A DNA stretch of 64,000 nt from an uncultured Holophagaceae bacterium (GCA_903884655.1 CAISFO010000097.1:112430-176429), one strand, 5' to 3'. Shown: positions 1 to 64,000, numbered from the stretch's first letter. Notes: generated by a model from the sequence alone, not told the origin. Numbers and translations are program-made.

Positions 1-259
1 CCAGCAGGGCTAGGCTGCCATCGGACAGCACCTGGTTGAACTGGCCGCGCTTCAGCCAGATCAGAAGGAAGGCCAGCAGCACGTTGAACGTCCAGAGCAG
101 CATCTGGGAACGCGACAGGCTGTAGGTGCGCCGGGCCCCTTCCGGTTCCGTGAAGGTGCCCGTGTCGCGGATCAGGTTGCTCTGCCGGGCGAGACCCGCC
201 GTGGAGATCAGGGCTAGGCAGGTCAGGCCGCTCATGATCCAGAACGTGTACCCATGCAT
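1..259 (-). CDS. Membrane protein of unknown function (partial, runs off window)
   Basis: The reading frame begins at an ATG with GGAGGG seven bases upstream and leaves the window open, so only the first 86 codons are seen. Residues about 5-22 form a first hydrophobic segment. A polar stretch follows, then a second hydrophobic segment near residues 52-70 (WTFNVLLAFLLIWL) ending in a positively charged WLKRGQ. The layout resembles small bacterial membrane proteins with a conserved YSLSRSQM-type motif ahead of the helix, but I cannot name a family. It is divergent from the endolysin gene and shares a short AT-rich intergenic region with it. Function unknown. Confidence 0.6.
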   Translation of the reverse strand, partial: MHGYTFWIMSGLTCLALISTAGLARQSNLIRDTGTFTEPEGARRTYSLSRSQMLLWTFNVLLAFLLIWLKRGQFNQVLSDGSLALL

Positions 260-410
260 TGAACCCTCCGCGAAAAATAGGATGCTTGTCTATACGAACA
301 ATCCACACATGGAAATCATGTGGAAAAATAACCCAATTCTTCTTGCGTGAGTGAACAATTCTCTTACCCTGAGCAGCAGCCGGAGGATGGCCTCCGTCCA
401 GGAGCAAGCC

Positions 411-995
411 ATGGCCTACCTGATTCAACCCGAACATCTCACGGCCATCGCTGGCAGGACCACGCCCCTGATGGCCGGCCTGGTGGATTGGATCAACAGC
501 ACCTGTCCGGGCTACGGGATCGATTCACCCCAGGAATTCTGCCATTTCCTGGCCCAGGCCTGTCACGAGACCGACCACTTCAATACGCTCCATGAGTACG
601 CCTCGGGGAATGCCTACGAAGGTCGCGCCGACCTCGGGAATACGCAGCCGGGTGACGGGGTCCGCTTCAAGGGCCGCGGGATCTTCCAGACCACCGGCCG
701 GGCCAACTACCTGCAGTTGGGCCTCAAGCAGGGACAGCAGAACCTGTTCATCGACAACCCCGCGCTGCTTGAACAGCCGCAGTACGCCGTCTGGAGCGCC
801 TGCGAATTCTGGCAGACGCGCAATCTGAACGATGCCGCCAATCATGCGGACACCGACATCCTGAAGAAGAAATACCGGGGCAACGTGATCGATGTGTCCC
901 CGGTGGAGTTCATCAGCTACACCATCAACGGCGGCACCAACGGGATGGACGAAAGGAAGAAATACTACGCCATCGCGCAGAGCGTCCTCACGTGA
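411..995 (+). CDS. Glycoside hydrolase family 19 (chitinase/endolysin-like) lytic enzyme
   Basis: The 194-residue protein has the GH19 lysozyme-like fold pattern: an N-terminal helix region, FLAQACHETDHF carrying the expected catalytic Glu, then YEGRADLGN, GDGVRFKGRGIFQTTGR and a C-terminal TINGG. This arrangement is typical of phage and bacterial GH19 endolysins that cleave peptidoglycan or chitin-like glycans. No signal peptide is visible. I chose ATG 411 because AGGAG lies just upstream; the GTG at 351 in the ORF track lacks a site as good. A small membrane protein follows 90 bp downstream, suggesting an endolysin-holin pair. It could be a prophage relic or a domesticated lysis/release module. 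Confidence 0.8.
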   Translation: MAYLIQPEHLTAIAGRTTPLMAGLVDWINSTCPGYGIDSPQEFCHFLAQACHETDHFNTLHEYASGNAYEGRADLGNTQPGDGVRFKGRGIFQTTGRANYLQLGLKQGQQNLFIDNPALLEQPQYAVWSACEFWQTRNLNDAANHADTDILKKKYRGNVIDVSPVEFISYTINGGTNGMDERKKYYAIAQSVLT

Positions 996-1085
996 ACGCT
1001 CCTGGAACCGCCTGGTGACCGCACCACCACCGGCCACCGCCGCCGGACAGGGCAGGTTCGATACTCATTGCCGGGAGGAGGGCCC

Positions 1086-1511
1086 ATGGCGTCCAGGACT
1101 GACAGCAGTGTCATCGAGCAGCTGGTCGACGCCATCAAGGGGTACTTCTCCATCACGGGCCTGCTCCTGGTGGGGATCTACCTCATCAAGAACCCCATGG
1201 AGTCCTTCCTGCACCTGTCCTGGGTCAATTATCTCGGCGGCATCAGCGCCATCCTGGTGGGCGCCGTCACCGGCGTGTGGTATTCCTTCCACCTCCTGAA
1301 AACCGTGCTGCCAGCGGGGGGGCCTGCAGGGACCAACCGGCTCCAGCACGTCATGGTCTGGACCCTGGTCCTCCTTTCCTGCTTGTTGATCCTCACGGTG
1401 GTGCTGGGGGCCGTGACCATGTCCTGCGGACAGATTCTTGGGCTGACCGGTCCCGTCATCCCCCCTGGCTCAACTCCATCAGCACCCCGCCGGTCTCCGC
1501 CGGATGGATGA
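1086..1511 (+). CDS. Small membrane protein, holin-like by context
   Basis: ATG 1086 is preceded by GGGAGGAGG, a strong ribosome site. The 141-residue product has hydrophobic segments at about residues 20-36 (GLLLVGIYLI), 47-63 (YLGGISAILVGAVTGVWY) and 88-110 (MVWTLVLLSCLLILTVVLGAV). A hydrophilic Pro/Ser/Arg-rich tail follows. Three helices of this size next to a GH19 endolysin suggest a holin or pore-forming partner, but no holin family motif is recognised. The last 56 bp overlap the 3' end of the convergent methylmalonyl-CoA epimerase gene, so the tail is antisense to that gene and unlikely to be conserved. Confidence 0.55.
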   Translation: MASRTDSSVIEQLVDAIKGYFSITGLLLVGIYLIKNPMESFLHLSWVNYLGGISAILVGAVTGVWYSFHLLKTVLPAGGPAGTNRLQHVMVWTLVLLSCLLILTVVLGAVTMSCGQILGLTGPVIPPGSTPSAPRRSPPDG

Positions 1512-1860
1512 AGGCCACGCGACACCCGTGTGCGCCCTGGCGCGGGGCCTGGTCGATCATGCGCACGCCCTTGGCGAGCAGGGTGGCCACGGCCTCGTCG
1601 ATGTCATCCACCTCGAAGCACACGTGGTGGATGCCGGGCCCGCGCTTCGCCAGGAACTTGCCGATGGGCCCTTCCGGATCCGTACTTTCCAGGTATTCCA
1701 GGGTGCTCGGGCCCACGGGGAAGAAGGCGGTCTTCACTTTCTGCTCGGCCACTTCCTCGGTGTGATCGGCGGCCATGTCGAAGAGCCGGGACATGCGGGC
1801 CATGACCTCGTCCAGACCGTTGGCCGCAATGCCCAGGTGGTTGATGCGCAGCAGTTTCAT
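1456..1860 (-). CDS. mce: Methylmalonyl-CoA epimerase
   Basis: The 134-residue protein is a single vicinal-oxygen-chelate module pair. It starts INHLGIAANGLDEV, has the mid-protein GPGIHHVCFEVDDI and ends VAFIHPAETGGVLMEL. These contain the metal-binding His and Glu residues expected for the epimerase family. The enzyme interconverts (R)- and (S)-methylmalonyl-CoA, linking propionyl-CoA carboxylase to methylmalonyl-CoA mutase in propionate, branched-chain amino-acid or odd-chain fatty-acid use. That fits the liv transporter and ETF-linked oxidoreductase elsewhere in the window. Length is normal. It overlaps the convergent holin-like gene by 56 bp. No mutase or carboxylase gene is in this window. 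Confidence 0.9.
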   Translation of the reverse strand: MKLLRINHLGIAANGLDEVMARMSRLFDMAADHTEEVAEQKVKTAFFPVGPSTLEYLESTDPEGPIGKFLAKRGPGIHHVCFEVDDIDEAVATLLAKGVRMIDQAPRQGAHGCRVAFIHPAETGGVLMELSQGG

Positions 1861-1904
1861 GGGGACAGCTTAGCGCCTCTGGGCTGCCCGCTCACAGCCC
1901 AGGT

Positions 1905-2147
1905 TCAGTGCTGGCAGGCCGGGGCCATGCCCAGGCTGACCACGCCATCGACGACGGTGGCCTTGCCTTTGCTGCCCAGGAAGGCGATGACGCCGTCAAA
2001 GTCGAAGCTGTCGCCCTGGCAGTTGCAGTAGACGGCATCGGGCCCGTGGACAGTCGCGGAAGCAGCCCGGAGATCCTCCAGTCGGCAGCTCCCGCCCTTC
2101 TCCAGCAGCAGGCTCAGCAGATCGTGGCCATAGAGGGGCTCGGACAT
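1905..2147 (-). CDS. YecH-like metal-binding protein (DUF2492)
   Basis: The 80-residue protein starts MSEPLYGHDLLSLLLEKG, close to the GHEVLNMML start of E. coli YecH. It continues with a CNCQG motif at mid-length and an FLGSKGKATVVDG segment, and ends APACQH. His and Cys at both ends and in the middle suggest metal binding, as annotated for the family, whose physiological role is not established. I chose ATG 2147 over the longer ORF because GGAG lies nine bases upstream and family similarity begins there. It lies 65 bp downstream of holB on the same strand. The leader can form two mutually exclusive hairpins (separate entry). Confidence 0.75.
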   Translation of the reverse strand: MSEPLYGHDLLSLLLEKGGSCRLEDLRAASATVHGPDAVYCNCQGDSFDFDGVIAFLGSKGKATVVDGVVSLGMAPACQH

Positions 2148-2178
2148 GAGAATCTCCAATTTAGGAGCCGTTACTCCT
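2148..2178 (-). promoter_or_regulatory. Leader with two mutually exclusive short hairpins that could expose or hide the yecH-like RBS
   Basis: Read on the minus strand the leader carries AGGAG, six bases, CTCCT, six bases, GGAG (the ribosome site), then the ATG. The central CTCCT can pair fully with the upstream AGGAG or with the downstream GGAG, but not both. The first pairing leaves the ribosome site free and the second hides it. This is a minimal on/off switch architecture. The stems are only 4-5 bp, so it may be coincidence. Confidence 0.35.
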
Positions 2179-2212
2179 GAACTAATTCTAACCCAGAATC
2201 GGGTGATTCCAG

Positions 2213-3223
2213 TCACGACACCAGGGACAGTGTCACTTCCCGAATCAGGGGTTCCGGACTTAGGTTGCGGGGCAAGTGCCGGAGAGCCTCCAGGGCCGCC
2301 TCCTGGGGGGCCTTCAGATCCCGTTGCGGCGTAGCCAAGGTGGTCAGCTCTTCGCGCCAGGGCAACAAGGCGGGCGTTTCTCCCACCCGGATCCGGGCCA
2401 CATCCGCCAATAGCCGAAGCAGGAGCTCCAGGGGCTGCCGGAGCTGCTCCCCCTGAGCCTGGGTGGACTCCTTTTCAGGCAGCAACGGGCCCGCCGCCTC
2501 GCTGAAGGGGCGGCCCGCCATGAGCGCGATCCAGGCGTCCACCTGGGCCTCGGCCCGCCGGAAGTCCGCTTCCCCCAGGAAACGCAAGCTGCCCTCCCCC
2601 AGGGCGGACCAGCGGGGCTGATCCCCCTCCTGCCAGCCATGGCGCAGCGCCACGGCCCAGGCCTCCTTCGGCGACAGGGGCGCGAAGGGGATGCGCTCAC
2701 AGCGGCTGCGGATGGTCTGCAGCAGGGCCTCGGGGCGGTGGGTCACGAGAATGAAGTGGGTGCCCGGCGGAGGCTCCTCCAGGGTCTTGAGCAGAATGTT
2801 GCCGCTGGATTCGTTGAGCCGGTGCGCCTCCTCCACCAGGATCCACCGGTGGCAGTTCATGGGCGGGGCCAGGGAGGCCCACTCGATGACGCCGCGGCTG
2901 AAGCGAGGCTGGTTGTTCGAATCGAGGCCTTCGCGGATCTGGTCGATGCGGATGACACCAGCCTTGCCCTCGGGCACGATGCGGAGCAGGTTCGGCAGCT
3001 CGAAGGGCAGGTCGCCGCCCTGGAACAGTCGGCAACCCTCGCACTGGCCGCAGGCAGTCCGCCGGAAGCAGATCTCGCGCTGGGCCATCTCAAGGGCCAC
3101 GCGGCGCTTGCCGATGCCTTCGGGGCCTGTGAAGAGCAGCGAGCCCCGGATGCGGCCGCCCTGCAGCCGGTCGAGCAACCGCTGGCGGATGGCCTGGTGG
3201 CCGGCGATATCGGCGCTGAACAT
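2213..3223 (-). CDS. holB: DNA polymerase III delta' subunit
   Basis: This AAA+ clamp-loader subunit has 336 residues. A Walker A-like GPEGIGKR lies at about residues 34-41, and a cysteine cluster CGQCEGC (with an earlier Cys) gives the zinc module typical of delta'/gamma. The acidic WILVEEAHRLNESSGNILLKTLEEPPPGT region follows, then the SRC motif in IRSRCERIPF. It works in the cytoplasm in loading the sliding clamp during replication. The start codon overlaps the tmk stop by one base (TGATG), so the two are translationally coupled, a pairing common in bacteria. Length is normal for the family. Confidence 0.92.
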   Translation of the reverse strand: MFSADIAGHQAIRQRLLDRLQGGRIRGSLLFTGPEGIGKRRVALEMAQREICFRRTACGQCEGCRLFQGGDLPFELPNLLRIVPEGKAGVIRIDQIREGLDSNNQPRFSRGVIEWASLAPPMNCHRWILVEEAHRLNESSGNILLKTLEEPPPGTHFILVTHRPEALLQTIRSRCERIPFAPLSPKEAWAVALRHGWQEGDQPRWSALGEGSLRFLGEADFRRAEAQVDAWIALMAGRPFSEAAGPLLPEKESTQAQGEQLRQPLELLLRLLADVARIRVGETPALLPWREELTTLATPQRDLKAPQEAALEALRHLPRNLSPEPLIREVTLSLVS

Positions 3224-3888
3224 CAGTCGATCCTGAAGCCGGCATTGCGAAGCAGGGGCGCGACCCGCAGCCAGATGGCGGCCTCCACCTGCTCCACGGG
3301 ATCCCGGGCCGGGATCAGGGCCACCCGGTTGGGCTGGCCCTGGGCGATGGCGAGAAAGCGGTTCCGGACCCGCCGGTGGAAGTCCAGCTCGGCTTCATCG
3401 AACCGGGTCTCCGAGAACTCGTGGCCAAGGGCCAGATTGCGCACTTCTACCCGCTGCAGGGAGAGCTCGGGGTCCATGTCGAGCAGCACGGTGAGGTGGG
3501 GCCTGAGGCCCCGCAGCACCAGCTCGCTGAGCCGGTCCAGGGACGCCTCGGCCACACCGCTGGCGCCCTGGTAGGCGCGGGTGGAATCCTCGAAGCGGTC
3601 GATGAGGACGATCTTTTCCTGCGCCAGCGCGGGCCGGATCAGGGTCTCCAGGTGCTGGGCCCGGTCGGCATAGAACAGCAGCAGCTCGGATTCGGCGCAC
3701 CAGGTCTCGCCGCTGGCGTGGCGTTCCAGCAGCAGTCGGCGCAGCTCCCGGCCGAGGGCCGTGCCGCCAGGTTCCTTGGACACCACCAGGGGCAGGTGCA
3801 GGCGCCGCAGGCGCTCCGACAGGCGCAGCATCTGGGTGGACTTGCCGGACCCCTCTACGCCTTCGATGGTGATGAACACGCCCTGCAC
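3223..3888 (-). CDS. tmk: Thymidylate kinase
   Basis: The enzyme phosphorylates dTMP to dTDP. The P-loop GVEGSGKST is near residues 10-18, followed by the KEPGGTALG segment, the catalytic DR motif in VLIDRFEDSTRAYQG and LLDMDPELSLQRV. I chose GTG 3888, with GGAGG four bases upstream, giving 221 residues. GTG 3879 is also possible. The longer ORF-track start would add about 46 arginine- and proline-rich residues with no kinase similarity. holB follows with a one-base overlap. Confidence 0.92.
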   Translation of the reverse strand: MQGVFITIEGVEGSGKSTQMLRLSERLRRLHLPLVVSKEPGGTALGRELRRLLLERHASGETWCAESELLLFYADRAQHLETLIRPALAQEKIVLIDRFEDSTRAYQGASGVAEASLDRLSELVLRGLRPHLTVLLDMDPELSLQRVEVRNLALGHEFSETRFDEAELDFHRRVRNRFLAIAQGQPNRVALIPARDPVEQVEAAIWLRVAPLLRNAGFRID

Positions 3889-3991
3889 GGGACCTCCGTG
3901 GATTGAGGATACCCGGCCCCGACGACGAAGAGGGGGCGGGCGACAGGGCCCTGGCACAGTGCTATCCTGCTGGAAACACCAGGAGTGACCG

Positions 3992-5068
3992 GTGGCCGAA
4001 GCGATCCATTGCCCGAGCTGCACCACCCGCTACCGCCTTCGCCCTGAGCGGCTGAAGCCGGTGATTCGCCGAGCGAAATGCTTTTCCTGCGGCAGTGTTT
4101 TCCCAGTGGGTGATGTCGTTCAGCGTCTGCTGACCCCCCCGGCCCAGGCCTCCACAGCCGCCTTCAAGCTCGAGGACGTGGCCGCCATCCAGCAGGATGA
4201 GCCCGCGGTGATTCCCGCCGAAGCCAGCTTGGCCTCCCTCAGTCCCGCCGATCTGGACGGCACCGATGCGGAGATCATGGAGAAGACCCTGGTGGCCGTA
4301 CCAGCCTCGCTGCCCGAGGCGAAGTCTGAAACCGCCAGTCCCTATCCGTCCGAAATCACGGAGACCACCCTCTCCGGCTACACATCGGCCCGGGATGCCA
4401 TTGAGAAGCTCTTTGGGAGCGCACCTGCCGCTCCCACCGGTCTGAAGCTGAGCCAGGATTCGAATCCCATGGACATGGAAGCCACCATGTCCGCATTGGA
4501 CCACACCCTCGGCTCCTCCTCACCCGTCCAGTCGAGCCCTGCAGCAGGCGCTCATGCTGCAGCAGCCGGGTTGTCCGAAGAGGACCTGGCCGGACCGTCC
4601 ACCTCCACGCTGCGGCTTTCCCAGCAGGAGCTCCTGGCGGCCATCGCTGCCGCACCGGCGGCAGCGGAGCCCACGGTAGCGCTGCGGGCCTCCGATCTGG
4701 TCAACGCCAAGGAAGCGACCTCGAACCTTGGAGCGACGGTTCCCATCAGGCCCACCTTCCCGCCATTGGGTGAAGCGCAGGATTCCAGTATCGAGATGCT
4801 GCGCCTCAAGATTGGCGAGGACATCTATGGCAGCCTCACCATGCCTCAGCTGATCGGGTGGGTGGAAGAGGGCCGGATTCTGGAGAACCACCTCGTGGCC
4901 CGTCAGCACAGTGAGAACTGGCTGGAGGCTCACAAGGTGCCGGGGCTGCGCCCCGTGTTCGAACGCCTTCGCCGGGAGCGCAGCGGTGGCGCCCCCAGCC
5001 TTGAGCAGCCCCCAGGCGAGATCGCCCCCAAGAAGAGCCTCTTTGGTGGCCTATTCGGAAAGAACTGA
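3992..5068 (+). CDS. MJ0042-type zinc-ribbon protein with C-terminal GYF-like domain
   Basis: The GTG start follows AGGAG by six bases. Residues 7-40 form a zinc ribbon with CPSCTTRYRL and CFSCGSVF, the MJ0042 family pattern for small Zn-binding heads on delta-proteobacterial and acidobacterial signalling proteins. A long low-complexity Ala/Pro/Ser/Glu-rich linker of about 220 residues follows. The C-terminus (YGSLTMPQLIGWVEEGRI) resembles a GYF_2-type peptide-binding fold. There is no transmembrane segment. It probably acts as an adaptor, but the partner is unknown. The next gene starts one base after the stop codon, so they form an operon. Diverges from tmk. Confidence 0.65.
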   Translation: MAEAIHCPSCTTRYRLRPERLKPVIRRAKCFSCGSVFPVGDVVQRLLTPPAQASTAAFKLEDVAAIQQDEPAVIPAEASLASLSPADLDGTDAEIMEKTLVAVPASLPEAKSETASPYPSEITETTLSGYTSARDAIEKLFGSAPAAPTGLKLSQDSNPMDMEATMSALDHTLGSSSPVQSSPAAGAHAAAAGLSEEDLAGPSTSTLRLSQQELLAAIAAAPAAAEPTVALRASDLVNAKEATSNLGATVPIRPTFPPLGEAQDSSIEMLRLKIGEDIYGSLTMPQLIGWVEEGRILENHLVARQHSENWLEAHKVPGLRPVFERLRRERSGGAPSLEQPPGEIAPKKSLFGGLFGKN

Positions 5069-5069
5069 A

Positions 5070-5657
5070 ATGCAAACCCTCATCCTGATCGCCGCCCTTG
5101 GTCTGGCCCAGGAGCCGCCCCTGCAGATTCCGCCCCCCCCAGTGGAGGCGCCGGCCCAGGCTCCCCAACCCCCGGCCAAGACCGAGGCACCGGCACCCGC
5201 TCCGGCCCCCCCGGCACCGGTGAAACCGATGGTGCCTGCCCCGGCCCCAGCTTCGGCGACACCAGCCTCTCCGCTGACCTTCTATTCTGAAAGTTTCCCC
5301 TTCGCCTGGGATCGCCTCATCCCACTGACCATCAGCCTTGATGGCCTGAAGGTGAGCAGCATCTTCTTCAACAAGCGGGTGGTGCAGTCCGGGTTTTTCA
5401 ACCTGCTCAAGGATGCTGAATTCGGTACCCGGGCCCAGGTCGAGGTCACCAACACCGGCAAGTTCCCCAAGGTCCCGGGCTTCGCGGTGGCCGTGCTGGA
5501 CAAGGATGGGCGCCTGCTCGGCGTGGCTTCCGGCGGCACCAAGGTGGGCACCATCAAGCCCGGCGAGACGGAAACGTTCGATCTGAACTTCACGCAGGTG
5601 AAGGAGCGCCTCGCCTTTGGCGACAAGTTCTTCCTGGCCATCGAACTGAGGAACTAA
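5070..5657 (+). CDS. Secreted proline/alanine-rich protein with C-terminal beta domain, function unknown
   Basis: ATG 5070 comes one base after the upstream TGA, so translation is probably coupled. A short signal-like N-terminus (MQTLILIAALGLAQE) precedes about 55 residues very rich in Pro and Ala, likely a periplasmic linker. A folded domain of about 120 residues follows, with features of an immunoglobulin-like beta sandwich: VEVTNTGKFPKVPGFAVAVLDKDG and a GTIKPGETETFDL segment. Such modules resemble FxLYD-type domains with a conserved tract on conserved relations between internal and external partners. The precise role is unknown. The last four bases overlap the end of the convergent rfaE1-like gene. 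Confidence 0.65.
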   Translation: MQTLILIAALGLAQEPPLQIPPPPVEAPAQAPQPPAKTEAPAPAPAPPAPVKPMVPAPAPASATPASPLTFYSESFPFAWDRLIPLTISLDGLKVSSIFFNKRVVQSGFFNLLKDAEFGTRAQVEVTNTGKFPKVPGFAVAVLDKDGRLLGVASGGTKVGTIKPGETETFDLNFTQVKERLAFGDKFFLAIELRN

Positions 5658-6658
5658 TTGGCCTCTTGCTCACGATAGTGCGCCAGGATCTCGTCCGGCG
5701 TGGCGGTGGCCGTGCCCATCTTGGCGACCACCACGCCAGCCGCTGCGTTGGCAAGCATGGCGGCCTCGCGCCAATCGGCGCCGGTGGCGATGGCCGCGCT
5801 GAAGGCGGCGATGACCGTGTCGCCGGCACCGCTGACATCAAACACCTCGCGGGCTTCCGTGGGAATCATCCAGGGCGCTGCATGCCCTTCATCCTGGGAG
5901 AACAGGGCCATGCCCCGCTCGCTGCGCGTCACCAGCAACCCCTTCAACCCCAGTTCCGCGATCAGGTCCCGACCTGCGATGGTCACTTCCATGTCCGACC
6001 TCGCCGGATGTCCAGTCAGTTCCGAGGCTTCCTTCGTGTTGGGCGTCATCAGCGTGGCACCACGATAGAGCAGCTTGTGGGCCGGTTTGGGATCGACCAC
6101 CCAGGGGATGTTCTGTGCCCCGCAGATCTCTCGGACTGCGTCCATCACCGGCATGTTGACCGTCCCTTTGGCGTAGTCGGACACGATGAGCGCCGAGGCG
6201 CCACCGAGCGCCCGCTCAAGCCGGTCCTTCAATCCAAGCAGCACGGCCGCGTCGGGGGGCCCGGCGTCTTCCCGGTCGATGCGCAGCATCTGCTGCTGCT
6301 GGCCGATTACGCGGGTCTTGATGATGGTGGGGCGGGAGTTGTCCAGCACCAGGCCCGAGATGGACACACCCATCCCGGTCAGCAGTCCCAGCACCCGATC
6401 ACCCGCGGCATCCTTCTGGAGGGTGCCAATGAGCAGCGGCTCCGCACCCAGGGCCTTGAGGTTGGAGGCGACATTGGCGGCGCCGCCCAGCACGACCCGC
6501 TCCCGGAGCACGCGAACGATCGGCACCGGCGCCTCCGGCGAGATGCGGTTGACCTCGCCGAATAGGTACTCGTCCAGCATCACATCGCCCAGCACGGCCA
6601 CTTTGCGGCCCTGCATGCGCTGAAGCAGGGTTTCGGCCTGGGATCGATCGAGCCTCAT
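5654..6658 (-). CDS. D-glycero-beta-D-manno-heptose-7-phosphate kinase (RfaE1/HldE kinase domain)
   Basis: The 334-residue PfkB-family kinase has GDVMLDEYLFGEVNRISPEAPVP at the start, then LGGAANVASNLKALGA, IVSDYAKGTVN, VVDPKP and the terminal DVSGAGDTVIAAF with the catalytic Asp. The DEYLFGEVNRISPEAP signature is diagnostic of RfaE domain I, which phosphorylates heptose-7-phosphate in ADP-heptose and LPS inner-core synthesis. There is no C-terminal nucleotidyltransferase domain, so the adenylylation partner must be elsewhere. I chose ATG 6658; the ORF-track extension is the antisense-like frame over the Trm112 gene. A Trm112-like gene lies 52 bp upstream in the same direction. Confidence 0.88.
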   Translation of the reverse strand: MRLDRSQAETLLQRMQGRKVAVLGDVMLDEYLFGEVNRISPEAPVPIVRVLRERVVLGGAANVASNLKALGAEPLLIGTLQKDAAGDRVLGLLTGMGVSISGLVLDNSRPTIIKTRVIGQQQQMLRIDREDAGPPDAAVLLGLKDRLERALGGASALIVSDYAKGTVNMPVMDAVREICGAQNIPWVVDPKPAHKLLYRGATLMTPNTKEASELTGHPARSDMEVTIAGRDLIAELGLKGLLVTRSERGMALFSQDEGHAAPWMIPTEAREVFDVSGAGDTVIAAFSAAIATGADWREAAMLANAAAGVVVAKMGTATATPDEILAHYREQEAN

Positions 6659-6710
6659 GGTCGCCCTTCCTGGGCACCCACCGTCACGGCCCCCCCCTGC
6701 TGCCGCGGGC

Positions 6711-6878
6711 TCACTTCTCCACCTGCTTCGCCGCGTCCACCAGCATGACGGGGATGCCATCCTCGATGGGGTAGAGCAGTCCGCACTTCTGGCAATGCAG
6801 TCCCGAGGACTGCTCCTGAAGGTCGCCATGGCAGGCCGGACAGCAGAGGATCTCGAGAAGGCGGGGATCAAGTGGCAT
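6711..6878 (-). CDS. Trm112/UPF0434 family small zinc-binding protein (absent from ORF track)
   Basis: A 55-residue frame missed by the ORF track reads MPLDPRLLEILCCPACHGDL, then LHCQKCGLLYPIEDGIPVML, ending KQVEK. The CPAC and CQKC pairs and the YPIEDGIPVML motif are the Trm112/YcaR signature. In bacteria such proteins often sit beside lipid A or LPS genes such as lpxK and kdsB, and here the gene lies just upstream of a heptose kinase. In eukaryotes the homologue activates methyltransferases; the bacterial role is not settled. Confidence 0.85.
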   Translation of the reverse strand: MPLDPRLLEILCCPACHGDLQEQSSGLHCQKCGLLYPIEDGIPVMLVDAAKQVEK

Positions 6879-6972
6879 GGAGAAAAGCTAGCAGCAGAGT
6901 GCCCTTCCCGCTTGGCGAATTTGCCCCGCCAGGGAGGGAGTAGACTGGCCTCCTTCTGCCATGAGGCCTTCC

Positions 6973-9060
6973 ATGAAAATGTCCGGAACCATCGCCTTCA
7001 TGCTGGCCGCCCTCGGCGCCCCCCTTCCAGGCTCCCCGGGAGTCGTGCCCACTCCGGCTGCGGTTTCAGGGGTCGAGGCCACCTCCACCCGGCTGGTCCA
7101 GGAGCTGGTCACCCGGCATGGGGAAGGCCAGCGGGTCCGCATCCAGCGCGGGCTGAGGCAGGTGCGGGCCTTCTGGCGGACGGAAGACGGTGACGAACGC
7201 GCCTTCGAAGCCTTCGCGAAGGCCCACTTCGCGGGCGATCAGAGCGCGCAGGACGCGCTGTTCAACAGGCTGGAGTTCGTCCTGGAGAGCGCCTTCGGCC
7301 ACGCCCTTGAGGTCGGACGGGACTTCCGCTGGTACTCGGAACTGGACCTGGGGCCGATGCTTCCGGTGGATGAGGTCCTCTCAGGCTACGACCCTGGTGC
7401 CCACTTCGTCGATGATGCCTTCACGAACAAGCTGGCCTTCGCTGTGCTGTTGAACTTTCCCCTCTCCAGCCTGGAGGAACGCCAGCGGGACGGGGCGACC
7501 TGGACCCGCCGTCAGTGGGCAGAAGCTCGGCTCGTGGACCTCTTTGCCAAGCGCATCCCCGCCGAGGTGAACCAAGCCGCGGCCGAGGCCAGCGGCCAGG
7601 CCGAGCGCTACATCGCCTCCTACAACATCTGGATGCACCACCTCCTGGACGCCAGCGGCCATCGACTCTTCGAGCCCAAGAAGCGGCTGCTCTCCCACTG
7701 GAACCTGCGGGACGAGCTGAAGAGCCGCTATGCCGAGGGCCCCGGTGGCCTGGCCCGGCAGCGCATGATCCAGAAGGTCATGGAGCGCATCGTGACCCAG
7801 ACCATCCCGGCGGCGGTCATCGACAATCCCCTGGTGGACTGGAATCCGAATTCCAACCAGGTGCTCGCCAGCACGGTTCAGGACAGCGACCAGGCCATCC
7901 CGGCGGGATTCAAGCCGAGTTCCACCCCTGAACCCGACACGCGCTACAAGGTGCTGCTGGACTGCTTCCTGGCAGTGAGGAAGGCCGATCCCTGCAGCCC
8001 CACGGCGCCCACCCACATCGCCCGCAGCTTCGAGGAAGGTCGCCAGCTGCCCGAAGCCCGGGTGAAGGCCATCCTCGAAGAAGTCTGCGGCAGCCCGCTC
8101 GTAAAGCAGGTGGCCCGGGTCATCGAACATCGAGTAGGCCGCAAGCTGGAACCCTTCGATGTCTGGTACAACGGCTTCCGGCCGGGCGCCGGCCTGGATG
8201 AAACCAAGCTCGATGCGCTGATCAAGGCCAAGTACCCCACACCTGCCGCCTACAAGGCTGATATGCCCAACCTGCTGCAGGGCCTGGGCTTCAGTCCCGA
8301 ACGTGCCGTCTGGCTGGCCAGTCGCATCGAAGTGGACCCGGCCCGGGGCTCCGGCCACGCCATGGGTGCCCAGCGGCGGGCGGACAACGCCCACCTGCGC
8401 ACCCGGGTGGGCAGGGACGGCATGGACTACAAGGGCTTCAACATCGCGGTCCACGAAATGGGCCACAACGTGGAACAGACCTTCTCCCTGGTGAACGTGG
8501 ACCACTGGCTGCTGAACGGGGTGCCCAACACAGCCTTCACCGAGGCCCTGGCCTTCGTCTTCCAGGCCCAGGACCTGAAGCTCCTGGGCCAGCCCCTGCC
8601 CGACGCGAAGGCCCAGGCCGAAAAGACCCTCAACGATTTCTGGATGACCTACGAGATCGCCGGCGTGGGTCTGGTGGACACTGCCGTCTGGCACTGGATG
8701 TACGACCATCCCGCCGCCACCCCCGCGCAGCTCAAGGAAGCGGTGCTGGGCATCTCCCGGGATGTCTGGAACCGCTACTACTTCCCGGTGCTGGGGCAGA
8801 AGGACTGTGTGCTGCTGGGCATCTACAGCCACATGATCCACAGCTTCCTCTACCTGCCCGATTATGCCATCGGCCACTTGATCGCCTTCCAGATCGAGCA
8901 TGAGATCGAGAAGACCGGGAAGCTGGGCGAGACCTTCGAGCGCATGGCCATCCAGGGCCGCCTGACGCCGGACCTCTGGATGCGCGGGGCCACCGGCCGC
9001 CCCGTGGGCCCCGAGGCACTGCTGGATGCCACCGGGAAAGCATTGAAGGCCCTGCAGTAG
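6973..9060 (+). CDS. Large exported HExxH metalloprotease-like protein, unassigned family
   Basis: About 695 residues. A signal-like N-terminus (MKMSGTIAFMLAALGAPLPG) is followed by a long helical region. HEMGHNVEQTF lies near residues 494-498, with FTEALAFVF about 30 residues later offering the third, gluzincin-type Glu ligand. The C-terminal third is rich in aromatic, helix-forming stretches (VDTAVWHWMYDHP). Together this is consistent with an active zinc peptidase acting in the periplasm. I cannot place it in a named peptidase family. ATG 6961 is an alternative start; I prefer 6973, where GAGG precedes. The downstream cloverleaf element begins 22 bp after the stop codon. Confidence 0.7.
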   Translation: MKMSGTIAFMLAALGAPLPGSPGVVPTPAAVSGVEATSTRLVQELVTRHGEGQRVRIQRGLRQVRAFWRTEDGDERAFEAFAKAHFAGDQSAQDALFNRLEFVLESAFGHALEVGRDFRWYSELDLGPMLPVDEVLSGYDPGAHFVDDAFTNKLAFAVLLNFPLSSLEERQRDGATWTRRQWAEARLVDLFAKRIPAEVNQAAAEASGQAERYIASYNIWMHHLLDASGHRLFEPKKRLLSHWNLRDELKSRYAEGPGGLARQRMIQKVMERIVTQTIPAAVIDNPLVDWNPNSNQVLASTVQDSDQAIPAGFKPSSTPEPDTRYKVLLDCFLAVRKADPCSPTAPTHIARSFEEGRQLPEARVKAILEEVCGSPLVKQVARVIEHRVGRKLEPFDVWYNGFRPGAGLDETKLDALIKAKYPTPAAYKADMPNLLQGLGFSPERAVWLASRIEVDPARGSGHAMGAQRRADNAHLRTRVGRDGMDYKGFNIAVHEMGHNVEQTFSLVNVDHWLLNGVPNTAFTEALAFVFQAQDLKLLGQPLPDAKAQAEKTLNDFWMTYEIAGVGLVDTAVWHWMYDHPAATPAQLKEAVLGISRDVWNRYYFPVLGQKDCVLLGIYSHMIHSFLYLPDYAIGHLIAFQIEHEIEKTGKLGETFERMAIQGRLTPDLWMRGATGRPVGPEALLDATGKALKALQ

Positions 9061-9082
9061 CCTGCCGGGCCCCCTTCCAAAC

Positions 9083-9160
9083 GCGAGTTCCGCTGCATCG
9101 GGCACGGCCCGAGCCTCTGGAACTTCCCAGACCTAGCCCCCCCGCTAGGGCGGAACTCGC
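9083..9160. other. 78-bp element folding as a perfect four-way-junction cloverleaf
   Basis: An 11-bp outer stem (GCGAGTTCCGC with GCGGAACTCGC) encloses three consecutive perfect hairpins. The first has a 6-bp stem with loop ACG (9098-9112), the second a 5-bp stem with a six-base loop (9116-9131), and the third a 6-bp stem CCTAGC/GCTAGG with a loop of six C (9132-9149). There is no mismatch in any stem. It lies between the convergent 3' ends of the metalloprotease-like gene and glnK. It is not a tRNA: it lacks an anticodon loop and TTC arm. It could be a bidirectional 3'-end structure, a small RNA or a REP/MITE-like repeat. Confidence 0.6.
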
Positions 9161-9220
9161 TTCTTATGCACCAGGACAAGCTGCCCTCCTGGTGAATCCG
9201 ATAAACCGCAAGGACCTAAC

Positions 9221-9574
9221 TCAGGGCCCGATGGCAAGGCCCCCGGCTTCGCCTGTCCGGACCCGGTAGCATTCCTCCAGGTTCAGGACGAACACCTTTC
9301 CATCTCCCAGCGAACTCGGCCTGGAGCGGGCCGCGGACAGGATGGCTTCCACCGCGGGCTGAACGAATTCTTCGTTCACGGCGATCTCCAGCTTCACCTT
9401 GGGCAGCAGGCGCACAAGGCCGATCTTGTTGCCGCGGAACTGCTCGGCGAATCCTTTCTGGGTTCCGCAGCCGCGGACGTCTGACACGGTCATCAGGTAG
9501 ATGTCCTTGGCCACGAGGGCGGCCTGGACCGCTTCGAACTTGTCCGGTCGGATGATGGCGACGATCATTTTCAT
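9221..9574 (-). CDS. glnK: P-II family nitrogen regulatory protein with atypical T-loop
   Basis: The 117-residue protein starts MKMIVAIIRPDKFEAVQAAL and ends GKVFVLNLEECYRVRTGE, the standard PII frame with the C-signature. PII trimers bind ATP/ADP and 2-oxoglutarate and plug the Amt channel or control other targets. It is encoded directly after amt, the classic amtB-glnK pairing. In the T-loop the usual YRGAEYVVDFLPK is replaced by FRGNKIGLVRLLPK. The uridylylated Tyr51 is therefore missing and the loop is one residue longer. Control by GlnD-type uridylylation is unlikely, and it may act by effector binding alone. Confidence 0.9.
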   Translation of the reverse strand: MKMIVAIIRPDKFEAVQAALVAKDIYLMTVSDVRGCGTQKGFAEQFRGNKIGLVRLLPKVKLEIAVNEEFVQPAVEAILSAARSRPSSLGDGKVFVLNLEECYRVRTGEAGGLAIGP

Positions 9575-9622
9575 GGGTGACTCCTGCGGCGGAATGGTGG
9601 GGAAAGTCGACTCATGAGCCGC

Positions 9623-11287
9623 TCACTTGTGCCCGGAGACCGGGACCTTGATGGGCGCGCCTGCCGGAGAAGCCAGGGCCGAGATCACGTACTCGGGATA
9701 GGCCGAGATGCCGTGTTCGTGGAGGTCCATGCCATCGTGTTCGCCATCCTCGGAAAGCCGCAGGAGGCCTTTGGCGTCGAGGGCATAGAAGACCGCGAAG
9801 GAAACCGCCAGCGTGGCCACGGTGACGATGCCGCTGCCGATGCCCTGGGCCAGCAGGACCTTGAACCCTCCGCCGTAGAACAGGCCCGTGAGCTTGCTGG
9901 ACAGATCGGGAGCGATGGGATCGCTGCCCGCTGCCGCGAACTGCCCGCTGGCAAACAGGCCCAGGGACAGGGTGCCCCAGATGCCGTTGATCATGTGGAC
10001 GGGCACAGCGCCAATGGGGTCATCGATCCGCAGATGCTCCAGCAGGTCGACGCCAAGGATGACGATGACTCCGGCGATGGCGCCGATCATCACCGAGCCG
10101 AAGGGACTCACCCAGTAGCAGGGGCAAGTGATGGCCACCAGGCCCGCCAGGAAGCCGTTGGTGATGGAGCCCGGGTCCCACTTCCCCGTGCGGAAGTAGA
10201 TGAAGAAGACCGCCGTCAATCCTGCGGCGCAGGCGGCGAGTGTCGTATTGGCGGACACCCGGCCGATGCCTTCGAAGTCCATGGCCGACAGGGTGCTGCC
10301 AGGGTTGAAGCCATACCAGCCGAACCAGAGCAGCAGGCCGCCGCAGACCGCGATGGTGAGATCGTGGGGCGTCATGGGACCACCGCCATCCCGCTTGAAC
10401 CTACGCCCGAGCCTGGGACCCAGGACGATGGCACCCGCCAGGGCCACGGCGCCACCGATGGTGTGAACCACCGTCGAACCGGCAAAATCGTGAAAGTTCA
10501 TGCCCAGCGAGGGCAGGAACTTGCCCGCAGCGCCCATGGTGGCGAGGAACCCGTCGGGCCCCCACGCCCAGTGGCCGATGATGGGATAGATGAAGCCAGA
10601 GACGGCGAAGCTGTAGAGGATATCGCCGATGAAATCCGTGCGGCCGATCATGGCTCCGGAGGTCACGGTGGAGCACGTGTCGGCAAAAGCGAACTGGAAG
10701 ATCCAGTGGGCCAGGAGCGCCACACCTGTGGTTCCGTAGGTGACCGGGGCACCCTTGAGGAAGAACCAGTGGTAGCCGATGAATCCATTGCCCTCACTGA
10801 ACATGAAGGCGTAGCCGATGGCCCAGAACAGGATGCCGCAGAGGCACGTATCAAACACGCACTCCACCAGGACGTTCACCGTCTCCCGGGAACGGCAGAA
10901 CCCGGCCTCGAGCATGACGAAGCCCACCTGCATGGCGAACACGAGGAAGGCCGCGATGAGGGTCCAGACCGTGTTCAGCGGGTTGACGATGTCCTTGGCG
11001 AGGACCACGGGTGGCGGGACGGGGGCCGGCGCGGCCTCCGGAGGCGTGACGGGCGCTGCCACGGGCGCCTGGGTGGCCGCTACCGGCGTATCCGCGCGAG
11101 CCGCGGTGCCCGTCAGCAGCAACGGAATCATCAGCATCATGCCCAGCACCAGGAGCATGCCCAGCAGCTTCCCGGAGGCCAGGGTCCAGCCGTAGCGTCG
11201 CCACTCCGGGTCCTTCAGCCGCTGGGCCAATCGATTGCGTTTCTCCTTCATCGTGAGCCGCTCTCCACGGGGTGTGATGTGCGTCAT
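9623..11287 (-). CDS. amt: Ammonium transporter (Amt/MEP/Rh)
   Basis: The 554-residue protein has 11-12 membrane segments. I chose ATG 11287 (MTHITPRGERLTM), with AAGGAG upstream. An unusual N-terminus has a cytoplasmic stretch, one hydrophobic helix (LLGMLLVLGMMLMIPLLLTG) and an Ala/Pro-rich spacer before the conserved core. The core has WTLIAAFLVFAMQVGFVMLEAGF, the first twin-His in FHDFAGSTVVHTIGGAVAL, the Amt signature region and the second His in PVHMINGIWGTLSLGLFA. It moves ammonium through the inner membrane and is probably gated by the GlnK encoded 48 bp downstream. The operon appears to start at a sigma-54 promoter upstream of the small secreted-protein gene. Confidence 0.93.
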   Translation of the reverse strand: MTHITPRGERLTMKEKRNRLAQRLKDPEWRRYGWTLASGKLLGMLLVLGMMLMIPLLLTGTAARADTPVAATQAPVAAPVTPPEAAPAPVPPPVVLAKDIVNPLNTVWTLIAAFLVFAMQVGFVMLEAGFCRSRETVNVLVECVFDTCLCGILFWAIGYAFMFSEGNGFIGYHWFFLKGAPVTYGTTGVALLAHWIFQFAFADTCSTVTSGAMIGRTDFIGDILYSFAVSGFIYPIIGHWAWGPDGFLATMGAAGKFLPSLGMNFHDFAGSTVVHTIGGAVALAGAIVLGPRLGRRFKRDGGGPMTPHDLTIAVCGGLLLWFGWYGFNPGSTLSAMDFEGIGRVSANTTLAACAAGLTAVFFIYFRTGKWDPGSITNGFLAGLVAITCPCYWVSPFGSVMIGAIAGVIVILGVDLLEHLRIDDPIGAVPVHMINGIWGTLSLGLFASGQFAAAGSDPIAPDLSSKLTGLFYGGGFKVLLAQGIGSGIVTVATLAVSFAVFYALDAKGLLRLSEDGEHDGMDLHEHGISAYPEYVISALASPAGAPIKVPVSGHK

Positions 11288-11388
11288 GTCTGGCTCCTTG
11301 AAGGTCAGGTGGTCGATTCCCGAATGGACAGAGGCTCCGCCAGCCGTCAAAGGGACCGACGGCAGGCAGAGCCTCGTCCGGATCGAGC

Positions 11389-12207
11389 CTAGAAAGCCTT
11401 CGTGATGGTGAAGGTCACGCGGCCCTTGCCGATGTTCCTCCCCATGGCGTTGTCATAGCCGAGATCCTTGGTGTCGGCATTGGTCCCCGCCAGGGCCAGG
11501 GTGTAGCCCTTGATCTCCTTGGCGATGCCCAGCTTGTAGTCGGTGTAGCCCAACAGGGTGTTTGTCGCCGAACTGCTGGTGTTGAAGGTGGTCTTGCCGC
11601 CGTGGGCCTGCACCGTCCACCCGCTCTCACCCAGGGGATAGGCCAGCGTGAGGTCGACATAGCTGGAACCCTGGGCCTTGGCGATCCCGAAGTCATCGGC
11701 ACTGATCACGCGCGAATATTTGAGGCTGGCCCAGCTGTAGCTGATCCCCAGGTAGGCCTCTGTCGTGTTGGGGTTGGCCAGGGCCCCGAGGTTGACATAG
11801 TTGCCGGGATAGAAGTAGCGGTAGAGGCCGAGATCCAGAGCCCAGTCCTTGGCGAAGGACCACTTGTAGCCCCCAAACAGATCCAGCTCCACCCCGGCGG
11901 AAACCGGCCCGGCGGAGGATCCCGTGAACTGGTCCGTGACCCAGGAGATGTTGCTTCCGGCGACGCTGAGGTAGAACCCCGAAGGATGAACCAGATCCAG
12001 TTCCGCCTGCACGGTGGGTTTGCCATCCGTCTGGGTGAGCCCGCGGAAGATGTACTGGGAACCGAGCGTGGTGGAGCCCGTCAAGGCGAACCCGAGGATC
12101 GAAGGCGGTGCCGGTGGCGCGGGGGCGGCTGCAGGCGCGGCCGGAGCCTGGGCCAGCAGTTGGGCGGTCAGCGCCGCGGCCAGAGGAAGGGCCTTGGGGA
12201 AGGTCAT
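11389..12207 (-). CDS. TorF-family putative outer-membrane porin
   Basis: The 272-residue protein has a signal peptide (LPLAAALTAQLLAQAPA), a short Ala/Pro-rich spacer and a beta-barrel-like body. The body starts GSTTLGSQYIFRGLTQTDGKPTVQAELDL, with alternating hydrophobic strands, and ends in the aromatic FTITKAF. The YIFRGLTQT start and VTF terminal Phe are typical of TorF/Gcw_chp family proteins, which are proposed outer-membrane porins for nitrogenous solutes. It sits directly upstream of amt-glnK (101 bp gap) in the same direction, so it probably lets ammonium or amines into the periplasm. The solute assignment is inference. Confidence 0.85.
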   Translation of the reverse strand: MTFPKALPLAAALTAQLLAQAPAAPAAAPAPPAPPSILGFALTGSTTLGSQYIFRGLTQTDGKPTVQAELDLVHPSGFYLSVAGSNISWVTDQFTGSSAGPVSAGVELDLFGGYKWSFAKDWALDLGLYRYFYPGNYVNLGALANPNTTEAYLGISYSWASLKYSRVISADDFGIAKAQGSSYVDLTLAYPLGESGWTVQAHGGKTTFNTSSSATNTLLGYTDYKLGIAKEIKGYTLALAGTNADTKDLGYDNAMGRNIGKGRVTFTITKAF

Positions 12208-12249
12208 GAGGTGCTCCAGTGGAAAGGGTTGTGAAGTGCCCGTTCGGGC

Positions 12250-12486
12250 TCAGTGGTGGTGGAGATCCGGGGACTGAGAGGGAAGGTTCTGGTGGAACGG
12301 CCTGGCCGGAACACTCCCCCTGGCGCAGCCGTTGGGATCGGCCGCAAAAAGCGGGGAGATGGCAACGATGGCTACAGCGACAGCCAGGACCCTCGATAGC
12401 GTTCGTCGCTTGGGAGCTCCTTCAGCCTGGACCAAGGTGACAGTGGATCCATCGGCCTCAGGAGTATGATCCGCGTGCCATGCCAT
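12250..12486 (-). CDS. Small membrane or secreted His-rich-tailed protein, unknown
   Basis: ATG 12486 is preceded by GGGAGG, and 78 codons follow. Residues about 32-48 (RVLAVAVAIVAISPLFA) form one hydrophobic segment with a preceding KRR, suggesting a signal anchor or a signal peptide with a long n-region. The tail ends LHHH, a possible metal-binding end. It is the first gene after the sigma-54 promoter and 42 bp before the TorF-like gene, so it is probably cotranscribed with porin-amt-glnK. No family is recognised. Confidence 0.5.
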   Translation of the reverse strand: MAWHADHTPEADGSTVTLVQAEGAPKRRTLSRVLAVAVAIVAISPLFAADPNGCARGSVPARPFHQNLPSQSPDLHHH

Positions 12487-12547
12487 GGTTGCCTCCCAGC
12501 CTCGGCTCCAGAGGTCGAGGATCGACCCCTTCTATTCAAATCAGGGA

Positions 12548-12561
12548 GCAGGAAGCGTGCC
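12548..12561 (-). promoter_or_regulatory. Sigma-54 (-24/-12) promoter of the small protein-porin-amt-glnK operon
   Basis: On the minus strand GGCACGCTTCCTGC has the invariant GG and GC separated by exactly ten bases. It matches the consensus GGCACGNNNNTTGC except C for the first T before GC. It lies 60 bp before the first start codon. A pair of ACATTTTTGT sites lies about 91 and 121 bp further upstream, where enhancer binding sites are expected. Confidence 0.7.
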
Positions 12562-12651
12562 CATGAGGACCAGGAGGTTTTGAATTTTATAAACCATTTA
12601 TTATTAGAATTTGAATGTTGTCGAAGACCAATGGTTGAAAATTTACCTAAA

Positions 12652-12691
12652 ACATTTTTGTCGTTCTGTTTTCAATTTAAAACATTTTTGT
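12652..12691. promoter_or_regulatory. Activator binding-site pair A (two ACATTTTTGT sites)
   Basis: Two exact ACATTTTTGT sites begin at 12652 and 12682, 30 bp apart, about three helical turns. They fit the ACAWWWWTGT consensus shared by four intergenic regions of the nitrogen island. The nearer site starts 91 bp upstream of the -24 element of the porin-amt-glnK promoter. They are probably bound by the sigma-54 activator at 18264-19805 (inference). Confidence 0.6.
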
Positions 12692-12699
12692 AATATATT

Positions 12700-13050
12700 T
12701 CAAGAGTGCTTGCTTACTCCTTGAAACGCATGGCCAAATTGCACCACCAACCCGCCGACGATGATGATGGCCACCCCCATCCAGGTGGAGAGCGGCACCA
12801 CTTCGTGAAAGAGGAACCTCCCCGCCAGAACGCTCACCAGGGCGAAGATGGCCACATAGACCCCGAGCAGCCTTGAGAAGTCCCAAGGGACGAGGTTGAC
12901 GACCACGCCATAGGTTCCAAGCATGAGGCAGCCCATCAGCAGGAAGGCAGGGCCGCCGCCACGCATGCCCTTCCGGATGACGGCGTCGCCACCGACCTCG
13001 AGCACGGCCGCAGCCAGGAAGATCAACCAGGCAAGGATGGGGAGTTTCAC
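12700..13050 (-). CDS. Small four-helix DMT/SMR-like transporter
   Basis: The GTG start at 13050 follows GGAGG by four bases and gives 116 residues. Four hydrophobic helices fill the protein: LPILAWLIFLAAAVLEVGG, FLLMGCLMLGTYGVVVNLV, LLGVYVAIFALVSVLAGRFLF and TWMGVAIIIVGGLVVQFG. The Glu in helix 1 (AVLEVGGDAV) and the EVVPLSTWMGVAIIIVGG end resemble small multidrug-resistance/EamA half-repeat proteins. The substrate is unknown; location in the nitrogen island suggests a nitrogenous compound. The ORF-track start at 13140 would run through an activator site and is rejected. Confidence 0.7.
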   Translation of the reverse strand: MKLPILAWLIFLAAAVLEVGGDAVIRKGMRGGGPAFLLMGCLMLGTYGVVVNLVPWDFSRLLGVYVAIFALVSVLAGRFLFHEVVPLSTWMGVAIIIVGGLVVQFGHAFQGVSKHS

Positions 13051-13117
13051 GGGTCCTCCGGGTTTGGCCAAGGTCCAAGCAGCGCTTCGGTCCAAGGAGT
13101 AATGCAGTGGAACTCCG

Positions 13118-13156
13118 CCAAAAATGTTTACTTGAATCATAAAAACAACAATTTTG
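13118..13156. promoter_or_regulatory. Activator binding-site pair B (CCAAAAATGT and ACAATTTTGT)
   Basis: ACAATTTTGT at 13147-13156 matches the ACAWWWWTGT consensus exactly. CCAAAAATGT at 13118-13127 has one mismatch. They begin 29 bp apart and lie 68-106 bp upstream of the small transporter start. I searched the space between for a GG-N10-GC sigma-54 element on the minus strand and found none, so the mode of control here differs or the sites act on another promoter. Confidence 0.5.
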
Positions 13157-13228
13157 TAGATAAATTGGTCGAGGTCTCAATGGCCCTTTTTCGAACCAAT
13201 CGCAGCCGATCAATCCGGATGCCTGGGC

Positions 13229-14581
13229 TCAGAAGATCGGCAGGTACTTCGCCAGTTCCCAGGGAGAGACTTCCAGGCGGTAATCCTCCCACTCAAGGCG
13301 CTTGGCCATGAGGAAGGTCTCGCAGATCTGGGGACCCAGGGCCGCCCGGATCACGCTGTCGTGCTCCAGAGCATCCAGTGCCTGCCCAAGGGAAAGAGGC
13401 AGCAGATCCGGTTCTTCCACCATGGCCGAGGTGGTGGTGGGGAAGAGGTTCTCATCCGAGGCCGAAGAAATGGCCAGCTGCCGGCGAATGCCATCCAGTC
13501 CCGCCGCCAGCATGACGGCGAACGCGAGGTAGGGGTTGCAGCTGGGATCCGGGCAGCGCAGTTCGATCCGGGTCGAATCGACGCTGTGGGCCCGGGGGAT
13601 GCGGATGAGGGCCGAGCGGTTGATCCTGCCCCAGCTGATCTGGACCGGTGCCTCGTAGCCTCGCACCAGGCGCTTGTAGGAATTCACCAGGGGGGCCAGC
13701 ACCGCGCACATGCCCTGGGCGTGGGCGAGCTGCCCCGCGATGAAGTGCTTCGCGATGGTGGAGAGCCCGTGCGAATCCCCTGGATCGGCAAACGCGTTGG
13801 TGCCGTTGGCCTTGTAGCTGAGGCTCTGGTGGATGTGCATGCCGTTGCCCGACATGCCCCGGATGGGCTTCGGCATGAAGGTGGCAACCAGGTTCCGCTG
13901 CTGAGCCATGATCTTGAGCAGCACCCGGAAGGTCACGATGTTGTCTGCGGTATTCAGACCATCCGAGTAGCGAAAATCGATCTCATGCTGTCCCGTGGCC
14001 ACCTCGTGATGCATGGCCTCCACCTGGATCCCGAACTCGCTGAGCGTGTCCGCCATGTTCCGCCAGAGCCCCGTGGCCACCAGATCAGTGGGGGCATCGA
14101 AGTAGCTGGCGCTGTCCGCGGGCTGGGGATGGATGGGTCCATCGCCCGCCTGGGGCTTCAGCAGGAAGAACTCCAGTTCCGGCCCGGCGTTGTAGACGAA
14201 GCCCATCTCTTCAGCTTCCCGCATGACCTTGGCCAGCACCGCTCGCGGATCCCCGAGGAAGGGGTGGCCATCCGGTGTGAAGACGTTGCAGATGAGGCGG
14301 GCGGTGGCCTCGCGGCCGCTCACCCAGGGCAGGATGGCGAACGTGGACGTGTCCGGCACCAGGTACATGTCGCTCTCAGCGACCCTAGCGAAGCCTTCGA
14401 TGCAGGAGCCGTCAAACCAGATCCCATGATTGAGCGTGGAGGCCAGTTCCTCCTTGGGGATGGTGACGTTCTTCACCACGCCCACCACATCGGTGAACTG
14501 GAGGTCGATGAACCTCACCCCTCGCGCTTCCACGAGCGCCAGGAGGTCCGTGGGTGATAGGTGGACTCGGTTGGAAGGCAT
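13229..14581 (-). CDS. glnA: Type I glutamine synthetase, non-adenylylated form
   Basis: The 450-residue enzyme makes glutamine from glutamate, ammonia and ATP. It has the beta-grasp start IDLQFTDVVGVVKNVTIP, DGSCIEGFARVAESDMYL, the metal-site NAGPELEFFL, HHEVATGQHEIDF, the ATP-site NGMHIHQSL, the NRSALIRIPRA loop and RIELRCPDPSCNPYLAFAVMLAAGLDGI. Where adenylylated GSI-beta enzymes have NLYDLP, this reads ENLFPTTTS, so the modified Tyr is Phe. Length and motif suggest the GSI-alpha type. The start overlaps the stop of the upstream Ser/Thr kinase by one base, so synthesis is coupled to a signalling kinase. Confidence 0.93.
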   Translation of the reverse strand: MPSNRVHLSPTDLLALVEARGVRFIDLQFTDVVGVVKNVTIPKEELASTLNHGIWFDGSCIEGFARVAESDMYLVPDTSTFAILPWVSGREATARLICNVFTPDGHPFLGDPRAVLAKVMREAEEMGFVYNAGPELEFFLLKPQAGDGPIHPQPADSASYFDAPTDLVATGLWRNMADTLSEFGIQVEAMHHEVATGQHEIDFRYSDGLNTADNIVTFRVLLKIMAQQRNLVATFMPKPIRGMSGNGMHIHQSLSYKANGTNAFADPGDSHGLSTIAKHFIAGQLAHAQGMCAVLAPLVNSYKRLVRGYEAPVQISWGRINRSALIRIPRAHSVDSTRIELRCPDPSCNPYLAFAVMLAAGLDGIRRQLAISSASDENLFPTTTSAMVEEPDLLPLSLGQALDALEHDSVIRAALGPQICETFLMAKRLEWEDYRLEVSPWELAKYLPIF

Positions 14582-15549
14582 CAGCGGAGTTTCTGGAGGG
14601 CGAGGGCCAGGACTACGATACCCAGAAGTGTAACGATTGCAATCAGGATGGGGCCCATGGCCGGAAGGCTGCGGACTTTGGAGGAAGCGGAAGTGTCCGG
14701 GACCTTGTCGAGAATGGCGGTATCGACCTCCTCCAGGTGGGTGAGGTCATGGATGAAGGCATGCAGGTCCGCGTGCCGATCCTCCATTTGGCGCTGCAGG
14801 GCCCGGGCCGCAACCGCTGCCAGTTGGGGCGAAACACCGGCGGCTTCACGGTCGAGGCGAGGCACGCCGCCCTTGAGATGCAGGGCCATCACGGCGTAGT
14901 TGTTGTCGCCTTCAAAGGGAACCCGCCCCGTCAACAGCTCGAAGAGCATGATCCCCAGGGCGTAGAGATCCGTCCGCTGGTCGCCCCGGTGGCCCTCCAC
15001 CTGCTCGGGCGCCATGTAGCTGGGGGTCCCCGCAGTGGCGCTGAGGTTGGCGTAGGTCACGCGATGGGCCGTCTTCGTCAGCGCCAGGCCGAAGTCCAGG
15101 ATCACGGGCTGGCCATTGTCCTTGATGAGGATGTTCTCGGGCTTGAGGTCCCGGTGGATGATGCCCATCTCATGGCAGTGGGCCATGCCGTCGGCAATCT
15201 TGATGATGAGGGCGACGGCGGTCTCCGGGTCCAGCGGCGCGGAGGCGGTGATGAAGTCCCGCATGGACTGCCCGGTGATCAGCTCGGTCACCAGATAGGG
15301 CGTGTTGTTGAAGCGGCCGGACCCCAGCCCCTTCTGGATGGCCGGATGGGACAGCGTGCTCATGACTTCCAGTTCCCGCTGGAACCGCTCGTACTGGGCG
15401 GGGTCACCGATGCTGGAACGGTCCGGCACCTTGAGCACCACCTCCTTGGAGGTCAGGAGGTCGAAGGCCCGGTAGACATCGCTCATACCCCCCTGGGCCA
15501 TGTGGCCCTGGATCCGGTAGTGGTCGAATTGATCGCCGATCTGAAGCAT
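14581..15549 (-). CDS. Ser/Thr protein kinase with C-terminal membrane anchor
   Basis: The 322-residue protein has a Hanks-type kinase domain at about residues 10-265: HMAQGGMSDVYRA glycine loop, VVLKVP Lys, HRDLKPENILI catalytic loop, ILDFGLA, and AGTPSYMAPEQ. A juxtamembrane stretch is followed by one C-terminal helix (GPILIAIVTLLGIVVLALAL) and a short basic end, so the kinase faces the cytoplasm. It lacks PASTA or other extracytoplasmic sensor domains. It lies nine bases after the PP2C gene and overlaps glnA by one base. The tight linkage suggests a role in nitrogen control, but the substrate is unknown. Confidence 0.9.
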   Translation of the reverse strand: MLQIGDQFDHYRIQGHMAQGGMSDVYRAFDLLTSKEVVLKVPDRSSIGDPAQYERFQRELEVMSTLSHPAIQKGLGSGRFNNTPYLVTELITGQSMRDFITASAPLDPETAVALIIKIADGMAHCHEMGIIHRDLKPENILIKDNGQPVILDFGLALTKTAHRVTYANLSATAGTPSYMAPEQVEGHRGDQRTDLYALGIMLFELLTGRVPFEGDNNYAVMALHLKGGVPRLDREAAGVSPQLAAVAARALQRQMEDRHADLHAFIHDLTHLEEVDTAILDKVPDTSASSKVRSLPAMGPILIAIVTLLGIVVLALALQKLR

Positions 15550-15558
15550 GGGTGCCGT

Positions 15559-16407
15559 CTAGGTAGAACTGCCGTTATCGAGGCTTTTCCTGATAAACCG
15601 AAAGGGGTTCAGGTTCTTGAAGCTGAACCCCTTTTCCGGTGCAGGGACCCTGGAGTCGAGTTGGTGAAGGCGCAGGGCGATCACCGAGAGATTATCGTCA
15701 CTATCGCGGTCCATCGCGAGGTCAAAGATTTGCTGTCCGAACACTTCCAGACTCCCGGCCGCCTGGGCCATCCGCCCGATCTCGTCATCCTGCACCACGG
15801 ACCAGAGCCCATCGGTGCAAAGGATGATCAGGTCCCCCTCCCGGACCTGGGCATCCACGATATCGGGTTGCACGAACATCTCGAGCCCCACGCACCGGTT
15901 CAGGACCGACCGCTGGCTGTGGGTTCGCGCCTTTTCCGGCGGCAGCAGGCGCATGCGCACCAGTTCGCCCACATTGGTGTGGTCATTGGTGAGGCAGCGC
16001 GTGGCCCCATCCCGCACCAGGTAGACCCGGGAATCGCCCACATGGGCCAGATGGAGAGTGTGGCCATGCAGGTGCACGGCGGTGAGGGTCGTGCCCATGG
16101 GCGGGAGGCGATCCCTCATGACCGTCTGGAGAATCTGGGTATTGGCATTCTGGACGCCCTGACGAAGGCGCTGAGCCACGCTGGCGCGAGGGCCCTGGTA
16201 GAAGGCCTCGAACAGGGCGTTGAGGGCGATGTCGCTGGCCATGCCGCCATTCGAGAACCCCCCCATACCATCAGCAATGCCGAACAGGTGTCCCAGCGTG
16301 GCGATGGGATGTTCCTCCTGTGAACACACCCGGATCGCATCCTGGTTTTCTTCCCGGACCTTCCCCACGTGGCTGAAGCCGTGGATTTCGATGTGGGGCG
16401 CTTCCAT
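15559..16407 (-). CDS. PP2C-family protein phosphatase
   Basis: The 282-residue metal-dependent phosphatase has the motifs GKVREENQDAI, FGIADGMGGFSNGG, MGTTLTAVHLHG, LAHVGDSRVYLVRDG, LTNDH, ILCTDGLWSVV and DSDDNLSVIAL, so the metal-binding Asp residues are present. It probably reverses phosphorylation by the adjacent kinase. A basic C-terminal tail of about 30 residues extends past the catalytic domain. It heads the phosphatase-kinase-glnA operon; an 89-bp gap separates it from the upstream permease gene in the same direction. Confidence 0.9.
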   Translation of the reverse strand: MEAPHIEIHGFSHVGKVREENQDAIRVCSQEEHPIATLGHLFGIADGMGGFSNGGMASDIALNALFEAFYQGPRASVAQRLRQGVQNANTQILQTVMRDRLPPMGTTLTAVHLHGHTLHLAHVGDSRVYLVRDGATRCLTNDHTNVGELVRMRLLPPEKARTHSQRSVLNRCVGLEMFVQPDIVDAQVREGDLIILCTDGLWSVVQDDEIGRMAQAAGSLEVFGQQIFDLAMDRDSDDNLSVIALRLHQLDSRVPAPEKGFSFKNLNPFRFIRKSLDNGSST

Positions 16408-16496
16408 CAGGGGTCCTGGATCAGGTCATGAACAAAGGTGCAGGGAGGGGGCTGGCAAAGGCCCCGCTCCCCGCAGAAATCCGACTGGCTGGCTGA

Positions 16497-18029
16497 TCAG
16501 CGTGTGCCGGCAGAAGGCTGCAGGCTGGGCAGGATGGCCTTGCCGGTCTTCCTGGAATTCCACCAGAGGTAGAAGGCACTCACCACACCCCAGCCGAGGG
16601 TGAAGTAGATGGCCCACCGAGTGGCATTCTTGCTGACCGGATCTGCCGCCGTGAGGCCGATGACCACGATCCCGACCAGGAGGCCGATGTTCCCGACCAG
16701 TCCCAGGAAGGGCACGATCGCATGCTTCGCGCTGTGGAATTCCTTTCGCCCGGAGAAGGCGACGAAGGTCAGGAAACAGATCAGGGCATACAGGATGAAG
16801 GTGCCGATGTTCGATGCCAGGGTGATGGCCGTCAGGGCTGTGGTATTGAGCACACCGATGGCGCCGATGATGGCCGAGACCACCACGAGGATCCAGACAC
16901 CATAGTGGGGCGTGGCATGCTTGCCATGCAGGGCGCCCAGAGGACCCGGCATTTCGCTGTCCTGGGCCATGGCAAAGCTGACGCGCACGGCGGTGTTGAT
17001 GGCGGCCAGGGTGGTGCCGAGCACGGCCAGACCCACCGTCACCGCGATGACCAGCATCAGGGCGAAGCCGTTGCCGCCCAGCATGGCGTCGCCAATCTGC
17101 CGGACCAGATCCCCGATGGGGGCGCTGGAAGCGGCCACCGCAGCCATGCCCGTGGTCTTGGTGCCGTCCGCGGCGATGTTGACGAGCTTCTCGCTCACGG
17201 CGTAGTTGGCGGCGAAGTATTCCAGCAGGTAGGCGAAGAGGCCCTGGATGACGAGGGAGAGCAGCACGCCGCGGGGGATGTCCCGCTTGGGGTTCTTGGC
17301 TTCACCGGCGAGCGAGGTGGAAGACTCGAAACCCACCAGGATCAGGATGGCGATGGTGGACTGGAAGAGCATGGCCGACAGGCTGTGCGGCCAGGTGATG
17401 GAGAAGCCCGTGGGGTGCGCCCATTGGGTGGCGCCCAAGGGGTTCTTCAACCGGAACATGATGGCCAGAACACTGAAACCAACCAGCGAAACCAGCTGGA
17501 TGATGTTGATGGCGATGGAGATGTTCGTGCTGCCGGTGATGCCGCGCACGGCGATGAAGCCCACGAACACCGAGAACAGCGCGGCGACCGCGATCTGCCA
17601 CGGAATGGAGAGGGTGACCCCGAACTGGCTGAAGATGTAGGCCACCAGCGTAGCCATGAAGGCCACCATGACGCCGGGATAGACCCAGTAGAAGAGGTGG
17701 GCGGCCCAGCCCGTGAGGAACTTGGAGATGCGGGCGAAGCGCTGGTGGTTGGTCTTGTCCCGGTCCAGGAAGGCCTTCTCGGCAAAGTAGTAGGAACCGC
17801 CGGACCCCGCCTCGGGGTATTTGCGCGCCAGCTCGGCGAAGGAGATCGCCGTCAGCAGTGCGACGATCAGCGCGGCGACGATGCCCGTCCACATGTCCGT
17901 GTCGCCACCCTTGTTGGCGGCCTGGATCTGGAACGTGATCCAGAGAAAGGCTCCTGGCGCGATCAGGGCCATCGCGTTGACGGTGACCCCGGTCAATCCG
18001 AGTGTCTTTTTAACTTCGGGCACTGCCAT
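16497..18029 (-). CDS. APC-family amino-acid permease
   Basis: The 510-residue protein has about twelve membrane helices. It starts KTLGLTGVTVNAMALIAPGAFLWITF, with the unwound-helix APGAF motif of APC transporters, then ALLTAISFAELARKYPEAGSGGSYYF, another family signature. LVGFESSTSLAGEAKNPKRDIPRGVLLSL is the conserved segment of helix 6. It imports an amino acid or polyamine. The adjacent sigma-54 promoter and enhancer-like sites place it in the same nitrogen regulon as amt. It may be cotranscribed with the downstream phosphatase-kinase-glnA genes, 89 bp away. Confidence 0.9.
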   Translation of the reverse strand: MAVPEVKKTLGLTGVTVNAMALIAPGAFLWITFQIQAANKGGDTDMWTGIVAALIVALLTAISFAELARKYPEAGSGGSYYFAEKAFLDRDKTNHQRFARISKFLTGWAAHLFYWVYPGVMVAFMATLVAYIFSQFGVTLSIPWQIAVAALFSVFVGFIAVRGITGSTNISIAINIIQLVSLVGFSVLAIMFRLKNPLGATQWAHPTGFSITWPHSLSAMLFQSTIAILILVGFESSTSLAGEAKNPKRDIPRGVLLSLVIQGLFAYLLEYFAANYAVSEKLVNIAADGTKTTGMAAVAASSAPIGDLVRQIGDAMLGGNGFALMLVIAVTVGLAVLGTTLAAINTAVRVSFAMAQDSEMPGPLGALHGKHATPHYGVWILVVVSAIIGAIGVLNTTALTAITLASNIGTFILYALICFLTFVAFSGRKEFHSAKHAIVPFLGLVGNIGLLVGIVVIGLTAADPVSKNATRWAIYFTLGWGVVSAFYLWWNSRKTGKAILPSLQPSAGTR

Positions 18030-18083
18030 GTTCCCTCCTGAGTTCAGAAAAGTGGTTCATCACTTCCATCAGGAGGGGATATT

Positions 18084-18097
18084 GCAACGGGGATGCC
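18084..18097 (-). promoter_or_regulatory. Sigma-54 (-24/-12) promoter of the APC permease gene
   Basis: On the minus strand GGCATCCCCGTTGC, followed by AA, has GG and GC separated by ten bases. It matches the GGCAYGNNNNTTGCWW consensus except at one spacer base. It lies 54 bp before the permease start. The pair C sites begin 92 bp upstream of its -24 element, the same geometry as at the porin-amt-glnK promoter. Confidence 0.75.
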
Positions 18098-18188
18098 TGA
18101 ACCCAGGATCGACCCATTCTATTTTCAAGCTTATTTATTTAAGTATTTAGGTCATGGCTTAAGGAAAAATCAGGACAGCTTGGCGCAT

Positions 18189-18228
18189 ACAAAATTGTAA
18201 TTAGAGCAATTAAAACATTCAATTTTGT
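18189..18228. promoter_or_regulatory. Activator binding-site pair C (ACAAAATTGT and TCAATTTTGT)
   Basis: ACAAAATTGT at 18189-18198 sits inside the palindrome TACAAAATTGTA. TCAATTTTGT at 18219-18228 differs from the consensus at one base. The starts are 30 bp apart. They lie between the permease promoter and the end of the activator gene, at enhancer distance from the promoter. Confidence 0.6.
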
Positions 18229-18263
18229 ATGATTCATGAATCAGGCGAATGGCCCCACAGCCT

Positions 18264-19805
18264 TCAGGGCGTCTTGAACCGCTCGGGCTCGAGGTCGTAC
18301 TTCTTGATCTTGTAGTTGAGGATCCGCTCCGTGGTCCGCAGCAGCCGAGCCGCCCGGGCACGGTTGCCCCGGGCCGATTTCAAGGTGTCCTGCAGCAGAT
18401 CTCTTTCGAAGGCCGCCACCGCATCTCCCAGACCGATGGAAGGCAGGGTCCCTGACACTTCGGCGGTCTGAAGGGAGGGTGGCAGATGGTGCGCGTGGAT
18501 CACGCCGCCTTCCGAGACGAGGATGGCCCGCTCGATGGCGTTCTCCAGTTCGCGCACATTGCCGGGCCAGTGGTAGGCCACCAGCATGTCGATGGCCGAG
18601 GTCGAGATGCGGCGCACATCCTTGCCCTGGGCCGCGGAGATCTTCTCCACGAAGTGGTCCGCCAGCAGCAGGATGTCCGCCTGGCGTTCCCGCAGGGGGG
18701 GCATGAAGAGCTCGAAGACGTGCAGGCGGTAGTAGAGATCCTCCCGGAAGCTCCCGTTCTTCACGGCAGACTCCAGATCGCGGTGGGTGGCGGTGATGAG
18801 GCGCACATCCACCTGAATGGGCTTCACCCCACCGAGCCGCTCGAATTCCCGCTCCTGCAGCACCCGCAGCAGCTTCACCTGGGTGGCTGGCGACAGTTCG
18901 CCCACTTCATCGAGGAACAAGGTGCCGCCGTGGGCCAGCTCAAAGCGCCCCTTCTTCTGGTGCCGGGCGTCGGTGAAGGCACCGGGTTCGTAGCCGAACA
19001 GCTCGGATTCGATCAGGTTCTCCGGCAGGGCGCCGCAGCTCACCTTGATGAAAGGCTTGTCCGCCCGGGGCGAGTTGTAGTGGAGGGCATGGGCCACCAG
19101 CTCCTTGCCCGTGCCGGATTCGCCCCGGATGAGCACGGTGGTGCTGCTGGGCGCGGCCTGGGCCACGGCCTCGTAGACCCGCTGCATCGCGTGGCTGTGG
19201 CCGATGAGGTGGCGCAGGTCGTAGCGCTCCCGCAGCTCCAGGCGCAGCTGCTGGTTCTCCTCCGCCAGCCGCTGCCGGTCCGCCGCCACCAGCTTGGCCA
19301 CCTTCATGGCCAATCCCACCATGGACGCCGCAATCTGGATCACTTTCGTATCCCGGTCGTAGTCCCGGTATTGGTCATAGGGCACGGTGAGGCAGAGGGT
19401 CCCGGCCGTCTTGCGGTCCAGGAAGACCGGCACGCAGAAGAAGGAGAGCTCCGTCTTCTTGCGTTTCTGCTCCCTCAGCACCCCGGTCCGATCCAGGAAC
19501 AGCGGCTCCTGGCTGGCCTGGGGCAACACCACAGCCTTCCCGCTGGCCAGCACCCGGCCATTGATCCCCTCGCCGGCCTTGTAGTGCGCCCGTTCCGTGG
19601 CCTGCTGGGAAAGCCCCCGGGCCGCTTCGATCCGCAGTCCCTTCCCCTCCTCATCCGCCAGCAGAATCGCCCCGTTCAAGGCGCCGAAGGCTTCGGCCAG
19701 GATCTCCAGCACCCGGGGGAGGGCCGAGCGGATGTCGGAGGCGGCCAGAGCATGGCTCAGCTCCAGCAGTGGCGAGAGTCGATGGACATCTTCGGGGGTG
19801 GACAT
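18264..19805 (-). CDS. Sigma-54-dependent activator, GAF-AAA-Fis (NifA-like), with GAFTDA loop
   Basis: The 513-residue regulator has an N-terminal GAF domain (about 20-170), a short coiled linker rich in Glu and Arg (about 175-197), an AAA+ domain and a C-terminal Fis-type helix-turn-helix ([24 protein letters not shown]). The AAA+ domain has Walker A GESGTGKE at 228-235, Walker B GGTLFLDE at 293-300, the [22 protein letters not shown] segment and [11 protein letters not shown]. The sigma-54-contacting loop reads GAFTDA at 275-280 instead of GAFTGA. The gene lies between the APC permease and DAHP synthase genes, with its own putative binding sites at its start. It is the best candidate activator of the nitrogen promoters; the GAF ligand is unknown. 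Confidence 0.9.
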
Positions 19806-19828
19806 GAAAACTCCAACATCATTCGATT

Positions 19829-19868
19829 ACAAAATTGTATCACCAAGTTCATTCATCAACATTTTTGT
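19829..19868. promoter_or_regulatory. Activator binding-site pair D (ACAAAATTGT and ACATTTTTGT)
   Basis: Two exact consensus sites begin at 19829 and 19859, 30 bp apart, 23-63 bp upstream of the activator's own start codon. They are so close to the start that binding would likely cover the transcription start or promoter, which suggests autorepression. No sigma-54 element is seen downstream of them. Confidence 0.55.
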
Positions 19869-20101
19869 ATGATTTAACGATTCCTTCTTAGCCAGAGGCT
19901 GAAGGCCGAAGTGATGGAGAACCCCTCAAACACAAGGCGTCCATCCCTACCCCCAGCTTGACGACCCGGGTCCACTGCTCCAGGATGAAGGCCTTGGGAA
20001 CGCCCATGGTTCCTCGATCTGCCAAGCCTTCCCAGCCCTGCTCTGCGATGCCTCACGGCTTGGTCAGAGCTGATTTCGAGGTTCAGCCCCCCTTCCGGAC
20101 A
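19869..20101. other. Gene-free stretch upstream of DAHP synthase
   Basis: This is most of the 349-bp gap between the divergent activator and DAHP synthase genes. The short ORFs here have no convincing ribosome sites or similarity. I see no leader peptide rich in aromatic residues that would support classical attenuation. It probably holds the promoters for both flanking genes, but I could not assign -10/-35 elements confidently. Confidence 0.4.
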
Positions 20102-20130
20102 CCCCGATCCGATCCAGGGATCGGGGTTTT
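20102..20130 (+). terminator. Hairpin with U-tract just upstream of the DAHP synthase start
   Basis: CCCCGATCC and GGATCGGGG form a perfect 9-bp stem with a seven-base loop, followed by TTTT. It ends 24 bp before the DAHP synthase ATG. No plus-strand gene ends nearby, so it may be an attenuator in the DAHP synthase leader rather than a terminator of an upstream gene. Confidence 0.5.
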
Positions 20131-20154
20131 CATTCCCTGCGGAAAGCCCAGATC

Positions 20155-21222
20155 ATGACCCACCAGGACCTTGAGAACCTCAATATTGAAGCCTTCGATC
20201 GGATGCCCTCCCCCGGCGAGATTCATGCGGCCCTCCCGGTTTCCGACGAGGTGGCCGCCACGGTGGCCACCGGTCGCCGCGATCTCTCCCGCATCCTGAG
20301 CCGCCAGGACCCACGCCTCATGGTGGTGGTGGGGCCCTGCAGCATCCATGACCCCGTGGCGGGCCTCGACTACGCTCGGCGACTCAAAACCCTGGCGGAT
20401 GAAGTCTCAGACACCCTGCTGCTGGTCATGCGGGTCTACTTCGAGAAGCCTCGCACGGCGGTGGGTTGGAAGGGCTTCATCAACGATCCCCGGATGGACG
20501 ACTCCTTCCACATCGAGGAGGGCGTGCGGCGCTCCCGGGAATTCCTGCTCCGCATCGGCGAGATCGGCCTCCCCGCCGCCACCGAGGCCCTGGATCCCAT
20601 CACGCCGCAGTACCTGGGTGACCTCATCGCCTGGACCGCCATCGGCGCGCGTACCTCCGAGTCCCAGACGCACCGGGAGATGTCCAGCGGCCTCTCGACG
20701 CCGGTCGGCTTCAAGAACGCCACGGACGGCGACCTCAGCGCGGCCACCAACGGCATCCTGTCGGCCTCCCACCCCCACAGCTTCCTGGGCATCAACGATC
20801 AGGGCCTGGCGGCCATCGTGCGCACCCGGGGCAACGCCCAGGGGCACCTGGTCCTGCGCGGCGGCAGTGGCCGCCCCAACTACGACACCGTCAGCATCTC
20901 CCTGGCTGAAGCCGCGTTGCGCAAGGCGGGTCTGCCCGAGAACATCGTGGTGGACTGCTCCCACGCCAACAGCCTGAAGAACCCCAAGCTCCAGCCCCTG
21001 GTCCTGCAGGATTGCGCCCACCAGATCCTCCGGGGCAACCGTTCCATCATCGGGGTCATGGTCGAGAGCTTCATCGAGGAGGGCAACCAGCCCATCCCTT
21101 CGGACCTCTCCACCCTCAAGTACGGCTGCTCCGTGACCGACGCCTGCCTCGGCTGGGACGACACCGTGAGCATGCTGAGAGCTACGCGTGCCCTGCTGAA
21201 GGACATCCTGCCGATGCGCTGA
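20155..21222 (+). CDS. 3-deoxy-7-phosphoheptulonate synthase, class I (AroF/G/H type)
   Basis: The 355-residue enzyme condenses phosphoenolpyruvate and erythrose-4-phosphate, the first step of aromatic amino-acid synthesis. Motifs are the class I signature VVVGPCSIHDP, the RVYFEKPRTAVGWKG substrate-site segment, GIGARTSESQTHREMSSGLSTPVGFKN, LRGGSGRPNYD, the metal-site VDCSHANSLKN and the terminal KYGCSVTDACLGWDDT. Length matches the E. coli isozymes. The isozyme type and its feedback inhibitor cannot be called from sequence alone. A hairpin with a U-tract precedes the start, so expression may be attenuated. Confidence 0.93.
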   Translation: MTHQDLENLNIEAFDRMPSPGEIHAALPVSDEVAATVATGRRDLSRILSRQDPRLMVVVGPCSIHDPVAGLDYARRLKTLADEVSDTLLLVMRVYFEKPRTAVGWKGFINDPRMDDSFHIEEGVRRSREFLLRIGEIGLPAATEALDPITPQYLGDLIAWTAIGARTSESQTHREMSSGLSTPVGFKNATDGDLSAATNGILSASHPHSFLGINDQGLAAIVRTRGNAQGHLVLRGGSGRPNYDTVSISLAEAALRKAGLPENIVVDCSHANSLKNPKLQPLVLQDCAHQILRGNRSIIGVMVESFIEEGNQPIPSDLSTLKYGCSVTDACLGWDDTVSMLRATRALLKDILPMR

Positions 21223-21332
21223 CCCTTCCTCTGGACCCGCGCTGGGGTGCCAGTCCAACCCTGGAGGAGAACCCATGCCCTTGCGCCAGGCACCCCTGTG
21301 GTTCAGGATGGGCCGGCGCAGTGGGGAATCCC

Positions 21333-21794
21333 ATGGGCTGGTACCGGATGCTGTTGAGCTTGATCGCCTGCCTATGGCTGGCCGGATGCGCAGATCAGAA
21401 GACGGCCAAGGTGACCGTCAAGTTCGATATCGTCGGCGGCGACAATTCATTCGGAGCCACGATCTACGCCCAGGAAGTCACTTCGGGCCAGACCCTGCTC
21501 TTCCCGTACGGGCCCCACACGCCCTACATCGCCCTGGATCTCCCGGCTCCTGGAAGGTACGTGTTCTACGCCCGCCTCGTCGAAGCCCCGGATGACTACC
21601 ACTACGGCTACACCAGCGAGTCACCGGCTGCCTACGGGCATGGCACCCGAGGCGGCACCCAGGATCCCGCCAAGGCCAGCCTCATTGCGGTCGACACGAA
21701 GCCCGGAGGCCACTACAAGGCCTACATCAACGACTACCGGGCCATCCTTCCGGTGCCAGGAGGGCCGGTAAAGGTGCCCTGGCGCCTGGAGTAG
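21333..21794 (+). CDS. Lipoprotein of unknown function
   Basis: The frame from ATG 21333 encodes 153 residues. A lipoprotein signal (MLLSLIACLWLAGC) puts the lipobox Cys at about residue 20. The mature part is about 130 residues, beta-rich (VTVKFDIVGGDNSFGATIYAQEV), with YHYGYTSESPAAYGHGT rich in Tyr and Gly. It probably sits in the periplasm or outer membrane. Ribosome-site support is weak, and ATG 21348 is a possible alternative. No family recognised. Confidence 0.6.
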   Translation: MGWYRMLLSLIACLWLAGCADQKTAKVTVKFDIVGGDNSFGATIYAQEVTSGQTLLFPYGPHTPYIALDLPAPGRYVFYARLVEAPDDYHYGYTSESPAAYGHGTRGGTQDPAKASLIAVDTKPGGHYKAYINDYRAILPVPGGPVKVPWRLE

Positions 21795-21818
21795 CGCCCT
21801 CGTTTCCGCCAGCGCCAA

Positions 21819-23258
21819 TCAGCGCTTCCCCGACAGCAGGTTCTTTGCCAGCTTGCCCAGCCTGGCCACGTCCACCTCCGCCTTGTCCGACCAGCAGGAG
21901 GCGTTGAGGCGCACGAAGTCGTTGAACTTGTGGGTTGGGGAGAAGATGTAGCCCGGGGCAATGGCGATGAAGGCCCGGAGTGCCTCCTGGTAGAGCAGCA
22001 TGGAGTCCAGCTTCCCCGGCAGCTGCACCCAGAGGACGAAGCCCCCGCCCGGTTCCGTGATCCGGGTGCCCTCGGGGAAGTGGTGGAGGATCGCCGCCGA
22101 CATCAGCTCCACCTTCTGGGCGTAGGCCCGGCGGATCTTCCGGAGGTGGTGGTCGTAGCCGCCGCTTTCGAGAAAGCGGGCGATGGTCAGCTGGGGCAGG
22201 ACGGAGGTGCGGATGTTCAAAGCGTACTTCTGGCACTGCACTTCCCGGTAGAACCGTCCCGGTGCCACCCAGCCGATGCGGAAGCCCGGCGAGATGTCCT
22301 TGGAGAAGGAGGAGCAGAGCATCACCAGACCATCCTTGTCGAAGGACTTGGCGACCTGCGGCCGGCGGTCGGAAAAGTGCAGCTCTCCATTGATGTCATC
22401 CTCGATGAGCGGAATCTCCCGGGCACTGAGGATCTCCACCAGTTCCCGCTTGTCCTCGTCCTCCATGAGGCTCCCTGTGGGGTTGCTGAAGTTCGTCATG
22501 GCCACCACGGCCTTGATGGGGTGGTTCTCCACCGCGAAGCGCAGGGCGTCCAGGCTCAGCCCCTTGCGAGGATGGGAGGGGATCTCGATCACCCGCAGGT
22601 GCAGGGACTCGATGGCCAGCAGGATGCCGAAGTAGGCGGGCGACTCGATGGCCACCAAATCGCCGGGTTTGCAGACCGCCTGCAGGCAGATGTGCAGCGC
22701 CTCCGTGCAGCCTGCGGTGATGACAATCTCGCTGGGCGAGATGTCGCAGCCGTAGCTGAAGGCCCGCTGGGCCACCTGGATGCGCAGGTCCTCCCGGCCC
22801 TGCACCGCTTCGCCGACGTGGTGGGGGAACTTCCCGTCCCGCGCCAGTTCCGCCAGGATGCGGTTCAGCTTGGTGCTGGGGAGCAGGTCCGGGTCAGGCA
22901 GGGCCGCGCCGAACTGGGCGAAATCGAGGTTGATGGTGTCGTGGATGAGGCGGAGGGAGACTTCATCGATGCTGATGCTGGTGGGATCGCCCTGCAGCGG
23001 CTCGAAGTCCGGCTCAGGCAGCGGCTTCCGGGACTGGAGCTTCACGTAGTAGCCGGACTGGGGGCGGGCCTCGATGATGCCGCGGGTCTCCAGCACCTGG
23101 TAGGCCTGGAGCACTGTCGAAAAGCTGATGCCACGCTGCACACTGGATTCCCGGATTGAGGGAATCCGGCTGTTCACGGGAAAGGTGCCCGCGCGGATCT
23201 GACCCTCCAGCTCCTGGGCGAAGCGCTCGTACAGTGGGCTCTTCTTGGGTTCTTTCAT
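21819..23258 (-). CDS. MocR/PdxR-type regulator (GntR HTH fused to aminotransferase-like domain)
   Basis: The 479-residue protein has an N-terminal winged-helix domain (YERFAQELEGQIRAGTFPVNSRIPSIRESS) at about residues 8-75. It is fused to a type I aminotransferase fold with AGCTEALHICLQAV, NPTGSLMEDEDKRELVEI, the LIEDDINGEL Asp region and the PLP-lysine segment SSFSKDISPGFRIGW. MocR regulators use PLP and an amino-acid-like ligand to control a divergent target. Here the divergent gene is a DUF2917 protein, and the shared intergenic region carries repeated TAACAGT motifs and a palindrome that are likely operators. The ligand is unknown. Confidence 0.9.
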   Translation of the reverse strand: MKEPKKSPLYERFAQELEGQIRAGTFPVNSRIPSIRESSVQRGISFSTVLQAYQVLETRGIIEARPQSGYYVKLQSRKPLPEPDFEPLQGDPTSISIDEVSLRLIHDTINLDFAQFGAALPDPDLLPSTKLNRILAELARDGKFPHHVGEAVQGREDLRIQVAQRAFSYGCDISPSEIVITAGCTEALHICLQAVCKPGDLVAIESPAYFGILLAIESLHLRVIEIPSHPRKGLSLDALRFAVENHPIKAVVAMTNFSNPTGSLMEDEDKRELVEILSAREIPLIEDDINGELHFSDRRPQVAKSFDKDGLVMLCSSFSKDISPGFRIGWVAPGRFYREVQCQKYALNIRTSVLPQLTIARFLESGGYDHHLRKIRRAYAQKVELMSAAILHHFPEGTRITEPGGGFVLWVQLPGKLDSMLLYQEALRAFIAIAPGYIFSPTHKFNDFVRLNASCWSDKAEVDVARLGKLAKNLLSGKR

Positions 23259-23295
23259 GGATGCCCTTCCTCACGCGTTCCGACACATGGTCAGC

Positions 23296-23398
23296 TAACA
23301 GTTTCTGAAAAGCCATAACAGTTGGCCAATCATTTTAGATAACACATGCATTGTATCTAAACTGTACCGATCATAATTTTATTGTAGTGTCACTGTTA
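23296..23398. promoter_or_regulatory. Probable MocR operator region with repeats and a palindrome
   Basis: TAACAGT occurs at 23296-23302 and 23316-23322 as a direct repeat with 20-bp period, and inverted as ACTGTTA at 23392-23398. Between them is a perfect palindrome TTAGATA-N12-TATCTAA (23335-23360). The region is AT-rich compared with its surroundings and lies between the divergent MocR regulator and the DUF2917 gene. MocR-type proteins typically bind direct or inverted repeats in such a position. Confidence 0.5.
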
Positions 23399-23466
23399 TG
23401 CCGCCTCCGGGGCGCCTACCTTTTGGGTGTGGCGAGACATCGCCCCCTTGGAAGACGGAGAGTGAC

Positions 23467-23757
23467 ATGACTGAACATGCGATCAAGCTGATCTCGTTTG
23501 GAAGACCCGCTGTTGATACCTGCGCCCCCATTTTCGGGACCGTGAAGTTCGAACGGGTCGCCACCTTCACCGGCCTGGAGGGCCAGCAGGTCCGCTGCAC
23601 CTCCGGGTACCTCTGGCTCACGGTCGAGAATGACCGGGACGACCACGTGATCCACCCTGGCGATGCCTTCCTGGTCCCCAACCGTGGCACGGTCATCGTG
23701 GGCGGCAAGGGGGGCTATGTGGTCGAGCCGTACTCTTCCATCGCCAAGGCCGTCTGA
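23467..23757 (+). CDS. DUF2917 domain protein
   Basis: The frame from ATG 23467, with GGAGAG upstream, encodes 96 residues. The core is a cupin-like beta domain: GQQVRCTSGYLWLTVENDRDD followed by HVIHPGDAFLVPNRGTVIVGG, which matches the DUF2917 pattern. There is no signal peptide, so it is cytoplasmic. It is divergent from the MocR regulator and is its likely target. Biochemical role unknown. Confidence 0.75.
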   Translation: MTEHAIKLISFGRPAVDTCAPIFGTVKFERVATFTGLEGQQVRCTSGYLWLTVENDRDDHVIHPGDAFLVPNRGTVIVGGKGGYVVEPYSSIAKAV

Positions 23758-23788
23758 CCCTTCCGGAATTTCAGCGCTCGGGAAAATG

Positions 23789-23819
23789 AGGCCCTGGTGG
23801 CGATTTCGCCCCAGGGCTT
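23789..23819. terminator. Strong hairpin between convergent DUF2917 and USP genes
   Basis: GCCCTGG-T-GGCG-ATTT-CGCC-CCAGGGC forms an 11-bp stem with one unpaired T. The minus-strand side is followed by ATTTTC, so it may end transcription in either direction. Confidence 0.55.
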
Positions 23820-23841
23820 CACTGCGGATCTCCGTCGAAAA

Positions 23842-24285
23842 TCAGGTCCTGGGGTCCGCCCGGATGACGAGCACATCACCCGCCGCCCGGCGGATGACCC
23901 GCTCCACGGTGCTGCCGAGATGAAACGCCTCTAGGGCGCTGTGCCCCTTGTGCCCAAGCAACAGGAGGGTATCCGCGTCCGCCTGTTCCGCCAGGCATCT
24001 GGCGGGGTTCCCTGTTCGGATCAGCCCTTGGCTTCCCGGATAGGGTTCCAGCCATTGGTCCAGCAGCTTCCGGGCATTCGGTTCGAAGGTCTCGAACCAG
24101 GCGGGATCACCCATGGGCACATGGGCGCTGAACAGGGGTGGATCAGGATGCGCCACCACATGGATGGCTGTCAGTGGAACGCCGAGTCGCTGGGCCCACA
24201 GGGAAGCACGAGCCAGGGTCACCCGGCTGGCCTCCGAGAAATCGATGCCGACCAGGATGCGCTTCAGCACGGTCGCCTCGCTCAT
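23842..24285 (-). CDS. Universal stress protein family
   Basis: The 147-residue protein begins with the USP fold start ILVGIDFSEASRVTLARASLWAQRLG and VPLTAIHVVAHP. It ends GHKGHSALEAFHLGSTVERVIRRAAGDVLVIRAD. The G-x2-G-x9-G(S/T)VE nucleotide-binding motif is present as GHKGHSALEAFHLGSTVE. I chose ATG 24285 because family similarity begins nearby; the ORF-track extension is not homologous. It is convergent with the DUF2917 gene and has no other operon partner. Confidence 0.88.
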   Translation of the reverse strand: MSEATVLKRILVGIDFSEASRVTLARASLWAQRLGVPLTAIHVVAHPDPPLFSAHVPMGDPAWFETFEPNARKLLDQWLEPYPGSQGLIRTGNPARCLAEQADADTLLLLGHKGHSALEAFHLGSTVERVIRRAAGDVLVIRADPRT

Positions 24286-24416
24286 GGCGGGCCCAATGTA
24301 GGTCCGTCCCGATGTGGTTCGCGTCACAAGGCGCCGGGCGGAGGCCCGTCCCGGATGGACGATCAGCCCCGAAGCGGGGCGCATTCGCATCCCGCTTCAG
24401 GGCTGGAATGGCCCAT

Positions 24417-26456
24417 CTATGCCCTCAGGGCCTTGGCCGCCAGTTCGAGGACATCGGTGGTCGCCACGCCCTCATGGCCGGTCTCGCCGGCCGCGTTGTT
24501 CAGCATGACGTTGCAGAAGGGGCAGCCGACGGCGATGGTGGTGGCCTTGGTCTCCAGGGCCTGCTCGAAACGCTCGTGGTTCACGCGCTTGCCCAGGTGC
24601 TCCTCCAGCCAGAACCGGCCACCGCCTGCGCCACAGCACATGGTGGCTTCGCCGTGCTTTTCCATCTCCGTGAGCTTCACGCCAGGGATGGCGTCAAGGA
24701 TCGCCCGGGGCGCCTCCACCTGGCCATTGATGCGGCTGAGGTAGCAGGGGTCGTGGTAGGTCAGGTCCACATCCACGGTCTGTTCCAGCTTCAGCTTGCC
24801 CGCCGCGAGGAGCTTCGCCACCAGCTCGGTGCCGTGCACCACCTCGAACTCTCCGCCGAAGGCCGGGTACTCGTTCTTCAGGGTGTTGAGGCAATGGGGA
24901 CAGTTGGTGATGACCTTCTTCACGCTGTAGCCCTTGAGCACTTCCACATTGGCTTCCGTCGCGGTCTGGAAGAGGTACTCGTTCCCCAGGCGCCGAGCGG
25001 ATTCGCAGGTGCAGCTTTCCTCGGTGCCAAGGATGGCGAAGGACACCTCCGCCGCCTTCAGCAGCTTCACCAGGGCCTGGGAAACCTTCTGGCCGGCCGC
25101 ATCGTAGGATCCTGCGCAGCCCACCCAGAAGAGGTACTCGGCCTCGGGATTCTCGGCCATCGTCGGCACCTCGAGCCCTTCGGCCCACTTGGCCCGGTCC
25201 ACCTTGGCCAGGTTCCAGGGGTTGCCCTGGCGCTCCATGCCCTTGAAGGCCACCTGAGCCTCGGCCGGGAAGTTGCTCTCTTCCAGGGTGAGGTAGCGCC
25301 TCATGCCTACGAGCTTGTCCACGAAGCTGATCTGCAGCGGACAGGCCCACTCGCAGTAGCCACAGCTGGTGCAGGCCCAGATGGTGTCCTGGCTGATCCA
25401 GCCTTCGAGCTGCTCCTTGCTCCAGGGCGCGACTTCGTCATCGCGCTTCCAGAAGGAGCCTTCCGGCACGGGGCCGCCGATGAGCAGGCGGTCCTCGGGC
25501 ACGGCCTGATCCTGGCCCATCTGATCCAGGGGCGTGGCCTTCAGGTAGTCGCGGAGGTCATTGCCGAAATCCTTCGGACGGAGCGGCTTTCCCGTCAGCG
25601 TGGTGGGGCAGTTCTCCAGGCAGCGGCCGCATTCCACGCAGGTGTAGAAGTCGAGCATCTGCTTCCAGGTGAAGTCCTGGATCTTGTTGATGCCGAAGTG
25701 CTCGGCCTCCATGTCCATGGGCTTGAGGTTCTTCTGCGGCTCCAGCTCGCGGAAGTAGATGTTGAAGAGCGAGGTGAAGACATGGAAGTGCTTGGAGTAG
25801 GGCAGGAAGTTGGCGAAGAAGTAGAGGACCGCCAGGTGCAGCCACCACATGGTCTTGTAGAGCACCAGCAGGCCTGTGCCACCCAGGGGCCGCAGCAGGT
25901 TGGCGACGAAGAGACTGACCGGGGCCCAGGCCTTCCAGGCCGGATTGTGCAGCCAGATGTAGGCGCCATCCGCCAGCAGGTCCGTCACCATCAGGGCGCC
26001 GATGAGGCTCAGGGTGGCCCAGGCATCCCAGGAATTCTCCAGCCGCCAGGGCTTGATCACCAGGCGCCGGAAGGCGGCCAGTCCCAGACCCAGGAGCACC
26101 AGGGCCTCGAATACATCCTTGGTGGTCTGGTAGCCGTACCCGAAGCCCCCCAGGGCCTCGGTCATGTGGAAGGCAGGGAAAAGGCCCTCCAGCACCAGAC
26201 CAATGGAGCGCAAGGACAGCACGCAGAAGCCCCAGAAGATGAGGATGTGATAGAAGCCCGCGTACTTGTCCCGCACCATGCGCTGCTGCAGCAGCGCCAG
26301 GGTGAACACGCCCTTCAGGCGGACCCAGGGCTGGTCGAAGCGGTTGTCCGGCAGGCCGGCCTTCAGCGTGGCCAGCCGTAGCCGGATGGTCCAGGCGAAG
26401 AAGCCCAGGGCTCCCAGCGTCATGATCCAGAAAAGCGCGATTTCCAGGGCCTTCAT
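24417..26456 (-). CDS. Membrane Fe-S oxidoreductase, EMO-like (ETF:menaquinone oxidoreductase)
   Basis: The 679-residue protein has an N-terminal NarI-like membrane domain (about residues 1-250, five to six helices, several His positioned for b-hemes). The middle part has two [4Fe-4S] ferredoxin clusters (CVECGRCLENCP and CTSCGYCEWACP). Two C-terminal CCG domains (LFWVGCAGSYD, CTCESARR, YHDPCYLSR, MCCGAGGGRFW) are the non-cubane cluster type of HdrB. This fusion matches the ETF:(methyl)menaquinone oxidoreductase described in Geobacter and syntrophs, which passes electrons from acyl-CoA dehydrogenases via ETF to menaquinone. No etfBA genes are in the window. GGAGGG precedes the ATG. Confidence 0.85.
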   Translation of the reverse strand: MKALEIALFWIMTLGALGFFAWTIRLRLATLKAGLPDNRFDQPWVRLKGVFTLALLQQRMVRDKYAGFYHILIFWGFCVLSLRSIGLVLEGLFPAFHMTEALGGFGYGYQTTKDVFEALVLLGLGLAAFRRLVIKPWRLENSWDAWATLSLIGALMVTDLLADGAYIWLHNPAWKAWAPVSLFVANLLRPLGGTGLLVLYKTMWWLHLAVLYFFANFLPYSKHFHVFTSLFNIYFRELEPQKNLKPMDMEAEHFGINKIQDFTWKQMLDFYTCVECGRCLENCPTTLTGKPLRPKDFGNDLRDYLKATPLDQMGQDQAVPEDRLLIGGPVPEGSFWKRDDEVAPWSKEQLEGWISQDTIWACTSCGYCEWACPLQISFVDKLVGMRRYLTLEESNFPAEAQVAFKGMERQGNPWNLAKVDRAKWAEGLEVPTMAENPEAEYLFWVGCAGSYDAAGQKVSQALVKLLKAAEVSFAILGTEESCTCESARRLGNEYLFQTATEANVEVLKGYSVKKVITNCPHCLNTLKNEYPAFGGEFEVVHGTELVAKLLAAGKLKLEQTVDVDLTYHDPCYLSRINGQVEAPRAILDAIPGVKLTEMEKHGEATMCCGAGGGRFWLEEHLGKRVNHERFEQALETKATTIAVGCPFCNVMLNNAAGETGHEGVATTDVLELAAKALRA

Positions 26457-26614
26457 GGGGTCCCTCCATGCGATGAACGTTCATAACGGGCCGCGGCGCG
26501 ACGTCGAGGTCCCATATATTGTCTCACCCGGCTATCAAGTATGGTGTAAGGCCCAGTGTAGCCGTGGCCATGACAAACTGAAGGCCCGACCTTGGGTCAG
26601 CACAGGAGTCGACA

Positions 26615-26968
26615 TTGGCACCTCCCGAACCCCTGCATTTTGAAGCCGCAGTGACCCGTCCCCTGTCCGTGGTCTTCAAGGTTGGCGACCTCTGGGAAGG
26701 CCATGACTACACGGTGGAGATCATCGCTTCGCGCCAGGGCCTGGACGGCTTCGACGTGGTGGTGGACTTCCGGGACCTGGAGAGGGCCCTGGACCGCAGC
26801 CTGGTCCCCCTGCAGGGACGGCTGCTCTCGGACCTGGGCCTGGACGGCCCCCTGGCCCTGGCCCAACGACTCCTGGCTGAGCTCGCCCCCTTCGTGCCGG
26901 TCCCCGCCCGCCTCAAGGAAGTGGCGCTGACGGACGGGACGGGGCGGAAGCTGGCCGTGAGGGCCTAG
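26615..26968 (+). CDS. Degenerate 6-pyruvoyl-tetrahydropterin synthase/QueD-like protein
   Basis: The TTG start at 26615 follows AGGAG by six bases and gives 117 residues. The overall T-fold pattern of QueD/PTPS is retained: LHFEAAVTR at the start, WEGHDYTVEIIASRQG for the second strand, VVVDFRDLERALDR for the helix. The zinc ligands are not: FEAAH reads FEAAV, HGH reads EGH, and the catalytic LDH region reads LQGRLL. It may bind a pterin or have a structural role rather than act as a synthase. It is followed after five bases by a signal peptidase gene. Confidence 0.55.
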   Translation: MAPPEPLHFEAAVTRPLSVVFKVGDLWEGHDYTVEIIASRQGLDGFDVVVDFRDLERALDRSLVPLQGRLLSDLGLDGPLALAQRLLAELAPFVPVPARLKEVALTDGTGRKLAVRA

Positions 26969-26973
26969 GGCGG

Positions 26974-27405
26974 ATGCGCCCCTTCATCCCTATTGCCGCC
27001 CTCGCGCTCGCTCTGTCACCGCTATTGGTGGTCCATCCCGTGCGGGTCTCAGGACGCAGCATGGAACCCGCCCTCAGGGACGGAGATCTGCGCTGGGCCC
27101 TGCGCGCCTGGGCCAGCCACCTGCCGCAACGAGGGGAGATCTGGCTCGTGGAAGGCCCCCATGGCAGCTCGGTGAAGCGGGTGCTGGGCCTGCCCGGCGA
27201 GACGGTGACTTGGCGTGGCCCGGATGTCTGGATCAGCGGCCGACGGCTCGATGAGCCCTGGGTCGTCCATCCCGAACGCAATGGGGACGGGCAATCTCTT
27301 TGCGGCCCAGGCTACCTGGTCCTCGGTGACAACCGTCCCGATAGCCAGGATGGACGCGCCTGGGGGCCAGTTCCAGCCCAGGCGCTGCGAGGTCGCTTGC
27401 TTTAA
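26974..27405 (+). CDS. Short signal peptidase I (S26 family)
   Basis: The 143-residue protein has one N-terminal membrane segment (IPIAALALALSPLLVV). The catalytic Ser follows in SGRSMEP (Ser29), then the general-base Lys in VKRVLGLPGE (Lys68). The C-terminal GPGYLVLGDNRPDSQDGRAWGPV carries the box E GDN. It is much shorter than E. coli LepB and has only one transmembrane anchor, like some Gram-positive enzymes. It probably cleaves a limited set of exported proteins, with a standard LepB elsewhere. Five bases separate it from the QueD-like gene upstream. Confidence 0.85.
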   Translation: MRPFIPIAALALALSPLLVVHPVRVSGRSMEPALRDGDLRWALRAWASHLPQRGEIWLVEGPHGSSVKRVLGLPGETVTWRGPDVWISGRRLDEPWVVHPERNGDGQSLCGPGYLVLGDNRPDSQDGRAWGPVPAQALRGRLL

Positions 27406-27421
27406 GGCGCCGTTGCGAAAC

Positions 27422-28132
27422 CTAGGCCCCCAGGTACGCCTTGCGCACCATGTCATTGGCCTTCAGATTCTGTCCTGTGTCCGTCAGCACGATCTGGCCG
27501 GTCTGCAGGACGTAGCCGCGGTGCGCGATGGAGAGGGCCATCAGCGCGTTCTGCTCCACCAATAGGATGGTCGTGCCCCGGGCGTTCAGCTCCCGGATGA
27601 TGTCGAAGATCTGGTCCACCAGCACAGGCGCAAGGCCCATGGAAGGCTCGTCCATGAGCAGGATCTTAGGATTGGACATGAGGCCCCGGGCGGTGGCCAG
27701 CATCTGCTGCTCCCCTCCCGACAGGGTGCCGCCCTTCTGCTGGGCCCGCTCCTTCAGCCTGGGAAAGAGGGTGAAGGCGTTCTCCATGTTTGCTTCGATC
27801 TGCTTCTTATCATCGAGAATATAGGCACCCATCTCCAGGTTCTCGGTAACCGTCAGAGCCGGGAAGATGCCCCGGCCTTCCGGCACCAGTCCCAGCCCGT
27901 GCTTGTGCACCACATTGGGGGCCATATGGTGGATTTCCTTGCCCTCCAGTAGCACCGTGCCCCGGCGGGGATGCAGGAGGCCCGAGATGGACCGGAGGGT
28001 GGTGGTCTTGCCGGCGCCGTTGGCGCCGATGAGGGCCACGATCTCGCCCTGTTCGACCTTGAGGGACACGCCCATCAGGGCGTGGATGTTGCCGTAGTAG
28101 GAGTGGACGTCGTTCAGCTCGAGCAGGCTCAT
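27422..28132 (-). CDS. livF: Branched-chain amino-acid ABC transporter ATPase LivF
   Basis: The 236-residue ATPase has Walker A GANGAGKTT, the LSGGEQQML signature, Walker B ILLMDEPSMGLAP and the LVEQNALMALSIAHRGYVLQTGQIVL end that distinguishes LivF from LivG. It energises import of leucine, isoleucine and valine or related solutes through LivHM. It is the last gene of the liv operon, 10 bp after livG, with a GAGGAGG ribosome site. Confidence 0.93.
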   Translation of the reverse strand: MSLLELNDVHSYYGNIHALMGVSLKVEQGEIVALIGANGAGKTTTLRSISGLLHPRRGTVLLEGKEIHHMAPNVVHKHGLGLVPEGRGIFPALTVTENLEMGAYILDDKKQIEANMENAFTLFPRLKERAQQKGGTLSGGEQQMLATARGLMSNPKILLMDEPSMGLAPVLVDQIFDIIRELNARGTTILLVEQNALMALSIAHRGYVLQTGQIVLTDTGQNLKANDMVRKAYLGA

Positions 28133-28142
28133 GGTTTCCTCC

Positions 28143-28937
<795 letters not shown>

Positions 28938-28938
28938 G

Positions 28939-30306
28939 CTAGGCCTCCTTCCCTTCCAGGCTCTCGCCTTCAGGTTCTCCGCCGAGTTCCCGCTTGCGCC
29001 GGGCCGCGGGCAGCAGCCCCGCAGGCCGGTAGATCATCATGAGAACCAGGACGATGCCGAAGATCAGGCGCTGGTACTTGGTGGGGTCCAGCTGGTTGGA
29101 GAGATTCTTCCAGTGGAAGCCCAGGAACACCGCGTCGCTCTGCCGCAGCTGGGACAGGTAGAGGGAGAAGCTCTGCAACACCTGGATGTTCAGCAAAGTG
29201 ACGACCGTGGCCCCGACGATCACACCGGTGATGCTCCCGATGCCCCCCAGGATGACCATCGTGAGTACGCCCACGGACTGGAGGAAGGTGAAGGTCTCTG
29301 GACTCACGAAGGTGCGGCTCGCCGCGAACAGCACGCCCATGGCGCCGGCGAACGAAGCGCCCACGGCGAAGGCGCCGAGCTTGAGCTTGTTGGCGTTGAT
29401 GCCCATGGCTCCGGCAGAGAGCTCGTCCTCGCGGATGGCGGTCCAGGCCCGGCCCACCTTGGAATCATCCAGCCGGTAGGTGATCACGATGACGGCGATC
29501 ACCACCAGCAGGGCGATGAGGTAGAACAGGATGTTGTAGGCTTGGTTCTCCGTGACCCGGTGCCCGACCACGGGCTGGATGACCTGATTGAACAGCTTCA
29601 GCACCCCCTCCGGCATGGTGGGCCGCTGGATGGGCGTGATGCCCTGGGGGCCGTTGGTGAAGTTGATGGGCTTGTCCAGGTTGTTGGCCAGCTGCCGCAC
29701 GATCTCGCCGAAGGCCAGGGTGATGACCGCCAGGTAGTCACCGCGCACCCGCAGCACCGGCAGTCCCAGGAGCAGGCCGAGGATCGCGGCCACGATGACC
29801 CCCAGGAACACGAACAGGTAGAACCAGTCGGGTGCCAGGAAGAACGGCGTGTTCAAGGCCTTGGTCGTGACCGTGGAATGGAGCAGGTAGGGCTGCTGGG
29901 AGCCGAAGAAGGCCCAGAGGTAGGCCCCCACCGCGTAGAAGGCCATGTAGCCGAAGTTGAGCAGGCCGGAGAAGCCCACCACGATATTGAGGCCCAGGGC
30001 CAGGGCCGAGAACACCGCGATCTGGAAGATGACCTCCAGATAGAACAGGTTCCGCGCGCCGAGGATGGGCACCAGGACCACCGCCAGGAACACCGCCAGG
30101 CCGAGCTGGACGGCCCGGTTCATCTTGAGCCAGTAGATGGAGCTGGCGGCGAACACGAACAGGAGGAACCCCGGGATGGAGCGGGGGCTCGCATAGACCA
30201 GGGAGAACCCAAGGATGATGAGGCCGATGGACGCGAAGTAGGGCGTCCGTCCCCGGTTGAGGAAGTCCAGCAGGTTCTGGGATCGGCTCTTGAGGGATTC
30301 TTTCAT
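28939..30306 (-). CDS. livM: Branched-chain amino-acid ABC transporter permease LivM
   Basis: The 455-residue permease has about ten helices and the LivM core: VVGFSGLLNFGYMAFYAVGAYLWA, LRVRGDYLAVITLAFGEIVR, RAWTAIREDELSAGAMGIN and MVILGGIGSITGVIVGA. It has an additional N-terminal helical extension (SIGLIILGFSLVYASPRSIPGFLLFVF) and a charged C-terminal tail. It pairs with LivH to form the membrane channel. GGAGG precedes the ATG. It follows livH by nine bases. Confidence 0.92.
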   Translation of the reverse strand: MKESLKSRSQNLLDFLNRGRTPYFASIGLIILGFSLVYASPRSIPGFLLFVFAASSIYWLKMNRAVQLGLAVFLAVVLVPILGARNLFYLEVIFQIAVFSALALGLNIVVGFSGLLNFGYMAFYAVGAYLWAFFGSQQPYLLHSTVTTKALNTPFFLAPDWFYLFVFLGVIVAAILGLLLGLPVLRVRGDYLAVITLAFGEIVRQLANNLDKPINFTNGPQGITPIQRPTMPEGVLKLFNQVIQPVVGHRVTENQAYNILFYLIALLVVIAVIVITYRLDDSKVGRAWTAIREDELSAGAMGINANKLKLGAFAVGASFAGAMGVLFAASRTFVSPETFTFLQSVGVLTMVILGGIGSITGVIVGATVVTLLNIQVLQSFSLYLSQLRQSDAVFLGFHWKNLSNQLDPTKYQRLIFGIVLVLMMIYRPAGLLPAARRKRELGGEPEGESLEGKEA

Positions 30307-30315
30307 GGAATCCTC

Positions 30316-31479
30316 CTACGCCTTCTGCGAGACATGCTCGCCGAGCAGCCCATTGGGGCGGAACACGATCACGACGATCAGGATGAGAAAGGCCACCATG
30401 TCCTTGTACTCGGCCCCGAAGGCGCCCATGGTGTAGGTGCCCAGGTAGGCCCCCGCGAAGCTTTCGATCATTCCGAGCACCATGCCGCCGAGCAGGGCGC
30501 CGGTGAGGTTCCCGATGCCGCCCAGCACCGCCGCGGCGAAGGCCTTGATGCCCGGCATGAAGCCCACGAAGGGATCGATGCGAGTGAACTTGAGGGCATA
30601 CATGACACCCGCGGCACCACCCAGGGCGCCGCCCACCAGGAAGGTGAGCGAGATCATGGCATTGACGTTGATGCCCATGAGGGCCGCCGTGTTCTTGTCC
30701 TGGGCCACCGCCCGGATGGCCTTCCCTACCTTGGTGGAATTCACGAGGTAGTTCAGGGCCACCAGCATGAGCACCGCAGCGATGATCACCACCACGGACT
30801 TGACCTGGATGTCGATGACCTTGGAACCGAGCCGGAACAGGTTGATGCGGTCATCAAAGTTGCCGAAGGTCGGAATCACTCGGTAGAACTGGCCCGTGGT
30901 GAGGCTTTCCGTCAGGCGGATGAGGTCCTGCAAGGCGAAGGAGACGCCGATGGCCGAGATGAGGGCCACCAGGGTGGGAGAATTGCGCAGCGGACGGTAG
31001 GCCACCCGCTCCACCAGCACGGCCATGCCACCCGAGGCCGCCATGCCCACCAGCAGGGCAAGTCCCAGATACATAAAGGCCCCCATGGTCGAGGCCTTCG
31101 CCAGGACCCCCATCTTGTTCAGGGCGATGAGGGATTCCACGCCGCAGAAGGCGCCGATGGCGAAGATCTCGCTATGGGCGAAATTGATGAACTGCAGGAC
31201 GCCGTAGACCATGGTGTAGCCCAGAGCGATGGCCGCGTAGACGAAGCCGATGGTCATGCCGTCGATGAGCACCTGGGGCAGGCTGTTGAAGGTGTAGACA
31301 AGGATTCCCACCCCTTGGGTGGCCTGCAGCGCCTGGTCGGCGGCGGATCCCCGGAAGAGGAGGGCCAGCAGCAACATGACCAGGGAGCAGATGGCTCCCG
31401 CGCCGGTGACGAACACCACCACTTGGCCGATGGGCAGCAGGAGCTGCCGCAGGTTCCTCGAACCCATGAAAGGACGCAT
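30316..31479 (-). CDS. livH: Branched-chain amino-acid ABC transporter permease LivH
   Basis: The 387-residue permease has the LivH core IDGMTIGFVYAAIALGYTMVYGVLQFINFAHSEIFAIGAF, IGVSFALQDL, RAVAQDKNTAALMGINVN and AAVLGGIGNLTGALLGGMVLGMIE. It has an extra N-terminal helix of about 40 residues compared with E. coli LivH. I chose ATG 31479 with GGGAG upstream, 61 bp after the livK stop. An intercistronic terminator-like hairpin lies in that gap. Confidence 0.92.
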   Translation of the reverse strand: MRPFMGSRNLRQLLLPIGQVVVFVTGAGAICSLVMLLLALLFRGSAADQALQATQGVGILVYTFNSLPQVLIDGMTIGFVYAAIALGYTMVYGVLQFINFAHSEIFAIGAFCGVESLIALNKMGVLAKASTMGAFMYLGLALLVGMAASGGMAVLVERVAYRPLRNSPTLVALISAIGVSFALQDLIRLTESLTTGQFYRVIPTFGNFDDRINLFRLGSKVIDIQVKSVVVIIAAVLMLVALNYLVNSTKVGKAIRAVAQDKNTAALMGINVNAMISLTFLVGGALGGAAGVMYALKFTRIDPFVGFMPGIKAFAAAVLGGIGNLTGALLGGMVLGMIESFAGAYLGTYTMGAFGAEYKDMVAFLILIVVIVFRPNGLLGEHVSQKA

Positions 31480-31489
31480 AGGGTCTCCC

Positions 31490-31524
31490 AAAAAACACCC
31501 CCCCTCCAAGGAAGAAGGGGGGGT
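31490..31524 (-). terminator. Intercistronic hairpin with U-tract between livK and livH
   Basis: ACCCCCCC and GGGGGGGT form an 8-bp stem with a 12-base loop, followed on the minus strand by a run of six T (interrupted by one G). It starts 16 bases after the livK stop codon and ends just before the livH ribosome site. Such partial terminators commonly let the binding protein be made in excess of the permeases. Confidence 0.7.
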
Positions 31525-31539
31525 GCCAAAGCCTGGTGT

Positions 31540-32730
31540 CTACTTGGGCGGTGCGATGCTGAGGATCTGGTCGATCTTGTTGGCGGACCACTTCGCGGGA
31601 TCGGCCGAAGTGACCTGGATGACGAAGTACTTGGCCAGGCTCGGATCGCCCTTGCCATTGAACGTCACGGTGCCGGTGATGCCCTTGAAGTTCTGGAGGG
31701 CGCGGACGGCCTTGGCCACATCGGCGCGGGCTGGCAGCTTGCCGCCGTTGGCGGTCGTGGCGTTCTCGATGGCCTTCAGCAGGATGGCCGTGCAGTCATA
31801 GGACTGGGCCGCGAAGGGCTGGGGGGTGTTGCCGAACTTGGCCTTGAAGTCAGCCACGAACTTGGCGGTATCGGGATAGATGTCGGCGGGGCCGGATACC
31901 GTGGAGAAGTAGGTGCCAGCGCCCTGCTGGAGGGAGTCACCGGCGATCTTGGCGGCGTCACCGGAATCGAATCCGTCATCGGAGAGGCACATGCCCTTGA
32001 AGCCCTTCTGGCGGGCCTGCTTGAACAACACGGCGGCCTGGTCGAACATCCCGCCGAAGTAGATGCACTCGGGCTTGGCAGAAATGATGGGCGAGAGAAT
32101 GGCGTCGAAATTGGCCTTTTCTTCCGTCCCGGCGAACCCGACCACCTTGATGCCCTGGGCCTCGGCCTCCTTCTTGAAGTACTCGGCAATGCCCTGCCCG
32201 TAGGCGGTCTTGTCATGCAGCACGTAGGCGACCTTCATGCCCTTGGCCTTGGCGAACTGGGCACCGACCACACCCTGCACGTCGTCACGGCCGCAGACGC
32301 GGTTCACTTCAGCGTATCCGCGGTCGGTGACCTTGGGATTGGTGTTGGCGGGGGACACATTGCAGAGGTTGGCCGCGTGGTATTCCTCGGAGGAGGGAAT
32401 CTGCACGCCAGAGTTGTAGTGGCCCACGACTCCTAGCACCGCCGGGTCGGACACGATGTTCTTGGCGTTGGCCACGCCCGTGTCCGGGTTGCCCTGGTCA
32501 TCGAAGGGCGCGAGCTCGACCTTGAAGCCCATCTTGGTGAGCGGCTCGGAGAGCTGCTCGATGGCAAGCTGAGTGCCGTTCTTGATGTCGCTGCCCACGA
32601 CGGACGTGGCGCCCGAGAGCGGACTCTGGGTGGCGATCTTGATGGTCTTGCTTTCCTTGTCGCAACCTCCCGCCAGCAGCAGGCATAGCGCCGCGACAGC
32701 CGGCGCGAGGGTGGAGATGGGTTTACGCAT
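31540..32730 (-). CDS. livK: Branched-chain amino-acid ABC transporter substrate-binding lipoprotein
   Basis: The 396-residue protein has a lipoprotein signal ending LLLAGGC (Cys at 23). The periplasmic-binding fold starts IKIATQSPLSGATSVVGSDIKNGTQLAIEQL and includes VLGVVGHYNSGVQIPSSEEY, the substrate-contacting GHYNSG loop, and VAYVLHDKTAYGQGIAEYFKKEAE. It delivers leucine, isoleucine, valine or related compounds to LivHM. Ligand specificity cannot be fixed from sequence. CAGGAGG precedes ATG 32730. It heads the livKHMGF operon. Confidence 0.93.
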   Translation of the reverse strand: MRKPISTLAPAVAALCLLLAGGCDKESKTIKIATQSPLSGATSVVGSDIKNGTQLAIEQLSEPLTKMGFKVELAPFDDQGNPDTGVANAKNIVSDPAVLGVVGHYNSGVQIPSSEEYHAANLCNVSPANTNPKVTDRGYAEVNRVCGRDDVQGVVGAQFAKAKGMKVAYVLHDKTAYGQGIAEYFKKEAEAQGIKVVGFAGTEEKANFDAILSPIISAKPECIYFGGMFDQAAVLFKQARQKGFKGMCLSDDGFDSGDAAKIAGDSLQQGAGTYFSTVSGPADIYPDTAKFVADFKAKFGNTPQPFAAQSYDCTAILLKAIENATTANGGKLPARADVAKAVRALQNFKGITGTVTFNGKGDPSLAKYFVIQVTSADPAKWSANKIDQILSIAPPK

Positions 32731-33223
32731 GGGCTTGCCTCCTGAGGGAATGTGGTTGGGATGCCAGCGGGTTCGGGGGTTGCCGATGGCGTTGAAGAAG
32801 GAAGGGGGTTCCACCACTATGGAACGGAACACCAAAATGATGCTGAAGTAGGTAAAGAGAAGGGTCGGTTGGGCAGCCATTAGGTGTACTACACACCCAG
32901 GGCGAGGGAAAGGGTTTCTGAAGCCCTTTAATTGGATCGGTCTGGACCAGACTCATCCTCCGATTCAGTCCTTAGAGACCGTTGCCCTGGGCAGACCACT
33001 CGGCCGAGAAGCCGCTGATTCTTCACGATTCGGGCGCATCCATCCAGGCAACGGACTGATCCTGGTTTCTATAACTTTCCGACTGGGACACCCTAGTGTG
33101 CAAATTCAAATGATTAACCTCGAGTTGCTTAACCCTTATAACCAAACGACAGCCGAGCGGTCCTGAGGCCAGCCTCAGCCAGGGGGTCCAATGCCGCAGT
33201 CCCCAGGAAGGCCACGCCACCTA
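32731..33223. promoter_or_regulatory. Intergenic region upstream of livK with operator-like palindrome
   Basis: No gene is seen in this 493-bp gap. It holds a perfect palindrome GTCTGG-A-CCAGAC at 32940-32952, about 210 bp upstream of livK. Flanking ATCGG and CCGAT arms surround it. TTAACC occurs twice near 33113 and 33128 in a more AT-rich stretch. GntR-family operators often have this GG(T)CTGGACCAG look, but no regulator gene is adjacent. I could not place a convincing -10/-35 pair. Confidence 0.35.
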
Positions 33224-34096
33224 CTAGGGTTCCGGGCGTTCACGAGCGAGCTGAGCCACGGCCCCCAAGATGAGGGCTCCCCCCACCAGCCGTAAATATG
33301 TGACGGATTCACCCAGGAACACGGTCGCCAGGACCAGCGTGAACACGGGCTCGATGGTCGAAAGGACCGAGGCCCGGACCGCTCCGACCCGTTCGAGCCC
33401 CTCGAAGAAGAAAAGAATCGCGAGCACCGTGCAGACCAGGGCGATGGCCACGATCGCAAGCCAGCCCTCCGCGGTTCCAGGTGGATGGTAGCCGCGGACG
33501 GATACCACGGCCGCACAAGTCACGGCGGCCGAGCTGGTGATGATGGTGGTGGAGGCCGTGGGGGTCACGTCCTTCGGGAACCGGCTCCCCATGAGGATGT
33601 AGATCGAATAGATGAGAGCGGCCAGGACACCGAAGAAGACACCGAGAGGCTTTCCGTCCCCTGCCCTGCCGATCGTAAGCCCGCTGCCCACCAAGGCCAC
33701 GAGCAGCGCCACCAGTTGACTGGGGGTGATGGGGCGCTTGAAGACAAAACGGGAGAGGAGCGTCACAAACGCTGGATACAGGTAGAGAAGGAGGGCGACC
33801 AGTCCTGCGGAGGCGAAAGTCAGCGCGGTGAAGTAGGAGAAGGCCTGGCCGGCATAGCCGATGGAACCCATGACGAGCAGCATCGCCATGCCCCTGCCTC
33901 GTGGCAGCTTGATTCCCCTGGCCAGCAGGTTCAACCACATGAGGGCTGCAGCCATGCTGAACCTGAGCAGGAGCAGGGTTGGAACATCCACCCCGGATGC
34001 ATAGGCCATCCGGGCGAAGATGGCCATGCTCCCGAAACAGGCGGCGGAGGCCAGGATGTAGGGCACGCCGCCCCGGCCCGAGGTCCCTTCCTTCAT
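33224..34096 (-). CDS. EamA/DMT-family exporter
   Basis: The 290-residue protein has ten helices in two EamA repeats, starting GGVPYILASAACFGSMAIFARMAYASG. The second repeat ends SVLSTIEPVFTLVLATVFLGESVTYLRLVGGALILGAVAQL, the conserved EP segment. DMT proteins of this type usually export metabolites or amino acids. It follows the dipeptide epimerase by 45 bp, and GGAGG precedes the ATG. The likely cargo is a product of the adjacent enzymes, as inference. Confidence 0.85.
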   Translation of the reverse strand: MKEGTSGRGGVPYILASAACFGSMAIFARMAYASGVDVPTLLLLRFSMAAALMWLNLLARGIKLPRGRGMAMLLVMGSIGYAGQAFSYFTALTFASAGLVALLLYLYPAFVTLLSRFVFKRPITPSQLVALLVALVGSGLTIGRAGDGKPLGVFFGVLAALIYSIYILMGSRFPKDVTPTASTTIITSSAAVTCAAVVSVRGYHPPGTAEGWLAIVAIALVCTVLAILFFFEGLERVGAVRASVLSTIEPVFTLVLATVFLGESVTYLRLVGGALILGAVAQLARERPEP

Positions 34097-34141
34097 CTGT
34101 GCGAGCCTCCTGCGACCTGGTGGATCCGTCCTGGACCCCTG

Positions 34142-35266
34142 TCAGGGGATCTCTTCCAGGGTCCGGAGGAAATCGGGATCAGGCTGTACGCCGATGCCGG
34201 GCCGATCCGGCAGGGTCATCCTGCCGCCCTCGAACTGGACCCCGCCAACCATGGGATTCTCGGCGTGTTCGAGGCAGGAGTCCAGGTCGAAGAACCGGAT
34301 GATCGAGTTGGCACAGGCCAGGTGCGCCGCGGCGGTGATGCCCAGCAGCGACTCGGACATGCACCCGATCATGCAGGGGCGGTGGGCGGCCTCGGCAAGG
34401 TTCGCGATCTGCTGGGAGCGGCGGATGCCCCCCGCCTTCGAGAGCTTGAGGTTGAAGTAGTCGGCGGCATCCTGCCGGATGAGTTCCAGCGCCTCGGCAG
34501 GCGAGAACACGGCCTCGTCGGCCATGACCGGGATGGAGGTCTTCCGCATGACATGGCGCATGCCGTCCAGGTCGTGGCCGTGGCAGGGCTGCTCACAGAA
34601 CTCGATATCTAGCTCCTCGAAGGCGCAGAGGTTCCGGACAGCGCTGATGCGGTCCCAGCCCTGGTTCGCGTCGATGCGGAGGATGGTCTCGGGCCCCACA
34701 GCCTCCCGGATGTTGCGCAAGCGCCGGAGGTCGCCCTCGAAGTCCAGCCCCAGCTTGACCTTGATGATCCGGAAGCCCATGGCCTGGATGGCCCGGGCCT
34801 TCGGACCGGCGGCTTCGGGATCCCCGATGCCGATGGTGAGGTCCGTCTCCATGGGCCTGGGCTGGCCGCCCAGGTAGGCGTAGAGCGGCATGCCAGCGGC
34901 TTTGGCGGCCAGGTCGTAGAGGGCCATGTCGATGGCGCTCTTCAGGGTCGTGTTGTGGGGCAGGTAGGCGTCCAGTTCCTCTACCAGCCCATGGATGGCC
35001 AGCGGGTTCCGGCCCAGCAGCAGGGGCTTGAGCTCCTTCGCAGCGGCAATATTGATGAGCTGGGTCTCCCCCACCAGGGAGCGATAGGGAGAGGCTTCGC
35101 CCCAGCCGCTGAGCCCCTGGTTGGTCCGAAGTTCCACCAGAAGGTTCGTCGCCGTGCTGAGACTCATGGTGGCGATCTTGAAGATGTCCTTCAGGGGAAT
35201 GTCGAGCTTGTAGATCCGCATACCGTCGATGACGAGCCCGGCGGTTCCCTGTGCGGAATTCAGCAT
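34142..35266 (-). CDS. Dipeptide epimerase (enolase superfamily)
   Basis: The 374-residue enzyme has the MLE-subgroup N-terminal capping domain and the barrel. Motifs are the KxK catalytic lysines in RIIKVKLGLD, the metal ligands in ILRIDANQGW, DIEFCEQPC and PVMADEAVFS, and the second lysine in YFNLKLSKAGGI. Positions match L-Ala-D/L-Glu epimerases, which rework murein peptides or other dipeptides. The substrate could be a different dipeptide. I chose ATG 35266 with GGGGAGA upstream. It is encoded 13 bp after the alpha-oxoamine synthase and before the DMT exporter. Confidence 0.85.
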   Translation of the reverse strand: MLNSAQGTAGLVIDGMRIYKLDIPLKDIFKIATMSLSTATNLLVELRTNQGLSGWGEASPYRSLVGETQLINIAAAKELKPLLLGRNPLAIHGLVEELDAYLPHNTTLKSAIDMALYDLAAKAAGMPLYAYLGGQPRPMETDLTIGIGDPEAAGPKARAIQAMGFRIIKVKLGLDFEGDLRRLRNIREAVGPETILRIDANQGWDRISAVRNLCAFEELDIEFCEQPCHGHDLDGMRHVMRKTSIPVMADEAVFSPAEALELIRQDAADYFNLKLSKAGGIRRSQQIANLAEAAHRPCMIGCMSESLLGITAAAHLACANSIIRFFDLDSCLEHAENPMVGGVQFEGGRMTLPDRPGIGVQPDPDFLRTLEEIP

Positions 35267-35279
35267 GGCGTTCTCCCCT

Positions 35280-36386
35280 TCAGTCGCAAGACTGGGCAAT
35301 GGTGTCAAGCAGGCGGTCCACTTCTTCCTCGGTGTGGAGACCGGACAGGGTGAAGCGAAAATGGCCGCCCGGTGGGCTGCCGGGGTAGTTGATGAAGGGC
35401 GGATAAATGCCGTTCTGCAGCAGCAGCGCTTTCAGACGCTGATTCTTCACCGCATCACAGTGGGTCACGGACAGGATGGGCACCGGGGATTGGCAGGAGG
35501 GCAGACCCATGGTCCGGAGCCTCACCCGGGCACGGTGGGTCCGTTCCCGGAGGCCTCGGATGATGCCAGGGTGCGCCTCCAGGATCCTGATGGCGCCCAG
35601 GGCCGCCGCGGCCAGGGCGGGTGGCATGGGCGTGGCGCCCGTGAAGGTCCGGCTGCGCTCCAGGACCTTGGCCGATAGCCCCGGAGGACCGGCGAGCAGG
35701 CCACCGAACGCTCCAAAGGCCTTGGAGAAGGTTCCCGTCTGGAAGCAGGCTTCCGGGGGAACTCCGGCCTCTTCCGGGCTGCCCTTGCCGGTGAGCCCGA
35801 CGGTCCCCATCCCATGGGCATCATCCACCAGCAGCATTCCGCCCCGATCGCGAACGACGTTCCAGTAGCCCATGAGGGGTGCCAGTTCTCCATCGCCGGG
35901 CTCCACCCCATTGGTCAGAACCAGCGGCCTTTCCCTTGGCAGGAGGTGGGCCGCCACAGTCGCCTCGAGGTCCCCGGGGTCGGCGTGATGAAAGACATGC
36001 ACCCGATCCCGGGGCAGCGTGTCCACTGGTGCCATGAGGCTGGCGTGGGCCTGCGCGTCCACGAAAAAGCGCTGGAAGTCGGGGGCCGTTGCTTCGAGAG
36101 CCACCGCGTTCGAAAGGAATCCATCCGAACAGATGACGCAGTTCCCGGTACCGAGGAAGGCTGCCGCCCTGGCCTCAAGCTCGCCATGAAGAGGGTGATT
36201 GCCCGTGGTGACACGGCTGCCCGAGGCATTCAGGCCACCCGCCTCGGCCACTGTTCCGAAGGCAGCCAGGACCTCAGGATGATTTCCCAGACGGTGGTAG
36301 TCGTTGCCGGCGAAAAACAGGTACCGCTGGTGGTCGAACTCAACCGTGGTCGGATCGATCATGCGGAGTTCGGGACCGAGCGGCAT
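35280..36386 (-). CDS. Alpha-oxoamine synthase (AONS/KBL-like PLP enzyme)
   Basis: The 368-residue type I PLP enzyme has NDYHRLGNHPEV, GSRVTTGNHPLHGELE, the VDDAHGMGTVGLTGKG Asp motif and the PLP-lysine FSKAFGAFGG. These features define the alpha-oxoamine synthases (8-amino-7-oxononanoate synthase, 2-amino-3-ketobutyrate ligase, 5-aminolevulinate synthase). The usual SMDGDxAPL reads EPGDGELAPL, and the context has no biotin or threonine genes, so the product is probably not a standard one. It starts the operon divergent from the RpiR regulator, across a region with CTAGTRACA direct repeats. Confidence 0.8.
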   Translation of the reverse strand: MPLGPELRMIDPTTVEFDHQRYLFFAGNDYHRLGNHPEVLAAFGTVAEAGGLNASGSRVTTGNHPLHGELEARAAAFLGTGNCVICSDGFLSNAVALEATAPDFQRFFVDAQAHASLMAPVDTLPRDRVHVFHHADPGDLEATVAAHLLPRERPLVLTNGVEPGDGELAPLMGYWNVVRDRGGMLLVDDAHGMGTVGLTGKGSPEEAGVPPEACFQTGTFSKAFGAFGGLLAGPPGLSAKVLERSRTFTGATPMPPALAAAALGAIRILEAHPGIIRGLRERTHRARVRLRTMGLPSCQSPVPILSVTHCDAVKNQRLKALLLQNGIYPPFINYPGSPPGGHFRFTLSGLHTEEEVDRLLDTIAQSCD

Positions 36387-36464
36387 GGAGACTCCGGTGG
36401 GCTGGCAAAGGGCACCGGAGGGATCCCCGGTTGTGGAATGGAGGAGGGCGCCCAGAATGTTATT

Positions 36465-36491
36465 CTAGTAACATCGATTAAACTAGTGACA
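36465..36491. promoter_or_regulatory. Direct repeat CTAGTRACA, candidate RpiR operator
   Basis: CTAGTAACA (36465-36473) and CTAGTGACA (36483-36491) are in direct orientation 18 bp apart, in the 132-bp gap between the alpha-oxoamine synthase and the divergent RpiR gene. The stretch is AT-rich. A binding site for the adjacent regulator is the simplest reading. Confidence 0.5.
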
Positions 36492-36518
36492 ATTATCAAA
36501 CACTCCAGGACTCCCAGC

Positions 36519-37373
36519 ATGACCGAACCCGCCATTCTCCAGACCCTGAAGCTGGGCTTTCCCGGCTACACGCCCACCGGGAAGAAGATCGCCAGCTACA
36601 TGCTTGCCAACCTGCACCAGCTGCCCTTCGAGACGGCCGACAGCATTGCCAGGACCACGGGAACCACCGGGATCTCCGTCGGGCGGTTCCTCCGCCAGAT
36701 CGGGTTCCAGAACCTGGAAGACCTGAAGCAATCCTTCCGCACCGATTCGGGCCGCCCCTGGATGCAAACGGACCGCCTGGCCTCCTTTCGCCAGCATCCG
36801 GTGGGCAGTCAGGCCCTGGAACGCAGCCTGAACCTGGAGCAGGAGGCTCTCCGACATGTGTACCACCTGGCCGCCACCCCGGACTTCGCCCGCATCGCTG
36901 ACCGGCTGGCCACGGCTGAGGTCATCTTCGTCGTGGGCATCCAGTCCCACAGGGGGATCGCCAATTCCTTCTTCAGTCAGCTCGAGTACATCCGCCCGCG
37001 GGTCTACTACGTGGACGGCGCTTCCGGGGCCTACGTGGAGTCCCTGAACTCGGAGTGCGCCACGCCCTACCTGGTCATCTCGGATTTCCGTGCCTATGCC
37101 AGCCTGACCCGGCGGTACTGCGAGGCCGCAAGCAGGCGGCGCCTGCCCCTGCTGCTGATCACCGACTTCTACTGCACCTGGGCCCGAGACTATCCCATCG
37201 ACCTCCTGCAGCTGAAGACCGATGTGGAGCAGTTCTGGGATGCCTGGTCGCCTCTGGCCGCTTTGCAGAACCTTCTGCTTTCGGCGGTGGTGGAGCGCCT
37301 CGGGCCGGAGCTCGACAGTCGCCTGGCCCGGAACAGGGAACTGCAGCGGGAATTCGGCCAGTTCGAGCTCTAA
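36519..37373 (+). CDS. MurR/RpiR-family transcriptional regulator
   Basis: The 284-residue protein has an N-terminal RpiR-type HTH (about residues 5-75: TPTGKKIASYMLANLHQLPFETADSIARTTGTTGISVGRFLRQIGF). The C-terminal SIS domain starts ATAEVIFVVGIQSHRGIANSFF and ends with helices. SIS domains of this family bind phosphosugars or amino sugars. It is divergent from the alpha-oxoamine synthase/epimerase/exporter operon and probably controls it through the CTAGTRACA repeats. The MurR link to muropeptide sensing would fit the dipeptide epimerase, as inference. Confidence 0.85.
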   Translation: MTEPAILQTLKLGFPGYTPTGKKIASYMLANLHQLPFETADSIARTTGTTGISVGRFLRQIGFQNLEDLKQSFRTDSGRPWMQTDRLASFRQHPVGSQALERSLNLEQEALRHVYHLAATPDFARIADRLATAEVIFVVGIQSHRGIANSFFSQLEYIRPRVYYVDGASGAYVESLNSECATPYLVISDFRAYASLTRRYCEAASRRRLPLLLITDFYCTWARDYPIDLLQLKTDVEQFWDAWSPLAALQNLLLSAVVERLGPELDSRLARNRELQREFGQFEL

Positions 37374-37462
37374 CCCGTCCCATCGGTGGTTCCGCCACCT
37401 CTGGAGCGAAGGTCCGACGTGGCCTGGTCCGGGTTGGGCTACGCTGGAAGGCTGGAGATTCG

Positions 37463-38764
37463 ATGGACCGACTGGTGATCCAAGGTGGACATCCCCTGCG
37501 GGGGCGCATCCGGGTGTCCGGGGCAAAGAACGCGGCCCTGCCCTGCCTGGCGGCGGCGTTGCTGACCTCGGAGCCAGTGGCCCTCTCCAACCTGCCCGCC
37601 GTGGCCGATATCCGCACCATGGTCAAGGTCCTGCAGGCACTTGGTACCGAAGCCTCCCTGGAGGCCCATGCGGATGGGTATGAGCTGACCGCAAGGCTGG
37701 CCTGCGCCGGCAGCGAGGACCCCAAGGCGCCCTACGATCTGGTGAAGACCATGCGGGCCTCCATTCTGGTGCTGGGGCCCTTGCTGGCCCGGTTCGGCAA
37801 GGCCACGGTCAGCCTGCCCGGCGGCTGCGCCATTGGCGCCCGGCCCGTGAACCTGCATCTGGAGGCCCTGGAGCGCATGGGTGCCCTCATCGAGATCAGC
37901 CATGGCTACATCCACGCCTCGGTGAAGGGACATCTGAAGGCCATCGACCACACCTTCGAGAAGGTGAGCGTGGGCGCCACCGAGAATATCCTCATGGCCG
38001 CGACCCTGGCCGAGGGCACCACGATCCTGCGCAACGCCGCCCTGGAGCCCGAGATCGGCGATCTGGCCCAGCTCCTGGTCAGCATGGGGGCCCAGATCGA
38101 AGGCATCGGCACCGGCACCCTCACCATCAATGGCGTCGCGAGCCTCCATGGGTGCGAGCATGCGGTCATCCCCGACCGCATCGAGGCTGGCACCTACCTT
38201 TGTGCCGTGGCCGCCGCCTGCGGGGACGTGGTGTTGGACCGCTGCGAACCCGAGCACCTCCGCTCCCTGCTGGATCTGCTGGAGCGCTCAGGCTGTGTCA
38301 TCACCGAGCGCGAAGGCCAGGAGGGACGCCAGCTCCGCGTCCAGCGGGAGCCGGGGCAGAAACTCCGCTCCAAGGACGTCACCACCCTCCCTTTTCCCGG
38401 CTTTCCCACGGACCTCCAGGCCCAGGTCATGGCCGTCATGACCCAGGCCTGTGGCATCAGCGTCATCAACGAAGGCATCTTCGAGAACCGCTTCCAGCAC
38501 GCCATGGAGCTGGAACGCCTGGGCGCCAACCTGAGGACGGACGGGCACACCGCCATCGTCGCGGGACCCGCGGAACTGACGGGCTGCACGGTCATGGCCA
38601 CGGACCTTCGGGCCAGCGCGGCCCTGGTCATTGCCGGCCTCGTGGCCCAGGGCGAGACCATCGTGGACCGCATCTACCATCTCGACCGCGGCTATTCCGG
38701 TCTGGAGAGAAAGCTCCAGGGCGTCGGTGCCTGCATCGAGCGAGTGGGCGGCGGCAGAGTCTAG
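37463..38764 (+). CDS. murA: UDP-N-acetylglucosamine 1-carboxyvinyltransferase
   Basis: The 433-residue enzyme catalyses the first committed step of peptidoglycan synthesis. The start SGAKNAALPCLAAALL holds the conserved Lys22-Asn23. The active-site loop reads SLPGGCAIGARPVNLHLEALERMGA, with Cys122 in the position where fosfomycin-sensitive enzymes have Cys. RIEAGTYLCAVAA and FPGFPTDLQAQVMAVM are the substrate-closing segments. I chose ATG 37463 with GGAG upstream. The ORF-track start would fuse it to the end of rpiR in another frame. gpt follows after 28 bp. Confidence 0.95.
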   Translation: MDRLVIQGGHPLRGRIRVSGAKNAALPCLAAALLTSEPVALSNLPAVADIRTMVKVLQALGTEASLEAHADGYELTARLACAGSEDPKAPYDLVKTMRASILVLGPLLARFGKATVSLPGGCAIGARPVNLHLEALERMGALIEISHGYIHASVKGHLKAIDHTFEKVSVGATENILMAATLAEGTTILRNAALEPEIGDLAQLLVSMGAQIEGIGTGTLTINGVASLHGCEHAVIPDRIEAGTYLCAVAAACGDVVLDRCEPEHLRSLLDLLERSGCVITEREGQEGRQLRVQREPGQKLRSKDVTTLPFPGFPTDLQAQVMAVMTQACGISVINEGIFENRFQHAMELERLGANLRTDGHTAIVAGPAELTGCTVMATDLRASAALVIAGLVAQGETIVDRIYHLDRGYSGLERKLQGVGACIERVGGGRV

Positions 38765-38792
38765 TCGAACCAGAGTCCAGCAGGAGCCTTCC

Positions 38793-39329
38793 ATGACGGC
38801 AGAACCCGCTTCCAACGCCAGTCAGCAGCCCAAGGATCCCTACCAGGGCCAGGTGGTGATCAGCTGGCCCGAACTGCACCGGGACACGCGGTACCTGTCG
38901 CGGGTGCTCCACGACCTGGGCGACTGGAAGGGCATCATCGCCATCACCCGGGGCGGGCTGGTCCCAGCGGCCCTCATTGCCCGGGAGCTTGAGATCCGGC
39001 TCATCGATACGGTCTGCGTGGTCAGCTACGGCGCCTCCGAAAGCGGTGAGGCCGAGCAGTCCCAGGGGGCCCTGCGCTGGCTGAAGACCATCGAGGGCGA
39101 CGGCGATGGCTGGCTGCTGATCGATGACCTGGTGGACACGGGCAAGACCGCCCGGGCCGTGCGCGAGCGACTGCCCAAGGCCCACTTCGCGACCATCTAC
39201 GCCAAACCCCTGGGCCGACCCATTGTCGACACCTTTGTCCGGGAATTCCGGCAGGAGGAGTGGATCTACTTTCCCTGGGACATCGACTACCGCTTCGTCT
39301 CTCCCATCAAGACCCGGCCGAAAAGCTAG
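38793..39329 (+). CDS. gpt: Xanthine-guanine phosphoribosyltransferase
   Basis: The 178-residue protein aligns along its length with E. coli Gpt. It has ISWPELHRDTRYLSR, the GIIAITRGGLVPAALIARELEIRLIDTVCVVSY segment, the PRPP-binding LLIDDLVDTGKTA and KAHFATIYAKPLGRPIVD. It salvages xanthine and guanine. It has an N-terminal extension of about 15 polar residues compared with E. coli. CAGGAG lies six bases before the ATG. Together with prs downstream it forms a nucleotide-salvage pair, with a 139-bp gap. Confidence 0.93.
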   Translation: MTAEPASNASQQPKDPYQGQVVISWPELHRDTRYLSRVLHDLGDWKGIIAITRGGLVPAALIARELEIRLIDTVCVVSYGASESGEAEQSQGALRWLKTIEGDGDGWLLIDDLVDTGKTARAVRERLPKAHFATIYAKPLGRPIVDTFVREFRQEEWIYFPWDIDYRFVSPIKTRPKS

Positions 39330-39468
39330 CGAGCCCGCTCCCCTGGGGCAGCCGAACGGCTAAGGGCTTCCTTTTTCAGGTGGAGAGGATGGCCGGAGGT
39401 CCGAGCGATTCCAGGTAACGACCTGCACCGGGCCGGTGGGTTACACTGATTTTACGATCGGGGGATCC

Positions 39469-40416
39469 ATGTTCGGCGAGATGAAGGTCTTTTCCGGGAG
39501 CAGCCACCCGGACCTGGCGAGCGGCATCGCCACGCACATGGGCATGCCGCTGGGACGCCTGAAGGTGACCCGCTTTTCCAACGAGAACATCAAGGTGAAG
39601 GTGGAGGAGAACGTTCGCGAGGCGGATGTGTTCGTGATCCAGTCCTCCTGCCCCCCAGTCAGCGACCACCTGCTGGAACTGCTCATCCTCATCGATGCCC
39701 TTAAATTCGCTTCGGCAGCCCGCATCACCGCCGTGCTGCCCTACTTCCCCTACGCCCGCAGCGACAAGAAGGACGAAGCCCGCATTTCCATCACCGCCCG
39801 CCTGGTGGCCGATCTGCTGGAGACAGCCGGGGCCGACCGCGTGCTGACCATGACCCTGCATGCCCCCCAGATCCTCGGCTTCTTCCGCAAGCCCGCCGAC
39901 CAGCTACTGGCCACGCCCATCCTCTCGAACTATTTCAAGACCAAGGACCTCTCCCGCACCACCGTGGTGGCCACCGACGCCGGCGCCGCCAAGTTCGCGG
40001 GCCACTTCGCTAAGCGCCTGTCCGTCCCCATGGCCATCATCGACAAGCGCCGCTTCGACGACTCGGAGACCGCCCAGAGCGTGGCCCTCATCGGCGACGT
40101 GAAGGACCGGGACGCCATCATCTACGACGACGAGATCGCCACCGGCGGCTCCATCAAGGAGGCGGCCCGCATCCTGCGCGAGCTGGGCGCCCGGTCCGTG
40201 CGAGTGGGCGTCACCCACCCGGTGTTTTCCGGCAAGGCCATGGATACCCTTAAGTCCGCCGAACTGGACGAGCTGGTGGTGACGGACAGCATCCCGGTGA
40301 CCGCGGAATTCGCCCGCCAGGTGCCCAACCTCAAGGTGCTTTCCACCGCGGCCCTGTTCGGAGACGCGATCCTGCGCATCCACGGCGGGCGCAGCATCAG
40401 CGAGATGATGGACTGA
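39469..40416 (+). CDS. prs: Ribose-phosphate pyrophosphokinase
   Basis: The 315-residue enzyme makes PRPP from ribose-5-phosphate and ATP. It has FSGSSHPDLASGIA, RFSNENIKVKVEENVREADVFVIQS, the flexible loop YARSDKKDEARISITARLVADLLE, MTLHAPQILGFF and the PRPP loop IYDDEIATGGSIKEA. The standard YARQDRK and DDMIDTGGT are modified, as in some divergent Prs groups. Start choice: ATG 39469 follows GGGGG; ATG 39481 is a close alternative. Its stop overlaps the start of the methyltransferase gene by one base. Confidence 0.9.
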   Translation: MFGEMKVFSGSSHPDLASGIATHMGMPLGRLKVTRFSNENIKVKVEENVREADVFVIQSSCPPVSDHLLELLILIDALKFASAARITAVLPYFPYARSDKKDEARISITARLVADLLETAGADRVLTMTLHAPQILGFFRKPADQLLATPILSNYFKTKDLSRTTVVATDAGAAKFAGHFAKRLSVPMAIIDKRRFDDSETAQSVALIGDVKDRDAIIYDDEIATGGSIKEAARILRELGARSVRVGVTHPVFSGKAMDTLKSAELDELVVTDSIPVTAEFARQVPNLKVLSTAALFGDAILRIHGGRSISEMMD

Positions 40417-41579
40417 TGCCCTGGCCCCTCGGCCCCATCGAGGCTACACCCAGCCTCGAGCTGCTGGGGCCCCTGGGTCCTGAGATCGTTGCGGCCTTCA
40501 CACGTCCGTGCCTGGTGCTGCACCGGGCCTCGGCGATGTACACCGCCCGCATCAGCCTGCTGCTGCTCATGGACCTGGGTTGGGAGCCCCAACTCCGGGC
40601 AGGCACCAGCCTCGACGCCTTGTGCGAGGGACTGCCTGATCAGGTCCGCAAGCCACTGGCCTGGATGCTGCCTTTCCTGGCCTCCGAGGGCCTGCTGGAT
40701 GGGGAAGGCGATGTCTTTCGGCTGAAGGGCACACCGGACCTGGACCTCCTGGGCATCCGTGCCGCCGTGGAGGCCGAGGCTCCCGGCCATGGCGTCAACT
40801 TCGATCTGCTGGACGGAGTGAGATCCCATATCCGGCCCTTCTTCACCGAAGGCAAGGCTGGGGAAGGGCTGCTCTTCGACCTGGCGCTGTTCCCCCTCTG
40901 GCTGACCTACTTCAGGAACGAGAACCTCGGCTATTTTCCGAACAACCTGCTCACCCTCCTCGCCCTTCGACAGGACCTTCCCGCAGGCGCCCGCGTGCTG
41001 GAACTGGGCGCTGGCGCCGGCTCCTTCGCTCAGCTACTCGCCAGGCGTGGTACCGATGAGGACTGGCTGTCGCGCATCGCCGAGTACCGGTTCACGGATG
41101 TGGCACCAACCTTCCTGCGCCGGGCCCAGCGGGATCTGAAGATCCTGGCGCCGAGTCTGCCCCTCAGCTTCCAGGCCCTGGACCTGAACCGCCCCCTCGG
41201 TGAACAGGGTATCGAGGCGGCCAGTCTGGATGCCATCGTCGGCATCAACGTGCTGCATGTGGCCCAGGATCTGGAAGCCACTCTGGCCGACCTCCGGAGC
41301 CGCCTGAAACCGGGCGGACGGCTGGTGCTCGGCGAATGCATGAAACCCCACCTCGACGCGCCGCTCTACCTGGAGTTCTTCTTCAGTTTCATCCGGAGCT
41401 TCACCGAGGTCACCCTGGACCCCCGGTGGCGGCCCCGCCACGGCTTCCTCACGCCCGAAGCCTGGAACGATGCCCTGCGCCATGCGGGCTTTCAGGAGGT
41501 GTGGCACAACCCGCCGCCGCGCCCCCTCATGGATCTGCACCCGGCGTTCACGGTCGGCGCCATCGCAGCAACAGCCTGA
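40416..41579 (+). CDS. Class I SAM-dependent methyltransferase
   Basis: The 387-residue protein has a helical N-terminal domain (about 1-150) and a Rossmann methyltransferase domain. Motif I is RVLELGAGAGSFAQLLARRG, an acidic turn precedes TDVAPTFLRRAQRDL, and the post-motif region VGINVLHVAQDLEATLADLRSRLKPGGRLVLGE is conserved. The order of domains resembles small-molecule O-methyltransferases or methyltransferase domains of polyketide systems, but no partner is present. The start overlaps the prs stop by one base (TGATG), so translation is coupled. Substrate unknown. Confidence 0.8.
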   Translation: MPWPLGPIEATPSLELLGPLGPEIVAAFTRPCLVLHRASAMYTARISLLLLMDLGWEPQLRAGTSLDALCEGLPDQVRKPLAWMLPFLASEGLLDGEGDVFRLKGTPDLDLLGIRAAVEAEAPGHGVNFDLLDGVRSHIRPFFTEGKAGEGLLFDLALFPLWLTYFRNENLGYFPNNLLTLLALRQDLPAGARVLELGAGAGSFAQLLARRGTDEDWLSRIAEYRFTDVAPTFLRRAQRDLKILAPSLPLSFQALDLNRPLGEQGIEAASLDAIVGINVLHVAQDLEATLADLRSRLKPGGRLVLGECMKPHLDAPLYLEFFFSFIRSFTEVTLDPRWRPRHGFLTPEAWNDALRHAGFQEVWHNPPPRPLMDLHPAFTVGAIAATA

Positions 41580-41580
41580 C

Positions 41581-41988
41581 TCAGGGTCTTTCTGAAGCCA
41601 CGGCTCCAAGGGGTACCACCAGGTGGCGCTTCACCGGCAGGAAGCACATCCCTTCGGGACCTTCGGTGCAGGGCTGGTAGGTGATCCACAGCTGGACGGG
41701 CTCAGCCAGGCCTTTTCCCTGCAGCTCCACCTGGACGGTGCCCCGCCAGATGGGGTCGCCGGCCTCGTCCTGCCCGACCGGGGGAGGAAGGGTGCCAAGC
41801 CGCAGGGTGCCGGGCGAGCCCAGGACCACGCCGAAGGAGTGCGTCTTGAGGTGAACCCCCTTGGGCACCTTCACCATGAGGCTGCCACCCGAGACCGACA
41901 GGACCACATCCTTCACCGGATCGAAGGCGGGGCCCGCCTGGAGCAACACCGAAAGGCACACCGTCAGCACACCAGGATGCCATTTCAT
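41581..41988 (-). CDS. DsbD-alpha-like periplasmic domain protein
   Basis: The 135-residue protein has a signal peptide (MKWHPGVLTVCLSVLLQAGPAF) and an immunoglobulin-like domain resembling the N-terminal module of DsbD: VPKGVHLKTHSFGVVLG, then LWITYQPCTEGPEGMCFLPVKRHL. The two Cys in YQPC and GMCFLP correspond to the redox pair of DsbD-alpha. A free-standing alpha domain could pass reducing equivalents to periplasmic partners. It is the last gene of the TlpA-DUF3570-ApbE operon, starting one base after the apbE stop. Confidence 0.75.
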   Translation of the reverse strand: MKWHPGVLTVCLSVLLQAGPAFDPVKDVVLSVSGGSLMVKVPKGVHLKTHSFGVVLGSPGTLRLGTLPPPVGQDEAGDPIWRGTVQVELQGKGLAEPVQLWITYQPCTEGPEGMCFLPVKRHLVVPLGAVASERP

Positions 41989-41989
41989 G

Positions 41990-42952
41990 TCAGTGCCCTC
42001 CTGGCAGCGTGGCGATTCGCGCCAGGCCTGAGGTGACCAGAAGGTCCCCCGCCTCGGTGATGAGGGCGCCTTCCACGGAGGCCGTGGACTCCAGCAGTCG
42101 CAGCCCCCGGTCGGTTCCCAGCAGGAAGGCGGCGGTGGACAGCTGGCCCGCCTGGAAGGCGGTGGGCGCCACGACGGTCACGGAGGCGATGCCCCGGGCG
42201 GGTCGGCCCGTGGTGGCATCCAGGATGTGGTGGTAGCGGACGCCATCCGCCTCGAAGCAGCGCTCGTAATCCCCGGTTGTGGCGACGCCGCAGTCCTCCT
42301 TGGCCCGGATCGCAAGTCGGAACCGCCCGGGGTCCCGGGGATCCTGCACGCCAACCACCCAGGGCTGTCCGTCGCCGCGCCGTCCCAGGGTGCGCACATC
42401 GCCAAGGAAATTGACCAGGGCAGATTCCACACCTTCTTTCTTGAGCAACTCCGCCACCCGGTCCGCCGCGTATTCCTTGCCGACGCCACCCAGGTCAACT
42501 TCCATGTCTTTCCTGGCTAGACGCACGGTGCCGTGCTGCATCACCACGGCGCTGGCATCGACGCGGGGAAGCAGAGCCGCGAGGTCCTCATCCGAAGGCA
42601 CCACCGCCTTCCGGAAGTCCCAGACCCGCCGCAGCACACCCACGGTGGGATCGAAGCGGCCCTCGGTGAGCGCCGCCAGAGCCAGGGCTGCGCGCAGGAG
42701 TGTTTCCGTTTCCTCGTCGATGGCCACGGGGGAACCACCGGCCTCGTCGTTGATCTCGGACACCACGCTGGTGGGCCGGTAGCGGGAGAACTTGGCTTCG
42801 ATGCGCCGGGCTTCGGCCACGGCTTCGCGCATGAGGACCGTCGCCGATTCCTGGCCGCGATGATCCACGAAGCGGACCTCCGCTGAGCCGCCCATGAGGG
42901 GGAAGTGGGCGGTATAGAGGGTCCGCCCCTCCACGGGCGTCAGTACCGCCAT
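41990..42952 (-). CDS. FAD:protein FMN transferase (ApbE family)
   Basis: The 320-residue enzyme transfers FMN from FAD to Thr or Ser of target proteins. It has FPLMGGSAEVRF, EAKFSRYRPTSVVSEIN, GRFDPTVGVL, MEVDLGGVGKEYAADRVAELL, VNFLGDVRTLG and the metal-site HHILDATTGRPA. No export signal is visible. The likely flavinylated target is not identified here; no protein in this cluster carries an obvious FMN-attachment motif. The start overlaps the DUF3570 gene by 13 bp, so they are cotranscribed. Confidence 0.9.
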   Translation of the reverse strand: MAVLTPVEGRTLYTAHFPLMGGSAEVRFVDHRGQESATVLMREAVAEARRIEAKFSRYRPTSVVSEINDEAGGSPVAIDEETETLLRAALALAALTEGRFDPTVGVLRRVWDFRKAVVPSDEDLAALLPRVDASAVVMQHGTVRLARKDMEVDLGGVGKEYAADRVAELLKKEGVESALVNFLGDVRTLGRRGDGQPWVVGVQDPRDPGRFRLAIRAKEDCGVATTGDYERCFEADGVRYHHILDATTGRPARGIASVTVVAPTAFQAGQLSTAAFLLGTDRGLRLLESTASVEGALITEAGDLLVTSGLARIATLPGGH

Positions 42953-44166
42953 TTCAGGCCCAGGGTGAGGGTGGTCGTGTTCACATCGGCGGCCGAGGTC
43001 GTCGGGCCCGCGTAGACCGCTGGAGAGCTCAGGGTGGCCGCGGTCTGAAGCGGCGTCAGCTGGTTCCTGCCCTGCTGGAACTGGTAGCTGCCACCGAAAC
43101 TCAGGGTCAGGTCATTGGTGAGGTCCACCGATACGCTGCAGCCCAGCAGGATGCTGTCCATGGCCGAGAGCCGGTAGTCGGCGGACATGTAGGCCTGGGG
43201 TGCGGCGAACTGAGCTCCGTAGAAGGAGGCCGCGCTCTGGGAATAGAAGCGGAGTCTGGGCGTGAGGATCCAGCCGTCATCGATGTGCTGGTCATACGTG
43301 AAATCCAGGGTGTGGGCCTTGATGCCCCAGTCGTCCCGGTAGTAGCGGTAGGTGGTCTTGAGGGCGCCGTCCCATTCGAAGTAGTGGGCCTGCTTGATGA
43401 AGAAGGCATCTCGCACCCGCGTATCCGGGCGGCGTTCGGACACGGTGGTGGTTCCCACCGGCACGATGAGGTAGGGCTCGTTCAGGTCCCCCTTCAGGTT
43501 CATCCTGCTGGTGCCCACATCCAGGAGATCGTTTTCGCCCAGCACCCAGGTCCAGCCCAAGGCGTATCCATGCTCTTTCTTCGGGAACTGCAGGTTCGTG
43601 GTGACGGGCGCCACCGTGTCGTCGGACCAGGAGAGGCCATAGTGCAGGGTGCCCCGGCCCTCGAACATGGTCCAGGCGTCCGAGATGCCGGATCCCCGGG
43701 CGGTGTAGTCCTTCTCCACTGAGTGGGACAGGTCCACCGTGGGCAGGTGGGCCCCCAGCCGGAGGCTGTAGGTGATCCCCTCGGCTTTGCGCTCATCCCG
43801 GAACTGGGCCATGGGGATCTTGCCCGCAGCATTGGTGCTGGTGTTGCCTGAGGCCGAAGTGCTGGTGGTCACGCTGAGGGTCGGGTAGGCCCCGGTGGGC
43901 GAGGCCCCAGACACGCTGTCGTGGGCCAGCAGCAGATCGATCTGGCCGAGGGCCTCGCCGAGATCCTGGTGGAGCAGGAAGGTGGGGTTCGACACCTGGG
44001 TGCGGCCATCGGATTCGCTGTAGAAGAGGTAGCGGAATTCGACGGAAGACTGGGCCCGCGCCACCCGGCCACCGAGCATGCCGAGACCCGCGACCATCCA
44101 GGGCATGCCCCGCAGGACCTGCCGCCCCCGCCGCCGTGCCAGTCGGGTTCCCTCAGTTGCAGCCAC
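42940..44166 (-). CDS. DUF3570 beta-barrel-like outer-membrane protein
   Basis: The GTG start at 44166 has GGGAGG five bases upstream and overlaps the end of the TlpA fusion gene by 14 bp, giving 408 residues. A basic LARRRGRQVLRG run precedes a signal core (MPWMVAGLGMLGG). Repeated amphipathic strands follow (VEFRYLFYSESDGRTQV, TLDFTYDQHIDDGWILTPRLRFY), and the protein ends TLTLGLKWRY. The terminal aromatic and the strand pattern support an outer-membrane barrel. DUF3570 genes commonly accompany DUF4266, TlpA-like and ApbE genes, as here. Function is unknown but probably redox-linked. Confidence 0.8.
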   Translation of the reverse strand: MAATEGTRLARRRGRQVLRGMPWMVAGLGMLGGRVARAQSSVEFRYLFYSESDGRTQVSNPTFLLHQDLGEALGQIDLLLAHDSVSGASPTGAYPTLSVTTSTSASGNTSTNAAGKIPMAQFRDERKAEGITYSLRLGAHLPTVDLSHSVEKDYTARGSGISDAWTMFEGRGTLHYGLSWSDDTVAPVTTNLQFPKKEHGYALGWTWVLGENDLLDVGTSRMNLKGDLNEPYLIVPVGTTTVSERRPDTRVRDAFFIKQAHYFEWDGALKTTYRYYRDDWGIKAHTLDFTYDQHIDDGWILTPRLRFYSQSAASFYGAQFAAPQAYMSADYRLSAMDSILLGCSVSVDLTNDLTLSFGGSYQFQQGRNQLTPLQTAATLSSPAVYAGPTTSAADVNTTTLTLGLKWRY

Positions 44167-44860
44167 AGCCGCCTCCCGCCGCGCCGCCGGTACCCGCCGC
44201 CGCCTCCTTGCTGGCGTGGATGTGCTCCCTCTGCATGAGGGTGAGCCGGTCCCCATCCAGGCTCATGATGGGATCGGCCAGATGACCTCGCCGCCAGGCC
44301 TTCAGAGAGCCGGTGGCCTGCAGCCCTGACGCCACACGCACGTCCCTTCCCGAACCACCACCCTCAAGCAGTGCCGCCACCGCGTCGGCCTCCTCCCTGG
44401 CATGGGAGCCCCCCTCGAAGCGGGCTGCAATGCGACCTTCCCGGTCGATGAGAAAGGTGGTGGGCATGGCCACGACCTTGAAGGCCTCTCCCGTCAGCCC
44501 CGCCGGATCAGGCAGGATGGGGAATCCCACGGGCACCTTTTCCAGGAAGGCGCTCATGGCCCCCCCATCCGAGTCCAGGGAAATCCCCACGACCTTGAGC
44601 CCCTGGGGGGCGAACCGCCGCTGGATGCCATCCAGGTCCGGCAGGCTCTTGCGGCAGGGCCCGCACCAGGAGGCCCAGAAATCGATCAGTACGACCTGGC
44701 CCCTGAAGTCGGCAAGCGAGAAGGCCTTTCCGGACAGGTCCTTCAGCTGGACGGAAGGCGCCGGTTCTCCCTTCCCTGCCGCCCCCAGGGTGGTACCGGC
44801 CAGCAGGAGAAGGACGACCATCAGAGGTCGGGCTCGGAGACTCGGGAATGGGCCGTGCAT
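44153..44860 (-). CDS. TlpA-like thioredoxin fused to DUF4266
   Basis: The 235-residue protein has a signal/anchor (PLMVVLLLLAGTTLG) and a TlpA/ResA domain with FWASWCGPCRKS at residues 62-72 and VVAMPTTFLIDREGRIAARFEGG. From about residue 180 it carries the small DUF4266 module: WRRGHLADPIMSLDGD, HIHASKEAAAGTGGAAGG and the invariant GGGCGCN end. In other genomes DUF4266 is usually a separate small lipoprotein beside DUF3570 and ApbE, so this is a fusion. It probably reduces disulfides and delivers or anchors the DUF4266 peptide in the periplasm. GGAG precedes the ATG. It heads the four-gene operon. Confidence 0.8.
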   Translation of the reverse strand: MHGPFPSLRARPLMVVLLLLAGTTLGAAGKGEPAPSVQLKDLSGKAFSLADFRGQVVLIDFWASWCGPCRKSLPDLDGIQRRFAPQGLKVVGISLDSDGGAMSAFLEKVPVGFPILPDPAGLTGEAFKVVAMPTTFLIDREGRIAARFEGGSHAREEADAVAALLEGGGSGRDVRVASGLQATGSLKAWRRGHLADPIMSLDGDRLTLMQREHIHASKEAAAGTGGAAGGGCGCN

Positions 44861-45092
44861 GGAACTCCAGAGGCAGAACGACCCGGTGGGTTGCAGCCAT
44901 CGGGTCCCAAGGGGTTGAGCAGGACTGTGTCCCTAATCTTGTGCCAGAAACACCGGGAAGGATCCCTAAAAAAATGTTCCAACACTCATCTGGCATTCAG
45001 GGCGAAATTGATGGGCCGGAGCCGGAGGGTCAAGACCTTCAAGTCAGGGGTCCCTCCTGGTGCGGCCTTGCCCCGGCTGACCATACTGGTCC

Positions 45093-45683
45093 ATGGCTTC
45101 CACCCTCCGGGATCTGCTGATCCAACGCGCCGCGCGGTTGCAGGACCGCCCCGCCCTCACCGCTCCGGATTGGGGGACCTTGAACTACAGCCAGTACCGC
45201 AACCGGGTCGAGGGGGTGGCCAAGGGTCTGCTGTCCGCCGGGCCTCACTCCAGCGTGTTCAGCGCCACCGGCACGGCCTGGGACTGGGCCGCCGAACTGG
45301 CCGCCGCCGCCTCGGGCCTGACCTGGGATGCGGCCGGATCCCGGGTGACTTCCGATGTGCTGGGCGGGCCACGTTTCAACGACGAAGCCGGCCGGGGCCC
45401 CTACCACGCCCGGGAGCAGGTGGTTCAGGCGGAGACCGTCTACAGTCCCGGACTCAGCCACGGCGAAATGCTGACCAGGCTGCGTCGGCTCAACGTGGAG
45501 CTTGGATGGGACCATGACAGCCGGGTGGAGCTGCCCTGGGCCCAGGCCGGAAGCCCAGATATCCGTGCCGCCCTGTGGTGCGCCCTGTACGCCGGCGCCC
45601 ATGCCGTCCTGGGCTCTGCATCAACCTGGGATGCGAGGCCCTTTCACGACTTCTGGTCAACCCCACGGACCCTTGGGACCTGA
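45093..45683 (+). CDS. Small acyl-CoA-synthetase-like protein lacking catalytic motifs
   Basis: The 196-residue frame starts TLRDLLIQRAARLQDRPALTAPDWGTLNYSQYRNRVEGVAKGLLSAG. This resembles the first 45-60 residues of AMP-forming acyl-CoA synthetases. The P-loop, adenylation motifs and C-terminal domain are absent. The rest (VFSATGTAWDWAAELAAAASGLTWDAA, later PDIRAALWCALYAGAHAVLG) keeps an alternating helix-sheet pattern reminiscent of the N-terminal subdomain. It may be a shortened binding protein or a relic. The ribosome site is weak. It lies 66 bp upstream of the WYL regulator. Confidence 0.5.
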   Translation: MASTLRDLLIQRAARLQDRPALTAPDWGTLNYSQYRNRVEGVAKGLLSAGPHSSVFSATGTAWDWAAELAAAASGLTWDAAGSRVTSDVLGGPRFNDEAGRGPYHAREQVVQAETVYSPGLSHGEMLTRLRRLNVELGWDHDSRVELPWAQAGSPDIRAALWCALYAGAHAVLGSASTWDARPFHDFWSTPRTLGT

Positions 45684-45748
45684 GGCCCGGCAACCATTTC
45701 TCTTGCCATTGGACAATCACTGGCCAATTCTTTGGACGGGAGGTCCCC

Positions 45749-46807
45749 ATGGTCCGCGCCACATTCCGCAAAGCGCTCCAATCTCCGCACCCTGATAGTG
45801 GTCACCTGGTGAAACCCGAGCGGCTGCACCTCGTGCTGGAGACCATCCGGGATGCGGGCGAGCGGGGCATCACCAAGGCGGGCCTGGCCCGCCGCCTGGG
45901 CGGCGTGGCCATGCGCACCGTGGACCGGGCCATCCAGGTGCTGGAAGCGCAAGGTGCCCGCTTCGGCAAGGCCCGGGAGGGCCGGCCCGCCCTCATTCAC
46001 TTCACTCTGGAGAAGGCCCCGGACTGGGACAGCCGCATCACGCCCCACGCCCGCATGGCCCTGGAGGTGGCCCTCATGGCCCTGGAAGGCACGGCCACTG
46101 AGCTCTGGTTCGATCAGTTGGAGGGCTTGCGGGCCCTGGCGGACAGCCACCTGAGCAACCGGGACCGCGACCTCTTCCGGGCCCTGCAGGAACACGTCTG
46201 CGTGCGCGGCGGGGCCGACGACCAGCAGGCCCTGGACACCAGGATGCTCACCCAGGTGCTGCTGGCCCTGGGTCATCCTGAAGGCCCCCGCGAGCTGGAA
46301 CTGACCTACAAGGCGGCCTCCACGGGCCGCACCAGCGCCCGCATCGTCGTGCCATTCACGCTCACCCACGACGTGTTTTCCGGCGGCGCCTTTTTGTTGG
46401 CCTGGGATCCCGCCAAGCAGGAGCCCCGGCACTTCCGCCTGGCCCGCATCGAGGAGGCGAAAGCCCTGAGCAAGCGCGGACTCATCCCCGACAAGGTCCC
46501 CCTAGAGCAGGCCCGGGAGATGCAAATCGGCGGCTGGTTCAGTCTTGGCTCCCCCTTCCCGGTGACGGTCCGTGTCGGGGGCACCAACTGGCCCCAGGCC
46601 CTGCTGGACGCCCCCCCCGCCCTGCCCGGCATCGCCGTCCGGAAGCTGAAGGGCGGTACCGTCATGCTGGAATTCCTGGCTACTGAGCTCAGCGGGCCCA
46701 CCCGGTTCATCCTGCAGTTCGGGGCGGAAGCGGAAGTGCTTGAACCGCAGGCACTCCGGGACCACCTCGCGGGAATCCTGAAGGCCCTGGCGGCCAAGTA
46801 CCGGTAG
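45749..46807 (+). CDS. WYL-domain transcriptional regulator
   Basis: From ATG 45749 (GGAGG upstream) the protein has 352 residues. The N-terminal HTH (RLHLVLETIRDAGERGITKAGLARRLGG) is of the DeoR-like type seen with WYL domains, followed by an alpha-helical middle. The WYL-like beta domain has ELTYKAASTGRTSARIVVPFTLTHDVFSGGAFLLAWDPAKQEPRHFRLARIEEA. Such regulators bind nucleic acids or small ligands through the WYL fold. The strict W-Y-L triad is degenerate here. Its targets are unknown; the large sensor kinase gene follows 90 bp downstream. Confidence 0.82.
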   Translation: MVRATFRKALQSPHPDSGHLVKPERLHLVLETIRDAGERGITKAGLARRLGGVAMRTVDRAIQVLEAQGARFGKAREGRPALIHFTLEKAPDWDSRITPHARMALEVALMALEGTATELWFDQLEGLRALADSHLSNRDRDLFRALQEHVCVRGGADDQQALDTRMLTQVLLALGHPEGPRELELTYKAASTGRTSARIVVPFTLTHDVFSGGAFLLAWDPAKQEPRHFRLARIEEAKALSKRGLIPDKVPLEQAREMQIGGWFSLGSPFPVTVRVGGTNWPQALLDAPPALPGIAVRKLKGGTVMLEFLATELSGPTRFILQFGAEAEVLEPQALRDHLAGILKALAAKYR

Positions 46808-46896
46808 AGGCCACTCCCCACCATTCCCCAGATGCGAAGGCCCTTGGGTGGCCGTGTCCTTCTGGTCCGTGCCTTTAATTACGTTGATGAACGGTT

Positions 46897-49800
46897 GTGT
46901 CGAGAAAGTGCCCATGGCCCGCGAGACCAAGGGATTTCTATTTCAGGACTGCCAGGACAACCCCCGACCGGCCTTCGGTGGCGGGGCAGCTTGGCTGCGG
47001 GGTGGCCTGCGTGCGGGGTGGCCTGCGTGCGGGGACTGCGTGGATTCTGGCCTGCCTGTTCCTGGTGGTGCCCCTCCGGGCCCAGAGCCTGGCCATGCAC
47101 CGGTTCGACAACCGGGAGGGCATTCCACAAAGCCAGGTCGGGTCCCTGCTTGAGGACCGGCAAGGGTTCATCTGGGCCAGCACAGCCGACGGACTGGCCC
47201 GGGTCGGACCGAACGGCTCCCAGATCTTTGATGCGAGGAACGGACTCAAAGCCAAGGACATCACGGCACTGGTGGAGGACCGGGAGGGCGCGATCTGGGT
47301 GTCCACGGCCGAGAACGGGGTCGCGAGAATCCGGGGCAGACAGGTCAGCATTTTCGGAGTGAATGAAGGCCTGCTCAACGAGAACATCCACAGCCTGGTC
47401 GAGACGCGGCAAGGGGTGGTGCTCGCTGGATCGCACCAGGGACTCTTCCAGAAACGGGGGGAGCGATTCGAAAAAGTTCCCCTGCCTGAGCCCTGGTCAT
47501 CCAGCCCCATCACCGCCCTGGCGGTGGACGGCGGGGATTCGATCTGGATCGGTTCCAGACATGGGGCTCTGGCTCGCTGGGATGGCGCAGAATTGAAGAA
47601 GATCGAACTGCCCCCGCAGGCTGAGTCTGGCACGGTCCTGGGACTCAAGGTCGATCCTTCAGGCCTGCTCTGGGCTCTTCAGTCTGAACGCCTGCTTATG
47701 CAGACCAGGGAGGGGTCCTGGAGCGTGGATCCTTTGCCTGGGTTGCCGCCCCTGGTCGTGTTGACGAGCTTCTCCATCCAGGCGGATGGGGAACTCATCC
47801 TGGTGCTGGGATCCGATGGTCTCTACCTGAGGCGCCCTGGGGGCAGCTACGGGATTCTGAATGCCCGAGGATTGCCCTGTCGCGCCGCGATCAACTGCGC
47901 GCTCCGGGACAGGCACGGGGCCTTGTGGATCGGGACCGATGGGGACTACCTCTGGACCCAGCCATTCCCGGGCCTGCAGAGTCTGAGTCGCCATCCGACT
48001 ACGGGCACGGACCTGGGGCTTGGAACGGTGACCTGTTTCCTGGAACTGCCCGGCAACCGCATGCTGCTGGGAAGCAACACCGGTGTGTTCCTGTGGGAGG
48101 AGGGCAAAGGTCTCATCCAGCAGTGGCATCGACAGGATGGACTGGCGACCGAGGATGTCTGGGCACTCCTTCCCGATGAAGAGCGGGGCGCCTGGGTCGG
48201 CACCATGAAGGGCCTGCACCGCCTGGGCCCGGGTGGCCGCCTCCTGCCGGGTCCCAAGGAGCTGGCGAAGGCCTATGTCCAGTGCCTGGTCCGAAGGAGC
48301 GACCGTCTCTGGGTCGGGACAGACCAGGGCCTCGCCGAACTGGACCTCAAGGGCCACTTCCTCAAGCTCCACGACCAGATCAAGGACACGGGCTATTCCG
48401 CCGTGCACTGCCTGTTCCCCCGGGAGTCGGACCTGCTGGTGGGCACGAGCCTCGGCCTGTTCAGCTTCAAGGACGGTGCCTTCAGCCGGCCCTATCCCGG
48501 CAATCCTGCCGATAAGCTGCAGGTCCTGGCGATCCATGAGGACCCCCAGCACCGGCTCTGGATCGGCACCTCCCAGAGCCTGTTCACGCGGGAACCCAAG
48601 GACGGGGCGTGGGCGGTGTCCAACCTGTCGGCTGGGGGACAGCCCCTCTCTGGCATCACCTGGATTCGCACCCTTTCGAAGGGAGCCACCGCCATCGGAC
48701 ATACGAAGGGCGTCACCTTCGTCAGCCCCGAGGGCGCCGTCTTCCACCTGACGCGACGCATGGGGTTGCTCTCGGATGAGACCAACCAGGACGCAGCCCT
48801 GGAGGACAGTCACGGCCGGCTCTGGATCGGCATGGTGGGGGGAGCCTGCCTCCTTGACCGCCTGGAGGCTTTCCCGGCTTCGGTCCCTCCGACACCGGTG
48901 GTGCTGGATCTCACCTGGGAGCGGGGATCCTTCTGGCTGCCCAAGGATGTGACGCTGCCTCCCGGCTTCACGAATCTTGCGGTGCATGTCGACGCCGGAT
49001 CACCCAATTCGCCTTTCCCAGTTCATTTCGAGGCCAGAAGGGAGGGGGCCGATTCCCCGTGGCTCCCCCTCGACCCCGGCCTCGGAGGGATCTATTACGG
49101 CGGTCTGGGCTACGGCACGCATCGACTGGTTTTCCGGGCGAGCTTCGACGGTGCGGATTGGCGCGAAACCAATCCGATCGAGATCAGGATCCAGCCGCCC
49201 TGGTACCTGACCCTGTGGGCGAAGGGCGCATTGGCACTTCTGGTGTTCATGGGTTGCCTCGCCCTGGTCATCCAGCGGGTCCGTTTGCTCGAACAGAACA
49301 ACCGGGACCTCGAAGCGAAGGTCCTGGTCCGTACCAGGGAGCTTGAGGGGAGAACCCAGGAACTGGCCCTGCGGAACGAGTCCATGCAGTGGATCCACCG
49401 CGAGCTTCGCAGCACGCTCGAATCCAGGATGCAGATGATCAACACCGTGAGCCACGATCTCAGGTCGCCCCTGACCACGATCCAGCTGAGCGTGGACAGG
49501 GTGCAGGAATTCACCGACGGCATGAACCCCAAGGTGATGAAAATATTTGGTGTTCTGGCCCATGAAGCCAAGCGGCTGGACAGCATCATCAAGTCCGTGC
49601 TGGACCGGAACCGGGGCGATTCCCTGGCTGACCAGCTGTCCTTGAAGCTCTCCTCCCCGAGGACGATTCTGGAGAACGTGGAAGATTCGCTGACGCTCAA
49701 GGCGGAATCCCGAGGCCTTCGAAGCTATCTGAGCCTCGATCCGGCCTCCCTGGACGTGAACATTCTCCTCGACCCCGCAGCGATGCAACAAGTGCTCTTC

Positions 49801-50199
49801 AACCTCGTTGAAAACGCGCTGAAGTTCACGCGCTCACCGGGAAAAGTGGGCGTGCGCTGCTCGATCCGTGAACAGGAATGGGTTCTGGAAGTCTGGGATA
49901 CGGGGAGAGGCATCCCCAAACATCTCTGTGCCCAGTTGTTCAACCCCTTTGAACAGGCCCAGGACAAAGATGCGAAGAAGGGGTGGGGGCTGGGACTGTA
50001 TATCTGTCGATCCATTGTCGAGGCCCATGGAGGACGCATCGAAGTGGAAAGCGTGGTCGCGGAAGGGTCGGTCTTCAGGGTCACCCTCCCGATCGTCCAG
50101 CCCCAGATCGAGTCCAATGAAGCCCTGGATATGGATGCCATTCTGCACTTGGCGCCCGGGGGATCCACCGGCCCGGATCGACCCCATCCTGAGCCTTGA
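46897..50199 (+). CDS. Sensor histidine kinase with periplasmic beta-propeller (reg_prop/Y_Y_Y type)
   Basis: About 1100 residues. A signal segment (WILACLFLVVPLRAQ) precedes about ten or more blades with motifs such as LLEDRQGFIWASTADGLARV and ALVEDREGAIWVSTAENGV. A Y_Y_Y-like domain (HRLVFRASFDGADW) ends at about 765, then a membrane helix at about 771-795. A coiled linker, HisKA with SHDLRSPL near residue 852, and HATPase with LVENALKF, DTGRGI and GWGLGLYI follow. There is no receiver domain or HTH, so its response regulator is elsewhere. The start is uncertain: GTG 46897 lacks a ribosome site, and GTG 47002 inside a tandem repeat is a better place for signal-peptide length. Ligand unknown. 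Confidence 0.85.
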   Translation: MSRKCPWPARPRDFYFRTARTTPDRPSVAGQLGCGVACVRGGLRAGTAWILACLFLVVPLRAQSLAMHRFDNREGIPQSQVGSLLEDRQGFIWASTADGLARVGPNGSQIFDARNGLKAKDITALVEDREGAIWVSTAENGVARIRGRQVSIFGVNEGLLNENIHSLVETRQGVVLAGSHQGLFQKRGERFEKVPLPEPWSSSPITALAVDGGDSIWIGSRHGALARWDGAELKKIELPPQAESGTVLGLKVDPSGLLWALQSERLLMQTREGSWSVDPLPGLPPLVVLTSFSIQADGELILVLGSDGLYLRRPGGSYGILNARGLPCRAAINCALRDRHGALWIGTDGDYLWTQPFPGLQSLSRHPTTGTDLGLGTVTCFLELPGNRMLLGSNTGVFLWEEGKGLIQQWHRQDGLATEDVWALLPDEERGAWVGTMKGLHRLGPGGRLLPGPKELAKAYVQCLVRRSDRLWVGTDQGLAELDLKGHFLKLHDQIKDTGYSAVHCLFPRESDLLVGTSLGLFSFKDGAFSRPYPGNPADKLQVLAIHEDPQHRLWIGTSQSLFTREPKDGAWAVSNLSAGGQPLSGITWIRTLSKGATAIGHTKGVTFVSPEGAVFHLTRRMGLLSDETNQDAALEDSHGRLWIGMVGGACLLDRLEAFPASVPPTPVVLDLTWERGSFWLPKDVTLPPGFTNLAVHVDAGSPNSPFPVHFEARREGADSPWLPLDPGLGGIYYGGLGYGTHRLVFRASFDGADWRETNPIEIRIQPPWYLTLWAKGALALLVFMGCLALVIQRVRLLEQNNRDLEAKVLVRTRELEGRTQELALRNESMQWIHRELRSTLESRMQMINTVSHDLRSPLTTIQLSVDRVQEFTDGMNPKVMKIFGVLAHEAKRLDSIIKSVLDRNRGDSLADQLSLKLSSPRTILENVEDSLTLKAESRGLRSYLSLDPASLDVNILLDPAAMQQVLFNLVENALKFTRSPGKVGVRCSIREQEWVLEVWDTGRGIPKHLCAQLFNPFEQAQDKDAKKGWGLGLYICRSIVEAHGGRIEVESVVAEGSVFRVTLPIVQPQIESNEALDMDAILHLAPGGSTGPDRPHPEP
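46996..47034 (+). repeat. Tandem 16-bp repeat (2.4 copies) at the sensor kinase signal peptide
   Basis: The unit TGCGGGGTGGCCTGCG occurs twice in tandem followed by TGCGGGG. The 16-bp unit is not a multiple of three. A change in copy number would shift the frame upstream of the signal peptide or change which start codon is in frame with the kinase. Confidence 0.75.
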
Positions 50200-50404
50200 T
50201 CTTGCCACTTTCACCACATTGGGACCCGCAGGGTCTCCAGCCTGGCCAGTACTCGTGGTACCGCTGGATGGCTCAGAAGGGAATCACCGAGCAGCGATAG
50301 AACTCTGTCGGAAAACCGGATCGGTGCGCAGCCCTCCCTCGCGATTCCCAGGACCGCCAGAAAAGGCTTCATTCTGCGATGCACTCAGAGGATCATCAGC
50401 CAGG

Positions 50405-51709
50405 ATGAGCGGAAATCTGCAGGTGGTGGCTTCGGACTTGCGCGGCCTGTCCAGGCTGGCAGTGGACGCGACGATCGGAGTCACGGACCTGGTCGAGGCC
50501 ATGCACCACAACGTCCGCCACCCGGCTGACACCCGCAGGCTTGAACGCTCCGAGGAGCATGGCGTCATCGAGGGCATGGTCTACGGGACCATCCGTCTCC
50601 TGACCCGCGCCGTGGGCAGTGGGGTCGAGGCCCTCCTGTCCATCGTGGGGGCCGCCCTTCCAGACGGTGGCCCAGCACTTTCATATCGTCACGAAGCCTT
50701 GCGGGCGGCCCTGAACGGCGTGGTGGGGGATCACCTGGCAGCCACGGGCAACCCCCTGGCCATCGTCATGAGCCTGCACCATGAAGGCCGCCCCTTGGTC
50801 CTGGAGAAATCAGCCCTGGCCACGACCATTCCCAAGCCAGGTTCGCGCCTGCTGCTCCTGATCCATGGACTCTGCCGGAATGACCAGCAATGGACCCAGA
50901 ACGGCCGGGATCCCGTCAACGACCTGGCCAGGGACCTGAACTGCACGCCCCTCTACCTGCGCTACAACAGCGGTCTGCATGTGTCGACCAACGGAAGGGC
51001 CCTGGCCGACCTCCTCGAATCCCTGCTCACAGAGTGGCCCGAGCCGGTGGAGAGCCTGACGATCCTCTCCCACAGCATGGGTGGCCTGGTGGCCCGCAGT
51101 GCCTGCCGGCAAGCCCAGGAAGCCGGCCAAGCCTGGCCGGCTTCCCTGCGGCACCTGGTCTTCCTCGGCACGCCCCACCACGGCTCACCACTCGAGCGAT
51201 GGGGGCACTGGGTCGACCGCATCCTGGAGGCCGTCCCCTTCGCCGGTCCCCTGGCCAGGCTGGGGAAGGTCCGCAGTGCCGGCATCACCGACCTGCGTCA
51301 TGGCAACCTTCTGGATGGGGACTGGCAGCCTCCGGCTGGCCTGAAGGCCGGAAAGGACCGGCGAACCCATGTGCCTCTACCCGAGGGCGTGCACTGCTTC
51401 GCCCTGGCCGCAGTAACGGGCACTCATCCAGGTTCCCTGAAGGGGCGGCTGCTGGGAGACGGACTGGTCCCCTTGGACAGTGCGCTCGGGCGCCACCGGG
51501 ATCCCCGGCGCTGCCTTGACTTCCCGGAGAACCAGACCTGGGTCGGTCACGGGATGGGCCACCTGGACCTGATCACCCGGCCCGAAGGGTACGAGCAGAT
51601 CCGTCGCTGGCTGAGGGACGACCCGTCTGTCCGTCGACCCTGTTCCCAGCCTGACCAGCGACTCAGGGGGAGCGGATCTTCCGCCCCCCCTGGCGCTTCG
51701 GCAGGCTGA
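50405..51709 (+). CDS. Alpha/beta-hydrolase, PGAP1-like lipase/esterase
   Basis: From ATG 50405 the protein has 434 residues. The N-terminal about 140 residues are helical with no recognised motif. The hydrolase domain has the oxyanion HGL in RLLLLIHGLCRND, the nucleophile SHSMGGL in TILSHSMGGLVARSAC and GTPHHGSPLE. The final part has a possible Asp/His pair (LLGDGLVPLDSALG, WVGHGMGHLDLI). No signal peptide is seen. It is PGAP1/lipase-like and probably acts on a lipid or ester. It follows the sensor kinase by 205 bp, and the convergent nrfA ends four bases downstream. Confidence 0.78.
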   Translation: MSGNLQVVASDLRGLSRLAVDATIGVTDLVEAMHHNVRHPADTRRLERSEEHGVIEGMVYGTIRLLTRAVGSGVEALLSIVGAALPDGGPALSYRHEALRAALNGVVGDHLAATGNPLAIVMSLHHEGRPLVLEKSALATTIPKPGSRLLLLIHGLCRNDQQWTQNGRDPVNDLARDLNCTPLYLRYNSGLHVSTNGRALADLLESLLTEWPEPVESLTILSHSMGGLVARSACRQAQEAGQAWPASLRHLVFLGTPHHGSPLERWGHWVDRILEAVPFAGPLARLGKVRSAGITDLRHGNLLDGDWQPPAGLKAGKDRRTHVPLPEGVHCFALAAVTGTHPGSLKGRLLGDGLVPLDSALGRHRDPRRCLDFPENQTWVGHGMGHLDLITRPEGYEQIRRWLRDDPSVRRPCSQPDQRLRGSGSSAPPGASAG

Positions 51710-51712
51710 ACC

Positions 51713-53203
51713 CTATTTCTTCGCGACCTTTCCCGCGCCCAGGTCCCGCAGCGCGATCTGACCCTGGCGGCCGTAGTCGATGGCCTCGCCGAGGATGCGG
51801 GCGGCCTCCTGGGGGGCGTGGAAGCCCATGGAATTCTCGGCGTTGACCCAGTCGACACGCCACTGGGCCTTGCGCTGGAGCTCGAAGATGGGCTGCAGCT
51901 TCGCGTCATCCACACCGGTTTTCTTGGCGGCGACGATGTCGTTGATCAACTGCACCACGGCATCCTCGGCGCGGTCCATGAGGGCCTTGGTGCGGTCCTG
52001 GATGGCCACGACCCGGGCCTTCAGCTCTTCCTCGGGAAAGCGGTGGCAGGTCTGGCAGGAGCGGGAGATGTCCAGCAGGGGGCTGCGCACATGGTGGTTG
52101 CTGATCTTGATGGCGCCTTCCCGCACGTAGGGCATGTGGCAGTCGGCGCAGGAGACGCCGGATCGGGCGTGCACACCCTGGCTCCACATCTCGAACTCCG
52201 GGTGCTGGGCCTTGAGCACTTCGGCACCCGTGCTCGCGTGCTTCCAGTCGAAGAAGCGGTGGCCGTCCGCGAACTTGTAGTCGTTGTAGAAGGCCTCTTC
52301 CTGTTCGACCTTCAGGCCATTGTTCCAGGGGAAGAACAGGGTGGCCTTGGGGCCGCAATAGTACTCCACGTGGCACTGGCCACAGACCATGGAGCGCAGC
52401 TCCTGGCGGGAGGCGTCGCGGTTGGCGTCGTAGGGGGTGGCCCGGTCGCCCTTGCGCCACTTCTCGATGGAAGGCAGGTGGGGCACCGGCTCCTGGCTGG
52501 TTGCCAGGGCCACGATGCCGCGAATGAAGCCGGGCTTGGTGACCCGCAGGCCCATGTTCTTGGGATCGTGGCAATCGATGCAGGCCACGGCGTGCTTCAC
52601 GAGCTTGGTGGCCTCGGCATAGGGCATCTTGCAGATGGCCTCGAAGCCGGCCATGAGCTGGGCCTGGGCGTTGGGGCTGGTGAAAGCTTCGTCCAGGCTG
52701 CCGGGGGCCCCCTTCTGCAGTCCGGCCTCGCGGTAGGCCACGGTGTTGGAGGCATGGCAGTGCATGCAGGCGCCGGTCTGGGGTTTGGTGGTCACGCGCT
52801 TGGTGTTGCGCTGGTCCTCCAGCATGTAGGCGTGGCCCTGGCGCTGGTTGAAATCGATGGCGAAGGCATAGCCGTCGAAGATGCTCACCAGCCGGGGATC
52901 CTCCTGGATGCGGCTCTTGGGCAGACCCTCGCTGCCGGCGCCGCCATACTTGGTGCTGTACTTCTCGGCGGTGCGTTTGTAGGCATCCAGCTGGCTGGGG
53001 AAGTTCTTCCCCCAGATGGCCGGGTCGACGGTCTTCTCGTCGAGGTCCACCACCTTGAGGCTGGTCTGGCGGGCCTCGGCCTTGCGGCTGGAGATGCTGG
53101 AAAACAGGCTCATCACCAGGACGGTGGCCAGAGCGGCGGCACCGGCCAGGAGGCCCATGCGGCCCCAGGGACGGGATGGCTGAGGGGTGGGGTTGTCGGT
53201 CAT
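51713..53203 (-). CDS. nrfA: Ammonia-forming cytochrome c nitrite reductase, catalytic subunit with CxxCH active-site heme
   Basis: The 496-residue pentaheme enzyme reduces nitrite to ammonium with six electrons from NrfH. Heme motifs are CMHCH 146-150, CIDCH 208-212, CGQCH 274-278, CADCH 352-356 and CQTCH 383-387. The active-site residues include Tyr281 in CHVEYY, Lys286 in GPK and His334 in AQHPEFE. The first heme, whose proximal ligand is a CxxCK Lys in E. coli, is CMHCH here, the variant known from Campylobacter-type enzymes. An N-terminal signal anchor (residues about 15-38) puts it in the periplasm. It follows nrfH by 74 bp. Confidence 0.95.
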   Translation of the reverse strand: MTDNPTPQPSRPWGRMGLLAGAAALATVLVMSLFSSISSRKAEARQTSLKVVDLDEKTVDPAIWGKNFPSQLDAYKRTAEKYSTKYGGAGSEGLPKSRIQEDPRLVSIFDGYAFAIDFNQRQGHAYMLEDQRNTKRVTTKPQTGACMHCHASNTVAYREAGLQKGAPGSLDEAFTSPNAQAQLMAGFEAICKMPYAEATKLVKHAVACIDCHDPKNMGLRVTKPGFIRGIVALATSQEPVPHLPSIEKWRKGDRATPYDANRDASRQELRSMVCGQCHVEYYCGPKATLFFPWNNGLKVEQEEAFYNDYKFADGHRFFDWKHASTGAEVLKAQHPEFEMWSQGVHARSGVSCADCHMPYVREGAIKISNHHVRSPLLDISRSCQTCHRFPEEELKARVVAIQDRTKALMDRAEDAVVQLINDIVAAKKTGVDDAKLQPIFELQRKAQWRVDWVNAENSMGFHAPQEAARILGEAIDYGRQGQIALRDLGAGKVAKK

Positions 53204-53277
53204 CGGAGGGATCCTCCCGTGCGGGTGGCACGTGTCATCGGGTTGGGGTCAGGAAGGGCAGCGCGTGAAAGAAGGTG

Positions 53278-53775
53278 TCAGCGGGCGGAGCCGTGGCCCA
53301 CGCCCTGGTGGCAGCGGACACAGCCGTAGAGGTCGGCTTTCAGGGCCGGGTCGGTGGGCACGCCCAGGGTGCCGTGGGCGGTGATCTCATCTGCGAGATC
53401 GCCATGGCAGCGGAGGCAGTTGTCCTCCAGCACCTTGGCATTGCCAGGCTTGATGCGGACGGGCTCCTTGAAATCCAGGAGGGTGAAGGCTTTGGAGTGG
53501 TGGTAGCCGTTGCTGGCCTTCACAAAGAACTTGTTCACCACGTTGTCGTGGGGCAGATGGCAGTCGTTGCAGGTGGCCACCGCGTGGTGAGAGGCGTGCT
53601 GCCAGCCGTCGAACTGCTCCCGCATGATGTGACAGTTCACGCAGACTGCAGGGTCGTTCGACAGATACGAGGTGCCGTGGGCCGAGACGAAGGTGTAGGC
53701 GCCGGAACCAAGGAGAATCCCCAGGAACACGCTGAAGGCCAGGCTGAAGAAGAAGAATCGGCGCTTTCCGGTCAC
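53278..53775 (-). CDS. nrfH: NrfH-type tetraheme quinol dehydrogenase
   Basis: From GTG 53775 the protein has 165 residues: a short basic start, one membrane helix (residues about 7-27, FFFFSLAFSVFLGILLG) and four heme motifs CVNCH, CNDCH, CLRCH and CVRCH at 45, 69, 120 and 152. Met51 after heme 1 matches the quinol-site ligand seen in NrfH structures. It oxidises menaquinol and hands electrons to NrfA, encoded next. GTG 53802 in the ORF track has no ribosome site. The order nrfH-nrfA is the standard one. Confidence 0.92.
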   Translation of the reverse strand: MTGKRRFFFFSLAFSVFLGILLGSGAYTFVSAHGTSYLSNDPAVCVNCHIMREQFDGWQHASHHAVATCNDCHLPHDNVVNKFFVKASNGYHHSKAFTLLDFKEPVRIKPGNAKVLEDNCLRCHGDLADEITAHGTLGVPTDPALKADLYGCVRCHQGVGHGSAR

Positions 53776-54228
53776 GGGGCATCCAATCGAGGTGCCGGGC
53801 ACCGGCCAGGCACAAAGGAAAGGATGAAAACAAAATCAGGACCAGTCAATCCTAAATTTAAAAGACTCACGGGTGGTCAAGGCGCCAGCAGGCACTCATA
53901 ATTGCCCCGCAATTCATTTAACTATTTTAATTGGATAAATTAGAAACACATTTTTCGATCGAGTCAGGCGATTCCACAGGGAGCATTCCCGCCTCCCTCC
54001 CCGGATGGAGCCGGGCCATGTCATGCGATGTGGATTTTTAGGAATGATTTGTCTGTTTTTTTTCAACCTGACAAGCCCGTGAAAGTTCCACTTCAAATCT
54101 TCCGGCCCGGTACTACACTGTCGCTGCCTCAATAGACTAGGTATACCGCCTTGGTTCGATTTGAGCACCCGACGACCCCACGGTTCCTGCACGAGCAGGA
54201 CCCTGACCTCACCTGGAGGGAGCAGCCC
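53776..54228. promoter_or_regulatory. AT-rich intergenic region between divergent nrfH and pepF
   Basis: No gene is seen in this 453-bp gap. It is notably AT-rich around 53830-53960, including ATTTAACTATTTTAATTGGATAAAT with ATTTA and TAAAT arms. This stretch probably holds the nrfH promoter and a regulator site. I could not match an FNR or NsrR consensus. The pepF side is rich in T with no clear -10/-35 pair. Confidence 0.4.
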
Positions 54229-56124
54229 ATGCGCAAGCCCATCCATTACGTCCTGGCCTTCGCCATCCTTGCCGGGCTGCCTTCGACCGGTTCCGCCGGC
54301 GAGCGCTCGGAAATCCCCGAGAAGTACAAATGGCGGCTCGAGGATATCTACGCCACCGAGCAGATCTGGCAGCAGACCCTGGACGCCGCCTCCGCCCGGC
54401 TGCCCGGCCTGGCCGCCCACCGGGGCCACCTGGGCGATTCCGCCTCAGCGCTGCTGGCCGGCCTGGACGCCGTGAATGCCATCCAGATGGACTTGGCCAA
54501 GCTCTACACCTATGCCAGCTGCCGCTCAGACGAGGACACGCGCCTGGCCCGCCCCCGTGAGCTCAAGCAGGGAGCCCAGAAGCTCGGCGTGGACCTCGGC
54601 GCGGCCATCTCCTGGGTCAGGCCGGAGATCCTGTCCCTCGATCCGGCCAAGGTGCGCGGCTTCCTGGCCCAGGAACCCAAGCTGGCGCCTTATCGCGTCT
54701 ACCTGGAAGAGGTGCTGCGCTGGAAGCCCCACACCCTCACGGCCGCCGAGGAGCAGGTCGCGGCCCTGGCCGGGGACCTCACCGACACGGGCCAGACCAG
54801 CTACGGCACCCTCAAGGATGCGGACCTGCCCTACCCCATGGTGAAGTTCTCTAGCGGCGAAGTGCGGCTGGATGCGGCCGCCTTCAGCTTGCACCGGGCC
54901 TCCAAGATCAAGGCAGACCGGGATCTCGCCTTCCAGAGCTTCTTCGGCGCCATGAAGGGGTACGAGCGCACCTTCGGCACCACCCTCAATGCCCAGGTGA
55001 AGGGCCATGTCTTCGATGCCAAGGTCCACCGCTTCGACAGTGCGCTGGATGCGGCCCTGTTCCAGAACGACATCCCCACCAATGTCTACACCCAGCTGGT
55101 GGCCGATGTGCGGCGCAGCCTGCCCACGCTCTTCCGCTTGTTGAAGCTGCGGCAACGGATGCTGGGCCTCGACAAGCTCCGCTACCAGGACCTCTACGTC
55201 CCTCTGGTCGACAAAGTGAACCTGCACTTCGAGCCGGACGAAGCCAGGGCCATCACCCTGGAGGCCGTGGCGCCCCTGGGCGCGTCCTATGTCGCCACCC
55301 TGAAGTCTGGCTTCGAAAGCCGTTGGACCGACTTCCTGCCCAGCCCAGGGAAGCGGTCGGGTGCCTACTCCACCAACGGAGTCTATGGCGTCCACCCCTT
55401 CCAGCTGCTCAACTTCAACGGGCAGTACTTGGATCTCTCGACCATGGCCCACGAGTGCGGCCATTCCATGCACACCTTCCTCTCCTGCCAGAACCAGCCC
55501 TTCCAGACCTCGGACTATCCCACCTTCGTGGCGGAGGTGGCCTCGACCCTCAACGAGAACCTGCTGCTCCACCACATGCTGGGGAAGGCCAAGGACGACG
55601 GCACGCGCCTGGCCCTGCTGGGGAACTACCTGGACAACCTGCGAGGAACCCTCTTCCGCCAGGCGATGTTCGCCGATTTCGAACTGCAGGTGCACCAGCG
55701 GGCCGAGCGCGGCGAGCCCCTCACCGGCGAGGCGCTGTCCGCGCTCTACCTCAAGCTGCTGCGCGAGTACCACGGCCACGACCAGGGCGTCTGCCAGGTG
55801 GATGATCTGATGGCGGTGGAATGGGCCTACATCCCCCACTTCTACCTCAACTTCTACGTCTTCCAGTATTCCACCAGCATCGTGGCCTCCACGAGCATCG
55901 CCAAGGCCCTGCGCGAGGATCTGAAGGCGGGCAACACCAGGGTTCGCGATGCCTACCTGGGAATGCTCTCGGCGGGCAGTTCCAAACCGGCCATCGACCT
56001 CCTCAAGGGTGCCGGCGTCGACATGACCACTTCGGCCCCCTTCGACAAGGCCATCGCCGAGATGAACGGCATCATGGACGACATGGAAAAGATCCTGGCC
56101 CACCAGGCCAAGAGCAAAAAGTAG
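54229..56124 (+). CDS. pepF: Exported M3-family oligoendopeptidase F
   Basis: From ATG 54229 the protein has 631 residues. The signal peptide MRKPIHYVLAFAILAGLPSTGSAGE sends it to the periplasm, unlike the usual cytoplasmic PepF. The family start PEKYKWRLEDIYATEQIWQQ and the zinc site TMAHECGHSMHTF (408-412) with the downstream FVAEVASTLNE Glu region are intact, so the peptidase should be active. It probably cleaves imported or wall-derived oligopeptides. GGGAGCAG precedes the ATG. It is followed by a small protein after 43 bp. Confidence 0.9.
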   Translation: MRKPIHYVLAFAILAGLPSTGSAGERSEIPEKYKWRLEDIYATEQIWQQTLDAASARLPGLAAHRGHLGDSASALLAGLDAVNAIQMDLAKLYTYASCRSDEDTRLARPRELKQGAQKLGVDLGAAISWVRPEILSLDPAKVRGFLAQEPKLAPYRVYLEEVLRWKPHTLTAAEEQVAALAGDLTDTGQTSYGTLKDADLPYPMVKFSSGEVRLDAAAFSLHRASKIKADRDLAFQSFFGAMKGYERTFGTTLNAQVKGHVFDAKVHRFDSALDAALFQNDIPTNVYTQLVADVRRSLPTLFRLLKLRQRMLGLDKLRYQDLYVPLVDKVNLHFEPDEARAITLEAVAPLGASYVATLKSGFESRWTDFLPSPGKRSGAYSTNGVYGVHPFQLLNFNGQYLDLSTMAHECGHSMHTFLSCQNQPFQTSDYPTFVAEVASTLNENLLLHHMLGKAKDDGTRLALLGNYLDNLRGTLFRQAMFADFELQVHQRAERGEPLTGEALSALYLKLLREYHGHDQGVCQVDDLMAVEWAYIPHFYLNFYVFQYSTSIVASTSIAKALREDLKAGNTRVRDAYLGMLSAGSSKPAIDLLKGAGVDMTTSAPFDKAIAEMNGIMDDMEKILAHQAKSKK

Positions 56125-56167
56125 CCCGGAACCCAATGTTCGTATACTGGGCTGGTCCGGAGCGACC

Positions 56168-56428
56168 ATGTCCCAGCCCACCGAACTTCCTGAACTCAGC
56201 GCTGAAGAATGGACCTTCATCCAGAATCTGAGGGCCTTGCCCGACGAGGCCCTCAGGCGGCGCGTGCACGCCTCGCTGAACGAACTGCTCTTCTTCTTCC
56301 GCCATCCCAAGTGCGAAGGGATGGGGGTGGAGGGCTTCCCCTGCGGGGACCCTAAGTCCTCCTGCGAGGAGTGCCACCAGATCTGGGACATGCTGGACAA
56401 AGTGGCCGAGCGGGCGAAGAAGCCCTGA
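56168..56428 (+). CDS. Small Cys-rich protein, unknown
   Basis: 86 residues with GGAG nine bases before the ATG. An acidic helical N-terminal half is followed by RHPKCEGMGVEGFPCGDPKSSCEECHQIW, giving four Cys and a His. CEECH looks like a heme c motif, but there is no signal peptide, so zinc or Fe-S binding in the cytoplasm is more likely. It follows pepF by 43 bp and may be cotranscribed. No family recognised. Confidence 0.6.
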   Translation: MSQPTELPELSAEEWTFIQNLRALPDEALRRRVHASLNELLFFFRHPKCEGMGVEGFPCGDPKSSCEECHQIWDMLDKVAERAKKP

Positions 56429-56434
56429 CCCTCC

Positions 56435-56902
56435 TCAGGCCTTCGCCAGCCACCGGTCCCCGAAGTTCACCAGCACGGCCCCGACCAGCAGCAGGAGTGC
56501 CCCCACCAGCCGGACCCAGGAGAGGCCCCGCAGCGGAATCCCAAGCCAGCCGAAGCGGTCGAAGACCAGGGACATGACCACCTGCCCGGCCACGATCAGG
56601 GTCGTCATCGCCGCTAGGCCGATGCGTGGGGCCAGCATCGTCGAACCGAAGATGAAGGTGGCGCCCAGGAAGCCACCCACCCACTGCCACCAGGCGATGC
56701 GGGGCAGCCCAGCAAGCGCCGTAAAGGGCTGGCCAGCCAGCAGTCCCACGGCGGCCAGGGCCAGCGTTCCCACTGAGAAGGACACCAGGGCCGCGAGGAC
56801 CGAACCGCTCTTCAGCGTGTCCCGGAGCGAGCTATTGATGGCCGCCTGCAGGGGCAGACCCATGCCGATGGTGAAGGCCAGGAGCAGCAAGAGCAGAACC
56901 AT
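56435..56902 (-). CDS. DMT-family membrane protein of the YdcZ (DUF606) type
   Basis: From ATG 56902 (GAGGT upstream) the protein has 155 residues with five helices. It starts LLLLLLAFTIGMGLPLQAAINSSLRDTLKSG, the NxxL-rich pattern of YdcZ/DUF606 half-transporters, and has WWQWVGGFLGATFIFGSTMLAPRIG and ALLLLVGAVLVNF. Members act as pairs or fused doublets. The substrate is unknown. The ORF-track extension to 56995 is not supported. It is next to, and in the same direction as, the kinase-FHA operon but 52 bp beyond its end. Confidence 0.8.
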   Translation of the reverse strand: MVLLLLLLAFTIGMGLPLQAAINSSLRDTLKSGSVLAALVSFSVGTLALAAVGLLAGQPFTALAGLPRIAWWQWVGGFLGATFIFGSTMLAPRIGLAAMTTLIVAGQVVMSLVFDRFGWLGIPLRGLSWVRLVGALLLLVGAVLVNFGDRWLAKA

Positions 56903-56954
56903 CCAAGCACCTCGTCCAGAAGGGGCGATGTTACTCCAGAAGAAGCGGCCTGCT

Positions 56955-58373
56955 TCAGAGGCAATCCCAGACGGACTTCGCCTGGCCAGAGGCACCTGCC
57001 GTGGCCGCCTTCACGCTGACCTTGAGCTCGTCCGGCAGGTTGCGGGCAGCCTCCAGGGCCTGGAGCCGGAAGGGCGGTGTGAGCCTTTCCCACTCAGCCG
57101 CCAGCGCCTTGACCCAGGTCTGGTCACCCAGAAGAGCCCGGGCGGGCCAGCGCCAGGCCGCTCCGAGCCCTGGTTCCTCCAGAGCCTTCTGGGCGGTGAC
57201 GAGGTCTCCGGTGCGCTGGGCCACAAGGGCGGCCGCCTCCGCCGCCTCCCGCTGGGCGAAGGGATCCTCCAGCAGCGCCAGCAGGGGCTGGAGGGACTGG
57301 GACTCGCCCACCTTCCCCAGGGCCCGGGCCAGGGCAAACCGGGCGCCCTCGGGCGCGGCACCAAGCGCCGCCACCAGCCAGGTGGCATCCCCGGGCCGAG
57401 CGGCCGCCACCAGGCCCTCCGCGGCTGAACGCCGGACCCCCACTGGACCGGTTCCGAGCGCATCCAGGTAGGGCGCCAACCGGTCCTCTGGGCCCCCGTT
57501 CCTCCTGGGACCTGCGACGGTAGCCTGTTCCAGATCCCTGGCGGAGAATCCAGGCAGGGGTTCTTCGCCCCAGCCGGCGGCCTCGGCGCTCTCCAGCCAA
57601 TGGGACAGTTCCTGTCCAAAGGCTTGCATATCCGGCAGGCGCTTCGATGGATCCGGCTGGAGGGCGCGCATGATGAGTCCGGCCATGCGGGGCGGGAACC
57701 CCGGCCGGACGGCCGCCGGGGGCAGCTGCACCTGGGCGTAGGCCTGCCCCGTCATGAATTCGAAGAGGATGGCGCCCAGGGCGTAGACATCGCAGCGGCC
57801 GTCCACGCGGCGCGGGTCACCATGCTGTTCCGGGGCCATGTAGCCCAGGGTTCCCACCACCATCTGGCTGCGGGTCGCACGGGTCCGGCCCTCTTCGCCT
57901 TCCCAGTAGCACACCCCGAAATCCGTGACCTTGAGCAGGCCGTCGGCCGCGAACAGCAGGTTCGAGGGTTTCAAATCCCGATGCACCACCCCGGCCTGAT
58001 GGGCGACATCAAGCGCCCCGCAGACCGGAATCAGCCGGCGGGCCAGGAGGGCCGGAGCTTCGCCCCGGCAGGCTTTCAGGCTGCCGCCAGGCAGCAGCTC
58101 CATCACCAGGTAGGGCCAGGCTCCGCTGGTCCCGAACGAAAAGATTTCCACCAGGCCCGGGTGGGATAGTCGCGTGAGGACTTCGCCTTCCCGCAGGAAC
58201 CTGCGCACCAGATCCGCCTCGCGGTGGACCTCGGGACGCAGGAGCTTCACCGCGCAGAACAGGCCGGGACGGAATCGGTCCTCTCCGCGGAAGACCAGGG
58301 CCATGCCGCCTTCGCCGAGGGGATCCAGGAGCCTGACGCTGCCGATCTGCAGGGGGGGTCGCAGGCCGTTCAT
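56955..58373 (-). CDS. Ser/Thr protein kinase with C-terminal HEAT-like repeats
   Basis: The 472-residue protein has a kinase domain at about residues 10-262: LGEGGMALVFRG glycine loop, CAVKLL with Lys43, HRDLKPSNLLF, KVTDFGVCYW and VGTLGYMAPEQ. After a linker, about residues 310-470 carry helical repeats with alternating RRSAAEGLVAAARPGDATWLVAALG patterns, HEAT/PBS-like. There is no membrane segment, so the kinase is soluble. The start overlaps the end of the FHA-GGDEF gene by four bases, so phosphorylation targets are likely the FHA proteins. Confidence 0.88.
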   Translation of the reverse strand: MNGLRPPLQIGSVRLLDPLGEGGMALVFRGEDRFRPGLFCAVKLLRPEVHREADLVRRFLREGEVLTRLSHPGLVEIFSFGTSGAWPYLVMELLPGGSLKACRGEAPALLARRLIPVCGALDVAHQAGVVHRDLKPSNLLFAADGLLKVTDFGVCYWEGEEGRTRATRSQMVVGTLGYMAPEQHGDPRRVDGRCDVYALGAILFEFMTGQAYAQVQLPPAAVRPGFPPRMAGLIMRALQPDPSKRLPDMQAFGQELSHWLESAEAAGWGEEPLPGFSARDLEQATVAGPRRNGGPEDRLAPYLDALGTGPVGVRRSAAEGLVAAARPGDATWLVAALGAAPEGARFALARALGKVGESQSLQPLLALLEDPFAQREAAEAAALVAQRTGDLVTAQKALEEPGLGAAWRWPARALLGDQTWVKALAAEWERLTPPFRLQALEAARNLPDELKVSVKAATAGASGQAKSVWDCL

Positions 58374-59302
58374 GGGGCCGGGAACGCCCGGTCGCGCCCT
58401 CCGGCTTTGGCGGCATAGAGGGCCGCATCGGCCCGGGCCAGAAGGGCCCCGCCGTCCGAATCGCCCGGTTGGAGCTGCGCGACCCCCAAGCTGCAGGTCA
58501 GCGGCAGGACCTGGCCTTCCTCCAGCGCCAGCGGCAGCGTTGCCAAGGCCCGCCGAAGTCCCTCGGCGGCGGTGAGCGCCAACATGGCGGAGGTTTCAGG
58601 CAGCACGATAAGGAATTCGTCCCCTCCCAGCCGGCCCACGGGATCGGAACCCCGGAGGCGGCGCCGAAGCAGCGCGCCGAAGGCTTCCAGGGCCCGGTCG
58701 CCCACCCGGTGGCCGTGGGCATCGTTGACCTGCTTGAACCGGTCCAGGTCCGCCAGGATCACCGACAGGGGACGCTGGTGCCGCTGCGCCAGGTCCACAT
58801 GGGCTTCCAGCTGATGGAGGACGGAGGCCCGGTTTCCGACCCCCGTCAGGGGGTCCAGGGTGGTGAGCGCCACGATCTCCTGGTGGTACCTGCGCTCCAC
58901 GGCATCCATGCGCTTGAGCTTGAAGACGTGTCCTCCCACCCGGAGCACATCTTCGGCCTTGAGCCGCACGGGGCCTGGATGCGCATAGACCCGCTTGCCA
59001 TTCACGAACAGGCCATTGGTGGAGCCCAGGTCCCGAAGTTCCACGGTTTCCAGATCGGCGGCTACCCTCAACCTGGCGTGGTGGCGGCTCACCTCCGGTT
59101 CAGGCAGACATAGGCCGTTGTCCGGCGCCCGGCCGATCTCCAGCCCCCCCATCGGCAGGGGAATGAACTGACCCATGGGCTGGCCCACATAGCGGATCAA
59201 CACCCATTCCCGCGTGTCCAGGTCCTCGAGCAGTTCCACCTCTTCCGACGCAACGGCCGGATCCCAATCGGGAATTTCAGGGGGGGTGGGCTCTTGGGGC
59301 AT
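58370..59302 (-). CDS. FHA-GGDEF diguanylate cyclase 1
   Basis: The 310-residue protein has an N-terminal FHA domain (about residues 45-135: LEIGRAPDNGLCLPEPEVSRHHARL and LRDLGSTNGLFVNGKRV) and a GGDEF domain (TLDPLTGVGNRASV, DLDRFKQVNDAHGH, GRLGGDEFLIVLPE). The GGDEF signature is intact, and RGSD five residues before it fits the RxxD inhibitory site. It should make c-di-GMP under feedback inhibition, with the FHA domain binding phosphothreonine from the overlapping kinase gene. The start at ATG 59302 lacks a good ribosome site. The last four bases overlap the kinase gene. Confidence 0.9.
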   Translation of the reverse strand: MPQEPTPPEIPDWDPAVASEEVELLEDLDTREWVLIRYVGQPMGQFIPLPMGGLEIGRAPDNGLCLPEPEVSRHHARLRVAADLETVELRDLGSTNGLFVNGKRVYAHPGPVRLKAEDVLRVGGHVFKLKRMDAVERRYHQEIVALTTLDPLTGVGNRASVLHQLEAHVDLAQRHQRPLSVILADLDRFKQVNDAHGHRVGDRALEAFGALLRRRLRGSDPVGRLGGDEFLIVLPETSAMLALTAAEGLRRALATLPLALEEGQVLPLTCSLGVAQLQPGDSDGGALLARADAALYAAKAGGRDRAFPAP

Positions 59303-59330
59303 CTGGAAAAGTCTAGCGGAGATCGGTGCT

Positions 59331-60269
59331 CTATCCCTCGGAGACCCGGTCCCTGCCGCCAGCTTTGGCCCGGTACAGGGCCGCATCGGCCCTGGCCAGC
59401 AGCTGCCCCGCGTCCTGATCCGCTGCCGTCCGTTCGGCGATACCCAGGCTGCAGGTGACCGTCAGGCCTCCCCCACTCTGGGACATCGGGGTGGATCCGA
59501 TGGCCTTCCGGAGACGTTCGGCGAAAGGGCGGGCCCCTGATAGGTCCGTTTCCGGAAGGATCATGAGGAACTCCTCGCCGCCGATCCGACCGGCCAGATC
59601 GGCTTCCCGAAGGCTCGCGAGGAGACGCTCCCCGAAGACGCGGAGCACGATATCGCCGGCACCATGACCGTAGGTATCGTTGACCTGCTTGAAGTGGTCC
59701 AGGTCACAGACCACCACGGACAGAGGGCGGTTGTAGCGCAGGCTCAATCCAAACCGGTTCTGGAGCTCGGCCAGCGCGCTGCCCCGGTTGGCGAGACCGG
59801 TCAGGGGATCCTTGGTGCTGAGGTCCAGGAGGGTCTCGTGGAAGGCCCGTTCCAGGGGGTCGAGAAACACCAGCTTGAGCACGTGGCCGCCGAGGGCCAG
59901 GCGGTCCCCGGTGCGAAGGTCGACAAGCCCCCGCACCGGTTCCCCATTCAAACGGGTGCCGTTGGTGGAGCCCAGGTCTTCCACCAGGACCCGGCCTTCC
60001 TGAATGAGGATCCGTGCGTGCTGGCGGCTCACCTCTCCATCCAGCAGGGCCACCACGCAATCGGGCGCGCGGCCAAGGATCGCCTGTCCCGTTGGCAGCG
60101 GGAAGACGCGGCCCAGGGCCGCCCCCGCATAGGCCACCAGGGCCCACTCCGCGGGGTCCTGGCTCGCGTCCCCGTCGGTCTTTGTGCGGACGGCCGTGGG
60201 CATCTCGGGCAGTCCCGGCATGGTTTCCATGTTCATGGGTGATCGCTTGGCTGAGGGCGGGTGCTTCAC
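59331..60269 (-). CDS. FHA-GGDEF diguanylate cyclase 2
   Basis: The GTG start at 60269 follows GGAGG by four bases and overlaps the upstream stop by four bases (GTGA), giving 312 residues. The FHA domain includes ILGRAPDCVVALLDGEVSRQHARI and EDLGSTNGTRLNGEPV; the GGDEF domain includes TKDPLTGLANRGSA, DLDHFKQVNDTYGHG and GRIGGEEFLMILPE. GGEEF is a catalytically competent variant, and READ five residues before it fits the inhibitory site. It is a paralogue of the next cyclase, so the two may answer different phosphorylation states. Confidence 0.9.
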   Translation of the reverse strand: MKHPPSAKRSPMNMETMPGLPEMPTAVRTKTDGDASQDPAEWALVAYAGAALGRVFPLPTGQAILGRAPDCVVALLDGEVSRQHARILIQEGRVLVEDLGSTNGTRLNGEPVRGLVDLRTGDRLALGGHVLKLVFLDPLERAFHETLLDLSTKDPLTGLANRGSALAELQNRFGLSLRYNRPLSVVVCDLDHFKQVNDTYGHGAGDIVLRVFGERLLASLREADLAGRIGGEEFLMILPETDLSGARPFAERLRKAIGSTPMSQSGGGLTVTCSLGIAERTAADQDAGQLLARADAALYRAKAGGRDRVSEG

Positions 60270-61051
60270 GGGTCCTCCACAAAGCAGCTCAAGAGCGTGC
60301 CATCGTCCTTGCGGCGGGCCAGGATGAAGGGCGCCCGGGGGCTCTTGATCGCGGCCGCCTCCAGACGCACCAGGATCCGGCCCTGGGCCGGGTCGTGGCG
60401 CAGATCGGCCACCCCCTTGCGGGGCAGGCGGAAGAGGCCCATCACTTCCAGGTTCCGGACATTTTCCCCGGTCCCGCGGACCATCTGCAGGCTGTAGCGC
60501 ATCCACAATCCCTTCGGCAGCCGCTGGATGTCCTCGGCCCGGATGGGCACCGCCAGGGACAACATGGCCTCCTGCCCCTCGACAGCGCACCCTTCGCCCA
60601 GATCGGGGTCCAGGCGCCGAGCCGCCGGAGCCTGGACGGGGTCTGCGATCCGGCGCACGGACGGTCGCAGCGGCGGTTCCACTCGGCCGAGCACCCTGGC
60701 CTTGCGGGGCAGCGGTGGCACCGTGATCCGCGCAGCCCGGCCCTTTTCCAGGGGGGTCATGTGGAGCACCTCCGCCTCGGCCCCCCACTTGGCCCAGCCT
60801 GCTTCCTGCATGAGGTGGCAGGGGAACGGCTGGAGGGTTTGACCCTGTACCGCCTCCTTCAGGAGGCTCATTTCCCGGCGCATGGTGACGGGCGGTTCCA
60901 GTCCCGGCCGCTGCTCGACAGCCAGGGCCACCGACCCATGACTCTTGGATAGAAAGGGTTCGGGCGTGACTTGGGTGACCTTCAGCCCAGTGAAGGCGCG
61001 GCGGAGCGTTTCCGTCGCATCCGCCATGGCGTCCTTCACCCGACCGAACAT
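60266..61051 (-). CDS. Protein of unknown function in the kinase-FHA operon
   Basis: The 261-residue protein starts MFGRVKDAMADATETLRRAFTGLK and has no membrane segment or recognised motif. A proline- and arginine-rich middle (PPLPRKARVLGRVEPPLRPSVRR) is followed by a C-terminal beta-rich region (RAPFILARRKDDGTLLSCFVEDP). A PilZ-type c-di-GMP receptor would make sense in this operon, but the RxxxR and D/NxSxxG motifs are not evident. It overlaps both neighbours: one base at its start (TGATG) and four at its end. Confidence 0.6.
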   Translation of the reverse strand: MFGRVKDAMADATETLRRAFTGLKVTQVTPEPFLSKSHGSVALAVEQRPGLEPPVTMRREMSLLKEAVQGQTLQPFPCHLMQEAGWAKWGAEAEVLHMTPLEKGRAARITVPPLPRKARVLGRVEPPLRPSVRRIADPVQAPAARRLDPDLGEGCAVEGQEAMLSLAVPIRAEDIQRLPKGLWMRYSLQMVRGTGENVRNLEVMGLFRLPRKGVADLRHDPAQGRILVRLEAAAIKSPRAPFILARRKDDGTLLSCFVEDP

Positions 61052-61599
61052 CAGGAGTCCTTGACCACGAGGCTCTGGAGGGCCGCCGCCACCCGCTCCA
61101 TGGGCTCGACGAGATCCATGTGGTAGCCCGCCTCCAGCAGCTTCAGGACCGCCTGCTCCTGGGTGATGGCATCCACAGAGGCGGCAAAGACAACGCGCAG
61201 TGGGGCCGAGCCATCCGTCAGCTGGAGGAGCAGTTCCCGGGGTCCGGCGCGGAAGGTCTCGCCCACCTTCGCCAGGGGCGATTCCTGGCTCTTCTGCACC
61301 GCCAGCACCGGGTACTTCGCGTCCCCGGACCAGCCCCCGGCCAGCTCCGTGACACTGATGATGAAGAGATCCGGCGCGGTTTTCAGTTCCTTGAGCAGGG
61401 TCTTCTGGATGACTTCTTCCTTCAGGTGCGGCTCCAGGGACTTGCCGTACAGGATGCTTTGCAGACGGGTCGGCGTGATGGGCTCGGTGTAGCGGAAGTC
61501 CAGCGGGATCCCCGACGTGTCCGTAACCAGGAGACCGCCCAGGTAGCTGGCCCCCTCCTTAACCGCCATGAAGTAAGCCAACTTGATCGGTTCCGCCAT
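61051..61599 (-). CDS. Protein of unknown function, first gene of the kinase-FHA operon
   Basis: The 182-residue protein starts MAEPIKLAYFMAVKEGASYLGGLLVTDTSG. It has a mixed alpha/beta pattern (ELKTAPDLFIISVTELAGGWSG, APLRVVFAASVDAITQEQAVLKLLEAG), with no membrane segment and no recognised catalytic motif. It has the look of a small regulatory or scaffold domain. It overlaps the next gene by one base. The upstream gap of 92 bp to tRNA-Gln probably holds the operon promoter. Confidence 0.6.
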   Translation of the reverse strand: MAEPIKLAYFMAVKEGASYLGGLLVTDTSGIPLDFRYTEPITPTRLQSILYGKSLEPHLKEEVIQKTLLKELKTAPDLFIISVTELAGGWSGDAKYPVLAVQKSQESPLAKVGETFRAGPRELLLQLTDGSAPLRVVFAASVDAITQEQAVLKLLEAGYHMDLVEPMERVAAALQSLVVKDS

Positions 61600-61691
61600 A
61601 TGAACACCCCTGCCTGGAAGGCTACATCCCCATCGGCAGAACCTCCCCTTGCCTTTTGTCCCGCACCTGGTACATTAGATTTTCCACTCAT

Positions 61692-61766
61692 TGGGGAGTG
61701 GTCTAATGGTAGGACAACGGTTTCTGGTACCGTCAGGTGAGGGTTCAAATCCTTCCTCCCCAACCA
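61692..61766 (+). tRNA. tRNA-Gln (anticodon CTG)
   Basis: The acceptor stem TGGGGAG pairs with CTCCCCA, followed by A and encoded CCA. The D-arm, the anticodon arm ACGGT-TTCTGGT-ACCGT and the T-arm GAGGG-TTCAAAT-CCTTC are all complete. The loop places CTG as the anticodon. Confidence 0.95.
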
Positions 61767-61783
61767 TTCACAATTTGGACGAT

Positions 61784-61858
61784 GGTCCCATCGTATAGCG
61801 GTTAGTACACCGCCCTCTCACGGCGGGAACAGGGGTTCGATTCCCCTTGGGACTACCA
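61784..61858 (+). tRNA. tRNA-Glu (anticodon CTC)
   Basis: The acceptor GGTCCCA pairs with TGGGACT (first pair G-T), with discriminator A and CCA. The anticodon arm CCGCC-CTCTCAC-GGCGG gives anticodon CTC, and the T-arm AGGGG-TTCGATT-CCCCT is perfect. It lies 17 bp after tRNA-Gln and is followed by a strong terminator. Confidence 0.95.
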
Positions 61859-61862
61859 ACAC

Positions 61863-61895
61863 CAACCCCCTGCTTCGTCAGGGGGTTGTCGTTTT
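61863..61895 (+). terminator. Rho-independent terminator after the tRNA pair
   Basis: CAACCCCCTG and CAGGGGGTTG form a perfect 10-bp stem with a six-base loop, followed by TCGTTTT. It starts five bases after the CCA end of tRNA-Glu. Confidence 0.85.
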
Positions 61896-62034
61896 GGGGT
61901 GAACGAGGCGTTCTGCTTTTGTTCGCTTTGCCTCACCAGTTGCCTCACTTGGGGTGCTTTCGGGCGCTTTACGGTGTGCCAGGGTGGGACGGTATTTGGT
62001 GCGATTCTCTTCTCCAGCAGAGGAGGCTCCCCCC

Positions 62035-62697
62035 ATGGCGCGCATCGTAGTCGGAGCAGACCTGTGCGCGGGCTCCTGGGCGGTCATCCGCTTGGTCGAT
62101 GGGCGCTTCGATGCGGGCACCGTGCTGCCGAGCCTGGCGGAGGTGGCCACCACCTTCGGCGCAGACGCCAGCGTGATTGCGGTCGACATCCCCTGCTCTT
62201 ATGCAGCCCCCCATACCAAGGGGCGCATGTGCGAGCGCGAGGGGCGAGCAATGCTCGGACCCCGCTGGCAGAGCATGTTTGAGACCTACCCTGAGCTCGT
62301 CATGCTCGCGGAGACCTATGAAGCAGCCAATGCCCTTGCCCGGTCAACGATCGGGAAAGGCCTTCCAAAGCAGTCCTACGACCTCGGCAAGGCCATCAAG
62401 GAAGCCATTGCGCTAAGCGAAAGAGACCCGCGTCTGCATGAGACGCACCCCGAGCTGGTATTCGTCCGCCTAGCCGGATCCTTGGCTACTAAGAAATCAT
62501 GGACGGGATTCCGACAGCGTCTGCTCGCCCTGGAGACAGCAGGCGTCCAGCTTCCGAACGATTTTCCAGAGGGGGAAAAGGTCGCCGTAGACGATGTCAT
62601 CGATGCCGCCGCCGCTGCCGTGGCAGCCGACCAAATCGCCCTGGGTACAGGCCATCGCTTACCGATCCAGGTGACCGAGCCAGCCATCTGGTATTAG
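62035..62697 (+). CDS. DUF429 family protein (predicted RNase H-like)
   Basis: The 220-residue protein starts IVVGADLCAGSWAVIRLVDG, with the RNase H-like first strand and its Asp. It continues ASVIAVDIPCSYAAPHTKGRMCEREGRAMLG, with the second Asp in AVDIPC, and later DVIDAAAAAVAADQIALGTG with an acidic pair. This pattern matches DUF429, whose members are predicted nucleases with no settled role. I chose ATG 62035. It lies just downstream of the tRNA pair, where integrated elements are common. Confidence 0.75.
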   Translation: MARIVVGADLCAGSWAVIRLVDGRFDAGTVLPSLAEVATTFGADASVIAVDIPCSYAAPHTKGRMCEREGRAMLGPRWQSMFETYPELVMLAETYEAANALARSTIGKGLPKQSYDLGKAIKEAIALSERDPRLHETHPELVFVRLAGSLATKKSWTGFRQRLLALETAGVQLPNDFPEGEKVAVDDVIDAAAAAVAADQIALGTGHRLPIQVTEPAIWY

Positions 62698-62715
62698 TGC
62701 GACGGTGGTGCCGAC

Positions 62716-63021
62716 CTACCTGCCCTTCAGCCCATCGAGCAGGGTCTGGAGCGCGCCAGTGGGGATCAGGGTGCGTCGCCCCAGCTTGACCGCGGGCAGA
62801 TCGCCCTCCTTGATCAGCTTCCAGACGGAGGTCTTGCTGATCCCCAGTGCCAGCGCCGCCTGCGGAATGCTGTAGGCCACCTGGCGGGAGGATGGTGCAG
62901 GGGCAGGAACTGGCGGTGGTGGCGGAGCCACCTCAGGCTCTGGCACGGTCTTACGCGGTCGCCCAGGGCCTCGCGCGGGCAACTCCTCCACGTCGATGGT
63001 CATCGTGACCAGGTAGCGCAT
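62716..63021 (-). CDS. Excisionase-like helix-turn-helix protein
   Basis: From ATG 63021 (GGAGGAG upstream) the protein has 101 residues. The start is a short strand, then an AT-hook-like GPGRPRKT and a proline-rich linker. The C-terminal 55 residues form an HTH_17/excisionase domain: AYSIPQAALALGISKTSVWKLIKEGDLPAVKLGRRTLIPTGALQTLL. Such proteins accompany integrases of islands and phages. No integrase gene is in the window. It is convergent with the DUF429 gene. Confidence 0.75.
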   Translation of the reverse strand: MRYLVTMTIDVEELPARGPGRPRKTVPEPEVAPPPPPVPAPAPSSRQVAYSIPQAALALGISKTSVWKLIKEGDLPAVKLGRRTLIPTGALQTLLDGLKGR

Positions 63022-63747
63022 GGCTCCTCCTCTGGATGTGGTTGCGCAGAGTTGCTCCTGATGCAGGCGGAGCGCCATTTCGGAGCGACTCTTGCACCCA
63101 GTTTGCTCGCATCGTGCGAGGTCAAAAATGGATGCCCCGTTCGCCCCCAGGCACACGATTCATGCCCGGTTCTTTTTGCAGTGGCACCCGTCCTGTGGCC
63201 ATGTGACATGGTTCCCACGGAACGAGCCACTACCCGAGGACGGCACCCCTAAACCCGGGAGTGACGCACCACGACGTCGCCTCCCAAAGGGCCTGCCGCT
63301 GTGTCCCTCCTGTCAAAAGGCACAGGATCTCCCGGAGCCATCTGTGGCTTGTCTGGTGGGATCGGTTGTACTCCAACGAATCGCAGCCATCGGGTTTCAT
63401 CGCGGCGAAAAGGAGCGGCTGAACGCACTTCATTTCCAAAACAACTACCGTGATCGTCTCCTTGTGTTCACGCCCGCCCCCAACACCATCGAATCCCAGA
63501 TCAGGTCCCTGGCAGCCACTCTTGGGTGCAGCTTTGATCTCGCGGATACCCGAGTGGTGCCACCAATCCCTGGGGAGTTGCCGAACCGACCTACGCCTCC
63601 TTCCCCACCCCAGACCAAGAACAAGCACTGGGCGCTGATCACTTGCAGGCCCGGTGGGAAGCCCCTGAACCTTGGCAAGCTCAGCTTGGAAACCTATACC
63701 CCCATCGGGACGATCCCCTGGCCGCCAAACCCGAAGGACCTGATGGG
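63022..63747. other. Region with no convincing gene, possibly decayed mobile DNA
   Basis: A 228-codon plus-strand ORF (63092-63778) crosses this stretch. Its central part, about 63380-63600, has a protein-like composition (NNYRDRLLVFTPAPNTIESQIRSLAATLG), but it lacks a ribosome site and a recognised domain. Base composition is lower in GC than neighbouring genes. I list it as unassigned rather than as a gene. Confidence 0.3.
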
Positions 63748-63864
63748 CCTGGGATCGACGTCTATTTTGACAATGTAGGGGACGGTACGCTCGAGGCTGC
63801 CATTTCGGCCATGCGCCTGCACGGCCGCATCATCGCCTGCGGCGGGATCTCCCAATACAATGCG
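63748..63864 (+). pseudogene. Fragment of a zinc-independent MDR-family NADP oxidoreductase (CurA-like)
   Basis: The frame in ORF 63643-63933 reads [20 protein letters not shown] and then [19 protein letters not shown]. This matches the middle of CurA/YncB-type NADP-dependent oxidoreductases ([11 protein letters not shown]...RIVACG.ISQYN). The N-terminal half, the Rossmann AASGAVG segment and the C-terminus are missing in this frame, and similarity ends soon after QYNA. It appears to be a truncated relic at the end of the island-like region. Confidence 0.7.
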
Positions 63865-63949
63865 CGACGACAATTACACCTGTGCATCGGTGACAACTAC
63901 ACCAGGGCGTCTGGAGTAGCGCCGAACGGGTAATTTCATGCCCTGCTGG

Positions 63950-63972
63950 TCCTACGGTCCAATGGACGTAGG
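63950..63972. repeat. Short imperfect inverted repeat near the window end
   Basis: CCTAC-G-GTCC-AAT-GGAC-GTAGG forms a 9-bp stem with one bulged G. There is no clear U-tract. It may end transcription of the relic region. Confidence 0.35.
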
Positions 63973-64000
63973 AAGGCGGTGCCATGGCCCCGGTCACAGA

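Follow-up and report, generated by a model that had tools for sequence, protein, structure and literature searches.

A TlpA-DUF4266 fusion operon in an uncultured Holophagaceae bacterium encodes DUF3570, a predicted flavin-bearing barrel of the outer membrane

The four-gene operon presented here belongs to a redox system that is already known in outline, with two of its parts fused into a single protein and a third trimmed to one domain. We lean, if only slightly, towards reading the whole as a heme-free outer-membrane unit in which electrons would pass from DsbD to a free DsbD head (nDsbD), then to a TlpA thioredoxin domain, a CxC pair and an FMN held in a barrel, and finally to an acceptor outside the cell. 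An earlier note on this DNA had placed electron export beside peptide maturation as possible roles, and export is judged the likeliest. The analysed window is a stretch of 64,000 nucleotides (GCA_903884655.1 CAISFO010000097.1:112430-176429) on contig C97 of a 3.9 Mb source assembly of 98 contigs, and its features, numbered from the first letter of the window, are as follows.

44153..44860, minus strand: fusion of a TlpA/ResA-type thioredoxin with DUF4266, carrying a Sec-type leader (Pfam, structure model, Foldseek)
42940..44166, minus strand: DUF3570, predicted outer-membrane barrel and predicted FMN carrier (Pfam, AlphaFold2, Foldseek, motif, start codon)
42940..42952, minus strand: 13 nt overlap of the DUF3570 stop with the ApbE start (gene calls)
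41990..42952, minus strand: ApbE flavin transferase of the leaderless subtype (Pfam, lack of a leader, diagnostic residues, own branch)
41581..41988, minus strand: lone DsbD alpha domain (nDsbD) with a leader and the cysteine pair YQPC-x7-C (similarity to DsbD heads)

The four genes lie head to tail and form one operon that is conserved in Holophagaceae. Pfam places AhpC-TSA/Redoxin and DUF4266 in one frame (DUF4266 E 8e-18, residues 187-235) and recognizes DUF3570 (E 2e-59) and ApbE (E 7.5e-80). The earlier view of one operon that brings thiol reduction and flavin transfer together with a barrel of the outer membrane is supported. The overlaps once taken to mark that operon are present at two junctions, between DUF3570 and ApbE and, over 14 nt if GTG 44166 is the DUF3570 start, between DUF4266 and DUF3570, but not at the third, where the ApbE and DsbD-head genes stand 1 nt apart. 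This GTG is the best start for DUF3570; it falls within the TGT-GGC (Cys-Gly) codons of the DUF4266 tail and has GGGAGG five bases 5' of it. Because the first tail cysteine is TGT in 19/19 fused loci of the window's type, against 28 of the 174 cysteines across the window's genes, this overlapping start is probably genuine, and codon use and overlap suggest that TlpA-DUF4266 and DUF3570 are probably translationally coupled. A scan for promoters and terminators detected nothing.

The order thioredoxin-DUF4266-DUF3570-ApbE, often followed by a full DsbD, is found in most of more than 100 loci from many phyla, and the system of thioredoxin, DUF4266, DUF3570 and ApbE, with or without DsbD, was described by Meheust et al. 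2021 in eLife (PMC8238504). The unit in the window has the parts that define this system, namely a motif-bearing DUF3570, an adjacent ApbE, and a thioredoxin plus DUF4266 with a C-terminal CxC. It shares with the published clusters the four domains, the DUF3570 substrate, the CxC tail of DUF4266 and DsbD as the proposed electron source, but differs in that thioredoxin and DUF4266 are one protein, that the DsbD alpha domain alone replaces the full DsbD, and that one flavinylation motif is present where theirs have two; the available portion of the article makes no mention of the barrel fold, a leaderless ApbE, flavin attachment in the cytosol or the fusion (PMC8238504). No consistent extra partner gene was found in the sampled neighbourhoods, which gave only loose clusters, mainly of two-component kinases, with kinase-like proteins of this kind near 23 loci.

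The flavinylated target, which the earlier note believed to lie outside the window, is probably encoded within it: judged by its motif, the FLAVINYLATED target is DUF3570. A scan of the 55 called window genes for D-x-x-[S/T]-G-A-[S/T] found DUF3570 as the sole carrier and left no other candidate target in the window. The protein carries DSVSGAS, while its second motif has degenerated to TGAY, so that one full motif remains. In Chlorobium luteolum, DUF3570 is a proven substrate, flavinylated by its cognate ApbE (PMC8238504), and by analogy the DUF3570 of the window probably carries covalent FMN. Among 77 Holophagaceae genomes, DUF3570 and the operon-type ApbE occur in an identical set of 16, the operon-type ApbEs being 64-100% identical and the next best match 38%. 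The sixteenth of the DUF3570-bearing genomes, G037, has no DUF4266 match. That the operon ApbE instead stands here by chance and works on some unrelated flavoprotein, cytosolic or respiratory, is an explanation to which we give next to no weight. Its lack of a leader would fit such a role, as would the cytosolic ApbEs with cytosolic targets of Klebsiella (PMC12052999) and the presence of an FMN_bind protein in the window's genome. That protein, however, lies near a leader-bearing ApbE of its own and was rejected as the operon enzyme's target, the operon ApbE and DUF3570 co-occur in 16/16 genomes, and two 97%-complete operon-bearing genomes have this ApbE alone and zero FMN_bind proteins, which equally disfavours the possibility raised before that the enzyme acts only on unrelated respiratory proteins.

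The ApbE of the operon is itself distinctive. Only 19 residues precede its domain match and they include no hydrophobic stretch. As called by hydropathy rather than by a trained predictor, a leader is missing from 84 of 85 ApbE frames (two duplicate loci and one split gene among them) from operons with a motif-bearing DUF3570, and present in 9 of 14 ApbEs from loci without the DUF3570 motif, one of the 14 being the window genome's own second ApbE, to which the operon enzyme is 32% identical. Those same-genome ApbE paralogues that were checked have a hydrophobic N-terminal stretch, and in a quick tree a supported branch (96) separates the leaderless ApbEs from the rest. With canonical periplasmic ApbE (Vibrio cholerae, Treponema Ftp, Listeria FmnB) the operon enzyme shares its family, the Lys of GG-x-x-K and the catalytic His, K159 and H242 being conserved in leaderless and leader-bearing ApbEs alike, but it has no signal peptide or lipobox by hydropathy, has Gly where canonical enzymes bind Mg through an Asp (Asp284 in Treponema) and has Glu in place of a Gly near the Ala162 ligand. 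The corresponding motifs in the window protein read GGVGKEY and AGQLST, the latter replacing AD-x-L-[ST]-T. Both changes mark the subtype, with E160 in 89/89 leaderless-subtype ApbEs against G in 22/22 others, and G269 in 87/89 against D in 21/22 leader-bearing ones. In the alignment G269 pairs with an Asp of the Treponema sequence that we take to be Asp284, and Glu160 falls close to the position of the Ala162 ligand. In the Treponema enzyme, Asp284 binds the second Mg together with Ala162 and Thr288 (PMC5655446). We infer from these aligned positions that in leaderless ApbE the acidic metal ligand may have moved from the Asp to the nearby Glu.

Since this ApbE lacks a leader and forms a branch of its own, FMN is probably attached before export, so that DUF3570 would be modified in the cytosol, before the barrel folds. 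FAD is plentiful in the cytosol. A point against this order of events is that no Sec-exported chain is known to carry covalent FMN during export. A 2025 review, in its available part, mentions cytosolic ApbEs for intracellular targets only (PMC12052999); the cytosolic ApbE of Klebsiella pneumoniae likewise has no signal peptide (PMC12052999), but it modifies a soluble fumarate reductase, whereas the target here bears a leader and is predicted to reside in the outer membrane. Chlorobiaceae operons mostly carry the leaderless ApbE type, and the Chlorobium DUF3570/ApbE pair was active in a flavinylation experiment (PMC8238504).

The AlphaFold2 model of DUF3570, built with 92 aligned relatives, has a pLDDT of 95 and 16 long strands, and Foldseek matches it in the PDB to the outer-membrane barrels FadL, OmpG, Occ porins, PelB and BcsC, while a comparison with PDB sequences gave no credible relative. 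The C-terminal residue is F, Y or W in 93 of 106 DUF3570 proteins; that of the window ends in Y (TLGLKWRY) and resembles a BAM signal. An even-stranded fold, an aromatic C-terminal residue and a weakly hydrophobic leader are all found, and the prediction for DUF3570 is an outer-membrane barrel of 16 strands. Tat export of DUF3570 was considered and set aside, there being no recurring twin-arginine pattern; the weak leader would fit late export. Known barrels have both of their ends in the periplasm. If this holds here, the long loops point to the outside, and the flavin serine (S51 in mature numbering) is found in the model where strand 3 reaches the cell exterior; the flavin site is predicted to lie in the extracellular half of the barrel. 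The most conserved residues of DUF3570 are also concentrated there (40 of 45 on the extracellular side, against 231 of 367 positions overall, p = 4e-5). The outer loops of barrels are usually their most variable parts, and the conserved outer half of DUF3570 runs against this rule.

On the donor side, the fused protein has a complete thioredoxin domain, with WCGPC and the cis-Pro loop AMPT, and terminates in GGGCGCN. Its model consists of an ordered thioredoxin domain, which Foldseek matches to DsbE, ResA and TlpA, a helix at 178-194 and a disordered CxC tail, and it is plausible that the tail behind this helix acts as a swinging arm. A leader was called by hydropathy in 112 of the 122 thioredoxins of the sampled loci, and DUF4266 has no credible relative among PDB sequences. 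The joining of the two domains, already recognized in the earlier note, holds well beyond this contig: DUF4266 is found in 15 of 77 Holophagaceae genomes and fused in all 15, and among 396 Acidobacteriota genomes 33 carry DUF4266, with the fusion in 8 more outside Holophagaceae and separate genes in others. These 23 sampled Acidobacteriota loci rule out an assembly error, the earlier note's own reservation, as the source of the fusion, and no fusion was seen in the 78 other loci among the best 80 matches of one genome-collection scan. On the DUF3570 tree, well-supported forks place the fused loci in two branches and force two changes, which disfavours a single fusion origin, and the overlapping DUF3570 start codon differs between these branches. 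Two independent origins of the fusion are therefore likely from the DUF3570 sequences; the thioredoxin tree, drawn from a short alignment, gives no confirmation and does not reject one clade of fused loci (AU p 0.76). The occurrence of the fusion in two separate branches supports the earlier proposal that the thioredoxin handles DUF4266 directly.

The short Gly/Cys tail of DUF4266 is strictly conserved, a feature that would suit a precursor from which a modified cysteine-rich tail is set free. We consider such peptide maturation very improbable, as 23 loci join DUF4266 to a catalytic thioredoxin, the stand-alone forms resemble lipoproteins, and no modifying enzyme, protease or exporter is encoded in the operon or conserved in the sampled neighbourhoods of its relatives. 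A stronger competitor, though still unlikely, is metal handling, with the GGGCGCN tail as an iron or copper ligand kept reduced by TlpA and the flavin barrel as a ferric reductase or metal-uptake port. TlpA and Sco proteins are known to keep the metal-site cysteines of copper centres reduced, and Foldseek also matches a TlpA-cytochrome oxidase subunit II complex; against this, the sampled neighbourhoods have no recurring gene for a metal transporter or metalloregulator, and with no conserved ligand beyond the CxC pair the metal site would be a thin one.

The last gene of the operon encodes a protein of 135 aa, which scores 20.5 bits against Pfam DsbD_N, below the 25-bit cut-off, and shares 39-44% identity with the head domains of two full-length DsbDs from other loci of the same genome; the note's description of it as a free DsbD-alpha-like domain is upheld by this identity. 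It has no transmembrane or gamma domain, and right behind it comes the end of a convergent neighbour. Many operons of beta-proteobacteria and Chlorobi have a full DsbD gene following ApbE, where Holophagaceae encode just the alpha domain, its cysteine pair retained. The closest parallel is Neisseria PilB, in which the cysteine pair of the DsbD head likewise reduces a TlpA-fold domain fused to the final client (PMC6210582); here, however, the head is a separate small secreted protein and a CxC tail takes the place of the methionine sulfoxide reductase as client. PilB also poses a puzzle, as DsbD lies in the inner membrane, far from a client reported at the outer membrane (PMC6210582), and a soluble DsbD head would solve a distance puzzle of this type. 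That these operons carry DsbD or keep its head, a reductive supplier, speaks against the opposite direction of flow, in which the barrel flavin would be a sink or sensor for periplasmic thiols, oxidizing or signalling through DUF4266 rather than exporting. The kinase-like proteins loosely clustered near 23 loci could be counted in favour of such an oxidative role, which we regard as improbable.

Electron export as we picture it would proceed in several steps, of which the order and direction of flow and the identity of the acceptor are read from the anatomy of the operon. The dedicated leaderless ApbE would place FMN on the last serine of DSVSGAS while DUF3570 is still in the cytosol, and DUF3570 would then be exported by Sec and fold as a 16-strand barrel with its flavin in the extracellular half. 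Electrons would exit the cytosol through one of the two full-length DsbDs and be ferried through the periplasm by the free DsbD head, whose recipient would be the TlpA domain. This domain would reduce the CxC pair in the flexible tail of the DUF4266 to which it is fused. From there the electrons may pass to the barrel flavin, which would in turn reduce an acceptor outside the cell, perhaps ferric iron or some other oxidized compound. No electron acceptor gene was found among the recurring neighbours of the sampled loci, and the sole hint in the literature found is iron, from 25 VIT1-linked clusters. In MtrCAB-type conduits a barrel likewise lets electrons cross the outer membrane; the likeness would be one of function only, if the model is right, and no sequence relation is claimed, since the operon encodes no cytochrome and flavin and thiols would replace hemes. 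Transfer across the outer membrane by this unit is suggested by the modelled barrel and its partners, and the full conjunction of a heme-free conduit with an Asp-to-Glu ligand shift in a leaderless ApbE, cytosolic FMN loading, export of the flavin-bearing chain and a CxC arm feeding a flavin in the barrel lumen is a tentative proposal that we hold as possible but doubtful.

For specialists, interest lies in a leaderless ApbE branch with an altered metal site, a barrel with a conserved outer half and a fusion open to testing, the fused Acidobacteriota version packing the donor side into one purifiable protein. From the leaderless branch it would follow that a flavoprotein destined for the outer membrane receives its cofactor before it is exported, and such a sequence of events would explain both the supply of FAD to ApbE and its access to a serine on the far side of the barrel. 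Known electron routes across the outer membrane rely mostly on multiheme cytochromes in barrels, and if DUF3570 is a thiol-fed flavin barrel, many bacteria of several phyla would use a different route.

The gene for DUF3570, the predicted outer-membrane barrel, probably begins inside the gene upstream of it: its likely start codon falls within the codons for Cys and Gly in the tail of DUF4266. Two features of the window are described here:

Window 44153-44166, minus strand: probable overlap of the DUF4266 tail with the DUF3570 start
Window 45093-45683, plus strand: 196-aa open frame with an acyl-CoA/AMP ligase-like start

All 19 related fused loci encode the first Cys of the tail with TGT, despite the rarity of this codon in the window. 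Within the second fused branch, DUF3570 starts with ATG or GTG, shifted four bases later. The ligase-like frame, which resembles the beginning of such an enzyme and is oriented divergently from the operon, is possibly a shortened gene.

Further features were recorded beyond the window, in other genomes and on another contig (C53) of the window's own genome, G000:

L131:9743-12157, plus eight related loci: gene for a repeat protein in the neighbourhood of the DUF3570 operon
L070, L072, L075, L083, L119, L152: divergent DUF3570 group
G000 contig C53:24126-26785 (locus L033, about 4091-6900): second ApbE and FMN_bind unit, adjoining mutL

The repeat protein lies close to the operon in Chlorobi and beta-proteobacteria, and in L131 its reading frame starts with about 35 consecutive glycines. 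Histidine-kinase-like two-component proteins neighbour the operon at 23 loci, mainly of Gammaproteobacteria (e.g. L084, L088, L103), under loose clustering. The divergent DUF3570 proteins lack the flavinylation motif D-x-x-[S/T]-G-A-[S/T]; the adjoining ApbEs have both a leader and the residues of the canonical type, and perhaps act on a different target.

The second ApbE of G000 likewise bears a leader and has its own FMN_bind protein close by, with a 469-aa uncharacterised open frame between them. This pair is a flavinylation unit separate from the DUF3570 operon of the same genome.
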